From Hirudo medicinalis (Eukaryota > Annelida > Clitellata > Hirudinida > Hirudinidae): DNA of 64,000 bases. The first letter of the stretch is position 1. Every line of letters begins with the position of its first letter. Under the pieces are notes generated by a model. That model did no database searches, was not told the origin of the DNA, and saw nothing but the letters and a program-made list of their open reading frames with translations. Both the position numbers and the translations under genes were made by a program. The stretch spans positions 255,270 to 319,269 of the forward strand of contig MPNW01000006.1 in the NCBI GenBank assembly GCA_011800805.1, given 5' to 3'. This document shows positions 1 through 64,000 of the stretch, one piece after another.

Positions 1-1912
<1,912 letters not shown>

Positions 1913-2190
1913 AACTATATGCTAAAGCAGTTTTTGGTAGCCTTATGCCTAGTAACCAAATGTTATCGGTGTTACTAAGTAAAAATTAATAAGACATTTT
2001 ATATTGCATAGCTATGTAACCGTTTAAACAATTTTTTAAATAAAAAATATAGTTTGATTATTCTGTCGAACAGAATTACACTGATATCCACTAATACCAA
2101 CTATGTTTACATTGAGTGAGTTTACCGATTATGACTGTATCGATGTGTATCAGCTGGTGATTTCTAGACATGAAGTACATTGTGAATAAC
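1913..2190. promoter_or_regulatory. Shared divergent promoter region LRRC9-like / TBC1D25
   Basis: Only 278 bp separate the predicted start codons of two divergently oriented genes, so both 5' UTRs and promoters must lie here or overlap the neighbouring gene. No clear TATA box is visible. The region is AT-rich. The inference rests on the two start codons. Confidence 0.5.
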
Positions 2191-5100
2191 ATGGAAGAAG
2201 AAAAAACTGTTGTGCGAATTAGGGTGAAGGTGAATTAAAATTTGTAATTACATATAACTTTCTTTAATGTATGAACTGCGGAAATTGGGATTTGTTATTC
2301 TTGACATTTAGTAATCTAGAATGTAGTGATTTTTATGATAATGAAAGTGAAATCGTATGATTAATCAATTTTATGGAATATTTCATCAAAATGTACAACG
2401 TTGTATCAACAAATATAAATAAATATGTCAATATTGCAAGCATTTGTACAGTGTTGGTGATTGATAACCTTCCTACAACCTAGAAATGTAATGAGACATC
2501 AAAACCTGAATACAAGAAGATGTCTGTTGATCCCAGCTTGACTTCATTTGATGTTCTTCGAAATCTCCTTATTCGAGCCTTTGACATAAAGAGGTAATGT
2601 CAGATTCTGAACCATGATTTATGAATATTTTAAGGTTTTTTATATTTTTTTTAACTTTCGCTTAACTTTACTTGCAGCAATTTCTCAATAAGTTATCTGT
2701 CAATGGATGATAGGGGGGTAGATACCTACTTGTCCATGCTGTCAGATTGGGATTTAGAGGCAGCTATCTCTACTTCTTGCAAGCCATACTTATGCTTGAA
2801 AGTAGAATTGAGGAATGCAGATAAAGGTATCTTCAATTTTGTAATGGTCCATAACATATGTCATATTTATTTCTCATTTTTACATTTCTTAGGTCTAGAA
2901 GAATGGGATGCTATACACAAATCTGATTCACTCAATAAGGCCATCACAAAAACAATACCAGGAGGGACAGTCTTTAATAATTTCTTCAAATCAATTTCCA
3001 AAGTTCTTGGTAATTTTCTTAGTTCCAAATTGAATGATTTGTGAATAATTAATTTGTTGTGAATTTAATTTGTAATATTAAAGACTTTTTATTTAGTTAA
3101 TGTTGAACAAATAATTTTAATCACATAACAACAATGCAGCTAAGTTGATGTAATAAATAAATTTCATGAAAGGGAATGTCCTTTAAGAGACTTTCAGTAA
3201 ATATTTACAGCTTTTACAACATATTTGATAAATTTGATTTCTAATCAGATCTAATTTGATTACGGTTATGTTATAATGTTTTTGAAGGAATAAAAAGTGA
3301 GGATGTCTCCTCTCCAGCTCATAATCCTATCTCTCCAATGTCAGATGTTCAGTTCAGAATGTTTCAGAACAAGGTCGGGTGTCTCATACACAGAGATCAG
3401 TTCAAGTTGGCCGTATTTCAGTCAGGGGTCGAGGAGTCCCTGAGGAAAGTCGTGTGGAGGCATTTATTGGACGTATACCCCGAACATCTCAACGGGCAGG
3501 AGAGAATGGAGCACCTGAAGGTATGGCTTTGATTTTATGGGAAGCCCTTTTTCCATGAATAACAAACATAAGCAAAAAAAAAACACAAATAATTGATCCA
3601 TAAAAGAAATGATGTCCAAAGGCTAAGTCCAAAGGTATTCAAACCAGCGTTTTAGATTTTGGGCAGTTTTTTCGAAACTCGGGTTTCGGGTTAAAACCCG
3701 GAACTCGGGTTTTCCCTATCCATTATAAACTTATTTACTAATAACAGCTAAAGAAGCCAAAGGCAATTTTATATACCATATATAGACATATATAATAAGG
3801 TTAATAGAATTTATTTTCTGTAAAACTTTTGTAGCACCATCATTGCACATTGCAGTGTCATCATTAAGTTCTTAGTTTGTCATTACAGAAAAAGCTCTTT
3901 CTGCTTCCATTGAAGTTGGTCAAATTGTTGTCAAACATCTGTAAAGTTTGTCCAAGTTTTCAGGTCTTTTCTTAGTTGCTTGAAACAACTGAATTTCTTT
4001 TTTGATGATATGGGAGACAAATCCACATTCAAGTTGACTTTGTTGTGGGTCTTGCTCCTGCAGAAATATATTTAGCTCATCATACAGGGAGATTTCCATT
4101 TTAGAAACTTCTTTGTTCTCTTCAGCGACATCCTTGACTTCAATTTCAAAGCCATCATCATCATCTTGGTCAACTTCATTAGCTTTAAACAAACGTTCCA
4201 TTAAGTTTGTTGCAAGGATGGTAATCTTGGTCTTCTGAATTTTGATACCAAACTCATCGTGAGTCTCATCAAGGAAGTCTGCCAATTTCAAAAATTTAAT
4301 CAGATGGGCCAGCTCTGGATTGCTCAGCTTTAGCACTCGAATTTCAAATTTTTGAAACACAGTCTTCCCGATAGGAGTGTTTAAGTCTCTCAACTTCTTC
4401 AATGTGAATGCTGTTACGTTTTCAGCTAGGACGAGGTCAGCATATTCTTGACACAAATATTGCACTGCAATTTCAAGAGGAGCAAGTGCATCACAAAGTT
4501 CTTTAATCGTGGCCAGTTCTTGGTCATTCAGATCAAACTGCTGATCAATCTGAAGCATTGCAATTTTCACTTCTTTTTTCACCTCATAAAAACGTTGCAG
4601 CATTTTCAAAAGACTATTCCATCGTGTTTTACAGTCCAGTAAAAGATTCTTTTCTTTACCAAAAGTTTCTATGTTTTGAGGTTGCAGATTTACATCATTA
4701 TGGACAGGAGATTTTCGAAATAGCTTAACAATTTTCCTGACTTTTGCAATAATCTCCTTAAGCTCAGGAACAAAATTTGATAACTTGTCTTCAGTCGATT
4801 CTTCTTGATAATCAGAATCATCATTTTCCTCTTCTTGAAAATCAAACTCTTCAATTTCCTCATCTTCCATGTTGTCCTCTTCTGATCTACTTTCCTGACT
4901 TTTGTATAGGACATCACAGACATCCAAATGAATGGCATGTGCTAGACAAGCAACATGGAGAGGGTTAGCGACCAAACTTCATCATGATGCTTACACCATC
5001 AGTGACTGAGGCTACAACGTCATCATCCAAAGAAACTTTGTACTCACTGAGCCTCTCTTTGAAAAGCTGAATCAATCTTTCTGTGTTCATGCTCCCCACA

Positions 5101-8100
5101 ACTCTAATTAGACCTAGAGATTGGAAGTCAGTTGAAAAATGTAAATTCAGATTTATGAATCATTGGTTTCTTGTTGATGTTGATTTATCAAAATTAATTG
5201 AAAAACGACTATTGCACTCTTGATTTCAACAATTTGCTCTTGAAAATGTTTCATGAACAGAACTTTAATTTGGCTTGGGCAGGAGGATGCAATCTGATTT
5301 AAAAGCACGTTTGATAAGAGAACTATTAGCATTTTTATTGAAAGATAGGCCATCTAAAGCAACTAGACCAAAGCAACTTGGCCACAACTTCATCAACTGC
5401 TCTTTGATAAAATAGTCACCAGTTACGTGAGTTTTCAATTTGGTCCCCTCAAAAGATGAGGCATCAGGGAGAGTTCTGACTTCAATATGAATTTGTAAAA
5501 CCCGGGTTTCGGCACCCATAAAATCTATGAAAAAACCTGGGTTTTTGGGTTCGGGGAAACCCTAATTCAAACCCTATTAGGAAGGCTGCCAATATGTTTT
5601 TAATCATTACTTCTTTTTTTACTCTGACTCACTCAATGAATGAACTCAATTGCTGGCAATATTTGTCATAGTGCCTGCACATCCCATTGGGATAATTTGT
5701 GCACTCAAAATATGGGCTAAATAAATGTAATGTAAATACAAAAGAATTCTAAATGAAAAGCAAATCTTTTGTTTTTTTGATGAGCAAATAAGCAAGCAAA
5801 ACAAGAAGAGAATGGGTGCAAGATGGAAGGAAGAAATGACCAGATATTCAAATGTTTACGAGGCAGCAAATACAATTTGTAGAGTGATTTAAATATTGAC
5901 ATCAAGGTAGATGTGACCATTTCTTAGCAAAATTACTCAACAATATTCATTAAATTATTTTATCTCTACTGTTGGATTATTTGTCCCATTTAGAGAAAAT
6001 CGAATGAGTATTATGAGCTGAGGGAAACTTGGAAGTCAAGGATGGCGAATAAAAGCATGACCCCCGATGAGAAGCAGGTCATGAATACTGTCAGAAAAGA
6101 CGTATTGAGGACCGACAGGCACCACAGGTCTGTTTGGATTAGATTTATAGTTATTATGACATTTAATAAAACAAGTTAAATAATGTTATAAATATAATAA
6201 TGTGCTAAAGACTGTCTGAATTATTACTGTAATATCCTTTGCATGTTATTACTGTTTGGGTTATGTTCAATGTTCCTTCTAAAGGCTAGTGCAGATAATT
6301 TTAATGATGAAGTCCAGAAAGCATGGCTTGTGATGACATTGAAGTTGCACGTAGATGCCATCAAAAGGGAATAAGACAAACAACTGTGTCCAGAAGCACA
6401 TATTTTCTGCAAATTTTTTTGCCACATTTTCCAATAAGAGACAAAAATTAGATGTTGTTGGTGAGGAAGAGGTCGATAGATAATTGACTGACATAACTTC
6501 AGAGTTATCATCTCTTAATTGATATCTCCACCTAAAAAAATTATATGCAGTCCTAAACACTGGATTACCCAATTGCTGGATTTGAACTGAGTTTTTAAAG
6601 ATTGGTATTGCCAAAACATATAAAGCAAAATATTGGTATTGGTATTGCCAATACTTTTGTAGAGTATTGTTAACAACTCTGGCCATCACATCCACATATA
6701 CTCCTATACATACCAAGATACAAAATTCCTTTGCCAGATCCAAAATCACTACTTCACTTCATCACATGCTTAGTCCCAAAAATATATTCTAAGATTCCAA
6801 TCACCCAGCAACCAAACTTATCTACCTTCAAATGTATGTTTAAAATATTCATTATTGACTCGCCATTGCTTCAGTGACGTATTAATTCAGTCCTTTATTT
6901 NNNNNNNNNNNNNNNNNNNGATTCCAATCACCCAGCAACCAAACTTATCTACCTTCAAATGTATGTTTAAAATATTCATTATTGACTCGCCATTGCTTCA
7001 GTGACGTATTAATTCAGTCCTTTATTTTACTCTCTGTCTGTAATAATTTACCATAGACTTATAACTAATTTTTAAATATAGTATGGGCAGTCCAGATAGC
7101 GGGATGCCATTCTTTAGGACAAAATTCCTTGAACCAATATAATTTTATTTTCTGCTCATGTTGTACATATATTTTGTTCATTTGTTTGGCTCATTGAAAA
7201 AAATAATGTATATAAATTGGGCTATTCTTACTCGTCATCATTAATTTCATTATCATTGGTGTGCTAATATTAATAGGATAGCAGAGCATTATATTAATAC
7301 ACAGATAGTTGAAAGAATTATATATTTATGTTCATAAAGGTTACTGATTGCATTGCATTTTTTTCTCAGTTTTTTTGAAGGAGCAGATGACAACCATAGC
7401 AGTCTGATGCTGCTCAACATTCTAGTCACCTATGCCTTCACTCATCCTGAGGTGTCCTATTGCCAAGGCATGAGCGACCTTGCTTCTCCCCTCCTGGTCA
7501 TTCAGAAGGATGAAGCATCAGCCTACATCTGCTTTTGCTCACTCATGCTTCGACTGAGGAGCAACTTTCTTCCTGATGGAATCATGATGACCTCCAAGTT
7601 CAGGCATCTATCTCTCCTACTTGAGTACCATGACCCAGAATTTGCTGACCGACTCAAGAACCACAGGTTGGAGGCAGATCTCTTTTTCTGCTATCGATGG
7701 ATTCTTTTGGAGATGAAGCGAGAGTTTCCATTGGATGAGGCAGCTTATGTCCTGGAGGTCATGTGGAGCACGCTGCCCACCAAGCTTCCAGGAAGAGATG
7801 GAATTTTACTCATGGATCCACAATTTGTTTCCTCTGCTTATTTGTCCAGTCATCCTAAGCCATCACTGAGTTACATCATCCTAAAGAAGAAGTTTTCTGT
7901 TGCTGGTGATGGAATAGAGTGCAGTCGGAACATTGCCCAGAACACTCCTACAGGTAACATCTTGGAGAGCCCGTCAGATGAGACACCTACTGCTATGGAA
8001 TTGGTTGATGTCAACATGGAAGAGTACCTGGAATTAAAAAGAAAATCACAGGAGATTGAGCGCTCACTTGAATCTTCTCTCCATGACCTCATTCCATCGA

Positions 8101-8969
8101 CTTCAGAACACCAAGGTGAGTATATATGTTTAATTCAATGCTTTATAATATTGATCATATTTATCATAGTCTCATAGTTTTTAATTATATTAAACATTTT
8201 AATATTTATAGTTTATTTTTTTATAATTAAATTTATTATTTATTTACATTTTTAATAATTTAATTAAAATATTTATTAATTTATAATTTACGCTTTATTG
8301 GTTGAATTTACCATAGTCTCATAGTGTTTAATTATTTTAAACATTTTAATATTTTATATAAATAATATCCCTCTAATTGGCATTTGCAAAAACTAATGTT
8401 ATTTTCTTAATCAAGTATTTGATGAAGCAAGACAAAATGATCAGAAGTCAGCGCCAGATAAAGTGAAAATCGATCCTCTCAAACATTCCACTCTATCTGA
8501 CTTCTTGAAATCAAGTTTGAATGATGAAAAGCACTTGGAGAAGTTTCAGTGTCAAAATAAATCCTGTCCAGCTCAACTTTCCAATGCTGATGTGAAATCT
8601 TTAAAAAGCAAAATGAAATTAGATTTGGCTATAACAAAAGAAAATAATGCCAGAGATTTTAAATCTGAAGTGGATGAAACTGATGAAGAATCATGTCTAC
8701 TGGATGACAAACAGAAATTGCCCTCCTCCCTTCCCCCTCCCCAAGAATTTGGCTGTGGCAATCCATTCTTGATGTTTCTCTGTTTGTCTCTCCTTCTTCA
8801 ATACAGAGATCGAATCATGACTCACAAGATGGATTACAATGACACAGCCATGTTCTTTGACAGGATGGTCAGGAGACACAATGCAAGGAGTGTTGTTGCT
8901 CAGGCAAGAGTTCTGTACTGTGCTTACGTGAAGTGTCAAAAGGAACTCTTGGAGTCTAAAACTTCATGA
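2191..8969 (+). CDS. TBC1D25: TBC1 domain family member 25 (Rab GTPase-activating protein, OATL1)
   Basis: Eight exons join in phase: 2191-2229, 2484-2593, 2678-2826, 2893-3009, 3288-3520, 5994-6127, 7370-8115, 8416-8969. They give a 693-residue protein, close to the roughly 690 of vertebrate TBC1D25. Residues 1-98 are the N-terminal ubiquitin/PB1-like region (VVRIRVK, YLSMLSDWDLEAAI). Residues about 101-106 (EEWDAI) form an acidic W-x-x-I motif like the LC3-interacting region of OATL1. The TBC domain has the arginine finger in KDVLRTDR (about 250) and the glutamine finger in YCQGM (about 292). The C-terminus carries LPPPQEFGCGNPFLMFLC, diagnostic for this family. Known role: a Rab33B GAP on autophagosomes. 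A possible polyadenylation signal AATAAA lies at 9358. All phases and the stop agree, so the gene appears intact despite the transposon in intron 5. Confidence 0.96.
3655..5575 (-). mobile_element. Decayed hAT-superfamily DNA transposon in TBC1D25 intron 5
   Basis: The element lies antisense to the host gene. Both ends are rich in GGGTTT/AAACCC strings (3680-3715 and 5495-5575), which probably mark the terminal regions; I could not fix exact terminal inverted repeats or a target duplication. Between them the minus strand carries transposase segments in more than one frame. Confidence 0.8.
3845..5519 (-). pseudogene. hAT transposase pseudogene
   Basis: The longest open part, 4975-3920 (351 codons), contains NPLHVACLAHAIHLDVCDVL and LDCKTRWNSLLKML, which are typical core motifs of hAT transposases. 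Upstream on the same strand, SLDDDVVASVTDGVSIMMK (about 5040-4980) and the segment from 5519 to 5265 read as earlier transposase sequence, but in broken frames. At the 3' end the conserved dimerisation motif TSMEAERAFSVM follows an in-frame TGA, and a TAA comes soon after it, before ELNDDTAMC. With two stops inside the dimerisation domain and frame breaks upstream, the gene cannot make a full transposase. An acidic insertion (EEDNMEDEEIEEFDF) is present. No BED zinc finger was found. No sign of use by the host gene. Confidence 0.85.
6128..7369. other. TBC1D25 intron 6 with assembly gap (N run 6901-6919)
   Basis: A run of 19 N is flanked on both sides by the same 108 bp (6793-6900 and 6920-7027), identical as far as I can read. 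This is a typical unmerged overlap between two contigs, so the gap is probably not real and the duplicate should be collapsed. The intron also holds a short TATTGGTATTGCCAATAC-type repeat at about 6600-6660. Confidence 0.85.
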
Positions 8970-9528
8970 ATTTTACTTCTGAACATTCAGTTTGTTTACT
9001 GTTGTGTTCTTGGGTTTGGGAATGATTTTTTTTACTTTTATGTATCATGGTTCTCACTGGCCATCTCAACCATTTTGTCACTAACATGTAAACCTAGCAG
9101 ATTTGATTCCATCTTTTTTTTTAAATGTTTTTTTTTTGTTGCAACAGTGTACTTTTCTTTCCATTGTTTTTCTTAATCATTGTGCTATGATCTGACATGA
9201 CCGAACTAACATTTGGACTAATCGGTTTATTTAGGAATAATTTTTTTTTCTTTGGAGGTCGCGGTGAGTTTATTTTGCTCTCAACTAATCTAAGCTTGGT
9301 ATCGTTGCTAATGAGCACATTTTACCAAAAGAGCCATTGCTGCAAATGTGAAAGATCAATAAACGTGAGGAGCTGGTGCCATTTACTGAATAATTATATC
9401 CCACTGAATTTATTTGTTTCCATGGAGTTTGGAGTGCTATCAAAACAAGTTATCGATTGCGGGGATCTCAAAAGAAAATTCTTTCCGATAATTATTTTCT
9501 AGCTGAGAAGGTTAAGCACAACTTGGAA
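8970..9528. other. Intergenic spacer TBC1D25 / dynein
   Basis: It holds the 3' UTR of TBC1D25 (candidate AATAAA at 9358-9363) and the presumed promoter and 5' UTR of the dynein gene. Homopolymer T runs are frequent. No TATA box or other site is convincing. Confidence 0.4.
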
Positions 9529-12500
9529 ATGTCGTTTTGTAAAAGCTACGCCAAAAAGGAGTCTAAACGCCCTGTCTTAAGGCCGGATGGAACAATACGA
9601 CTGCCACCAATTAACTTTCCGAATATTGAAGAGATGCGAACAAACACGAACCTATTGAATTTCAAACTGTCTAGAGAGAAGCAAGAGATTAACAATAAAA
9701 TGCTGTATGTAGTACTTGTTTTAAATAGGTGTCGCTACAAAAAAAAACTATTAAATTCGAATTTGTAGCCTTGAGAAGGCCGTCCAGCGATATGAAAAGG
9801 CAAAACAGCTTTTTGATTCCAGGTCCAGACATCCGGAGCCACGATATCCAAGAGAAGTTAGAAATTTTAAATGTTTAAATTGTAAAACTTTCTTAATTCC
9901 AGAATGATTTTAGATGATGACGGAAGCTCGTCTTCAGAGGATGAATTATCAAACATTAAGAGAATGTGTCCAGAAAGCTCCAGTTCCCGGACTTCAGCAA
10001 CACTGGATTGACGGTGTGTTTAAAATGATACCAAAATCCTTCACCAACCAGAGTAAGATGCAGGCGACCGCCAACTACTTGGTCGAAGAAATTAAAAATG
10101 ATTTCGTTAAAGCAATGAGGGAGTTGACGGGCAAGTTTTTTTTTATAAATACTTAAAATGGGGAAATGCGGGTTTGATAAAATGAGCGTACTTTTTCTCG
10201 TATAAAAGTTTCTAGGATATTGCTTCCTCCAGAGCAATTTGAAAAGGGAGATACAATGGCACATAGAAGCAGATATTCACATAAATTACTAGATGTGACA
10301 AGGTTTGATGTCATCTCTAGATCTGGAAATTTCACAGAATTGAAAGGAAAAATATGTTTAAATTTGCATCTTTATCGCCAAAGCGTTACAAAAGTATTTG
10401 AATTTGGAAAGCTCTTCCTGGAGACCCGTACTGTCTGCGATTTCCATGAAATCTGGTAATTCTTATTTTCAATTTTTAATTGTACTACTTCACTTCTTAA
10501 AGCTCTATAAAGTGCGCTATTGTGCAGCCAAAAATCACCGCTTTCTCTGGCAAATTTGAACGCCATCATTTCAAAAGAATGTGACGCATTCGAAGAAAAT
10601 GTCATGTCAAAGTATGTATCACAAAAGTTTAAATTGAACACGAGTATTGGATTCGGAATTTTTCTAGGTGGTTTCCGGAAATTGTGAAGATTGTAAAATT
10701 TCACGATAAAGTTGAAAGGTTGAAAAAGAACCAAACAAGGGGTTACCATAGATGTTTAAGTAATGTGATGTCTGTTCAAGTTCGTATAATATATTATTTA
10801 TAATGTTTTAGTAGATGCTCATAGATAATTTGTTGAACAGTTAAGAAATGTCCTCCAAAGATCTGTGGATTCGTGGGTGAAACTAATTTCATCCAACGAC
10901 AGTGTTCAGTTTAGTCATCATCTGTATTTCCAAGCAGCGTTGACATTTGAAGATGGAGTTATACAGTTTTATCCATCCTTTGAAGATTTTGAAGTAGCCT
11001 TATGCGCAGTTGTTGACAAAATAGTAGCAACCTTGCAGCTGGTTGGTCAAAGCATTGATCGAGTTTTATTACAATTACAATTTATAAATAAATTTGTAGT
11101 TATAACAAGTAATGCGTGCTTTTTAATAAAAGTGTATTTAGGATCTTTAGTGAGTTTCTGTTATAGCAACACATTTTATTGTATATGCTTATTATGGGAA
11201 CTATCTTCATTTGATCAATATTCTTTTTTTTTCTCGTTAGTATTTCTCACTTTTCAAGATCCTATTTTATTATTATTATTATTATTACATTGAGCAGCAC
11301 ACATAAATTAATATTCAGCAGCAGTAGTGATGCTCAAGGATATATAAACAGATCAGAAACATGAGGATAATTAGTTCAATAAAAATTTTATTATGAAAAT
11401 GTTTACTGTGTTGTGTAACAATATATTTGTGACTATCCTTGAAATTTCCGTTGAATTATTTTCGCGCATTAATTTATAAATTCAAAAACCCGATTTCGTG
11501 GTGTCCATTAACCACGCGAAACATACTTCCAAAAATCATCGAAAAATTACTAAAACTACTGTAAAACACGGACAAAATATTTGCCAATAAGAAATAACAT
11601 TTCCTTTACTCTCGATAGGCTGGCCAGCTAATAACATCCAAATTTCTGCTATGGAAAGCAAACGGTTTCGCTGGAGCAAGCTGAGTTCTTTTGGCAGTTG
11701 AAGCACATGGAGGTTGATTGAGTGAAAGGGGCTGAAAATGGGCATCCATGAATTTACTCCATTTAATTATTGTTCCATTTCTATTATCCTAATACTAGAA
11801 CATCTTTAGATGAATATTTCATAGGTTTTCTTGAATGGCTCGGGACAATTAAGCTGTTTTCTTGTCTTAGAAACGGGCATGCGTTACTTGGTGCTTGTGT
11901 TCTTTTGTTAAACAGTATATCTCTCGTTCGTCTCGTGCTTGTAACAGCACCTCAGCACCTTTATTTGATCCTTGTACATGAGCATTCAGTGTGTGTGCTC
12001 CCACATACCTTTTATTACCTTAATTTTCCATAAATATTTGCTTTTAACTCTTATTATTTATTATTATTATTGTTATTATCCAATATCCACAGTTTGTATC
12101 TAATTCAACTTCTTTTTTTTATAAACATTGCCTACTCATAAATGTTCTCAGATCGTTAAGTGAATGATGATTTCTTGTTGCACCAGATACCCTCTATCAA
12201 TTCATATTTGTCAGAAGATCAGAGTTTTCATGATTACCGCTACATTGCATGCAAACTTCCTCAAGAGAATATCGAAGAAATATACTGTTTAACAAAGAAC
12301 ATTTTGAAAAAAAGGTTTGCAGAAGCTGAAGAGCATATGAGATGGTTTAGTGAGTTGTATTTTAACTTTATTTATTGTAAATTTAAGTGTCAATTTCGAC
12401 TCAGTCAAGATTTTAATGATGCAGATTAAACATAATCATCTTAATAAATGTTGTTTTCACTTAGGAGTTGAATTTCTGAATCTCATGGATGGTAGTGCTA

Positions 12501-13691
12501 TGCTGGAGGTTGAAAACGTCTTTGTCAAGCCTGATAAGTCATGGAATGACTATTTGGAAGTGAGAACAGACAAATTAAAGAATTGATATTGATATATTTA
12601 ATTTATAAACTTTTAAAAATTAATGAAGAATGATAATTCTAAGATAATTCTCAATTGACCTTGAACCATTGACATGGTTTATGTAATATTTTATGTGATT
12701 TTAAGAAATTTGCAATATTTTCATATTCTCTTATTATATTGTCATTAATATTTACCTGCTTTCTAAATCTTTACAAAAAAATTTTCTAAAGCTTTCTAAA
12801 TCGTACAAGAGAATGGCTGATGAGATCAGTCTACTTCCCAAGGAAGTGACTCTTGATCTTTTGATTGTTGACTGTGATGATCTTAAGCGAGACCTCATAA
12901 AAGCTGCTAGATCACTTTCTCAGTATATTCTCAGCCAGATGGCTTCTGAACTAGCTTGCAGGGGTCAAAGGTTGACCTTTGGTGATGTTCATGATTAATA
13001 TTCAGAGATATTGCAATTAGAGCAATTAATTATTATTAATTAATAATTAGCTTAATTGTTATTACCAATTAATAATTGATTAACTCATATGGTTATGCTT
13101 AGAATGATATGATGCTAAATACATTTTAAGCAGAATAAGGAAAGATTATAATGACACCTTTGTCAAAGCCAGTAGCACTCCTCTCACCAGTGAACAGCTC
13201 CTCGAACTCGTAGAATTCATTGAATCTGCCAGAGTGAACGAGCTTATCCAGTTGGAAAAAAGAGTAGAGACTTACGGCATTCATCTGCTTCAACTGGCGG
13301 AATTTTACCTTTTTCCAGTTGATCAACTAATTCTTAACGTGGAAGTTTTTCAGTGGAGGGAAAAAATCACACCCGTTTTTGAACAGTCAGGGCAGGTGAG
13401 TGATCTTGAAATTGCAATATTATTATAGATATCATATTTACAATCATAATCAATGATATCACTATAATCACTGAGTACATTGTCAATATGATATTAAGAG
13501 TTTGTAATAATAAAGAGTTTGTTTGCCAGAGGACAGAGTCTATGAAGAGCCTGGCTCAAAAGATGCTCGAATCATCAAGCTTGAAGGTCTTTGAGGAAAT
13601 AAATCAAATAAAGAAACGGACAGACGAATTCATTGATTATACAGACATTGAACAGATGGGCTTCTATGCTAGAGTAGTCAAAGAGGTCCAG
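9529..13691 (+). CDS. Dynein tail exons
   Basis: Exons: 9529-9704, 9769-9856, 9914-10130 (GC donor), 10209-10455, 10528-10611, 10668-10779, 10841-11045, 12161-12349, 12465-12559, 12792-12970, 13134-13395, 13530-13691. All junction phases agree. The tail mediates attachment to the axoneme and intermediate or light chains. Recognisable pieces include [33 protein letters not shown] and [11 protein letters not shown]. The border between 10455 and 10528 is the least certain, because an alternative acceptor lies a few bases upstream. Confidence 0.8.
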
Positions 13692-16600
13692 GTGAGTTCA
13701 TGAGCTTTAGGTTTTTGTTTTAGTTTTATTAGTCAAAGGTTTCTCATTAATGTTACATGATGTAATTGATTATACCAAATTATTTTTACGCTGATGGCAA
13801 ATTATGTAATTTAATTAGTTATTTGTTAATCATTTATTTTTTTAGGTTTTCTCTTCTTGGTTTATTACACATGTTTCAAATTTAATAAAAATTATGAATT
13901 AGATTTTGTAGGATTCTTCAAGGTTTTGAAGTAAAGGTCAAAATAAGAAACTCTTATGGAATTTTTAGATGAGGCTAGCAGAATCTGTTGAAAAAGGGAG
14001 ATGGATCAACAGGGAAGAGATGATGTACAAAATCCCTGTAACAAGTTTCCAGGAAGCTGATGATGTTGCCTCAGTCCTTGATCTTTATTATAGACTCTTT
14101 TTGGTTGTGTCCAAGTGGACAAAGGCTGAAAAGAGGCAAAGATTTTTTTATTCAACTTTAATTAAACATGTTAAGTTACAACATTCTTGGTTGATATTTT
14201 AGAAATAATGTTTTTTGTTTGGGTGAGCTAAATTTGATGGATGTATCAATTCATAAATAATTTAACTTTTGTCAACAAATTAATCAGATTGATGCTTTGC
14301 TTACTAATAATGAGTGCTGCTTTTTTGATGAATCAGGTGGATGGATGGCACTTTCCTAGAGCTCTCAGCCAGTCAGATAGAGGCAGACTTAGAAGACTAT
14401 ACTCAAGAACTATACAAGGTAAACAAACAACTTTCCAACAGATTCAGAAAAACTCTAAAGACTGTAGATGGAGAATCACATCAGTCTGACTTTCCACCGG
14501 TCCTTTCTGTGATCTCCAAGGTCCTGGAGGTCATGAAGAAGTTTAGGGTAAATGTTGCTGTGAAATAATAATGTCATTTTTACTGTATTATGCAAATTTA
14601 GCAATAAAATAATCTTTAAGGGGGTTGAAACGATTATTTTATTTACAAGGGTCACATCCCAGTCATATCAGTTCTCTGCAATCTTGGATTGAGGACTCGT
14701 CACTGGCAACAGATGAGTGAAGTATCAATGTTTGATCTAACCCCTGACTCCAGTACCACTCTTAGGAGGATGCTGACACTTAACCTAGGGCCTTTCATGG
14801 ATCAATTTGAGGCAATCAGCACATCTGCTTCTAAGGTTTGAGTTTAATTTATTTTTTAAAAATTTATTTAATTTAAAGATAAACATATGAAGAAAAACAA
14901 AATATATCAACCCAACCCAAAAGGGTAGTTTTAAGAGAAATTTGTCATGATAATTGGACTGTATAATTTAAGAAAAAAAGAGGTGGTTGAAATAAACAAA
15001 CTTTTTGTATCAAAGTATTAATAAAATTCACTTTAATAATTCACTTCAAAATTTCTTGGAGGAGTAAATATTTTGATTAACAATAAGAGAATAAGATTAA
15101 GGTGATTTTGATATTTTGTGGATCAAATAATTTAAATCAAATTTCTACAATGGTTGAAGGAAAGCATTTTGTTGATTACATCAATTAATTGGTTTGCTTG
15201 ATCTGCTCAGATCACATGCTTTTGTACTAGATGCTAACAATACCAAATTATTAAAATGATAGACTTAATCCAACTTTTTGTTGATTTATTATTATTAAAA
15301 GTTTTTTAATTTTTTAAATTTTGAGCAAGTCAATCATTATTTTGATTTTGCTCAAACTTTGTTTAAATAATGGATTAACATGAAGGATACTCAATTGTTA
15401 TGCCTATGTGATGTCTTCATTTGCAATGGAAATTATAAAATGTTGACAAGTGCTTTTGTAATGATCAGGAGTTCTCCCTTGAAAAGGCCATGAACAAGAT
15501 GAAAGAAGATTGGAAGGATATGGCTTTCAGCATTGTCCAATACAGGGACACAGGTTAGACTTTCTGATTATGAGATGATTCATTTGTGAAAGTTAATAAA
15601 ATAATGTTAGTTGAGCAATCAAATTGTTTTCAAAACTATTATTTAGAAAATTTATTTTAACATTTGAATTAATTATGATTGGCTATTGATTTTCTACAAT
15701 ACAGGGCTGTCAGTATTAGCCTCAGTGGATGAGGTGCAGATGATGCTAGAAGATCAGGTTTTCTCTTAACTGATAAGTTTTCTGCTGGCTTAAAAATTAT
15801 AAACATTAAAATTAACATTTTAAAAGGCAATTGTAGGATGTATATGAACTAAATGAATAAGAACTGTTGAAGTCTATACAATTTCAAGAACTAAGTGAAC
15901 CAAACTTCTCTAACAATGCTCAGATTGTCAAGACTCAGACCATGCGAGGCTCTCCTTTCATTAAACCATTTGAAAAAGAGGTAAAAGCTTGGGAAGATAG
16001 GATGATTTTCATACAGGATGCCATATCTGAATGGTTGAGGGTCCAGTCCCAGTGGTTGTATCTTAGTCCTATCTTTGGTTCTCAGGATATTACCAGGCAG
16101 ATGCCAAATGAGTCAAGAATGTTTAAGGCCGTAGATGAGAAGTGGCGCAATCTCATGACCTATCTTTCCTCTCATCCAATGGTTCAATTTTGTTCAATAT
16201 TTGCTCACTATTTTTTTTTGATTGTGGTTGCTAAATTGGCTCAGAGAGCTCGTGTTCCTGCAAGTGATGATAAAAGCAACAGTCGTTATGTGTCGTGTTT
16301 GCCCAACAGTGCCACAAAGTGCCTCTGGGAGATGGTGCTATATAAATGGTCTAAGCGCCCCTGATGCTTATGCTTATGGCGCTTTACAAAATCAATTTTA
16401 TTATTATTATTATTATTAATTTATTAATTCAATTCAACTGCAACCGAAAGTCAATGATGCCAGGTCTCCACAGGCAACCAAAATAGCAATAATTTCAATT
16501 TAAATCTAAAAAGTAAAGTAAAAAAAAAATCTATCGATTTTGTTTAACTGAAATTTCAATGTCATCTTAGAATCCTTCAAAGTATTTGCGCTGTTCCATT

Positions 16601-16896
16601 TAATGCAATCTTCTGCATCTCATACTGACTCGGTTTTCCTGGTATCATCTCCAACTCTTTCAATTGTTCTAAGTGTCCCCACGATAAATGATATTGTTTT
16701 TACTTCAAATTTCCATATTCTGCTGTCCTCAATTTGCAAATCTTTACATTTAAGAATGTTTTCATTTAGTTTTTTTTCATAACATTTTGGTCGTCAGGTA
16801 TGGAAATTTCAATCAGCAGGCAATAATTTTCTTTTCTGTCCAAAAATGTGATGATGATTATTATTGTTAATGTCATTGTCATTGTCATTATTATTA

Positions 16897-16945
<49 letters not shown>

Positions 16946-16998
16946 TATTACTATTATTATTATTGTTATCGTTATCGTTATCGTTATCGTTATCGTTA

Positions 16999-17052
<54 letters not shown>

Positions 17053-20000
17053 CCGTTGCCGTTGCCGTTACCGTTACCGTTACCGTTACCGTTACCGTTA
17101 TCGTTGTCGTTATCGTTATCGTTATCGTTATCGTTATCGTTATCGTTATCATTATCATTATCGTTATCATTATCATTATTATTATTATTATTAAAGTGAT
17201 AAGTTGAGCATTTGCATAAATCTTATTTAACAATAAGTCCTGAGACCAGACCAGATGTGATTTGGTTAATAATAACCACATCTGAATGATGATTTCAAAC
17301 AAAAACAATATATTATATATTTGCAAATCTCCAGGTTCTCTCTGCCACAAATTATCCAAATCTTGTGGAGGTCCTAAAAGAGTGCATGACTCTTTTAGAC
17401 TCCATTTTGAAGGGTCTCAACATCTACCTTGAGGACAAGAGACTCTATTTTCCTAGGTAATGCCGTTTTTAAATGACAACATTGATTAAGAATATTACAA
17501 AATTTTAGTAATGTTAAGATGTTAATTAATCCATTATTTAAAGGATAGTAAAAATTAAAATATTTATTTCAAACAGTAATATAATATTACTTTAATATTA
17601 AGATTCTTCTTTTTGTCAAATGATGAGATGCTGGAGATCTTATCTGAGACAAAGGATCCGACAAGGGTTGAGAGCCATCTCAAAAAATGCTTTGAGGGCA
17701 TCAACAGACTTCAGTTTGATGAGGAACTCAACATTTCTGCCATGTTTTCCACTGAAATGGAAAAGGTTTTGATTTGGACCATCAGACATGTACTCTATTA
17801 AATGTTTTCTGTGTTTCCACATTAATAATAATAATAATAGTTCCTTTATACGGTGCCTTAAGCATAGCGTCAGAGGCACCTTGGTTCTCCGTTTAATGCT
17901 ATCTTGAATAGAATGGTCTTCAACCGATGCTTGAAGAGTTTAAGTGTAGGTTGAGACAGAATGATGGGGTCATTCCAGATGGCAAGCAAGGCATAGATGA
18001 AGTTATAGTTTTATTTTGATCATAAATAAATAAATTATATCTGCTTGGTCGATTAGTTGAGTCCAAACTTGTTATTTTGCAAGATGGTAATGACATTAGT
18101 TTTATTTTTTGATATGGTGGTTTATTTTATTTTCCTTTTGATACGAAACTCAACATGCATTATTACACATATGAATAGGTTGATTTGTTTGAGATGGTTT
18201 CCACTAAAGAGGCCAATGGGGCTGTGGAAAGGTGGCTTCTCAGGGTTCAAGAAGTCATGTTTCTTTCCATAAAGAAATAATTTCAAGGTCTAATAAGGTG
18301 AATTGTCATTCAGAAACAAAAATTGAAATGTAATTTAATTTAAAATTCCACCAAATTTGGACTGTGAATGTTTCAGGCATACTTATGCACTGAGAGGGTT
18401 GATTGGGTTAGGGGCTGGCCAGGCCAAGTAGTCCTGTGTGTCTCCCAGATGCAGTGGACCTCCAATGTGCATGAGGCAATCCGCTGTTCTTCCATAAAAA
18501 GTTTTTGGCATCAGCTTAATGAACAGCTGTCTCGGATAGTGGAGCTGGTTTGTATATTTGAATCTTAGCAGCATTGATTAATTAATTTATTATGTAATTA
18601 GAAAGTGCATAAAGTATGTGATTTAGGTGTTGCATTCAAATCTTCCATGATATATTAAGTAAGTATAGTTTTACATTTTGTATATCTGTTTTGACTAATT
18701 CTGATTTGTTAAATGAATTCAGACATTTAACCAGCTGCAAGGTAGCCAATCAAATTGTTTCTGAATGAATGAACTAATAATCGAATTTTCTCATTCTTAA
18801 GGTTCGTGGTAACTTAACTCAACATGAGCGAATAACAATGGGGGCACTAGTGGTTCTTGATGTACATGCCAGAGATGTCATAAATGATATGGTTTCTAAA
18901 AATGTCACTGATGAAAAAGATTTTGCTTGGTTGGCTCAATTAAGGTACTATTGGGAAAATGCAGAGGATGTAGACATTGTTGATAATGATAAAGATGATG
19001 TCTACATGTCTGTCATCAATGCAAGAGCAAAATATGGCTATGAATATCTTGGTAACACTGAGAGGTAATTTTTCGAATAACCAGTCATTTTAATTTTGTG
19101 TATATGATGTGTATATTTATACATTTGTACATTTATTATTTTTGGCAATATTTCAATGGTTATCTTTTGTTATGCTTAGTTTATTTAAGTCAAATAGGAT
19201 TTGATTATCAAGTCTTAGTTCCACTACACAACCAATGAAAATAAGCTGGTATCATTTCAGTCTAAGTTTCATGATTTTTTCTACAGACTGGTCATCACTC
19301 CATTGACTGATAGGTGCTATAGGACACTGATGGGGGCCTTCCATCTTAACCTCAATGGAGCCCCTGAAGGTCCAGCAGGCACTGGCAAGACAGAAACTAC
19401 CAAAGATCTTGCCAAGGCCATTGCAGTTCATTGTGTTGTGTTCAACTGCTCAGATGGCCTTGACTATATATCTATGGGAAAGGTCAGGGAAAGTGCAGTA
19501 CTGAAACCAAATTTTGGTTTTTGAAAGAAACTATCCAACATTTGAAATATTAAGAGTGATATGTAGAATTTACACTCTTTCTAGACATCTTCAAATTTCA
19601 ATTTCAAAGATGATGTACAAAAAGATGTTGCACAAAATTTAAATAAATTAAAAGAAAGAAAATAAAATAATTAACAATCTGTAATAAGCAACAGAATTTT
19701 TAATATGTACCTCCTTTAAAATTTACTCTGCAGTTCTTCAAGGGACTGGCCTCTTCTGGGGCTTGGTCATGTTTTGATGAGTTTAATAGGATTGAATTGG
19801 AGGTTCTATCTGTGGTCGCCCAACAGGTTATTGTAATAAATATATAATAAATAAATAACACTGATAGTAATAAGCAAGCATATTATTAATATGCTATTAA
19901 TAATGGCTATTCTAACGATTTTGTAGATCTTGTGCATCATGAATGCAATTCAAGCTCGAGAGCAGACGTTTACTTTTGAGGGCACGGATTTGTCTCTTAA

Positions 20001-23000
20001 TCCAAACTGCTTTATCTGTGTCACCATGAATCCGGGATATGCAGGCAGGTCTGAACTGCCTGACAACTTGAGAGTTTTATTTAGGACAGTTGCCATGATG
20101 GTTCCTGACTATGCCCTGATTGCTGAGATAAGTCTCTACTCATATGGTTTCCTGGATGCCAGGAGACTATCAGTAAAAATCATTACAACTTACAAGCTTT
20201 GTTCAGAGCAGCTCTCTTCACAATTCCATTATGACTATGGAATGAGAGCTGTCAAGGCTGTTTTGAGTGCAGCTGGGAATCTCAAGCTGGCTCTCAAGGA
20301 GATCAAGGAAGACATGCTGGTAAGTAGATTTGCCCTTTTTGATATCAAAGAAGGTTCTTTTGGAAAGTTATGGACCATTTGCATTTGATATTATGTTTAT
20401 GGCCCAGAGCCACAGCCATGAATTAATAACAACATTAATAATGTGTTAAAATTCTTTAATTATAGTTTTTTAAAAAGAAATGATAATTTATACACATTAA
20501 ATAAGTATATTAATATCATCATTGGAATATGGATGGATGGACAGATATATTAGATGGATTGGATGGGTAATATTATTAAATAAATTGATAAATACATATA
20601 ACTATTTATACTACTGTTAATTTTATTTTTTATTTTTATTTTAAGGAGAGTTATGGTTTCCTCTAATAAATTTTCAAGAAATTAAAATATTGTATTTATT
20701 GTCTATTTGTAATTAATTAATTAATTTGAAAATGTTTTATGAAGTTACTGAAATCCATAATGGACATCAACCTCCCAAAGTTTCTTTCTCATGATATTCC
20801 CTTGTTTGAGGGCATTATATCGGACCTGTTTCCAGGAGTTACCTTGTCTAAGATGGAACATTCCATTTTTCTGGAAAGTGTAGAACGGGTTTGTCAAAAA
20901 AATGGCTTCCAGATGGTGCCTTTTTTGAGAGAGAAGATTGTGCAGATGTTTGAAATGATGCACGTTAGACATGGGTTAGGCTATTCTAAATGATGATAGA
21001 GCTTTCATCATTACTATGTTAAAATTGAACAATGACATTTCATAATAATGCTATTATTTTATAATATTATGTAATGAATTATCGATGATTATTTGAAAGT
21101 CTACATAAATAGGTCATGTGCCATAAATCTCAGCAATTTAAACACAGTAAAATACAGCAAGCAATGGCAGATTTCCAAAGATTGTTTTAATAATTTCTTT
21201 CTTATGGTATGGTACTGCAAAACCTGATTTCCAATCTTCAATCACTGTATAGTACTAGGCTAAGAATCGAACAAGCTTATCTTAATTAGATAAATTTACA
21301 ATAAATTTTGTCAGGTTCATGCTGGTTGGGGAACCATTGGGAGGAAAATCTGTGGTCATCAAAACTATGGCCGAGTCATTGAACCTGTTAAAAGATGAAA
21401 ATCATGCTGACTTTGAAGGAGCAAAATACAAGGTCATCAACCCAAAATCTATTACAATGGGACAGTTATATGGACAGTTTGATGCAGTTTCTCATGAGGT
21501 AGCTCATGTTTAATATTAATAACAATATAAAATGCAATAAAAGATGAAAACTGGCTTTCGGTTTTTATTTTAAGCCATAAAATTATTTTTCTTTTGTTAA
21601 GTGTGCTTTTTACTCAATTTATGAGCTGCAATATAATATCTGCATTTGGTAGTGGTCAGATGGATTGGTTGCAAACATGTTTCGTGAGTTTGCTTCTGGA
21701 AAATCAAAAGAGAGAAAATGGGTGATATTTGATGGCCCAATTGATGCCCTGTGGGTAGAGAACATGAACACAGTTCTGGATGACAACAAGAAGTTGTGCC
21801 TAGCAAGTGGAGAAGTTATCAGTATGCCTAGTGCAATGAATATCATTTTTGAAACTCTTGATCTTTCTCAGGCTTCAGTAAGAAATGCTTTACTTTTGTT
21901 ATTTGTCTAAATTAATTTAAAATTGAGTTTGGAAAGTTTGTTTAAATGTGTGTTTAATTGAAGGATATCTTAAAGAAACTTAAATGTCTCACTTTATGGC
22001 AATTTCATTAGCTTCATCATTTTAGCCTGCCACAGTCAGCAGATGTGGGATGATCTATTTTGAGTCAAAATCTCTGGGTTGGAAGTGTTTTATGGATTCA
22101 TGGCTTAATTCCCTGCCTGATCTGGTTCAAAAATCTAGAAAACCAATAGAAACATTTTTAATGTTCATCCTTGACCCATGCCTTGATTTTGTGCATCTCA
22201 AGTGCAAGGTCAGCATTTGTTTTTGTTTTGCATTAACTTATTTATCCTATTTATGTATTTTTATGTACCATTATGTTTTGTATATTTTTTTAATAATCTT
22301 TCTAGTATTTTGAGGCTTATTTATTTACAGTAATTTAATGTCTGATTGTGTCATGGCACATTTAAATGGCAAAAACCTTTTTTTTAAACATGTGGAAAGT
22401 AGAACGAGAAATTAAAAATCATACTCTTTTGTATATTTATATAGCCTGGATATCTCGCAACCACTCCGATTGTGCTTGCTCATTCCTTTTTCAATGTCAC
22501 TGCCTCACTTGTCTCCAATGCTTATCCATATTTGGATAACAAGGATTCCAGTTTTATTTTTTCCTGTGTGGTGGTATGACATTTGTTATGGTCATGATTA
22601 ATATTTTAATTTATAATGAGATTTGAATAATTTTATGACTTGCTTTATATTTATAATTTTTTGATTTATATTTACATCATTAAATATGTTCGTCATAAAT
22701 GTGTTCATCATTTGTTTGTGACTTTGCACAAAGCATTGAAACATCTCCCAACAAAAGATTGAAATTTTAAAGCAATGTTTCAGCCACATCCCACTTTGAT
22801 TACCTGCTCTAAATTAAACTTTTATTCTCTTTAAGAGGCTGATGCTGTTTGGATTGGTGTGGACTGTTGGAGGTCTTTTGGACTCTGAAGATAGATTGAA
22901 GTTTGATTATTTCCTAAAAGATATTCTCAACAAATCTCCTCAATCGAGTGCTGCAGATGCTGGAGTGGTACTCTCAATGCCCCACGAATCTCTCTATAAT

Positions 23001-26000
23001 TGCTATGCTGTTATTGAGCCCATGACACACGGAGTTAATAGTTGTCATTATATATTTATAAAATGTTAAATATACTGTTATGCTATTGATATTAAATTAA
23101 TTACTTTTAAATGCTATGAAGCAAGATAAGCTTATATGATTTTCTTTCAACATTTCCATTTTCCACCCACTTAGGGTAATCAGTGGCCCACTTGGCTTTC
23201 AAAATTGGAAGGAAAATCAGTGGAGAAGAGTGTGATGGTACAGGAGCCCTTGGTTCCAACTGCAGATACTGAGAGATGCAATTTTTTCTTGGAGCTCAGC
23301 ATAAAATATGATAGGTTAGTTATACAGTGGGTGATTGGTTAACGAACATAATCCGTTCCAAGACTATGTTCGCTATCCGAATTGTTCGTTAACCGATCAT
23401 CGATTTACCATAGATTTTATGTGAAATCAATTAATTCGTTCCGGAGANAATCTCTTGCTTTGTTTTTATGGTGAGGACAGTTCGTGACACCCCATTCTTT
23501 TTGGGCCCCATAATATTGTCAGATTTTCAGTTATTTTTATAAAGTGTTCAGAAACAGAACAGAACAGAAACCAACTAGCGTACACAACTGACAAAGTTTC
23601 GACACACACTAAATACGTTGTGGTATGCGGCAACGTGGGAAACAGAGTCGCGTGTTAGTTCACACGCACAGTGACAGCAGATTTCCGCTTACCGGTAACC
23701 GCTCTGTGATATTCGTTTAAGTTCGTTATCCGAATATGTGTTCGTTGTTCGAACACAAAAATCTGTCGTGTAAGTGTTCGTTATCCGATTCGTTCGTTAT
23801 CCGGACTGTTCGTTAACCGATCACCCACTGTATATCTTTCTTAAGCATCTCAATGATGATGGCTATGATGATGATTTTTATGAAGACAGTGAAAATGGGG
23901 TCAAAACAAAATGTTTGTGGGGAGGTATGAATGCATGGTGATGATTCACTTCACAAGGCTGAATGACTGATATTTATAATATAATTATATTATTTAATTT
24001 TAAAGCTACTACATGAGTACATTAAAGAACCTAAACAAATTTTATTTATAATTCATTTTTTATTTTTTTATTGTTTCACAAAACAAACAATTCGTACATA
24101 AAACCACACTGGATATTTGAAGTTCCCATCAATGCTTGAGAATCAAAACATAATTCAAATGCCACACACGATATTGAACTTAGTGATTTCTGAGATGATA
24201 TGTGTTCAAGTTCTGCTATTGATGTAAGCCTTAGCATTGTTAACTAACATATGAATTTTTGATATGAGATGTCTCTCAAATCCTGTTATGCAATCTGTTT
24301 CTGGCCATATTAAAGAAGTTCAACAAATGATCATTTCATTAGCTTATAGAATTCTTATAGAATTTATTCTGATTCACTTTATCAATGCATCTCACAACTT
24401 AATTAAGATTTTAAACTCATTGTCTCAGGCCAATACTGTTTGTTGGTCCTACTGGAACTGGCAAATCAATGTATGTGCGCCACAAATTGATGACAGAATC
24501 CAAAGCAGGTTTTGTAACTCCAGCCTTTATCAACTTTTCAGCTCAGTCAACTGCAAATCAAATCCAGGTAGTTTGAGATCTCAGTTGTTACATATTGTTC
24601 TCAAATAATTAAAGTTACAAAGTAAGAATAAATAGGAGTGTAGTTAAATATAGCTTGTATCCATTGAATGGGATCACAATGTCAAATGAAGCTTAAAATA
24701 TCAGATAATGTGAGAAAATTGGCTAATGAATGAATATCACATTTGGGTGAATGCTCTTTAAAAATACTATAAGAATTTTGCTGATTGGATGGTTCATCTA
24801 TTAAAGGATTTGATACTTTCAAAATTGGAGAAGAAGAGGAAGGGTTATTATGGTGCCCCAACCAACAAGAAATGTGTTATTTTTATTGATGACTTCAATT
24901 TGCCTCTACGGGAAAAGTATGGTGCTCAGCCTCCTCTTGAGCTCCTCAGATTCAAATTTGATCAAGGACACTGGTTGGTGGTCCCTTGTGCTGCAACCAT
25001 AATCAATAAATAATTATCAGCAAAATCATTTTATTTTCAAAGATGTCTTGCAGTTTAGTGAAAATTAAGTTTAAAATCAGGTACGATCTGAAGGACACTA
25101 GCGTCCTGCATCTTCGTGATCTCCAGTTTGTGGGAGCCATGGTACCGAGAGATGGGATGAAGGCCCCAAATCCTCGTCTCTTAAGACACTTCCATGTCAT
25201 TTCTATCAATCCATTTTCTGATGATACCATGATTCTCATTTTTTCCACTCTGGTTTCAAATTTTTTTGAGGTTTGTGAAGTTATTTAAAATTTAACAATT
25301 AATCTCTTTGTGATATTTATAAATATTGTGTGTTTGAGACATCACAGAAATAGCAGGGTTTACTATTATTGCATTAAATATTTACTGTAATTATATCAAC
25401 TTTAAATCATAATCTTATTTTATCATTCATTTGCAAGTTGGCTCAGAGGGTTTGTGTTCCTGTGAGCGACAGTAAAAAGTATGTTACATGTCATCTTCGC
25501 AACCCAGCTTGCACCACCACAAAGCGCCTCTGGGAGATGGCGCTTTATAAATGGTCTAAGTCCCTGATGATTGTGCTTAGGGCGCAATGCAAATTCAATT
25601 ATTATTATTATTATTATTATGGAATTTTCATATTATTCCTCTCGGCCTTCCAGCCGGTGAAGGACGAATCTGAAGCACTACCAATACTCTTAGTGATTCA
25701 TCCAAGCATTTTCCCTAAAATGTGGGCAGTGCCCAACAAGGAGATTTTTTGATTCTCCTAAACCTTAGGATGTCCTGGTATCAACTCCATTCCTTTCGCA
25801 AAGTCTTTTCTCAATGTTCCAAGTGCTCCTACGACTACTGGGACGACCTTTGTTTTTGCTAATTTTTTCAGCTTCTTTAAGCGTGATGTTTTTATCGTCA
25901 GGGACAGAAACATCAATTAGCTTACAAGTCTTGGATTTTTAGTCATGGATGACCATGTCAGATCTGTTGGTTAAGATTTTTCTGTCCGTGATTATTGATT

Positions 26001-26209
26001 AGTCCCACAAGGTGGTATTCTCATTTATATTTACCACACTTTGGGGTGTATGTTCATACCATGGCAATCCTGTTATGTCGGTGCAAATATTCCGTTGATG
26101 CCAGCACCATGCAACATGACATTGTGTGGCTTACGGTTCCTTGCCACAGACTCTGTAAATGCCATCGATCTGCTTCTTTATTATTATTAATTTTTTAAAT
26201 TATTACTAC

Positions 26210-26249
<40 letters not shown>

Positions 26250-29200
26250 TGCAAATCAATCTCTTCAAAATTATTAAACATTTGTTTATCAAGATATTAT
26301 TTCAGAACGAACCTGACCTTGGTTTGAAAATGATCCTGGCCACAAAGGAGGTTTACAAGAGCTCCATTGCTCACCTAAGACCTACTCCCAATAAGTCTCA
26401 TTACCTCTTGAACCTGAGGGACTTTAGCAGGGTTATCAATGGGCTTCTACTTATTCCAAAAGAGAAGTGCTCTAGTTGGCCCACAATGATCAGGTCTCAG
26501 AATAATGCCATTAATTTAATTGGAATACCATATTATTAATGTATCTACAATATAAAACAGAAAGTGCATGTGTATGTTTGTCTGTCCCAAGAACTCCTCC
26601 CAAAAGGTGAATGGTAGTGAAAGTTGCACATGTCATTGTCTAAGCCATTCGAAGATCAACTATGCTATTTTTAATGTTCAACTTTCAAGTTTTCCAACTT
26701 TCACCTTTTTCTAAGTCACATACGAGCTTTAAACTGGAAAGCTACTGAAAGCAAGGAGCATTGTGCTCCTGCATGGTCTAGTGTTTAAGACTTACCCTCT
26801 TGCGATGGCAGCACAGGTTTGAGTCCCGTTGCGGGAGCAACATCCTAATCACCCAGTTCTTCGAGGGTGATTAACTGGCTGAATTTGAAGGACATAAATA
26901 AATCATAATAGACTAAAAATAAGGGTTTGGTGAAGTTGGTTTAAAAAGCTAGCTTAACTATACTTAACTTTTTACTATAAAACGTTCTCATTTATTGAAC
27001 TCCTGGTGTAACTTTATTACTTGTATTGCTCTCCTTTCTTATTTAAAGATTATGGGCACACGAGGTTATGAGGGTTTTCTCTGACCGTCTCGTCGAGGAG
27101 GAGGAGCTCGATTGGTTCGTAAGGTAAACAAACGATTTTATTCAATCATGCAACAGCTCGAGCCAATAATTACTGGACGTGGTTGTCAGCCTTCATTTAA
27201 TATCATTAAATGTAGTACAAGATGGTCAAATTTATATTTATAGGCTTGTCATCAAGGTAATTCAGACAACATTTGGGGATAATTATTCCTGGGCAAATGC
27301 AGGACAAAATTTATTTAAGGTAGGTTTGTTAGTGAGCTTGTGTTAGTGTTAATGATATCTGATATTATTGTGTTTTATAATGATAACATTACATTATTTA
27401 CTGAATAGACATTTTTCAGTTATTAAAGTCATATCCATGGTAATTGCCATGATATTATATTTTATTAAATTATTCTGATTTTTATTATTGCTAAAACACA
27501 TTTTATTATCAAGATTTTTACTGCTTCACTTATTTGTCTGATTCCAAAGGAGGAACTGATAAAAAATCTCATGTTTGGCAACCACATCAACCTAGACAAA
27601 GAAGTGGATGAGAGAGTTTATGAGGAGATAACTGATTTCTTGGAACTGCAGAGGGTGATTGAACAATGCCTTGAGGAGTACAACTCTGTCAACAAAATGA
27701 AGATGAATCTTGTTATATTCAAGCAAGGCTTTTTGAATAATTAAGTTTAATGAATGTTATTCTTTTATTCATAATTGTCAATGAGATTTTCTCAACAAAT
27801 ACTCATGCATGACATTATTTGAAATGATGTTGAAGGCAGTGCAGAATAAGGTACAAACATGATGCGGATTAGGATTCATTGTCACTATCTCCCACTATAA
27901 AATTGTTGATGCAACATTACAAGATGTTGATGCCACATTACAAAATATTTCTGAAATCGCATTGTCATCATTTTTTATTTTCTTTTTTTTTTCTATACTT
28001 CCCTGGCATGGCTTTAATTATTACATTTGAATATTTTTTATAACTACACATTACATCTGTAGTTTAGAAATTTTAAATTTTTTGTTTGGAATCATATTCT
28101 TGAGAGATGAACAAGCTTTAGATGGTGTAGGAGATATGCTAACCTACTGCCTGTGATTCCTAAGTTGAAAAAAGAAATAATGAAGATTCTTATGATGCTA
28201 TGAGTCTAAAATCGTGGTGGTAGTGAGCTCTCCAATGTAATGGTAAATCTGATTTCTCATCTAGATATGTCCTGGAGCACCTCTCTAGAATTGCAAGAGT
28301 CCTTCTGATGCCAGGTGGCAATGCTCTTCTGGTTGGAGTTGGAGGAAGTGGTCGACAGTCTATCACCAGACTAGCTGCTTACATTTCCAACATGTCTATC
28401 CTGCAGCCTGAGGTGTCAAAAAGTTACGGAATCAATGAATGGCACGAGGATATTAAGGTAAACAAATGGATTATATTCGAGGATCGAACTTTCTCAGGGA
28501 TCAAAATGGGTTACTAGAACTTACTTGGATGTTGAAGGATTTAGATTTAGCTTTAATTCCTGTAGTCTAAGAGGCAGTTAAAACAAAATATAATCTTTTC
28601 AGATGATAGTTTTATCACCGAATAATTGATATTATTGATTAGACATCAATTGATTAACATCTTTGCAGGTGCTGTTGAAAAATTCTGGTGGAAACAACAA
28701 GCCATTCATCTTCCTCATCTTAGATTCGCAGATCAAAGAGCCCTGCTTCCTTGAGGAAATTGAGAGCCTCTTGAATTCTGGTCAAGTCCAAAATCTTTTT
28801 TCTCCCGATGAACTGGTTCAACTTTCCGAAGTGGGTGATGATAAGATTATATTCTATTAAAATCTTCAATCTAGCCATCTACTTACTGATTTCCATCAAT
28901 TTTTATAGCTTGTTAGGTCAAGCATTGCTACCAATCAGAGAGCAGACAAAACTGGAGATCATTCCCCTCTTGAATTATACTCTTACTTTATCAAGCAATG
29001 TAGAGACAACCTACATATCGTGCTGGCCTTCAGTCCCATAGGCAATTCATTCAGAACAAGAATGAGAGATTTTCCATCTCTCATCAATTGCTGCACCATC
29101 GATTGGTTTCATGTGAGCTTATACATTTTGTTTAAAATAAAATGAAAAAAAATTGATAAAGATGATGACAGTTAATCTTGATGCTAATGAACATGTTGTC

Positions 29201-32200
29201 TTTTGAGAATTGGCCAAAAGAAGCATTATTGTGTGTGGCAAGCAAATACCTGGAGAGGGCAGATATCAGAGAGGAGGAGAAGCATCAAACTTCAATTGTC
29301 TGTGAATTTTTTCATTCGTCAGCCTGTCTTCTTTCCATTCGGTTGGCTCCATATTCAAGTTTGATGAAGTTTGGAAAGTTTAGTTCAATTATCTCAAACC
29401 AAGTCTCAATTATCATCATCATAAATATCATCTCATCGATCCAGATTCCTGGAAGAGATGGGGCATCATACCTACATCACACCTACTTCCTATCTAGATC
29501 TCATCAGCCTATTGGTCTCTCTCCTCATACAAAAGCAGGACTCTGTCACAAAAGCCAAACAGAGATACTTCTGTGGACTTGAGAAACTGGCATTTGCTGC
29601 CTCTCAGGTAATTCATGTGTTAAAAAATTTTATAGAGTAATATTAACTGATACTATTACAGCATAGTGCTATCAAAACTATTTGAATGTCAGTGTGTGTA
29701 GTATTAACATCCATTGAATAACAAGATTATTTGGATATAAACTATTTGAGACCAAATATAGTTCAAATGTAGTTCAGATTGTTTGGATCTGTATTGATCT
29801 GTGTTGGATGAAAAGCTTTTAAAAATTATTTTGAAGAACATTAAATATTATGAAAATGAAAGCAATTGTGCTGCATGCAGGAATGCAACCCATTCAGCCA
29901 TGCATTTTGTATTATGTAGTTGCCTATATCAATTTGGCTAATCTGGCTACTCCTAAGTACTTTCTCAGTCATGCTCAGTATTTGGTAGTGCACTTATGCA
30001 CATAATTCAAACGTTCAAGTTGTGAACACCTCTTTACATTTTAAAAGAATCTTCAAGTGAATATTTAAGTAGATGCCATTCTATCTTGCTCCAAAATTCT
30101 TAGCAAGTGTTTCCACATCTTCTTCAATTTAACAAGCCCTAGGTGGGATTTCAAATATAAGTGGCTCTGTAATGCTTTTTTTGAGAATTCTAATTTTTTG
30201 ACAATTTGCAAGGATGGCAAATTTCAATTAATAATATTGGCATATCAAGATGAATATTATTACATCTACTGTTTTATATGGTTGTCTGATAATTCTACTA
30301 ATTTTTTCATTATCACTTTCACATTTTCTATAATAATCAAATTGTTCTCTTCTTTTCATCCTGGATTATATTTCAAACCATTCAACCCTGCAGGTATCAG
30401 ACATGCAAAAGGAGCTGGAGAGGATGAAACCCCAACTATTGCATATGGCTGAAGAAAATGCAAAGATGATGAAATTTATCAATGATGAGACCCAGGAAAT
30501 GCAGTACACTACGGAAATAGTAAGATCGGAAGAAGTCATTGCCAAAAGACAGGCAGCGTCTGCCCAAGCTCTCAAGGATGAATGTGAAGCAGAACTTGCT
30601 GAAGCTATCCCAGCTCTTGAGATGGCCATTGCTGCATTAGATACTCTTAAGGTATTTTAATGCAATTGATAGAGATTGTAATAATGATTGTGATGGTAAT
30701 GACAGTTATAATTTTCATTCAGCCATCAGACATCACAATTGTCAAGTCAATGGTTAATCCTCCCTCTGGAGTTAAGCTGGTCATGGCAGCAGTTTGTGTG
30801 ATAAAGGGTATTCCTCCTGAGAGGGTGTCTGATCCTTCAGGGATTGGTGGAAAGGTTTTTTTTTATTCAACATTAACGATAATTATACTGACAAAAACAC
30901 TGATTTTAGTTATAATCAACATCAAGAAATTAGTCATTACTTGAAATTTGAATTAACCACTGCATTTCATTGATCCAAATTATTATTAGTTTAGCACCTA
31001 TAAAATGTTCTTTTTCAGAAAAATTGCATGGAATTTTTTTTATTGTTATCCCATTTAAGGTAATGGACTATTGGGGTCCCTCTAAAAAGCTCCTCAGTGA
31101 CCTCAATTTTTTGAGGGATTTGAAAGAATTTGATAAAGACAGTTTGCAGGCTTGTGATATTTTTAACTTAAACAGAATTAAATGTGATTTTTAAAGCTTT
31201 AATATATTATTATGTTTGTTTTAATATCTTTTTGTTAAAGTGTGATTATTGTTAAAACAAAATGAAATTGATTGGTGTAATTGTTTCATTGATGTATTGA
31301 TATTCCATGCCTTTAACCTGTACAAAACCCCCCGAAAAAAGAGTTTTCTCTAAGTATAAAATCTCTCAAAAATTTTGACAGAGGACCTAATGTGATAATT
31401 AGCTCTGTTCCGACAAACGTTTACTCATTCTCAATAATGAGCTCTGTTTGTAAGGTGGCCTTCGTATTTCAGATCTATTCCTTATATCAAGTTAAAGCAA
31501 ATTATAAAAATCACTTTAGACTCTTAATGTCATTCTTAAACCATTTAATGCCTAAATATTATATGTTTTAAAGTGATATTTAGGAATTTTTCTAAAACAT
31601 TTGTGAGCTCATCTATTAAGCAATGTTTGGATCGTCAAACCTGTCTTTCACCCATGCACATATTCCGGGAAGGTGAGGTCAGCAGCCAGAGGCTCCCTCG
31701 TCAAATTATCAGCCCAACATGTGACATTGATTGACATCTTTTGCCTTCGGATCTAGAACATACTCCCCTTCTATTATCAGCAATGATCCAGTTTCACTGT
31801 GCCTTAAAAACTTTCCTCTTCAAGGAAAGCTACCCTCAATATTGAAGTGGTCTTGAAGTTGAATATATGCCACTGCAATAAAATTGGATTCATTATCATC
31901 ATCATTGCCTCCAAGTAGTAATATTTACCATGTGACAAATTATATGATTTTAATTAAATGTTGCCCTTAAGCTTACTACAGAGTTGTATAACAACAGTTA
32001 TGTTAAGAGTTATATTTGTTTATTTAAGCCTTTGACAATGATGAAAATCAGAAGGGAGTTTATTACCAACCCTGATTTTGACCCCTTCAAAGTAGCCAAT
32101 GCTTCATCAGCAGCTGAAGGTTTGTGCAGGTGGGTGCTAGCCATGGAAATCTATGACCGCGTGGCAAAGGTGGTTGCTCCAAAGAAAGACAAAATGCAGT

Positions 32201-35200
32201 GTGCAGAGGCAGAGCTGAAGAAAACATTGGAACATCTAAAGTTGAAGAGGCATGAGTTAAAGGGGGCTGAGGAGAGACTTAACAATCTAAAAACACAGTA
32301 TCAGGTGATGGTTGACAAGAAAGAAAAATTGGGCTTCCAGGTGGAATATAGACATTGCTACTCCAAATAATTAAAAGAAGAATGACCATATTTTTTTATG
32401 CATAAAATTAATTTGATAAAGATCTTTACTGAATGTTATTTTATTTTTATAACACAATGGTTTTATATTCTAGATAAATATAAGATAACATCATCATTAG
32501 ACTAATAAATTACATTCCTTATTTATGATGTTAATGGACTCTTGACAATTTTTATAGGTTGATCTATGTGAGAAAAAATTAGATCGAGCAAAGAGGCTAA
32601 TCCGAGGTCTTGGAGGTGAGAAAAGCAGATGGCAACAGGCGACTTATGATCTCCAGGACATTTATGAAGGCCTCCTTGGTGATGTGCTTGTCTCCTCGGG
32701 AATAATTAGTTACCTCGGACCATTCACGCCAACTTTCAGGGATAACATTGTTGCTGATTGGGTGAAAATGTGTCGGGTAAGATTTTTCTTACCACGACCT
32801 ATTCAAAAGCTAGTTTCAAATTCTTATTTGGCTATTACAACAAATTTATCATGTTACTGCTTATTGGCATAATGTTAAATAAGAGTTCTTGCACTTTAAG
32901 GATGGGAGCATCCCAATTTCGAAAGAATTTTCTTTAATGGCAACCCTTGGTGATCCAGTCAAGATACAAACCTGGAACATTGCTGGACTTCCTAAAGATT
33001 CTTTCTCCATTGATAATGCTGTAATAATTGCGAATTCCAAAAAATGGTTAGCTTAAAATAGCTAATAATTACTTTTGGAAATCCTTAAGAAGTTTTTATT
33101 AACTTTTGAGCATTCAGCATGAAATGATTCACTTCTACTAAAAGAACCAAACCAAATACAACTTGCAAATGTGTTGCTCAAAGCAACAAAATCTCAAAAT
33201 TATTTACATCTACTAAGAGTCATCCACTTAGTTATAATATAATAAAAAAGAAAGAAAAAGAAAGAAAAGGTTCTGAGCAAAATAAGCTTGTTTAAATAAT
33301 GGGTAAAAGCAGATATGATTTTACCAATTTTACCATTAGAAAAGAGTCAAAGAGTCACTATCACCTCTACCATTAAAATATTCTTGATCAGGACATTTGA
33401 TAAAAAATGATTCAGAATGATACTTGCAGATTTCAACTGAAAATGATTTACTTATGGTTTAACTTCACATAGCTTTCAAAATAGACTCCATCATGTTTCT
33501 ACAAATTTGTACATTAAAAAAAAATGATTGAAACATGTTTTCTCTTGCCAAGACAATAAATTTTTGTAAATTTCATACATTTTTTTAATGTAATTTAATA
33601 ATAGTAATAATAATAAGGACAGTTAACTTGTAAGGTGCCATAGAATTGGAGGGTAAATAAAGTTCAAACAACACAGAAACAGTCTTTTTTTACAAAGGTA
33701 AAACTTTTATTTTTTTAGGCCTTTGATGATTGATCCACAAGGTCAGGCCAATCAGTGGTTGAAGAATATGGAAAAGGAAAGCAAACTGCATGTCATCAGG
33801 TTCACAAATTCCGACTACATGAGGACTTTGGAAAACTGTATCACATTTGGAAATCCAGTTCTTTTGGAGAATGTTGGAGAGGAATTGGATCCCTCTCTGG
33901 AATCCCTTTTGCTCAAACAAACATTCAAACAAAGTCAGTCATTAGACTTCTGCTTGTTTTCTCAGTAACACCTTCGACACAAATGAGGTGCTTATGGACT
34001 TTCACAGTCATTCCGATTTGCTTCCTCGATGTTTGCAGATGGAACTGAGATGATCAGACTCGGAGAGAATATTATCGAATACTCAAGTGAATTTAGATTC
34101 TACATAACAACTAAAATGAGGAATCCTCACTACTTTCCAAGTGTGTCCACTAAGGTCCTTCTCTTAAATTTCATGATCACATGTGAGGGGCTTGAAGACC
34201 AGCTCCTTGGACTTGTTGTCACTAAAGAGAGGTTAAGCCATTTAGACTTGTCTTTGTTGTTTTTTTAATTTGCTTTCATTTTAATTTATGTATATGAAGT
34301 TTGTAATTTCTGACTCATCTCTGTTTATATCAGCTGCTTGTATCAAGATTTCTTGAAACCTAGCCCAGATTTATTTTGCCAACATTTTTTCATTCAAAAG
34401 ATTACAAGAAATCATGTGAAGAATAGGTAGATTTTTGTGTTAAAGCCTAGTGATGAATTGTTTTTAGACCAGAGCTAGAAGGAGAGAGACAAGAACTCAT
34501 TTTGTTAAGTGCAGACATTAGTAGGCAGCTGAGGGAAATTGAGGATCGCATTCTTTACACACTCCAATCTTCAGAAGGCAACATTCTTGAGGACGAGACA
34601 ACTGTTGATTTCTTAGATAAATCAAAAACACTTTCAAATGATATAACAGAGAAGCAGCAGGTAATATGCTGATCAATTATTTCGATTATCTTTCCAATAT
34701 CATTGCAGTGTGCTTGCTAAACTTAATTATTTAATTTTGCCAATCATCCATGTAGGTAATTCCATTTTTTCAAAATATTCCCTGCATAAATTTCTAGTCA
34801 CTTGATAAGCAATACTTAGGCCTATTATGTTCAATAAACAATTCTTGGAGTATCTTGAGTGTTTAACATCATATTTGTAATTTCCTCATCATGAACAAAC
34901 ATTGTGTTAATGGTGAGATGACAAGTATCTCGTTGAAATTTTTAGAATGTAAATTATTTTATTTATTTTTAAATCTTTGACTACAATATTAATATTACTT
35001 TGAGCATCCTGTTTGATTGGTTCCATGAAAAAAATTTTTTGCATCTTGTACCATGCTCAAAAAGTTTCATTGGTCCTTGCATATTTTCTTTGACTCCTGT
35101 CACCATTACATCCTCTAAGTCCATATCCATAATCAAACATCCTTACAAATCACATACTTTAAATAACTGAAATCATCTCATATGGATTTTCTGGCTTACA

Positions 35201-38200
35201 TCTAATTACTCTTGAACTGCTACTTTATTTTTTTTTGCACTTCTGATTGATTCCTTTTTTGTGACATTTGGCTTTGAATTGTTTCGTTGGAACATGCAGT
35301 CTACCAGCGGGACTATATCCCTTCAGGCTGTCCTTTTGTGCAAAAATTGTAGCGATGAATAATGTAGTGATATATAACATTAAATTGAGTTGTTCAATAA
35401 ACTGTAAAAACAGATATTATATGAAAGTGCCACACTTTATTGTTTAAATTTGAACCATAGAATGAAGAGATAAATGCATCTTACAACTTTTGGCTTAAGA
35501 GGTTTTATAAATTTCTGACCTCAATACCTTAACAACTATTTATCAAGGTTGCTTTGGTGACAGAGAAGCAAATTGAGGAATCCAGACAATGCTACAGACC
35601 AGTAGCTCAACATTCAGCCATCCTGTTCTTCTGTGTGGCTGAGCTTCCCAATCTTGATCCTATGTATCAGTTCTCTCTCAATTGGTTCATAAATCTCTAC
35701 ATCTCTTCTATTATTGCCAGGTCATAGAATTATTTTAGCTCCCATTCACAAGACTAAAAACATATTCCAACAATGTATCTTTTCTATGTGCTTTTGATTA
35801 TGAGGTTTATCATAAATGTCTCCAAATGTGAAAACATAAGTTGATTATAAATTATTAAAATTATGTACATATTATGTTTCAGTAACAAAGCGAAGTCATT
35901 GGACAAAAGGCTTCAGAATCTGATGAGCTACTTTCAGTTGAATTTGTTTGAGAATATCTGCAGGTCTATTTCCATAAACCATAGACTTGTCTTCTCCTTC
36001 CTGATGTGCTCAAATATCCTTGTGTTAGTATTTGTTCAATCAAATTCTAGATTGGCAATTCTAGATTATCGCATTTGTAACCAAGATCAGGGTCACCAAC
36101 AGAAATTTCTGGCACCTAAATAAAACTGCCATGAGCCCCTATGTTGCGTCAATTTGGTAATGGAAAAGCACGAAAAAGGTCATGATTGTAATGTTTTAAT
36201 ATTTTAAAACCTGGACAGGCCAAAAAATAGTTGACAAAAAGTAGCTAAGATCTAAAATAGAAATTGGAGAATTAGGTATTTGGTGATTTTTAAGCTGGAT
36301 TTAATTAGTATTGTTGTTTCTGAGGATTGGATGAGGGGCAGGGAAAGCAAAATATGTCATGTGTCCAAGAACATTGAAAGATTGGTTGTCATATTTCAAT
36401 CGAGACATCTGATCCTTTGTCATCTAGTCAACATGACTAAATGCACATGATGATTTTCATTTTTAGATCTGCTGGTGAAATGAACAGAGAGGAAATTTTA
36501 TTTTTTTTGACTGGAGGAATTGGTTTAAAGCCTGAAATACCAAATCCTGACCCGAGTTGGATTTCGGAAAAAATGTGGGGCGAACTGTGCATCATGGTTC
36601 AGCTGGATGTCTTTAAAGGATTTCCGTTAGTTTGATTACATTCATCTTTTATGACTCTTTCACAGAAAAATACATATTGTTTGGCCTTTATTTGGACCCA
36701 AACCAGACAAATGTTTAAATTTTTAAATAATAATAATTAGGAATACTTTTTCAGCAAGAGTTTTATAGAAAATCTGGCCCTTTGGAGAGCCTGGCATGAG
36801 ACACCACTTGCTGTGGAAAACAAAATGCCTGCTCCATGGAATTCTGTCACAGATTTTCATAGGATGGTAGTCATCAGGATCATCAGACCTGACAGAGTTG
36901 TGATGACAGTTTGATGATGATTTATAGCGAAAATATTATAAAAAATTTTATTAAAAACGCAATTAAAATAATTTATTTGTTAAATGCATTATTGTTTCAT
37001 TAATATTGATTGAACGATGATTATCTTGGTTTAAGGTGGTTTGTGCAGTTCAGAAATTTATTAGTTTAAAGATGGGAAGCTCCTTCGTGGAGTCTCCAAA
37101 GTTTGACCTGATGAAATCCTTTGAAGATTCGAATTTCTCAACCCCTCTTATTTTTATTCTCTCACCGGGAGCTGATCCCATCCAACAGCTTCTTAAATTC
37201 TCCTTGGACAAGGGCTTTGATGCTGAGAAATTGAACATTGTATCACTAGGACAGGGACAAGTAAGTCATGAAATGCCATTGAGTAATGAAGTCATCTCCA
37301 AAATGTGCACTTCTTAGGGGCCTATGGCTAGCAGAGTCATAGAAAGAGCCAAACAAAGGGGAACTTGGGTTTTGCTACAAAACTGTCATCTGGCCATATC
37401 TTGGATGCCCTCACTAGAAAAAATTTGCGAGAGTCTCAACAGGGAAAACACTCATCCAGATTTCAGATTGTGGCTTTCCAGTTATCCATCTGATAAGGGA
37501 GATAATTTTTCAAAAATTATTTATAGCATTTGTAAATTTGATTATTTTTGGTTAATGACTTTAGAAAATTGTCAATGCATTACAATTAATATAATCTTAA
37601 ATTTAGCACATCTGCCAGTATTTACATGGTGTCATGTAAATTAACTATTATTGTAATTATTATCATTATCGCTAACATTATTATTATTATTATCAACTAT
37701 AATGTGTCCCAAATTTTATGAATGTAAAATCTTTACATTGTAAAATTACTTTATAGTTCCCTGTGTCCATTCTGCAGAATGGGATAAAAATGACAAATGA
37801 GATTCCAACAGGAATAAAGCAGAATTTGCTCCAGTCCTACACCAGTGAACCAATCTCCAATCCTAACTTTTTCTATGGATGTCCAAACAAGCAGCTTGTA
37901 ATCTTGTTGACTTCGATCTTATTGCATTAATTACAAATGTGGAATTGAATTTAAAAAATGGAAATTTTAACACTTAGAATTATCTTTGAATTTGTTTGAT
38001 GTAAATTGATGTTTTTAACTTCTTTGACCATATTTACATGCAATATCTGCATGGTTTAGTATTCTAAGTCTTTTGATTTTTATTTCATCCTTAGTGAAAT
38101 CACTTAGAACGTGATTATTCTTAGTGATTTATTTATGCTATCTCTAAGGGTTGTAAGTGGTATTTTTTTTAATCTATGGAGGTCTAATCTGACCATTTTA

Positions 38201-41109
38201 TAAGGAACACAATTTTTGCTTTTTTTCAACCTCTTCATCCAAATGCAAACAATTTTTAAAATTATAAAGGCATCTCATATTACAATAGTAGAAATACCAG
38301 AAGTTTATGAAGCTAGAACATTTCAGAATTTTTATTGGTTCATAGCTTTAGTTACTTTGTTACTGAATGCAGTGAGATGCTTAATCCAAAGACCCGATTT
38401 TCAACCGAGCTATTTTTTGTGACATTTGAAGTTATAAATTCAGGTTTTTGAAAAGCTGATGTTTGGACTGTGTTTATTCCATGGAGTCCTTCAAGAAAGA
38501 AAGAAATTTGGATCAATGGGATTCAATGTCTCATATGCATTTAATGGATCAGATCTGAGGATCTCCCTCAGGCAGCTTCAGGTTAATGCACCTTTAAAAT
38601 CTTATTTAAAACTTTTCTGAGATGAATTATCATCATTTGCATAACAAATTAAACAATCATTATAATTTTGTCCCACAATATAAAAACTTCTTAAAACTTC
38701 AACAGCTGCTAATCAATGATTATGAATCAGTGCCTTACGATGTCATCACCTACTTGGTCGGAGAATGCAACTACGGGGGCAGAGTGACAGATGATCGAGA
38801 CAGGAGATGTCTGCTCACCATACTTGAAGATTTCTGCAATGCAGATGTGGTAAATATGCCCAGGTACAAATTTTCCTCCAGTCCCTCCTATTATGCCCCT
38901 CCAAAGGGGTCGCTAGAAAGTTACATTGAGTTCATCAAGGTCGGTTAGAAGACTGATGTGTGCTTTATATTGCTCATGGTGAAGTATATATATTGCATTA
39001 TATTGACTGTTTCTGTAGAATCTACCTCTTTATGAAGATCACGAACTATTCGGCATGCACGAGAATGTGATGACAATGAAACACATCCATGACACCAGAC
39101 ATTTCTTTGATAATCTCCTCAACATCTTTGGAGTTTATGTAAACGTGTCTGGAAGCAAAAACGATGACCAGGTCATAACAATAACTTGTGACATTCTGGG
39201 GAAGGTATTTAATCAATCACTTGCTAAACAATTCTTTGCCAATATTTTGAATGCCTTATGCACGTGGTTCATACAGGAATTTGGAAACTCAGATTCATGA
39301 CTTTTATAGGACTTTTATTCAATTTTTAGGACCGTTTTTCTTAACATAAATGCCAGTATTTAGACTATTTATTGGGGGGGTTTAGACTTTAGATGTCGCT
39401 CCCCAAGGGCGCAGGCTAGGTTCCTAAGACGACAGCTCCTCTCTAACTTTTGATTTGATTTTTTGGATCTCATGTCAACTAATTGTTGGCATTGCAAGAA
39501 AACATTAAATTTATGCAGCTCCTTGGAGAATTTAATCTCAATGTTGTCAAAAACAAGTACCCGGTCTCATATGGAGATGCTATGAATGCTCTTCTAACTC
39601 AGGAGATGGCCAGGTTTAACAGGTACTTCACTTATCTTATATATGGTATGATTATAATCTACTTCTGAATCAATTCATATTTATTTAAGGTTGACCTCGA
39701 ATATTAGAGGAAGTCTGAAGAACCTGCAAAATGCTGTGCGTGGTCTGAGCGTGATGTCAGCAGAACTGGAGTCTCTTGGCAACAGCATCCTTACTGGAAG
39801 AATACCACAATCCTGGATGATCATCTCATATCCGTCCCCAAAATCTCTTGCTAGCTACATCCATGATCTTGTCCAAAGGCAGCAATTTTTTCAGGTGCAG
39901 AATCTCAGGGAAATTTCATATATCTCTCCAAGTGGCAACTTACTTTCTTTAAAAAGCTTATGCTGGGGTTGTCCTGGCCATAGTTGCTGAATCTCTCACA
40001 CATATCTAAAGAAGTTGGGCCTTGAAACACAAACAAGGACGTTCAGTTAAATAGCACTTATTAAAGTTACCTGACTGCATCATTGTGACTCTGCAACAAC
40101 CAAATTCCAATTAGATTTTATTAATCAAAACTTTTAATTTTTCAGTCCTGGTATGAAAAAGGAACACCCAACATCTTTTGGATTTCTGGCTTCTTCTTCA
40201 TACAAGCCTTCCTAACCGGAGTGATGCAGAACTTTGCCAGGACTTATAAGATTCCTATTGATCAATTAGAGTATGACAACCAGGTTAATCCCTGCAACTC
40301 ACCCCACAATTAAAAATATCTATGCAAGCACCACATGCAGCATTGTTTTCACCATTTCTTTAAAGACTAGATTCGAGTTATAATGATTTTGCTTAAATGC
40401 CACATAAGTATTCCAAAGATTATTTCCTATCTGAACGGGATTTAACATTTTTCTAATAGATGATGAAATCTTCAGAAAATTTGCCTCCTCCAGAAGTAGG
40501 AGCTTATGTGCATGGATTGTTCTTAGAAGGAGCAAAATGGGATTCCAGCAAGTTAGCATCAGCAGAAAATTACATTGTTGAAACATTCCTATTGCAATGT
40601 TACTGTATTATGTTAACAATGTTAAGGCATTAAACTTATTCCCAAAGAAATATTCAAAACCAAATGCCCCAATGTTTCATCTTATCTTAAGGAACATTAT
40701 AGTTGATGAAGATTCAAAGACACTGCATTATCCAGTGCCTGTCATCTGGTTCAAACCCCTAAAGAAGGTCAAAGTGCCAGCAAGTGATCAAAGGTAAATA
40801 AACCAATAAATTCATTTTTTAATTATTTCCATCTTTCTTTCCAAGAAGAGCATTTAGGTTAGCATTAGATTAAATGAACATTGTGCTCTAAAGAGCATGA
40901 AATTAGGAACAGTTTGGTATCATTGTGCACACAAGGAATTTCACCTCAGATATAGATGCCCCCTCTACAATACAACCCAGAGAAGTGGGGTGCTGTCCAC
41001 AACTGGTCATTCAACTAACTTTGTCTGCTTCATCCCACTGGACACCAAACAGCCCTCAAGACACTGGGTCAAGAGGGGCACAGCTCTTATCTGCCAGCTG
41101 GATGACTGA
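9529..41109 (+). CDS. Axonemal dynein heavy chain, DNAH3/7/12 subfamily (single-headed inner arm)
   Basis: About 70 exons join almost everywhere in phase into roughly 3,950 codons, close to the about 4,000 residues of DNAH3, DNAH7 and DNAH12. Order: tail, linker, AAA1-AAA4 with P-loops near residues 1285, 1566, 1920 and 2271, coiled-coil stalk with microtubule-binding tip, AAA5, AAA6 and the C-terminal cap ending TGHSTNFV...ICQLDD. The protein is the ATP-driven motor of ciliary and flagellar inner dynein arms. Phrases such as [29 protein letters not shown] and [17 protein letters not shown] place it in the DNAH3/7/12 group; I cannot pick one member by eye. The start ATG at 9529 is the first that keeps the conserved [14 protein letters not shown] region in frame, but an upstream exon is possible. 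Two borders are abnormal (18253-18280 and 37497). Introns carry most of the mobile elements of the window. Domain blocks are listed separately. Confidence 0.96.
11046..12160. other. Dynein tail intron
   Basis: No gene is seen in this 1.1 kb intron. It contains a short (TTA)n tract at about 11270-11290 and another at 12055-12080. The remainder is AT-rich, with no recognised element. Confidence 0.4.
13969..18547 (+). CDS. Dynein linker exons
   Basis: Exons: 13969-14135 (GC donor), 14337-14547, 14650-14835, 15469-15553, 15705-15757, 15924-16181, 17335-17456, 17603-17765, 18179 to about 18253, 18377-18547. The block reads [80 protein letters not shown] and [16 protein letters not shown], the signature order of the dynein linker. 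The linker swings over the AAA ring to make the power stroke. The exon starting at 18179 has no clean donor: GAA|GTCATG keeps phase but drops about 15 residues, while reading on meets TAA at 18278-18280. Confidence 0.85.
14836..15468. other. Dynein intron without recognised element
   Basis: A 633-bp AT-rich intron. I see no gene, repeat or structured element in it. Confidence 0.4.
16225..16416 (+). mobile_element. SINE copy 1 with (TTA)n tail
   Basis: The segment from GGCTCAGAGAGCTCGTG to the TTA-repeat tail matches the copy at 25436-25620 along its length. Both carry GCCTCTGGGAGATGG and CTATAAATGGTCTAAG-type cores. It lies in the dynein intron 16182-17334. The 3' end resembles the 3' UTR of the LINE fragment at 17.8 kb, suggesting that the LINE mobilised it. 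Confidence 0.7.
16560..16860 (-). mobile_element. LINE 3' fragment (reverse transcriptase C-terminal tail)
   Basis: The minus strand reads [17 protein letters not shown], then with frame breaks [20 protein letters not shown]. This is the conserved region after the reverse transcriptase domain found in many invertebrate non-LTR elements (consensus like IDVxIPxDxN...LGT...GTAxILRR). Stops and shifts show that it is dead. It lies just beyond the tail of SINE copy 1 and before the microsatellite. Confidence 0.7.
16858..17192. repeat. Graded triplet/hexamer microsatellite
   Basis: (TTA)n passes into blocks of hexamer variants in order: TCGTTA, TCGTTG, CCGTTG, CCGTTA, TCGTTA and TCATTA, and then back to (TTA)n. 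Long open frames across it (Ile/Val-rich or Leu-Ser repeats) are artefacts of the repeat. Confidence 0.95.
17820..17995 (-). mobile_element. LINE 3' end (CR1/Jockey-type tail) with 3' UTR and (TAA)n
   Basis: The minus strand reads without a stop [17 protein letters not shown] then [17 protein letters not shown], the usual C-terminal end of CR1/Jockey-like reverse transcriptases (WNxLP...SFKxxLKTxLF). It is followed by a short 3' UTR and a TAA-repeat tail. It lies in the dynein intron 17766-18178. The 3' UTR (CCTCTGACGCTATGCTTAAG) resembles the 3' end of the SINEs at 16.2 and 25.4 kb. Confidence 0.7.
18802..20319 (+). CDS. Dynein AAA1 (main motor ATPase) exons
   Basis: Exons: 18802-19064, 19287-19482, 19734-19826, 19927-20319. 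Walker [11 protein letters not shown] is encoded at 19369-19398 and Walker B lies in CFDEFNR. The following AAA1 motifs [51 protein letters not shown] and [12 protein letters not shown] are intact, so the main ATP site should be functional. A patch [14 protein letters not shown] before AAA1 is an acidic insertion relative to the relatives I know. Confidence 0.95.
20745..23314 (+). CDS. Dynein AAA2 exons
   Basis: Exons: 20745-20974, 21315-21498, 21653-21877, 22026-22208, 22445-22573, 22836-23033, 23175-23314. The P-loop is VGEPLGGKS (about residue 1566). [47 protein letters not shown] and [12 protein letters not shown] follow in order. AAA2 binds nucleotide structurally in this family. The phase is continuous across all junctions. 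Confidence 0.93.
23325..23830. mobile_element. pogo/Tigger-like MITE
   Basis: This 506-bp element has terminal inverted repeats of about 25 bp: CAGTGGGTGAT, then GGTTAACGAAC, with one mismatch between ends. TA (in fact TATA) lies on each flank, which fits a TA target-site duplication. Subterminal motifs TTCGTTATCCG and TTCGTTAACCGATCA recur several times. It has no coding capacity. The CAGT... plus GGTTAACGAAC end is characteristic of pogo/Tigger-type Tc1-mariner elements. One N lies at 23447. It sits in the dynein intron before the AAA3 P-loop exon. Confidence 0.9.
24429..27319 (+). CDS. Dynein AAA3 exons
   Basis: Exons: 24429-24567, 24807-24973, 25081-25270, 26306-26493, 27049-27123, 27244-27319. 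The P-loop [10 protein letters not shown] is in the first exon, and Walker B is in [51 protein letters not shown] and [20 protein letters not shown] follow, as expected for AAA3, a regulatory ATP site. Every junction keeps phase. The introns at 25271-26305 and 26494-27048 hold transposon sequence. Confidence 0.93.
25436..25620 (+). mobile_element. SINE copy 2 with (TTA)n tail
   Basis: This copy is homologous to 16225-16416 from GGCTCAGAGGGTTTGTG to the TTA-repeat tail, with scattered differences and a short indel. It lies in a dynein intron in sense orientation, immediately followed by an antisense LINE fragment, just as at 16.2-16.9 kb. Confidence 0.7.
25640..26190 (-). mobile_element. LINE 3' fragment (reverse transcriptase C-terminal region)
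   Basis: The minus strand reads PWYEHTPQ, then [26 protein letters not shown] and [11 protein letters not shown]. After a frame change it continues [11 protein letters not shown] and then [13 protein letters not shown]. This is the conserved post-RT segment of a family of invertebrate non-LTR retrotransposons. Several stops and frame breaks show it is inactive. A TTA-rich microsatellite flanks it at 26175-26250. Confidence 0.75.
26740..26900 (+). mobile_element. tRNA-derived SINE
   Basis: The head is the tRNA-like unit at 26767-26836. It is followed by a body CATCCTAATCACCCAG...GGGTGATTAACTGGCTG and an A-rich end at about 26890-26905. Intronic in the dynein gene, sense orientation. Confidence 0.65.
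26767..26836 (+). tRNA. tRNA-like pseudogene (SINE head)
   Basis: The acceptor stem TCCTGCA pairs with TGCGGGA over 7 bp, allowing one T-G pair. The D stem GTCT/AGAC is perfect. The A box TGGTCTAGTGTTTAAGA and B box GGTTTGAGTCC are close to RNA polymerase III consensus. The anticodon arm does not fold well, so this is a degenerate tRNA promoter unit rather than a working tRNA gene. Confidence 0.6.
27550..29112 (+). CDS. Dynein AAA4 exons
   Basis: Exons: 27550-27722 (GC donor), 28265-28457, 28669-28830, 28909-29112. The P-loop is GVGGSGRQS in [20 protein letters not shown]. The sensor region [19 protein letters not shown] and NCCTIDWF are present. For 28909-29112 the correct frame runs [20 protein letters not shown]; other open frames here are shadows. 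AAA4 is a regulatory ATP site in axonemal dyneins. Confidence 0.93.
29208..32776 (+). CDS. Dynein stalk and microtubule-binding domain exons
   Basis: Exons: 29208-29341, 29445-29607, 30394-30651, 30723-30854, 31060-31149 (GC donor, weak), 32029-32340, 32558-32776. [16 protein letters not shown] leads into the first coiled coil ([36 protein letters not shown]). The tip reads [18 protein letters not shown], the site that grips tubulin. The second coiled coil begins [19 protein letters not shown] and runs into [11 protein letters not shown] and AAA5 start [13 protein letters not shown]. Confidence 0.92.
29642..30393. other. Dynein stalk intron
   Basis: No gene is seen. The segment at about 29870-30130 is less AT-biased than the rest and may be an old repeat. 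Its GCATGCAGGAATGCAACCCA resembles a short piece at 836-855, but too little is shared to classify it. Confidence 0.3.
31665..31870 (+). mobile_element. LINE 3' fragment (CR1/Jockey-type tail), sense
   Basis: The plus strand reads [19 protein letters not shown], and after frame breaks [17 protein letters not shown]. This matches the usual end of CR1/Jockey-like reverse transcriptases (VRSAxRGxL...LWNxLP...LKTxLF). Several stops are present. It lies in the dynein intron 31150-32028. Confidence 0.6.
32901..36023 (+). CDS. Dynein AAA5 and start of AAA6 exons
   Basis: Exons: 32901-33046, 33719-33933, 34039-34231, 34468-34660, 35548-35720, 35883-36023. They read [108 protein letters not shown] and [10 protein letters not shown]. 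This is the standard order of AAA5 and the AAA5-AAA6 region; these modules do not hydrolyse ATP. All phases agree. Confidence 0.92.
35110..35375. repeat. Dispersed repeat, copy A (inverse partner at 44957-45215)
   Basis: The segment matches the reverse complement of 44957-45215 over about 260 bp. Shared landmarks include CAAACATCCTTACAAATC, GGCTTACATCTAATT, TTTGCACTTCTGATTGATTC and GGCTGTCCTTTTGT. It is intronic in the dynein gene. Confidence 0.75.
36467..41109 (+). CDS. Dynein AAA6 and C-terminal cap exons
   Basis: Exons: 36467-36625, 36755-36866, 37036-37260, 37318-37497 (donor GG), 37757-37897, 38444-38581, 38706-38939, 39019-39204, 39519-39622, 39690-39894, 40146-40283, 40460-40551, 40692-40793, 40950-41109. 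Motifs include [119 protein letters not shown] and [13 protein letters not shown]. The stop TGA is at 41107-41109. Only the 37497 border lacks a normal donor. Confidence 0.93.
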
Positions 41110-41268
41110 GTTCATTCAAAGTAATTTGAAACCATAAAATGGCAGTCTTACATAAACAAGGAGACACTATAATGACCAATTCAGTTGACATTGCAGATAA
41201 GAAAAACAAATGCTTTCAAGTTCTTACAAAATAGAAACCAAAAAATGGTAAATCATGATCATTGCAGT

Positions 41269-43755
41269 TCACTCTTCATCCCTATAAAGATCATCACCAT
41301 TATCTTCATCAGTACTCTCATCATCTTTAGTGTTTCCTTGCATCTCATCCTGGATGTCTCTCAGATGTTGTATTTCCATATTTGGTTGAGATGCAGAGGC
41401 AGATGCCAGGGTTGAGTCCTTGAACCCCTCAGAAGTGCTTCTTGAGTCAACCCTGGCCCTTTTTGTCATCTGATGGCATTCATTAAACTATCACAAATTA
41501 AGTAAACTTTGAAATATCACAAATAAAAATCCATGCTATTGACTGACCTCTTGATACTCCTTCATCCTACACTCATATTTCTTCCTTTCTTCTTCAGCCA
41601 TTTGTTCATAAGGAGCCTTCTCCTCTAGTGTCAATTTTCTCCACTCTTCACCAGCTAAATTCAGTTCAATACTAAAGTTAAATAGTAAAGTTCATTGAAT
41701 GAATGAGATTCATTGAGAATGATGAACCAACCAGAATTCAACAGCAAGTTGTTTGAAAACAAAAAACAACCCATGGACTTGAGCAAAGACCAACAAACCA
41801 ACTAAATGGTCACTCATAAACTTAAAATCAATTACTTAGTTGATTGCTGACTTGCCTGCTCTCAGGATTTCCTTATGTTCTGAAATCCTGTCCTTCATCT
41901 TTATTCTGAAGTCAGCCAGCCACAGAAAATAAGATGATTGGGGTCTCTTGGGTTTATTGGCATCTTTGCCAGTGTAAGCAGCCATCTGGCAAATTGATGT
42001 GGAATACCATTATAGGAAATGAGTTTTGAGCTATCAACTCTGACAAATATTATTATCTGTATTGTATGCATCTATGTAAATGCCCATTAATCCTATCAAG
42101 TATTCAGGTCAACTATTTATATAACACTGTTTTCCACAAGTCATCCAAGCTAAGGTTCAAACATGAGGAATGTTCATTCAGCATCACATGAAGAATGCAA
42201 CAGAGCTATGCAGCCAGTTTAAGGGAACATTAGATCAAATTATTGTTTAAAATAAGACATGGGCTAGCCATTCATCTAACAAAGCAAAAGCAGATACAAA
42301 CCAATTGACAAAAAATAAATTAAGCCAAATTAAATCTGGAGTCTATTTTCAAAATAAAACTTGTCTAATATCAACTTTTAAGTTGTCAAATCATTAGGCA
42401 AATCCATAATGCTCTGTGGAATATTATTATAGCTGGTCATAAAATAGAAAAATCATAAAACTAAAACATTAAAAAATAAAGACACTAAGCTATAAGATAA
42501 TTTAAATGAGTGTACAAGAAGTGGCACACTTGAGTAATCCAAAACATTTTGCAACAATTTAGCACCATAATGCAATCCAGAAGTGTGGATTTGTTAGTTG
42601 ATAAAGAATCTCCGGACATAACAGTTATATCCTAATTTTGTCAATCTATAAGAGATTGTCATAAAAGCCAACATACAATTACAGAAAACATTTCCAATTA
42701 ATGCTTGTTTAAACAATTCAAACTAGCAAATATAAGTCAAATCACCTAATTTTATGTATTTGATTCAAATATAACTCAAACAAATTCAAGTTGCAGTGTA
42801 TTTGGTTCTCTTTTATAAAATAATAAACCAATTTAACAACAAATGAAATTATTTGATCAAGACTGACATCAAGCAAGATTGCCCAAGGCATCAAATGGAT
42901 GAAATTAAATTTATATACACTGACTTCCTGATCAAATCTTGTTTTATCTTCAGCTGCCATGGCTCGAAACTGTACCCTCGCTTCTTCATCGAGGTTCCTC
43001 CATTTCTCGGCCACCTGCTTTGTCCATTCAGAAACCTGGCTTATGCACATCTTTCATTACAACTTCTTCAATTCTAGGCAGAATATATCTCACCTTACTA
43101 ATTCTTTCTCCTCTTTTGGCTGCAGACTCCCTCTCTAGCTGTGCAAAGTAGAAATAGGCTGTGGTTGGCCTTTTTGGTCTATTTGGATCTTTCTGCTTCC
43201 TCTTTGTACCATGTGGCATGAGAACATTTGCACCATATTGGCCAGGCATTCTGAGAGTTGTAGCATAATTTGAATTTCTGGTCATATCATTAGTATATGA
43301 ATTCATTCTCAGGTGAGATTGCAGATTAGACATTCGGTTGTAAAATGTTGTTGGTGTGTTGATAGCTGTTGATTTCACATCCAAACTCAGAGGACATGGT
43401 TTAGTCATGGACATGTTACTTGTGAATGTAGTAACTGAAGTAGAAATGGCACTTGGCGCAGTGCCAGTCGCCAAACCACAAATCATCTCTCCTCTATCAA
43501 TTGGTCTATCTGAAGACGCACCTGAGCGAATGTTAAATCATTTCTTCATTTACATAATTCGGAAAAAAATTGAACGCTTACAACATACTTGTGATGCTAG
43601 CTTGATTTGTAACGATCTGCTGCACAGACCTCACCACATGTGTTTGTAAATGTTTGTCGATGTCTTTACAAGCATCAACAATTAATGAATTATGGTGAAT
43701 GAAAACGCTCCCAAAAATTAGTTCTACCTGTATTAACAAAATGTTGATAAGACAT
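41269..43755 (-). CDS. Twin HMG-box protein with acidic tail (HMGB-like)
   Basis: Exons on the minus strand: 43755-43728, 43521-43094, 43035-42925, 41985-41856 (GC donor), 41654-41548, 41469-41269. They join in phase into 334 codons. The N-terminal about 110 residues are Ser/Thr/Asn-rich and unrecognised. HMG box A runs from DPNRPKRPTTAYFYFAQLER to EEARVQFRAMAAEDKTRFDQ. Box B runs from DANKPKRPQSSYFLWLADF to EEKAPYEQMAEEERKKYEC. The C-terminus is acidic (KDDESTDEDNGDD). HMG boxes bend DNA in chromatin. The unusually long N-terminal extension separates it from ordinary HMGB1/2, so I give no symbol. The gene is convergent with the dynein gene, with only 159 bp between stop codons. Confidence 0.9.
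42000..42920. other. HMG-box gene intron
   Basis: A 0.9-kb intron between the two HMG boxes. I see no gene or recognised repeat in it; open frames here are shadows of AT-rich sequence. Confidence 0.4.
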
Positions 43756-44956
43756 GGCAATAAAATCCACCCTCTTCAAAAATGTGTCACAAAGCCGCAA
43801 GATGCTGCGAACCAGTATTATCAAATATCAGTCGACAGAAGCGAAGCCCAACACAACAAACGACGGCTTGGACACGTGACAACATTCAGCTCAATTTAGT
43901 GCGGGAAGACATTTTTACAGCTACCAACAACTTACTTCATTCATACTTTTATTTTTAATAATTTAAAAGTATCTTGATATGCAATCTGTATTCAGGATTG
44001 ACTTCAATCGAACATCTTTAACTTTTTACTTCATTCTATCTAGCTTCACTTGTTATGATTCTACTATTGATTGCATGGAAGGTGAAATTTCTTATGATTT
44101 GTGAAAAGATAATGAAGACTATTTTTACACCATAACGAGAGGTGCCGTCACTTCTTTGTAAGTAAACAAGCTTTTGACGGCTATTGCAAAATAAAGATAA
44201 TCTAAATATAATTGTAAAGTATTGGTGGACAATGGTTGAGAAACGCTTAAATGTTTTTGATATGTTCTGGATTGCCTTTCTACTTTTTTCCTGCGATATG
44301 TATATTTATTTATTTAAAGCTTATATTTAAAGTGTCGAAAGCATCCATGACCGGATATAAAAGGCATTATGACAATCAAATCAGTCAAATATAATCTTCT
44401 TTAAGGTTCTAATCACAGAAAACTGTGTGCTACCGAAAATACTTTTATGATGGTACCTTGTCAATATCTTAGACGTGTCTTTAGGCACTTGCTGACAATC
44501 GTTCCCATTTAAATTTCCCAACACGTTGAAACATTACACTTGATCAAAAACTTAGTTGTCTTGCAGTTCTGTTTAACACACCACCCTCATGCCACTCTAA
44601 TCAAGCTCTGTATCGTTATCGTCAACTCAAGGACCTTTTATTAATTATGAATTCTTTGCTAGTTTTACTGTATTCCAAATAACATTAAAACTTCATTCAG
44701 TTCCACAATGTTGGTTCTTTATCTTATATTCTTGAAAAAGATTTCTAGATTTTTTTTCTGTACTTTTTTCTTTTTGTACTACTCATTTCCTTCCCAGAAG
44801 ATGCATTTATGTTGATTTACCTCTCCATTTTCTTACATTTGTGAACATATATTCATGCACATCAACATTCCAGTGCACATCAGTATTGAAGAATAACCAT
44901 CATTTTTTTCTCCACTTTATTGAACAATTCATCTAAATATTCCATGGTCATTATAC

Positions 44957-45215
44957 ATTGCTACATTACAAACCACTACAATTTTTTTACAAAAGGACAG
45001 CCCAGAGGGATGTACTCCCTGTGATGGGCTGCCTGTTCCAATGAAATAATTCAAAGCCGAATGTCAAAAAAGGAATCAATCAGAAGTGCAAAAATTTAAA
45101 GTAGCAGTTCAGCAATAGAAATTAGATGTAAGCCAGAAAAGCCACATGAGATGATTTCACTTATTCAAAATATAGGATTTGTAAGGATGTTTGAATATGG
45201 ATATGGACTCAGAAT
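44957..45215. repeat. Dispersed repeat, copy B
   Basis: Inverted homologue of 35110-35375. It contains a hairpin-prone centre: AGGACAGCCCAGAGGGATG faces CTCCCTGTGATGGGCTGCCT. No coding potential is seen. Confidence 0.75.
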
Positions 45216-46281
45216 TTCAATTAAAGTAATAGCTGGATTGAAGCTTCAAAGAATTTTAGTTTAGATTTTCTGTTAGCATCTGAATTTAGTGTATCAGCAA
45301 GCATATTCCATACAAAAACCAGATGTCAGTAAGAAGTTTGATTCCAATGCTGAAATAATAAAAACACTTTGTTTCAAGAATTGCAAACTAAATGAATTTG
45401 TCATGGTCTCACCGAAGTTCAGAACTAGTTGGAAATGAATGTAAAGAGTCCACTAAAATGTTCCCCACCAGTCAGAAATGCCAGAATATTTGTCACAAGC
45501 TATACTAGAATGAGTATGTAAAGATTTAGTCTTCATAGTAAAGATTTATCAACTTCACCCCAATATAGTTTTGAATATGGTGACAATGTAAAATGAATGC
45601 TATGAGAAGTGTGATTGAATTCAAAGCATTTCAAGCCTCTTTAATGCATGCGAACGTTTTCAACACAGTGTCTACATAAGTATTGGCAATACCAATACCA
45701 ATATTTTGATTTAAATGTATTGCCACACAGAAGCAGACTTCATTGCCAACTCTATGACTTAAGCCTTTGCTAAAAAATAGTTTTGCTTATTGAATCATTA
45801 CATACTTTTTCAAATCATTGTGAACCTATGGTCACATGCTCTACTTAAAAAATGCTCCACTATTGACGAGCTGCACTTTTTCGGTTACCCTGGCTCCTGA
45901 AATCATTAACTCCACAGTTCTCTGACGCTTTAAATCATGTATCTATACAATTGATCCCAGCAACATCTTGTCATTAAATGATTGATTAATCCTCTATGGT
46001 GAGAATTTGGTAACAAAACCATCACTTTCAATCGACTGAAGGGAGTCCGATCAATTAACCTTTCTAAAATATTCACTTGAACTTCAATCAAAGTAGATGT
46101 AAAGCGAAGATTTAAATTAATAAAAGCCGATGACTTTGACGCCGATTACGTTCTACACTTTTTGATTTCAGGTCGAGTTATATTCAGCTGTTGCCCGTCA
46201 TTTAGACGAGAGAGAAGGAACATTTCTGTAGTTAGTGCTGTGCTTTTTTGTTTTGTTTTTGGAAATAACTCTTAGTTAAAT

Positions 46282-46527
46282 TTGTTTCATTCAGAAATAA
46301 TAGTCATTGTTCGTGGTATCTCAAATCTTTACAAATTTGAACCTGGAAAGTGGATTACTATTAGTGAATCTACTAGTTTACATAGACCGAGCTTCATACA
46401 AGTTATTGAAGATTATAAATATACTCGGCAGATGTCAGCTTATGTTAGATGTAAAAATATTTCGCAGTTAACGAATTTCAAAAGTAACACAATATATCGC
46501 TTATATACATGCGTTAAAGAAGAATAA
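46282..46527 (+). CDS. Orphan ORF, possible single exon
   Basis: An 81-codon frame follows a good acceptor (TTTCATTCAG at about 46290) and reads IVRGISNLYKFEPGKWITI then RPSFIQVIEDYKYTRQ, ending CVKEE at a TAA. Composition is protein-like, with Tyr, Trp and Phe spread through it. I do not recognise the family. It could be a terminal exon of an unseen gene or a chance frame; no partner exon was found nearby. Confidence 0.3.
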   Translation: MFHSEIIVIVRGISNLYKFEPGKWITISESTSLHRPSFIQVIEDYKYTRQMSAYVRCKNISQLTNFKSNTIYRLYTCVKEE

Positions 46528-47624
46528 CATAATTAAATTAAGAAACATTAATCATTAAAATTGATTAAGGCTGAATACTAGTTAAGAGACTGGGAGGAGG
46601 AACAAATTTATTGCGCAAGCCCTTCATTTTCACCACAAGGTCGTTTGATTTTAAATTGATTATTCAAACAATGACGAATGAATTACACGATTGGCTTCTT
46701 GTTAATAAGTTAAGCACCTCTTCAATGAATTTCCCTAGGTTTTGATACAGGACTACTTTAAAAAAATTATCTCAAAATTTTTTAACATCTAACTATACTG
46801 AATGTGAAATTTTGATAAACTTGAGAGTTTTGAATTTCATGTGGACTTGAGGTGTCAGAGGTAAAATTTGTTTTACCAGATCCTTTGCCATGACCAGCGT
46901 TACAGTTGTACAACAGATCAAGGCCTTCCGAGAGAATGGGCAGGGGACACCCGGTTGCCACGCACATTTTTAGGGCTTATTATTTTAGTCTTAAAATATT
47001 ATAATCAATTATGCAAAGTTTATAATTTATAAGTTTATAAATTTTATAATGTAGCAAAGAATATAATTTTTAAAACCCATGTAATGACGTTACTGCCATA
47101 CCTAGTCAAATGAAATGATAGACTTATGAAAAAAAAAAAAATAATTGCTGGCAAGACGCAGAAAGCATAGAAACATTTTTGCTATTATAACTTCATTTTG
47201 GCATTAACTTATAGAAAACAATTTTTTGTTAAAATAGTATCAGTATCAACCAGATGCGAGTCTATATTATTAAGATTTGTATGACGACTAGTTTTTAAAA
47301 ATTTTTTCGTAAAAAATAAAGATATTTTAGGTGCCCAAACTTTCTATCAGCGGCCTAATTGTTAAATTAATGTCCATTCTTATATTTAACTAATCCTAAC
47401 CTTTTTATTACTGAGATTTCAACGATTTTTAAAACTGAAGTTATACGTAACTTGAGATCTGTTTACTTTGAAATGAATTTAGCATGAGTTTTTTGTTGTT
47501 GATTGTACTTTTAAAGATGACGCTTAAATAATTGTTAGCATGCTTTGCAAGTTAAGATTTTCAGAAAAACAATTATTTAAATGTATATAGAGGATGCCAT
47601 TCCAAGACGTAGAACTGAGATAAA

Positions 47625-50600
47625 ATGGATTCAATTTGTGTTAAAGAAGGATGGCTTTTGAAATGGACCAACTACTGGAGACGTTACAAAAAGCGATACG
47701 TAAAAATTGTGAGGGAACAACTGCACATTTACAAGTTAGTGCAATCCTGTCGAAATTTATTTAAATACCTATTGGATTTTCCTTCAAATTCTTTAGACGC
47801 GACAAAAGCGGTGTCGATATTGTCCTGAAAAGCCGCTTCGACATCTGCGACTTGCTTATTCACTCTGGCGCTGGACCAAGTTTTGTTGTGAGCGATGGTT
47901 TAAAAACAGTGCTGTTCAAAGCTCAGAGCGTTGATGAAAAGGAAGGTTGGCTCTCCGCTCTGAGAATCGCAAAAGCAAAAGCAATCTCCCGTCATGAAGC
48001 TGGTACACCACTGTAATGACGCTTATAAATCGCTAGAAAATTACTTTCACAAAATGGATGTAATTTGAATCAGTTTTAATTCTATTACATATTTTTTTTA
48101 AATTGAAACAAGATGACAGCGAAATGGCCTTCAAAAATGCCGAAATTTCGGAAATGTTGGAAGAGCTTTCTGCAAAGCAGCATGAAATGAAGGTCATTGA
48201 ATCAAATCTTGTGGCTGAAAGAACAGTCTTAGAAGAGTTCTATAGCACTTCACTAAAATCTTCCAGTCAATCTACGTTGACGAACTTTTTTAATTGCGCG
48301 GAAAAAATCATGACATTAACCTCGAAATCGCTCTCAGTAAGTTGATGTTTTGCTGAATTGAGGAATAAATGATCCATTTCGGTCTTTTACAAAACAACAT
48401 TAAATAGCTCAACCATGACTACCTATCGCTTGCCGAGAGGTTTTCTACTTCTTTCAAGTCATTCATCAAGCTTGAAGAATCACAAGTGGAAAAACTAGAA
48501 TTGGTAGTTGAAGAACTGGGAATGGATCAAATAATGCTCGAAGAGACGTTGCGGGGGTCACTTAAAACTGGTAAGGTAAGGTTCAGTGAAGAATAAGCTA
48601 TGTGATTTATATCAAAGTTTGTGTAAATTTAGATTTGTACAGGTTATCTATAGATATTTCCAGTTTTAAGCTATTCGTCATTGTCGATGCCAGCTAAGAA
48701 CGAAATAGTAGAGTTAACTAGGTATTGATATTACAATTGAAATTGTAAATTAAATGTTACCGAAAATGACCTGTAAGAGCGCATCACATCACAACTTTCC
48801 GTTGATACAGTTATCGATGCACTTAGGAAATGAACAGTTGTTAAGATGTTTATTACCTTAGAAGCGGCAAATGAGTTGCTCAGTTTTGCATTATTGGTAG
48901 ATGTGTCAGTTTGATATACAAATCATACAAATATCAGAAATAATTTGTAGGTGTTATGTTTATGCCAAACTTATACTTTTACATGGTGAACTCAAAGAAA
49001 TTACATGTTCATAATCAGAGACCATCGATGATGAAGTTTTCTTTGATGCCACCGACTCCTTCCTCTTCAAGTCAAAAGCTCTGTTAGTCGATAATTATTT
49101 TTATTAAGCAAAATAAATAATATTTTAAACTAAAATCCAATGATCATATTCTCACAACATCACAGCTTATGAAACATAAAATCTATAATTGTAATATTAC
49201 TATTTCAAATTTTCTAAAAAATCAGTCACAGTATATAATTTGATCGCACGATGATTAAATCAGTTTACTTTCGCCTTTTCAGCATTGAGTTGCAAAATGT
49301 CAACAGGTATTCCAGTATTATACGAACTGACAAGCTTCCTGTTTGGACTGAAAAGGTTATGCTTTGTTTTACCATAATTTCAGAAATAAATTGTCATTGC
49401 GTTCATGTTTGACTTAGGACTCACCATCTAGACATAAGATACCCTGCTCCAAGAAGCAGAGGAGAAAGATAATTCCAGATAGACTCAATCAAAACTCGAA
49501 TTGGTGGGAAGTTTTAAAAAATAATATTGGAAAAGACTTGACCAAAATTTCTTTACCAGTTAGTGGTTTTTTTGGAAATCAAACATGTGCCAATATTATT
49601 GTTATTCACGGTCGATTACGCACAGTTGCATTGATTAAGAACTCTTTTGGTCCCATTTGAGCAATTAAGATTAACCACAATTTCATTTTGGAAATGTAAT
49701 ATTACTCACAAATATAAATCCATACTAATAAACTCGTACAGGTCAATTTTGTTGAGCCTTTGTCAATGCTTCAGAAGTTGACCGAAGATCTAGAGTATTC
49801 GTCCTGCCTAGATAAAGCCTGTTTATGCGATGATCCATGGGAAAGATTCGCTTGGGTGGCGGCTTTTGCTGTTTCGGGATATTCTACCACACTCACGCGG
49901 ATTTACAAGCCGTTCAACCCTATTTTGGGTGAAACATTTGAGTGCGATAGAACTGATGAAATGGGATGGAGATCAATAACAGAACAGGTTTTCGATTGAC
50001 AATGACAAATATTTGCAGTCACTTCAGTTATTGCTATAGTCATTATAACGTAATTAAATATTAACCTAATAGTTTTCAATAAAAGCTAGTAGACTCGTGA
50101 AGAAGGCTGCCTAAGTAGTTTTTTTTGTTTTGTTTTTGTTTTGTCTACTCAGATACCTATGAATGGCTGTAACTATTAAGTTAATTTGGCGTCAAAGTAG
50201 TTAATAATTTAATAAAATGTATCTAGAAACTTTGTAGCATTGCGTTTTTTTAAATGCTTTTTTATTATTGAATGATAACTTGAATGTTAAACTACTGAAG
50301 CATTAGTTCTACATGTTTCCACAATGTTTTGTACTCAGTTTAGTATTGTTCAATCTTTTCATTAGTAAGGGATATTTTCAAGAAACGTCACTTTCCTCTA
50401 GGTCAGTCATCATCCTCCTATAGTGGCAATGCACGCTCAGAGCAAAAAGTGGACTTTTTGGCAGGAGCAAAGTGCAACATGTAAATTCAGAGGAAAATAT
50501 TTCCAGGTTATTCCAAAAGGTTACTGCTTCCTTGCTCTTTTAAATTGGCAAATTTAGATATTTGTTATTACGTGAGCGTATTATTATCCGCGTGAGTGTG

Positions 50601-52154
50601 GTAGTTACATGTGGTAGTCATCATGCCGCATATACAAGTATAAGTGAATTTTCTTGGTTTTTCAAGTTTACAGTAAACCGCCTGATCATGTAAAAAAAAT
50701 TAACTAAAATCAATATTAGCATTGAATGTTTCGCAAATGAAAACTTTAAACGTATCATTAGCTAGCTCAATAATCACAGTACAACCGATAGATAAGATAA
50801 GCATAACCATACAAGATTTCATTCAATGCTGCTTTTGATTTTAGGGATAGTTCATCTGGTGCTGAAAGGTTACGGAAATGTTTATACATGGAACAAAGTA
50901 TCGACTACTGTGCACAACATCATTATGGGGCAGCCATGGATTGAGAACCATGGAGAAATGGAGATGATAGACCATTCTACTGGAGTTAAATGCCTCGTGA
51001 AGTACATTCCAACCAGCATGTTTTCCAGAGAAACTGGGCGCAAAGTATATGCGCCTATACTTAACGAGCTTTATGCAATTCAATTTATGTTTTTATGTTT
51101 TCGAATCACCATTGTCGTCCGTTTGCAGACTAAAACAATATTTATTTAATTATTATTTTTATTTGGTGAAATAGGTAACTGGAATGGTATATGATAAAGA
51201 TGGAAACCCAAAGTACGTCATTTCCGGCACGTGGTCGGAGCAAATTGAGGGAGCTGCAGTCATCTCTCAAAAGGGCTCTGACGTCGATAAGCTTGTCTTC
51301 CAAACTGCTCCTCCCAAGATCTTATGGAAATGCACTCAACCTCCGTCAGTAGATCTTTTATGAGTAAACATCTATAGTAAACATTTCAAGCTTATGTTGT
51401 AATCTAAAATTGGGTGATAAAGTTAACCACTGCCCTCATACCTACCTCACCTACAAATACATTAGCCTCTCTTCTGTGAAACTTTGCAACAGAGAATATT
51501 TGAGCAAATGTTACAACTTTACTGAGTTCGCTGTGACCTTGAACGAGCCAGAAGAAGATGTTGCTCCAACAGATAGTAGGAGAAGACCCGATCAGAGGTT
51601 GATGGAAGAAGGCAAATGGGAAGAAGCGAACAAAATCAAAGCGGAGTTGGAGATGATCCAACGTGCCGCTAGGAAAGAACTCGAACTTCAAGTCGAAGGT
51701 TTAAGAATATATTCAAATATTTGACATGAACGAGTTTGAAAGTTATTTTAATTTAATCTAATAGTTTTAATTTAATTAATTAATTTCTTAAAGAAAGTGA
51801 AACTTTAAAAAAATGAAAATTAAATTTATTAAATTTAGATTTAATCCGTAAGTGCAAGTTCATTTCGTTTAAACGATTTAATGAGTTACCCTTGGAGATA
51901 AAAAAATAATGCTGCAATTTAAGTTAATGCCTAGTCTTATTTTAAATTTGATAAATATTCCAGCCGACCCAAATTTCGTTGGTTACTTACCAAAATGGTT
52001 CAGACAGGAGAACAACACGACCATCGACAGACTAACTCATATCTACACTGGAGAGTATTGGGAGTGCAAGGCCGCTAATGATTGGTCCAGGTGTCCTGAC
52101 ATATTTTCTTTGACGAAAATCAATAAGAACGAACAGAACTACCACGAAAATTAA
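47625..52154 (+). CDS. OSBP: Oxysterol-binding protein (OSBP1/2 type)
   Basis: Thirteen exons join in phase: 47625-47734, 47797-48012, 48120-48336, 48408-48575, 49021-49082, 49283-49355, 49418-49558, 49742-49987, 50402-50519, 50845-51044, 51175-51344, 51493-51698, 51964-52154. They give 705 residues. The PH domain starts EGWLLKWTNYWRRYKKRYV and ends GWLSALRIAKAKA. A coiled-coil segment follows. DDEVFFDATDSF is an FFAT-like motif for binding VAP at the ER. The sterol-binding domain has NFVEPLSMLQKLTEDLEY, YKPFNPILGETFE and the signature EQVSHHPP split across 49987/50402. The C-terminus ends ANDWSRCPDIF. Known role: sterol/PI4P exchange at ER-Golgi contacts. It lacks the Gly/Ala-rich head of vertebrate OSBP. 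A small exon between 48576 and 49020 could be missed. Confidence 0.93.
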
Positions 52155-53330
52155 GCGCACCATGATTACTTAAGATATGACGGCATCCTAAAAGTGAAAA
52201 ATAGAAAGATTATATTTATTACCTTTTTACGTTTATTTGTTAAGTGGCGGAATACCATTATGTAAATGTCATTGACAAACTAATTTACTGTAATTGAGTG
52301 ATTGATTTAAAAATTATTCTCCTCGTTGATCGACTGTGCTTCTAAACTGATTAAGTAATTGAATCTCTATTCTTGTCGAATTGAAATTATTGATTTTAAC
52401 ATTATTCATTATTGAAGACGTTAGTTTTCTGTATGTAGAGCTTTATAATTTTATAACTTTATAATTCTAAAGTCTGATATTGGACCTTGATTGATGAAAT
52501 AACTTTTTGAATTCGTTTTTAGTAGGCATAAGAGAGCGCCAGCGTTATTATAGAAAAGGGGTATTTGCTATAATAAATAGGAATAATGAAGTGTGTATGT
52601 AATTTTAATTTCGAGTCATAATAATGTCCAAAAGCTCAGTTAAACCCGATTTGTTATTATTCACCTAAATATTTTGTAAGAAGATTAAATAAAATCTAGT
52701 TAATTACAATCCATTGATTATTCAAAATCCGCTTTCTTGATAATTTGAAAATGCCATATCACCTGATTCTATCTTGGATGCGCAACTCTTGTTTTTCAAG
52801 AGGTGCATTATGAATGAAAACTATGCACAAAAATCATAAGTAAATGTTTAAAATAATATTGGATAAATTTCATAATTTCAAGGACACACTGAGAACATCT
52901 TTACAAATTGTTATGTACATTATAAGTCATCTATATCTAAGTATATCTAAGTATATCTGATATATCTAAGTGATATATCATTGATAATCAATGATATCCC
53001 CGTCCGCAATCCCGTCTTAAATGTTCTTGGAACAGTGATTCAGAAATGGTAGGCATTGACAATCATAGTATTAAGTTTTCATCTATCATTAAATTTTTTG
53101 AGACACTCTAGTTTGCTAAATGTGTCGATTGTAAATGTCATCTGAATTTTAAGATACCTATCTGACATAGAACGGTATGCTTTTGATTGCTATTTGCATG
53201 CTAGCTTGAAAGTGCAGATCGCGCGTCAACGAGGTTGCGCATCAGATGCACCATATATTATGTGCCGATTGTTTGTTCAAGCCAAGAAAAACAATCCGCT
53301 TGATTGTATGGTCCCTTTGTATGGATAAAA
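52155..53330. other. Intergenic region OSBP / protocadherin
   Basis: It holds the OSBP 3' UTR (AATAAA at about 52572 and again near 52687), a short tandem TATATCTAAG array at about 52932-52972, and no gene that I can support. Confidence 0.4.
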
Positions 53331-53339
53331 TCTGCCAGG

Positions 53340-53370
53340 TATATAAAAGCTTAAAATCGACTCTCCAGTT
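53340..53370 (+). promoter_or_regulatory. TATA-box core promoter of protocadherin-like gene
   Basis: TATATAAAAG at 53340-53349 is followed about 25 bp downstream by TCCAGTT (53364-53370), an initiator-like site. The start codon lies 197 bp further on. The spacing fits a focused TATA/Inr promoter. Confidence 0.55.
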
Positions 53371-53566
53371 GCAATAGGGGCTTTAACGCTTATTCAGAAT
53401 AACATGCATGCCCTTGATCGTATTTTGTGCGTTGTTATTTGAAAATAATTTTTGACAATTTATATTATATCCCTAATAATTTGGAAATGCTACATAGTGT
53501 CTGATGCCTCGTTTTGAGTTTATATGAAAAAGATACATTTAATTAGGTTCAAGCCCTTTGCCCTCC

Positions 53567-56500
53567 ATGTTTACCAAATTGATCTTAATGACATGCTTTT
53601 TTGGATGGCCCGAGGCTCTTCGTAATAACATTGAGTTTGTTCATGACGAGCCTGCTACAAACAAAGTTACAGATTACGATGTTACTCTCGAGTATTACAC
53701 CTTAGAGGAGGAGAAAATAAGATACGATCTCGCAAGGAATCAGAAACTTCATGCCCTCATTTCTTCGTTGGTTTTTACACCTTATAAATTCCTTTTTCGC
53801 AAACAAACAAAGATCTTCAAGCTAACTTCCGCAGGAATTCTGTCATCTGTTGGATCCTTGGACAGAGAAAGGTTGTGTGCTTCAGAAGCTTTGTGCCAGA
53901 TCTGTATCGACGTTGGATTGCAAGTGAAAGATATGCCTCTAAAAAATATAACGATTTTAATTATGATAGAAGATATTAACGACCATCCACCAACCTTTGA
54001 AAATCACAGGATGGTGCTCAATGTATCAGAAAACGAAGAACTCGGTTACATAGTGGCTTTGCCATCAGCTAGCGACTCAGATGGGCCAAAATATGGAATA
54101 GACAAATACCAGTTGGAAGAAATAGGAGAAAGATATTTCTTTGATCTCCTGCTTGATTCTGATGAAAATTTGATACTCGATTCATCAACACACCATCTAG
54201 GCTACAGGAACCCAAGGCTGAAGTTAGTTAACAAGTTGGACCGTGAAAATAAAGATCTACACAGACTTAGATTGATTGCATATGATAAAGGAATTCCAAA
54301 TAAGTCCGGAATGTTATTGATTGGTGAGTATATTTTTGTTAACTGTAGGTAATGTTAACCTTTATTTTATTAAATATTAATAGAAATTCAAGTAGAAGAT
54401 GCAAATGATAATTACCCTCAGTTCGAAAGTTCATATTATATTGCTAATTCTATAGAAGAACATTCTAATCCCGTCTCGTCTCTGATACAAGTACGAGCTC
54501 ATGACTTAGACATGGGATATAATGGGGAAGTTTGGTACGATTTCACGAAAGAAACGAAACATGCGTTTGGGCATTTGTTTAGCATTGATTCGATCACAGG
54601 GATTATTTCAAACACTAAAAGCCTGGATTGTGAACTTTTAGGACGAGAAGTCATTTTGGAAGTGATCGCCTACGATATGGCTGATAACTTTTCGTCTCTG
54701 CCCGCTAAAGTGATCGTGAACATAGAGGACATAAATGATCACATGCCTGAGATAATTCATGATATTGCTTGGTATGATTCTGATAAATTCGAATGCTTAT
54801 CTGGCGTTAATGACATGAAAAAGAAAGTTTATCCAATTTTTATCAAAGAAGTTGCAAATACATTTAGAAATCAGACCATACACATTTCATTTTCAGTTAC
54901 TGATAAAGATAATAATTATGATAATGTTGTGTCGTGCCAAATTGTACAGAGCAACATCAAGTCTGGATTTCGATTGGAAAACGTTAATGAAAACGTGTAC
55001 CAACTTTGCTTTCCATGTTATAGTGAAAGTGTTCAAGATTTCGAATCTATGAACATGAATTTGTTCGATCGCGAAATGCAGGACTGTCATTTTGTAGTCA
55101 TTTCCTGCTCCGATACTGACGATAAGATTTCGTTCACATCTGATGTAACGTTTGTCATTTCCCTAGAAGACATTAACGATAACAAGCCAAAATTAGAATT
55201 CCAACAATACCATTTTACCACCACAAGTCGAGCTTTATGCGACGGCGAAGCAATTGGACAATTCAAGAGCATCGATCCAGACGAAAACGACAATGGCAAG
55301 CTTCGTGTTTTCGTTGAAAATTGTGCATGGGTTAATTTTAAAAACTACTCTGAGAATGCTGCAACACTGACCCCTAAGTTAAACGTCAACGATGGAATTT
55401 TACGATTTGTTAAATTTGGAGAAAGGATATCTTGTGAAGAATCTTATTACGGCTTGCATGAATGCATAATTAAAGTTGAAGATTTCGGTCTGCCAAAGCT
55501 TAGTTCTTCATCAAGTGTTTTTATTTTTATCGATCCATCACAGATAACCCCTTTAGATATAACATCTCAGAAATGCTATTCCATGTTTATACGTGAAAAT
55601 CAACCCAGACACACTTTTATCGGAAACATCAGATCCTACTTGAATGTTAATGCCTCTCTGCTAAAAGTATTAAGCTCAGATAATACTGATATCTATTTCG
55701 ACCCTGTGACTGGCAGCATATCTACTCGTATTTCTCTTGATTATGAGTTAAAAAATTGTTATAAATTAAGCATTTTGATGATGGTGAAAAACAATTCTAG
55801 AGAACAACATGATTCTGAGATCAACGTGGACATTCATGTACTTGATGAAAATGACAATTCACCCATTATATTGTATCCTCGTGATAATGACATCATAAAG
55901 GTGTTTCAGATATCCCATGTAGTAAGTTTAGATGTTTGCAACATTGTAGCAGTAGACCACGATGATGGGGAGAACGGAGAAATAGATTTTCAAATTATGC
56001 AGAATGAAAGCTCAAGAGAATTAGAGTTAGTTCTAGGAGTACATTTTAAATTATTACACTTTTGATGATACCTATTGATGACTGATAATAAACATTGATA
56101 TAATGCGCAGGAATTTCTTTCGATTGAATGCTACCACCGGGAAATTGGTTTTCAACTTAATTGAAAGAGCATTTCAGCCCAATTCTAAAGAATTGTCTTA
56201 CCATATCACTGTGATTGCTTGTGATAAAGGCAAGATAAAAAAACAAACGAGGTTTGATTGACTTTTATTGCAATAATGATAATAATAATAAAGATAACAA
56301 TAAGAATCAAATTTGGATATTTTATTTATCATGTCATGGACAATATTTTATATTGTTTCTGTATTTAAATTGCGGCATAGAATTACTGAGGTAAATTTTT
56401 AATTTTACAAGCGGTTCAATTCATTTGTTATTGCCATCAATATTCCTTGAAATCGAGAAATAAAGCTCATGTGTGGATTGACAATTATTTGTTTCACATC

Positions 56501-59037
56501 AGAATTTTGTTTCCGCAGAGTATCTTTCACTATATTGATCAGCTCTAATTCGTCCTCTGAACTTCTTCTGACGTCAGCAAAAAAACTGAATAATTATGAT
56601 CCTACATTGTCTACAAACAATCTGAGTGCAACAGCCATTCTCGTCCTTTCATCCTTGCTTTGTATCACGACACTCGTCGTTTTCATAATATGTTGCGCGG
56701 TTTTCTCCAAAAGAACAGTTACACCTCGGATAGAAAGACCAGCGGAGGAAATGCAAGACAAATCCCACTTTGATGTCAAGCGATCTCTCAATAAGTCGAA
56801 ATTTAGCGATCAACCATCTCAGAAGTTTAATACAATTATTACGTCTAAAGGAGATGTTGGTATTTATTTCATGTATTTGATAATATATATTAAATAAATT
56901 TATTAAATTTTATGATCATTAAATCATTAAATATTAAATTTATGATCAAATTTTATAATCCTTACCAAAAACGTTATTGCATTTAATTATTTTACTTAAG
57001 AAGTTTGCATAATTTTTTTCGTTTGCTGGCTGACCTCTCACTCTGCTTCAAAATCAAAAATCACCTTATTCACACCACAATTCCTCTCATCAGCTCAAAC
57101 TGTTACAGAACCCGAGGCCACAATCACAAATTGACAACCGGCAAANGCAATTCGGCAATTAAACTTCAATCAATACCTCAGATTTAAAGAACTTTAGGAT
57201 GACTTAATTCTTGGGACAAATTAATTTCTAAGCTTTTTCGTGTGCCTTTTGTCTGTTGCTCGAATGTTTTTTTTTGTTTGTTTGTTTACATTTGCTTGGT
57301 CATGTAAGCGGCTGAAAGCCCTTTGACCTCGTGTGAATAAAATAAAATAAATAAAATAAATAATCTTTTGCCGAGTAGATAGCATAATGCGAAACCCAAA
57401 TTAAAGAGAAAAATTAAACTTGACAAAAACAAACTTTCCTTGCGTTTGTAAATGTTCACAATTAACCAAATATTCGTAGTCACGTTTAATAAGAAATCAA
57501 TTTAATAAAATTTGAAAGCTGTAGCTGAAACCATGTGAGTCGTTTGCTAAACCGCTTTTTGACCCCTCTGGCCGAATGAAAATTTGTGGTTTCTGCTAAA
57601 AATTATAATATTTTAGCTAAAATTAAAGTTCCATATGTAAAAGTAACGCCTGCGGGCGTGCAGGTTGGCCGAATGGGTGCATTCGGATTCATTCAGAAGC
57701 ATAAGGCACACAAAAGATGGGCTAAATACATGTAAAAAGACAGTAATAGTTAATTGACTTCAATAGCCAACGAGAAGCACTTCCCAAAATTTATTTGAGT
57801 CTTATACTGAACTTCGAGCTTATTTATGTTTCAATATCATATTTCCCCATGTATAACATGCACCTTCATTTTGGGAACAAGCGCGAAATGGAGAAATGTA
57901 AAATTTACATTGTAAATATAAAATTCTACAACGACTGTATAAGACGCATCCAGTTTTTAGACCATAAATTTTTCGAAATAAAGTGCGTCTCATACATGGG
58001 GAAATACGGAAATACTTTATTTCAACAATAATAACTGATATTTTACTTTAATGTAGTAAAAACTTTCTAGCGACATTTCTTATAAAAATTGCAAAATATT
58101 TCGTTGTCTCTGGATGATGCCTGTTGACTTTAGGCAGTTGCAGATATTGCAAATGTTTTGCGTGTGGATAATCGAGAATCTGCTCCAAAAATAACAGAAC
58201 GGGTGACACTGCTCACTTTTCTAGAACAACATCAAAAACTCTATACTTGCAATGTCACGGTTTATTATTATGTTACGGTTTAAGATTATATGCCACCATT
58301 TGTCGCTCATTAATAAGCGATAAGATGGTATCAAGTGTCACTTTCATATTATTTACTTATTATTTCAAAAATAGTAAAACTTTTAATTACTGGATTGGTA
58401 TAAATTTTTGTAACAAGAATTCTATTATTGTTTCGCTGGCGATTTTTGGTATTAGTTTTATGTTTCAATTTAAATATATAGCTATTAAATTTCGTTTACA
58501 AATTTTGTTTAATCTGCTAGCGGAGGAAATCACTTTCTTTATTTATAATCACATTATATATATTTATAATCTTTATAATCACTTATCTTTTTAAAAAATG
58601 CATTACGTTCTTTAAAAATAATTACCATAGGCGTTAATAAGCATGGAATATCTATTGCTAAGACGTAATCTAAATTTAATTATTTTTAGATGAGTGGCTT
58701 GCTGAAGGAAATTGATCAACGATTTTGCAACTCATCAGTTAATCATCTTACAACGCCTATTATTGTTCACATGAGTTCTAGTGCAAGAGAAAACGATCAC
58801 TGTTTCCAATGCAGCCCAACTTTCTGGACACCTCAAATGGCAAGAACCTCGCTACATCAAAGTTTGTTATAACAGTTTTTGTGTATTCTCAAGCGATTCC
58901 AAAGCCTAATCCGCTTCTTTCCAGATGACATGAGAATGATGCAAAATTTAAATAACTACTGGACACTGCAGAAAAATACGAAGGTTTCGGAAAATAATCG
59001 TTCGTCCGAATTTTTCCAAAACTACTTCCATAATTGA
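53567..59037 (+). CDS. Protocadherin-like transmembrane cadherin
   Basis: Exons 53567-54323, 54384-56025, 56111-56251 and 56519-56855 join in phase. Later exons at 58690-58861 and 58925-59037 also join in phase with each other and end in TGA. At least one tail exon between them (about 57030-57190) is uncertain. A signal peptide begins MFTKLILMTCFFGW. About six to seven extracellular cadherin repeats carry calcium-binding linkers DINDHPPTF, DANDNYPQF, DINDHMPEI, DINDNKPKLEF and DENDNSPI. A single helix follows, SATAILVLSSLLCITTLVVF. The cytoplasmic tail is short, with no visible catenin-binding region, as in protocadherins. Giant exons also fit that class. Role by family: calcium-dependent homophilic adhesion. 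The ATG at 53567 is chosen over the upstream TTG because it begins the signal peptide. An N lies at 57146. Confidence 0.88.
56856..58689. other. Protocadherin cytoplasmic-tail introns
   Basis: A candidate tail exon lies at about 57030-57190; it reads TLLQNQKSPYSHHNSSHQL in one frame and has an N at 57146. A short repeat at 57655-57735 (GATGGGCTAAATACATGTAA) is shared with 5640-5730. Otherwise it is AT-rich and unrecognised. Confidence 0.35.
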
Positions 59038-59563
59038 TAAATCATAAGAAAACCTTGTAAAAAGTTTTTATAAAAAATGCATAACCATAATCAAATACAT
59101 GCACTACGTAGGGGAGCGTTGTTCGTGAACAAATTAAGAAAATGAGAAATGTGTTGTACCGATAACCGAAATCAGAAATAAATTCACGAATTTTTTTTAA
59201 GAGTCTGTTTATTGGTATAAAAAATATAAAAAAAAGCATTTCATGTTCATTTTTGTGAGTCCAATTTCGAACCAGGATGTAATAAGTCAATAAATGAATT
59301 AAATAATTATTACATTTTAATTTAGCATTACTTAATTGTTAAAATCACAGTAGTTCATGATTATTATAATGACATTACTAAAATAACTTCGTTAGACTCT
59401 CATTTACATGTGTTGAAACATCCACTCTAACTCAACAATGATAAATGACCAGTCAACCAATCCATCCATCCAATCATATCATTGTTATCATCAATGTACC
59501 TACTATTAATGACAATCTACCATGTCAAATCCATTGAACCATAAACTATTATGTTGAAACTCA

Positions 59564-59621
59564 CCTGGAATGGCTTTGTTTTGTAAACTTCAAAGGCCAG
59601 CTTCCCGTAATCCAAAATGTA
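59564..59621 (-). CDS. Possible internal exon of an unknown minus-strand gene
   Basis: A minus-strand open stretch reads YILDYGKLAFEVYKTKPF. It is bounded by a pyrimidine-rich acceptor (TTTCTTTTAAG) and a perfect donor CAG|GTGAGT. The peptide looks like real protein, but I do not recognise it. No partner exon is confidently found. Confidence 0.45.
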
Positions 59622-60339
59622 CTTAAAAGAAACAAGATGTGGAGTTTTTAGAATCATAATTTCAAGGAATTAATTTAAAACATTTGTGAGATCATTAAGG
59701 AATGCAATAATTTAAGATCTGCGTTCTAAACGTTCAATTATTGTTTACTGTTAACTTTGGTGCGATAATCCTGGCATAAGCATAAACTAGATGGATATTA
59801 CCCATCCAATGCATCGATCCAATAATCTATATTTTGTTATTTCTGAGCAATTATAAATAATGAATAAAATAATCTACATAAAAAATAAAGTATGTGTCAG
59901 TTCAAGGTCCTTCAATATGCAAAAAATGTAAAATAATCAAAATATGCAAAACCAGAAACAAAATATGTCCTTAGCAACATTAAAAACTTCTCGAATTCAC
60001 AATTCCAGCACCAACGTTATCATCGAGAACTAATAATCACCAAATAACATTAATCAATCTCTAGGTAATTATTATTTCATAAAACAATTATTATAATTGC
60101 TGGGTCTTTCGAACTTGCAAGTTTAAATTTAAAACCTTGGTATGACAATATAAATCTATCCCTTCGTTGAAAGAGCTTTTGATCTGAACAGAACTGAGAA
60201 GTGTGCTCAATACACAATACACATCCTCTTGGGATTTGTTCTGCGCATAACAATAACTAAATAACAATAACTTCTAACTTCATCACCTTAACGCTCTCGC
60301 AATAATTACGCATCTTCTAAATAAATAAGTCAAGACTTT

Positions 60340-60545
60340 CTTTTAACTGCTCTAGGCCCTCGATTTATTAAAAAATCTTCTAAGGAGCTACATTTTAAAA
60401 GAAAGAATTGAACGAGCGAGCGTGCTTATAAAGACAGCGGTGGGGTGGACAAAATGGCGAGCCAGCATGGAAAATTAAGGTTAATGTCGACATCTGGCGA
60501 TCTGGCAATTGTGGTATTCAAGCGAATAAACAATTTTTAAAATTA
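60340..60545. repeat. Block B repeat, copy 1
   Basis: Matches 61210-61420 for about 200 bp (CCCTCGATTTATTA, AAGGAGCTACATTTTAAA, GAGCGAGCG, GACATCTGG, ATCTGGCAAT). Shorter relatives occur at 61059-61100, 61733-61770 and 63505-63545. It lies left of the first telomeric tract. Confidence 0.85.
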
Positions 60546-60667
60546 GCTTATAACCTGATAATCGAGGAACAAATGAAACTTGAATTTTAGCGGATGCATG
60601 AAAAAGCAAATCAATCGCATAAAACCAGTTTAGTACACTCGATAAACAGCACAAAAAAATTAATAAC

Positions 60668-60862
60668 TTTCAAATAAATTAAATTGTCCATTCTTTGAAT
60701 TGCCGGCAACGCGATCTTGATAGTAGTCGTCTTCAGCGGAGAGCGAGTAGTGATGATAGTCGTCATCAGCTGACACCTCTGTTCTGGCCCCGGGCGTGTG
60801 CGCCTTCGTTTGTTCCGTGTCCGTCTCCTTGTCCGTGTCCAGGCTGCTGCTCTCTTATTTAT
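60668..60862 (-). other. GC-rich minus-strand segment with possible coding frame
   Basis: This island is much more GC-rich than its neighbourhood. One minus frame reads SADDDYHHYSLSAEDDYYQD and ends FNLFESY at a TAA; a second frame is Arg-rich. Either the last exon of a gene cut by the repeat array or a repeat component. It lies directly next to the TTAGGG tract at 60895. Confidence 0.3.
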
Positions 60863-60894
60863 CTTCGAATTACGCAATTATTAGCGATGGTACC

Positions 60895-60918
60895 GGGTTA
60901 GGGTTAGGGTTAGGGTTA
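60895..60918 (+). repeat. Interstitial telomeric repeat (four GGGTTA units)
   Basis: Four perfect tandem units follow GATGGTACC. Further short or degenerate tracts lie at 61104-61120, 61146-61157, 61602-61610, 62095-62104, 62206-62246 and 63372-63381. Confidence 0.95.
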
Positions 60919-61209
60919 AAAAATTGCAACAAGCGCCTTAACGCTCTTACACTTTCGCTGCTAACTCCAAGGACAACTGCCCACTGCCCCAAAATCATCG
61001 AGCGTGCAGATAAAATTCAGATATAACTCACTTGATTTTTGAATGTTTTTTTATCCGGCTCTAGGCCCTCGATTTCAAATAAAATCTTCGATGGAGCGAA
61101 CATGGGTTAAGGTTAGGCTTAGAAATAGATAAAATCCTTATACGAGGGTTAGGGTTAGAAAATTATGCAGTAAAATAAATTACTCTTACTATTAATTACG
61201 AAAATTCTA

Positions 61210-61420
61210 TATTAATAAGTCAAGTCTTCCATCTAACTGCTCTGGCCTTCGATTTATTACAAATCTTCAAGGAGCTACATTTTAAATGGAAGAAATGAGC
61301 GAGCGAGCACGCTTTATAAAGAACGGCGGGGTAGACAACGAGCCAACAGGGAACATTAAGATTGATGCGACATCTGGTAATCTGGCAATGTGACAGGAAA
61401 CAATGTTTAAAATCAGTTAT
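61210..61420. repeat. Block B repeat, copy 2
   Basis: Second long copy of block B, with many substitutions and small indels relative to 60340-60545. It begins about 50 bp to the right of the two-unit telomeric tract at 61146. Confidence 0.85.
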
Positions 61421-61437
61421 CGGGTGACACTTAAATA

Positions 61438-61585
61438 AATCCGGATGATTTCAAATCACATAATTAAATTCGAATGATTTCAAATCAAATAATTCCGGAT
61501 GATTTCAAATCACATAATATCTCAATTAAATTCCAATGATTTCAAATCAAATAATTCCGGATGATTTCAAATAACATAATACCTT
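61438..61585. repeat. Minisatellite
   Basis: Imperfect tandem units built on (C/G)GATGATTTCAAATCA(C/A)ATAAT, repeated about five times with alternating variants. No coding potential. Confidence 0.9.
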
Positions 61586-61601
61586 AATAATTTAAAGTCA
61601 A

Positions 61602-61718
61602 GGGTTAGGTAAGAAGTTCCAAAACGGAAAAGCCTTATCCTCTTTCAATCCTAGCAAATAGAGTCCTTGAGAAGTCGAGAGTTTTGAAGAAATTTAAACG
61701 AAAGGATTGAGTTTTGGG
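61602..61718. repeat. Block A (element end), copy 1
   Basis: Starts at a TTAGGG tract and runs through CCAAAACGGAAAAGCCTTAT, CTAGCAAATAGAGTCCTTGA and GAAGTCGAGAGTT to GTTTTGGG. It is nearly identical to 62095-62211. On the minus strand this block is the 3' end of the putative element. Confidence 0.9.
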
Positions 61719-62094
61719 ATTTGCCTAGCGCCTCGGTTTATTATGAACCTTCAAAGGGCGAAATGATCTGAGTGATGATGAAATTATCGTGAATCTTGCA
61801 CTACGAGCTAAGCTTTTCATAAAAAAGATTATGAGATTGGACTCATTTACAATTACAGATTAATTTAACAAATTTAAATTTTTATAGGTTTGGTAATAAA
61901 TTTGTAAATTTCTATAATGGCTCTTCCCCTTTCTATGTAGAGTTATTTTGTAAGCTCTTCTTTCTTCTTCTTTTTATGTTTGAAACGAGAAAAAATCTGT
62001 GCATTATCATCTATCCTTTTGTGTTATTAATTCCTGGAATCCTCATCTTCTATCTCTTAGAAACCATTTGTTTCGTCTTGATGGTACCGGCAAG

Positions 62095-62211
62095 TTAGGG
62101 TTAGTAGTCCAAAACGGAAAAGCCTTATCCTCTTTCAATCCTAGCAAATAGAGTCCTTGAGAAGTCGAGAGTTATGAAGAAATTTAAACAAAAGGAGTCA
62201 GTTTTGGGTTA
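62095..62211. repeat. Block A (element end), copy 2
   Basis: Nearly identical to 61602-61718. It abuts the stop codon of the 375-codon minus-strand ORF and so forms its 3' UTR. The telomeric units lie at its far end. Confidence 0.9.
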
Positions 62212-63325
62212 GGGTTAGTTGTAGGGTTAGGATTAGCAATGTAGGGTTAATCGATGTTATGGGATTAGAGCTGCTTGGGGTGGGGACAATTGTTGGACTC
62301 GAGTTGGTGTTCTGAGGGACTATGGAAGCGAGGCCCTGATTGGAAGTCAGACTCTCAGGAATATCCTCTGTTTGTTGTATGGTTTCTGGGTTCAGAAGGA
62401 TTAGGTGACCTGTGAGTTTGTTTTCCAAGAACAAGTTCTTGCAATCTCGGATGATCTCCTCGATGTTCTGTTTGCTCCACCTTTTATGTGCCCTCTTCCT
62501 CACAAATTCTCTCGTAGATTTTTCCACGTACGGCCATGTTTCGCTTGACAGATTTTGTTTGGCATCAAATAGTTTTCTTATCAGCAAATCATGTAAGGAT
62601 TCCAGTTCATTTAGAGTTGTTTGTGATGTGAACATGGATAAGTTGTCCTTAGCCGTAAGTATTATATTGCTATAGGAATCTCTACTTAGAGGTACTTTCA
62701 ATTGCCGTAGGAATTGATCAAGCTGGTTTTCAAGATGTTTAGGTGTCCCATTCTTCCAGGTTTCCAGATGGGCATTATTTTGGATTAGTTTGAAAATATG
62801 TAGGGAATATGCCATGCACTTTTCCCAAACATGTTTTTCGATTCTAGGTAGACTCTGTTGTCTCAGCCTCACTTGGTTATTCTGGATTTGTGGGTTTTGT
62901 TGGAGTTTGTTCTTGTCCCATTCATGAAGTTGTGTTCTGTAGTTATTGGTTGTGTTGCTTCTTTGTGGTTCTTGTTTTTTTCTTCTGTTATCGGTTTTTC
63001 TTAGGTTGTTCGAATCTTTGTTGTTGTGGTCGTTTTTGCCCTTGTTTTGATGAGTTGGTTTTTTATGGTTTTTGTTGTTATTTGTTTGGGGATTAACAGT
63101 TATCTTTACAAAATTCCTTGAATGATTCTTTTGGGGGTTCTTCACGAAATTTGTGTTTGATTTGGTAACGCTCTTTGGTGCATCTTTTGGTTTTTGTGTC
63201 TTAGGTCTTTGATTCGGGACACTAATCTTGAGATTTTGTGTCATGAAGTCTTTCAATTCCATGACCGCTTTTTCTAAGTCCCTTATTTCCTGATGCACAT
63301 TCATGTCTCTGTGAATAGAATCCAA
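62198..63325 (-). CDS. ORF1-like protein of a putative telomere-associated retroelement
   Basis: A 375-codon open frame, the longest uninterrupted one outside known genes. Residues 1-40 look coiled-coil (QEIRDLEKAVMELKDFM). Residues about 40-150 are very basic and Asn/Gln/Lys-rich, as in nucleic-acid-binding ORF1 proteins. Residues about 165-320 look folded (WEKCMAYSLHIFKLIQNN, TLNELESLHDLLIRKLFD, FVRKRAHKRWSKQNIEEII). The last residues (NPTLLILTLQLTLTQN) are encoded by degenerate telomeric repeat read as CCCTAA. I recognise no family, so retroelement ORF1 is inferred from architecture and context: telomeric repeats at both ends and element-like 5' and 3' blocks. A host gene is less likely, because neither intron nor polyadenylation signal is seen. 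Confidence 0.6.
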   Translation of the reverse strand: MDSIHRDMNVHQEIRDLEKAVMELKDFMTQNLKISVPNQRPKTQKPKDAPKSVTKSNTNFVKNPQKNHSRNFVKITVNPQTNNNKNHKKPTHQNKGKNDHNNKDSNNLRKTDNRRKKQEPQRSNTTNNYRTQLHEWDKNKLQQNPQIQNNQVRLRQQSLPRIEKHVWEKCMAYSLHIFKLIQNNAHLETWKNGTPKHLENQLDQFLRQLKVPLSRDSYSNIILTAKDNLSMFTSQTTLNELESLHDLLIRKLFDAKQNLSSETWPYVEKSTREFVRKRAHKRWSKQNIEEIIRDCKNLFLENKLTGHLILLNPETIQQTEDIPESLTSNQGLASIVPQNTNSSPTIVPTPSSSNPITSINPTLLILTLQLTLTQN

Positions 63326-63371
63326 ACTTAAAGGAAGTGAAGAGTTTTACTCGTTAGAACGATGGCACCAG

Positions 63372-63412
63372 TTAGGGTTAGAAGTCCAAAGGGAAAAGCC
63401 TTATCCTCTTTC
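63372..63412. repeat. Block A (element end), copy 3 (short)
   Basis: After GATGGCACC and TTAGGGTTAG come AGTCCAAAGGGAAAAGCC and TTATCCTCTTTC, as in copies 1 and 2, and then the sequence diverges. It marks the junction between the ORF1-bearing unit to its left and the next unit to its right. Confidence 0.85.
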
Positions 63413-63650
63413 GTTCTTTCGAGAACAAAATCAACAAATTCTTACAAGCAGGAAACTATTTGGTTATTTTGGGGAATGTTTTTAGAGAATGAGTATTTTT
63501 GAGCGCGTCGATTTTATTATAAATCTTCTAGTAGCTTTTTCTAATTTTGGGTGATCAATTCATATGAAGTGAGCGTTCGACTTCAAATAAAAAGATTGTC
63601 AATATTAGAAAATTTAATTAAAAATTAATTGAATTAAATAGTTAATAAAT

Positions 63651-63952
63651 TTACAAAAAAGTAATCTTTGGAGGTTTTTGGTTATTGGTGAAGGCTTTGA
63701 CTGTTTTGTAATTCTTGAAAAGGTCTTCTTCTCCAATGATCCTCTGGAATCCATTTCCTAACTGCATCCCCAGGTTGCTGTAAGGAATGATTATCGGTAA
63801 GATGTCTTGTTTGTAGGTCTCTTCCGGTGGTTGGTATTTTAAGATTTCACTGAGAGTTTTCCATGATTTTCTTACTGAGAAGCCATTTTGGATTTGTATT
63901 TTAATGTAATCTCTGGATGTTTCCATGAAGTCTTTGTCATCAGAAGAAACTC
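63651..63952 (-). CDS. 3'-terminal coding segment of the next element unit (partial)
   Basis: A minus-strand frame runs from a possible acceptor or upstream coding sequence at about 63952 to a TAA at 63651. It reads VSSDDKDFMETSRDYIK, SWKTLSEILKYQPPEETYK, DILPIIIPYSNLGMQLG and ends QKPPKITFL. The segment with IPY followed by a short basic end faintly recalls the stretch after the reverse transcriptase in Penelope-like elements that lack a GIY-YIG endonuclease. That is a weak resemblance by eye. It continues beyond, or near, the right edge of the window. Confidence 0.35.
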
Positions 63953-64000
63953 TCCTAAAACGAATAATCTGTTATCTCTATCACTCTTTCGTGCTACGAC

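Follow-up and report, generated by a model that had tools for sequence, protein, structure and literature searches.

At the end of a leech scaffold, some eight units alternate with short TTAGGG tracts in an array. It is very probably the inner portion of a telomeric array that an endonuclease-deficient Penelope-like element (PLE) has built, with its apparently non-coding families most likely mobilized in trans. This reading is based on the anatomy, polarity and scaffold-end location of the array, the identity of its reverse transcriptase (RT), the lack of an endonuclease, a covarying RNA hairpin and the phase of the junctions. New are the occurrence of such an array, with TTAGGG tracts, in a leech, its endonuclease-less RT group, an ORF1 for which no homologue was found, the fact that no hammerhead was found, and a 3' module that is shared with non-coding families.

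Organization of the array

The window, i.e., the whole stretch of 64 kb analyzed, spans positions 255270–319269 of scaffold C6 (319269 bases). Since the scaffold ends at base 319269, window base 64000 is the scaffold end. The array occupies positions 60235–64000; its start, near 60235, is further left than the 60885 given in the initial annotation. The window also contains genes for cadherin and TBC proteins. Exact 9-mer searches with TTAGGGTTA/GGGTTAGGG detected 13 tract starts on the plus strand of the 64 kb and none on the minus strand (overlapping counts). Of the 13, 12 fall within 60895–63372; the remaining one is at 18405. With all of them on the plus strand, the G-strand runs towards the scaffold end, as in a real telomere, and the coding strand points inward. 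The earlier claim that TTAGGG tracts lie between repeated blocks holds: five are clean (60895–60918, 61146–61157, 62095–62104, 62206–62217 and 63372–63381), and degenerate ones are found near 61104, 61602 and 62220. Three matches to TTAGGGTTAGGG were obtained with up to one mismatch, against 0.15 expected, and the three matches to CCTTATCCTCTTTC (0.08 expected) are all inside the array. The RNA sense is the minus strand, so that the RNA 3' end of each unit is at the tract on its left. The parts of the array are as follows (family names F1–F6 were assigned by eye):

60235..60894, minus: unit 1, non-coding, family F6; hairpin model match at 60349–60388; UAAGG-type motif (ACCTTA on plus) near 60286; 5'-terminal GGUACCAUC (RNA) at 60886–60894; longest ORF 88 aa; left limit set by eye, with no recognizable TTAGGG on that side
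60895..60918, plus: telomeric tract GGGTTAGGGTTAGGGTTAGGGTTA
60919..61103, minus: unit 2, family F4, 5'-truncated; hairpin at 61058–61097; relatives on C11, C411 and C37
61104..61157, plus: degenerate tract (61104–61122), ~23 nt of other sequence, and tract GGGTTAGGGTTA (61146–61157)
61158..61601, minus: unit 4, family F2, block B; hairpin at 61239–61275; tandem 62-nt repeats at 61408–61585
61602..61610, plus: degenerate telomeric tract GGGTTAGGT
61611..62088, minus: unit 5, the first copy of block A (family F3), ~478 nt long and complete at both ends; hairpin at 61723–61759; 5'-terminal motif GATGGTACC at 62080–62088
62095..62104, plus: telomeric tract TTAGGGTTAG
62105..62205, minus: unit 6, the second copy of block A, of which ~100 nt are left by truncation; 96% identical to unit 5
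62206..62242, plus: tract GGGTTAGGGTTAG, then two degenerate ones
62243..63369, minus: unit 7, the PLE's 5' portion, which extends from the 5' end GATGGCACC (63361–63369) through ORF1
62198..63325, minus: ORF1 of 375 aa, rich in N, K and Q and listed with a TTG start
63372..63381, plus: telomeric tract TTAGGGTTAG
63382..63650, minus: unit 8, 3' UTR of the PLE; UAAGGC near 63398; hairpin at 63498–63535 (E-value 2e-6, for a row that belonged to the training set of the covariance model)
63651..63971, minus: 106 aa from the C-terminus of a PLE reverse transcriptase; the copy continues towards the scaffold end

Three copies of a block A had been reported earlier. Two of these (61618–61718 and 62108–62208) are indeed 96% identical, but the third, from 63382 on, shares only ~31 nt at 97%. 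Block A is thus not one block: what had been taken for it is a short non-coding element, present in two copies, and the PLE's own 3' UTR. No ORF longer than 88 aa was found in units 1, 2, 4, 5 and 6, with the longest reaching 88 aa in unit 1, 35 aa in unit 2, 76 aa in unit 4 and 84 aa in unit 5. The minus-strand ORFs described between the tracts were confirmed for the 375-aa frame (62198–63325), and a further one of 106 aa (63651–63971), not mentioned before, was added. Relatives of unit 1 were detected on C940, C300, C101 and C4. GATGG(T/C)ACC, directly adjoining TTAGGG, forms the outer end of units 1, 5 and 7 and also of one unit of C497; as RNA, this is a 5' end, GGURCCAUC, common to all of them.

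Reverse transcriptase and ORF1

The RT ORF of the window (63651–63971) shares 94% identity over 95 aa with P0001, a protein of 356 aa with an RVT_1 domain (E-value, 4.5e-9), which identifies it as the C-terminal portion of a reverse transcriptase of the PLE type. It stops at 63651 and is followed by a 3' UTR of ~270 bp that abuts TTAGGG; no GIY-YIG endonuclease was found after it. Proteins P0001–P0008 all end at the thumb, before the position of GIY-YIG, and this domain was not found in P0002, P0005 and P0008, while P0011 and P0028 carry it. Among the 120 listed RT homologues (166 in all), GIY-YIG is present in 35, as in canonical PLEs; two canonical fish proteins, P0031 and P0043, which carry it, are 36–38% identical to P0001. 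The model of the full-length relative P0002 (pLDDT 91) gave telomerase TERT as its best fold-search match. P0001–P0008 constitute an RT group without endonuclease; the general kind of element is already known. Coprina is named among the endonuclease-deficient PLEs. The endonuclease-deficient telomeric PLE proposed in the initial annotation is therefore supported by the match to P0001, by the lack of GIY-YIG and by the 3' UTR abutting TTAGGG.

A replication enzyme, on which that proposal was to be judged, is represented by the RT C-terminus of the window and an RT remnant on C1220, but no complete copy has been assembled. Searches with two separate RT pieces, which divergent RTs could escape, matched only these two copies and revealed no intact RT in the assembly. 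In the window, the copy breaks off close to the end of the scaffold. That of C1220 contains stops and frame breaks and, contrary to the general rule, has the orientation of the G-strand. In a search of the genome with the PF00078 profile, 150 of 1069 candidates were scored. One candidate on C497, near a suitable end, was rejected, as it reads as a different RT ORF; from its residues, we take it to be of the LTR-element type.

ORF1 contains no Pfam domain and has no protein homologue at an E-value of ≤0.001. As its stop codon belongs to a telomeric tract, the protein has probably lost its C-terminal end; the RNA-3' side of unit 7 joins telomeric sequence within this ORF. Relatives of ORF1 are present on C1220 and C497. 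The one on C1220 is located upstream of the PLE RT remnant, whereas in the window ORF1 and RT are found in separate units. Structure prediction for ORF1 alone yielded a useless model (pLDDT 37). The suggestion that the family is possibly new is borne out for this protein and for the shared 3' module, but not for the kind of element.

The shared 3' module and its location in the genome

Read as RNA from the tract inward, the module consists of the in-phase telomeric complement, UAAGGC ~15–60 nt in, and then a hairpin, GCUC-N-GAAG-(5-bp stem and loop)-CGAGGGCCUA-(G)AGC. In 39 of 54 junctions, the G-strand repeat breaks off after TTA or TTAG, and 30 of 36 hairpin hits lie 76–182 nt from a tract. 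Alignment A1 of the hairpin included 13 of 20 pattern hits (three near-duplicates and four unlike ones were left out) and three sequences added by eye. Changes on both sides occur in four of the five stem pairs, amounting to 15 such cells against 3.9 in shuffled alignments, with the outer stem left out of the count; two of five covariation measures, both of a cruder kind, were not above the shuffles (both-side-changed pairs, 76/500; further pair types, 309/500). A covariance model trained on 16 sequences, which include at least some of its window matches, gave five matches in the window (60349, 61058, 61239, 61723 and 63498). Each of them belongs to the array and is on the minus strand; the match ranking next in the window had an E-value of 0.63. 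Across 27 other loci, every match with an E-value of <0.01 was in an array locus, and none was obtained in nine internal control loci.

Outside the module, F1–F6 and the PLE are mostly dissimilar, but F6 has 85 nt in common with F2 (87% identity) and 51 nt with F4 (82%). Unit 4 lacks GCCTTA owing to a short deletion that is also present in copies of C37, C411 and C96. Since one F2 subfamily has lost this motif and yet has at least four copies, GCCTTA is not strictly required. Pairing of the GCCU with the AGGC motif was rejected, since F3, judged by eye, breaks it. For a hairpin with UAAGG in its loop, no convincing pair emerged when pair statistics were computed from 47 distinct junction segments. 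No Rfam family scored above its gathering threshold in 14 loci (83,861 bases), and low-scoring snoRNA, miRNA, sRNA and lncRNA matches were taken as chance. No hammerhead or other ribozyme was detected by the Rfam search, which a strongly diverged hammerhead could escape, in positions 59500–64000 of the window (E-values up to 5) or 4100–7000 of locus L052 (E-values up to 3).

The concern that copies of the blocks might be mostly internal and without TTAGGG proved unfounded. At least 22 matches to it (61160–61420) are located on at least 14 scaffolds, all at 449–14177 bp from an end; 21 of the 22 listed matches and, by best match, 14 of 14 scaffolds have the outward orientation. The copy at C36:3178 and the RT remnant of C1220 are the inverted exceptions. 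For block A, the expected position at scaffold ends was found in four of six matches (two on C6, one each on C11 and C25); the others are on an 11-kb contig and 44 kb inside C497.

Patterns drawn from the fetched loci were then applied to the whole genome. The junction TTAGGGTTA-N(8–38)-GCCTTA gave 51 matches, compared with six for the reversed control. After overlaps were merged by hand, 43 distinct junctions were left, and 35 of these, on 15 scaffolds (including C31, for which the length is only bounded, >368 kb), are at most 14.5 kb from an end and all point outward. Two of the other eight are on the 11-kb contig, and six are on C99, C122, C231, C244, C315 and C943, which have no end distance; the latter number is about the control count (6). 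The hairpin pattern yielded 17 matches against four in the control, and four of the 17, equal to the control count, are on C231, C465, C1076 and C1116, again with no end distance. In the fetched loci, a non-random sample picked partly by similarity, 74 tracts are no more than 20 kb away from an end; 67 of them are outward, and 44 have GCCTTA within 75 nt, compared with none of 11 internal TTAGGG tracts. All these positions refer to scaffold ends, which may differ from chromosome ends.

Origin of the array and related systems

The growth of the array could be explained as follows. The element RNA would end in a CUAACC-type sequence behind the structured 3' module, and the telomerase-like RT would take the exposed 3'-OH of the telomere's G-rich overhang as its primer, a reaction for which no endonuclease is needed. 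Starting at the 3' end of the RNA, the RT would copy it in the direction of the chromosome tip, often halting early and thereby causing 5' truncation, and telomerase would seal the new end with TTAGGG, onto which the next element could be added. The apparently non-coding families, which have the 3' module in common, would most likely ride on the PLE RT in trans, as SINEs do on LINEs. The priming reaction, trans-mobilization and sealing by telomerase are what we infer; terminal priming on the chromosomal 3'-OH with subsequent sealing by telomerase is the mechanism described for endonuclease-deficient PLEs in the covered parts of PMC3846280 and PMC6431247. For a canonical PLE in vitro, reverse transcription starts inside the RNA rather than at its 3' end, according to the part of PMC11167929 available; together with the junction of unit 7 inside ORF1, this means that 3'-end priming is not the sole possibility. 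With the shared hairpin, UAAGGC and ORFs of ≤88 aa as the mark of a SINE-like unit, units 1, 2, 4 and 5 are candidates; both ends are seen only for units 1 and 5, and there is no intact autonomous copy. Going further, a telomerase-like RT may serve its own mRNA and several short non-coding RNAs through the recognition hairpin and CUAACC, adding any of them in trans. Two related enzymes would then lengthen the telomeres, telomerase using a single RNA and the PLE RT many, in a parasite chain resembling that of SINEs and LINEs; we regard this as tentative, its likelihood falling a little short of even.

That the non-coding families are 3' fragments of distinct RT-bearing telomeric PLE families, each with its own RT and with the module inherited by common descent, is the main alternative and a real possibility, if a doubtful one. 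Unit lengths vary greatly and many units look 5'-truncated, scaffolds stop or have gaps within arrays, so that 5' parts may be missing, and the similarity of F2 and F6 shows that some families are clearly related by descent; rotifer Terminons are likewise very long and mostly seen 5'-truncated, as far as PMC6431247 was covered. Units 1 and 5, however, combine the 3' module with the PLE-type 5'-terminal GGUACCAUC within 0.5–0.7 kb and have no ORF above 88 aa, and the RT searches, for all that divergent enzymes could be missed, matched only C1220 and the window copy. Recombination and chromosome healing might instead have produced a subtelomeric patchwork of passive elements, with TTAGGG as telomerase scars. 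Telomerase is encoded in the same genome and TTAGGG tracts also occur internally, but this account is improbable given that one side of the junctions is constant (with a single motif, and in phase in 39/54) and the other variable, that GCCTTA is found at 0/11 internal tracts against 44/74 near ends in the non-random loci, and that the RNA hairpin covaries. Telomere-specific non-LTR elements such as SART/TRAS are also inserted in telomeric repeats and need their 3' UTR for movement (PMC4700185, in part), yet the relatives of the RT are PLE RTs, with GIY-YIG in 35 of the 120 listed, and the best fold matches of P0002 are telomerase, which makes an origin from such elements very remote.

Under the PLE-based reading, the closest parallels are the Terminon/Athena PLEs of bdelloid rotifers, the best-described telomeric PLEs in the literature covered. 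As portrayed in the available parts of PMC6431247 and PMC3846280, they likewise have an endonuclease-deficient PLE RT, a 3' end in which the reverse complement of the telomeric repeat lies beside structured RNA, and copies that are 5'-truncated by telomeric repeats in head-to-tail or interspersed telomeric arrays. The leech array differs in its repeat (TTAGGG, whereas the rotifer complement is ACACCC/TCACCC), in having no hammerhead by Rfam and a different, covarying hairpin module, and in its short non-coding families with the same module. The likeness to Athena is one of descriptions, not of sequence, as none of the 59 rows with a full core in the RT tree, drawn from the 166 homologues (120 listed), bears that name. 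The endonuclease-deficient PLEs of fungi, protists and plants also lack GIY-YIG and are associated with telomeres (PMC3846280, in part), but the host here is an animal. Canonical PLEs differ from P0001–P0008 in retaining the GIY-YIG domain. The SART/TRAS elements of the silkworm similarly interrupt telomeric repeats and depend on their 3' UTR, but use a non-LTR RT with a repeat-cutting endonuclease (PMC4700185, in part). Judging by titles and the beginnings of abstracts, no non-coding partners of telomeric PLEs were recognized in the literature searched, with two key primary papers outside this coverage; the authors of a study of chaetognath telomeric transcripts found no retrotransposon, as stated in the part of PMC2678813 covered.

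An animal TTAGGG system with a defined, covarying 3' module offers a handle on RNA recognition by a telomerase-like RT and on priming at chromosome ends. If the non-coding families do move in trans, the relation of SINEs to LINEs would have its counterpart at telomeres, and cooperation or competition of a retroelement RT with telomerase would become testable. PLEs and telomerase RT share a common ancestor, according to the part of PMC3846280 covered.

Subtelomeric arrays and scaffold ends

Within unit 4 of the array, an AT-rich 62-nt repeat is present in three tandem copies (61408-61585 of the window). At C36:3178-3413 (L034/L038), a single copy of block B, a segment of unit 4, faces inwards in an array that is otherwise oriented outward, and the degraded reverse transcriptase remnant of the Penelope-like element on scaffold C1220 is found in reversed orientation; both are inversions within subtelomeres. 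Runs of N start immediately outside the arrays in loci L015, L031, L034, L035 and L041, indicating that several scaffolds gap within arrays. The outer telomere is probably missing from the assembly.

Internal telomeric DNA and host telomerase

At G000:C36:242211-242830, an internal position 56 kb from the end, longer TTAGGG tracts in both orientations form a cluster of interstitial telomeric DNA. The junction motif GCCTTA is absent from this cluster, which is probably of different origin from the arrays.

A telomerase RNA-binding domain (E-value, 1e-27) was identified at G000:C687:35282-35647, inside a 1043-aa open frame, indicating that the host retains a telomerase gene.

Other genes in the window

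3920-4975, minus strand, 351-aa ORF
7353-8177, TBC (RabGAP) gene
53558-56065, cadherin-domain exons

The TBC gene and the cadherin exons point to an animal as the most likely host. The 351-aa ORF had no match in the Pfam search and looks like a candidate transposase remnant, possibly hAT-like.
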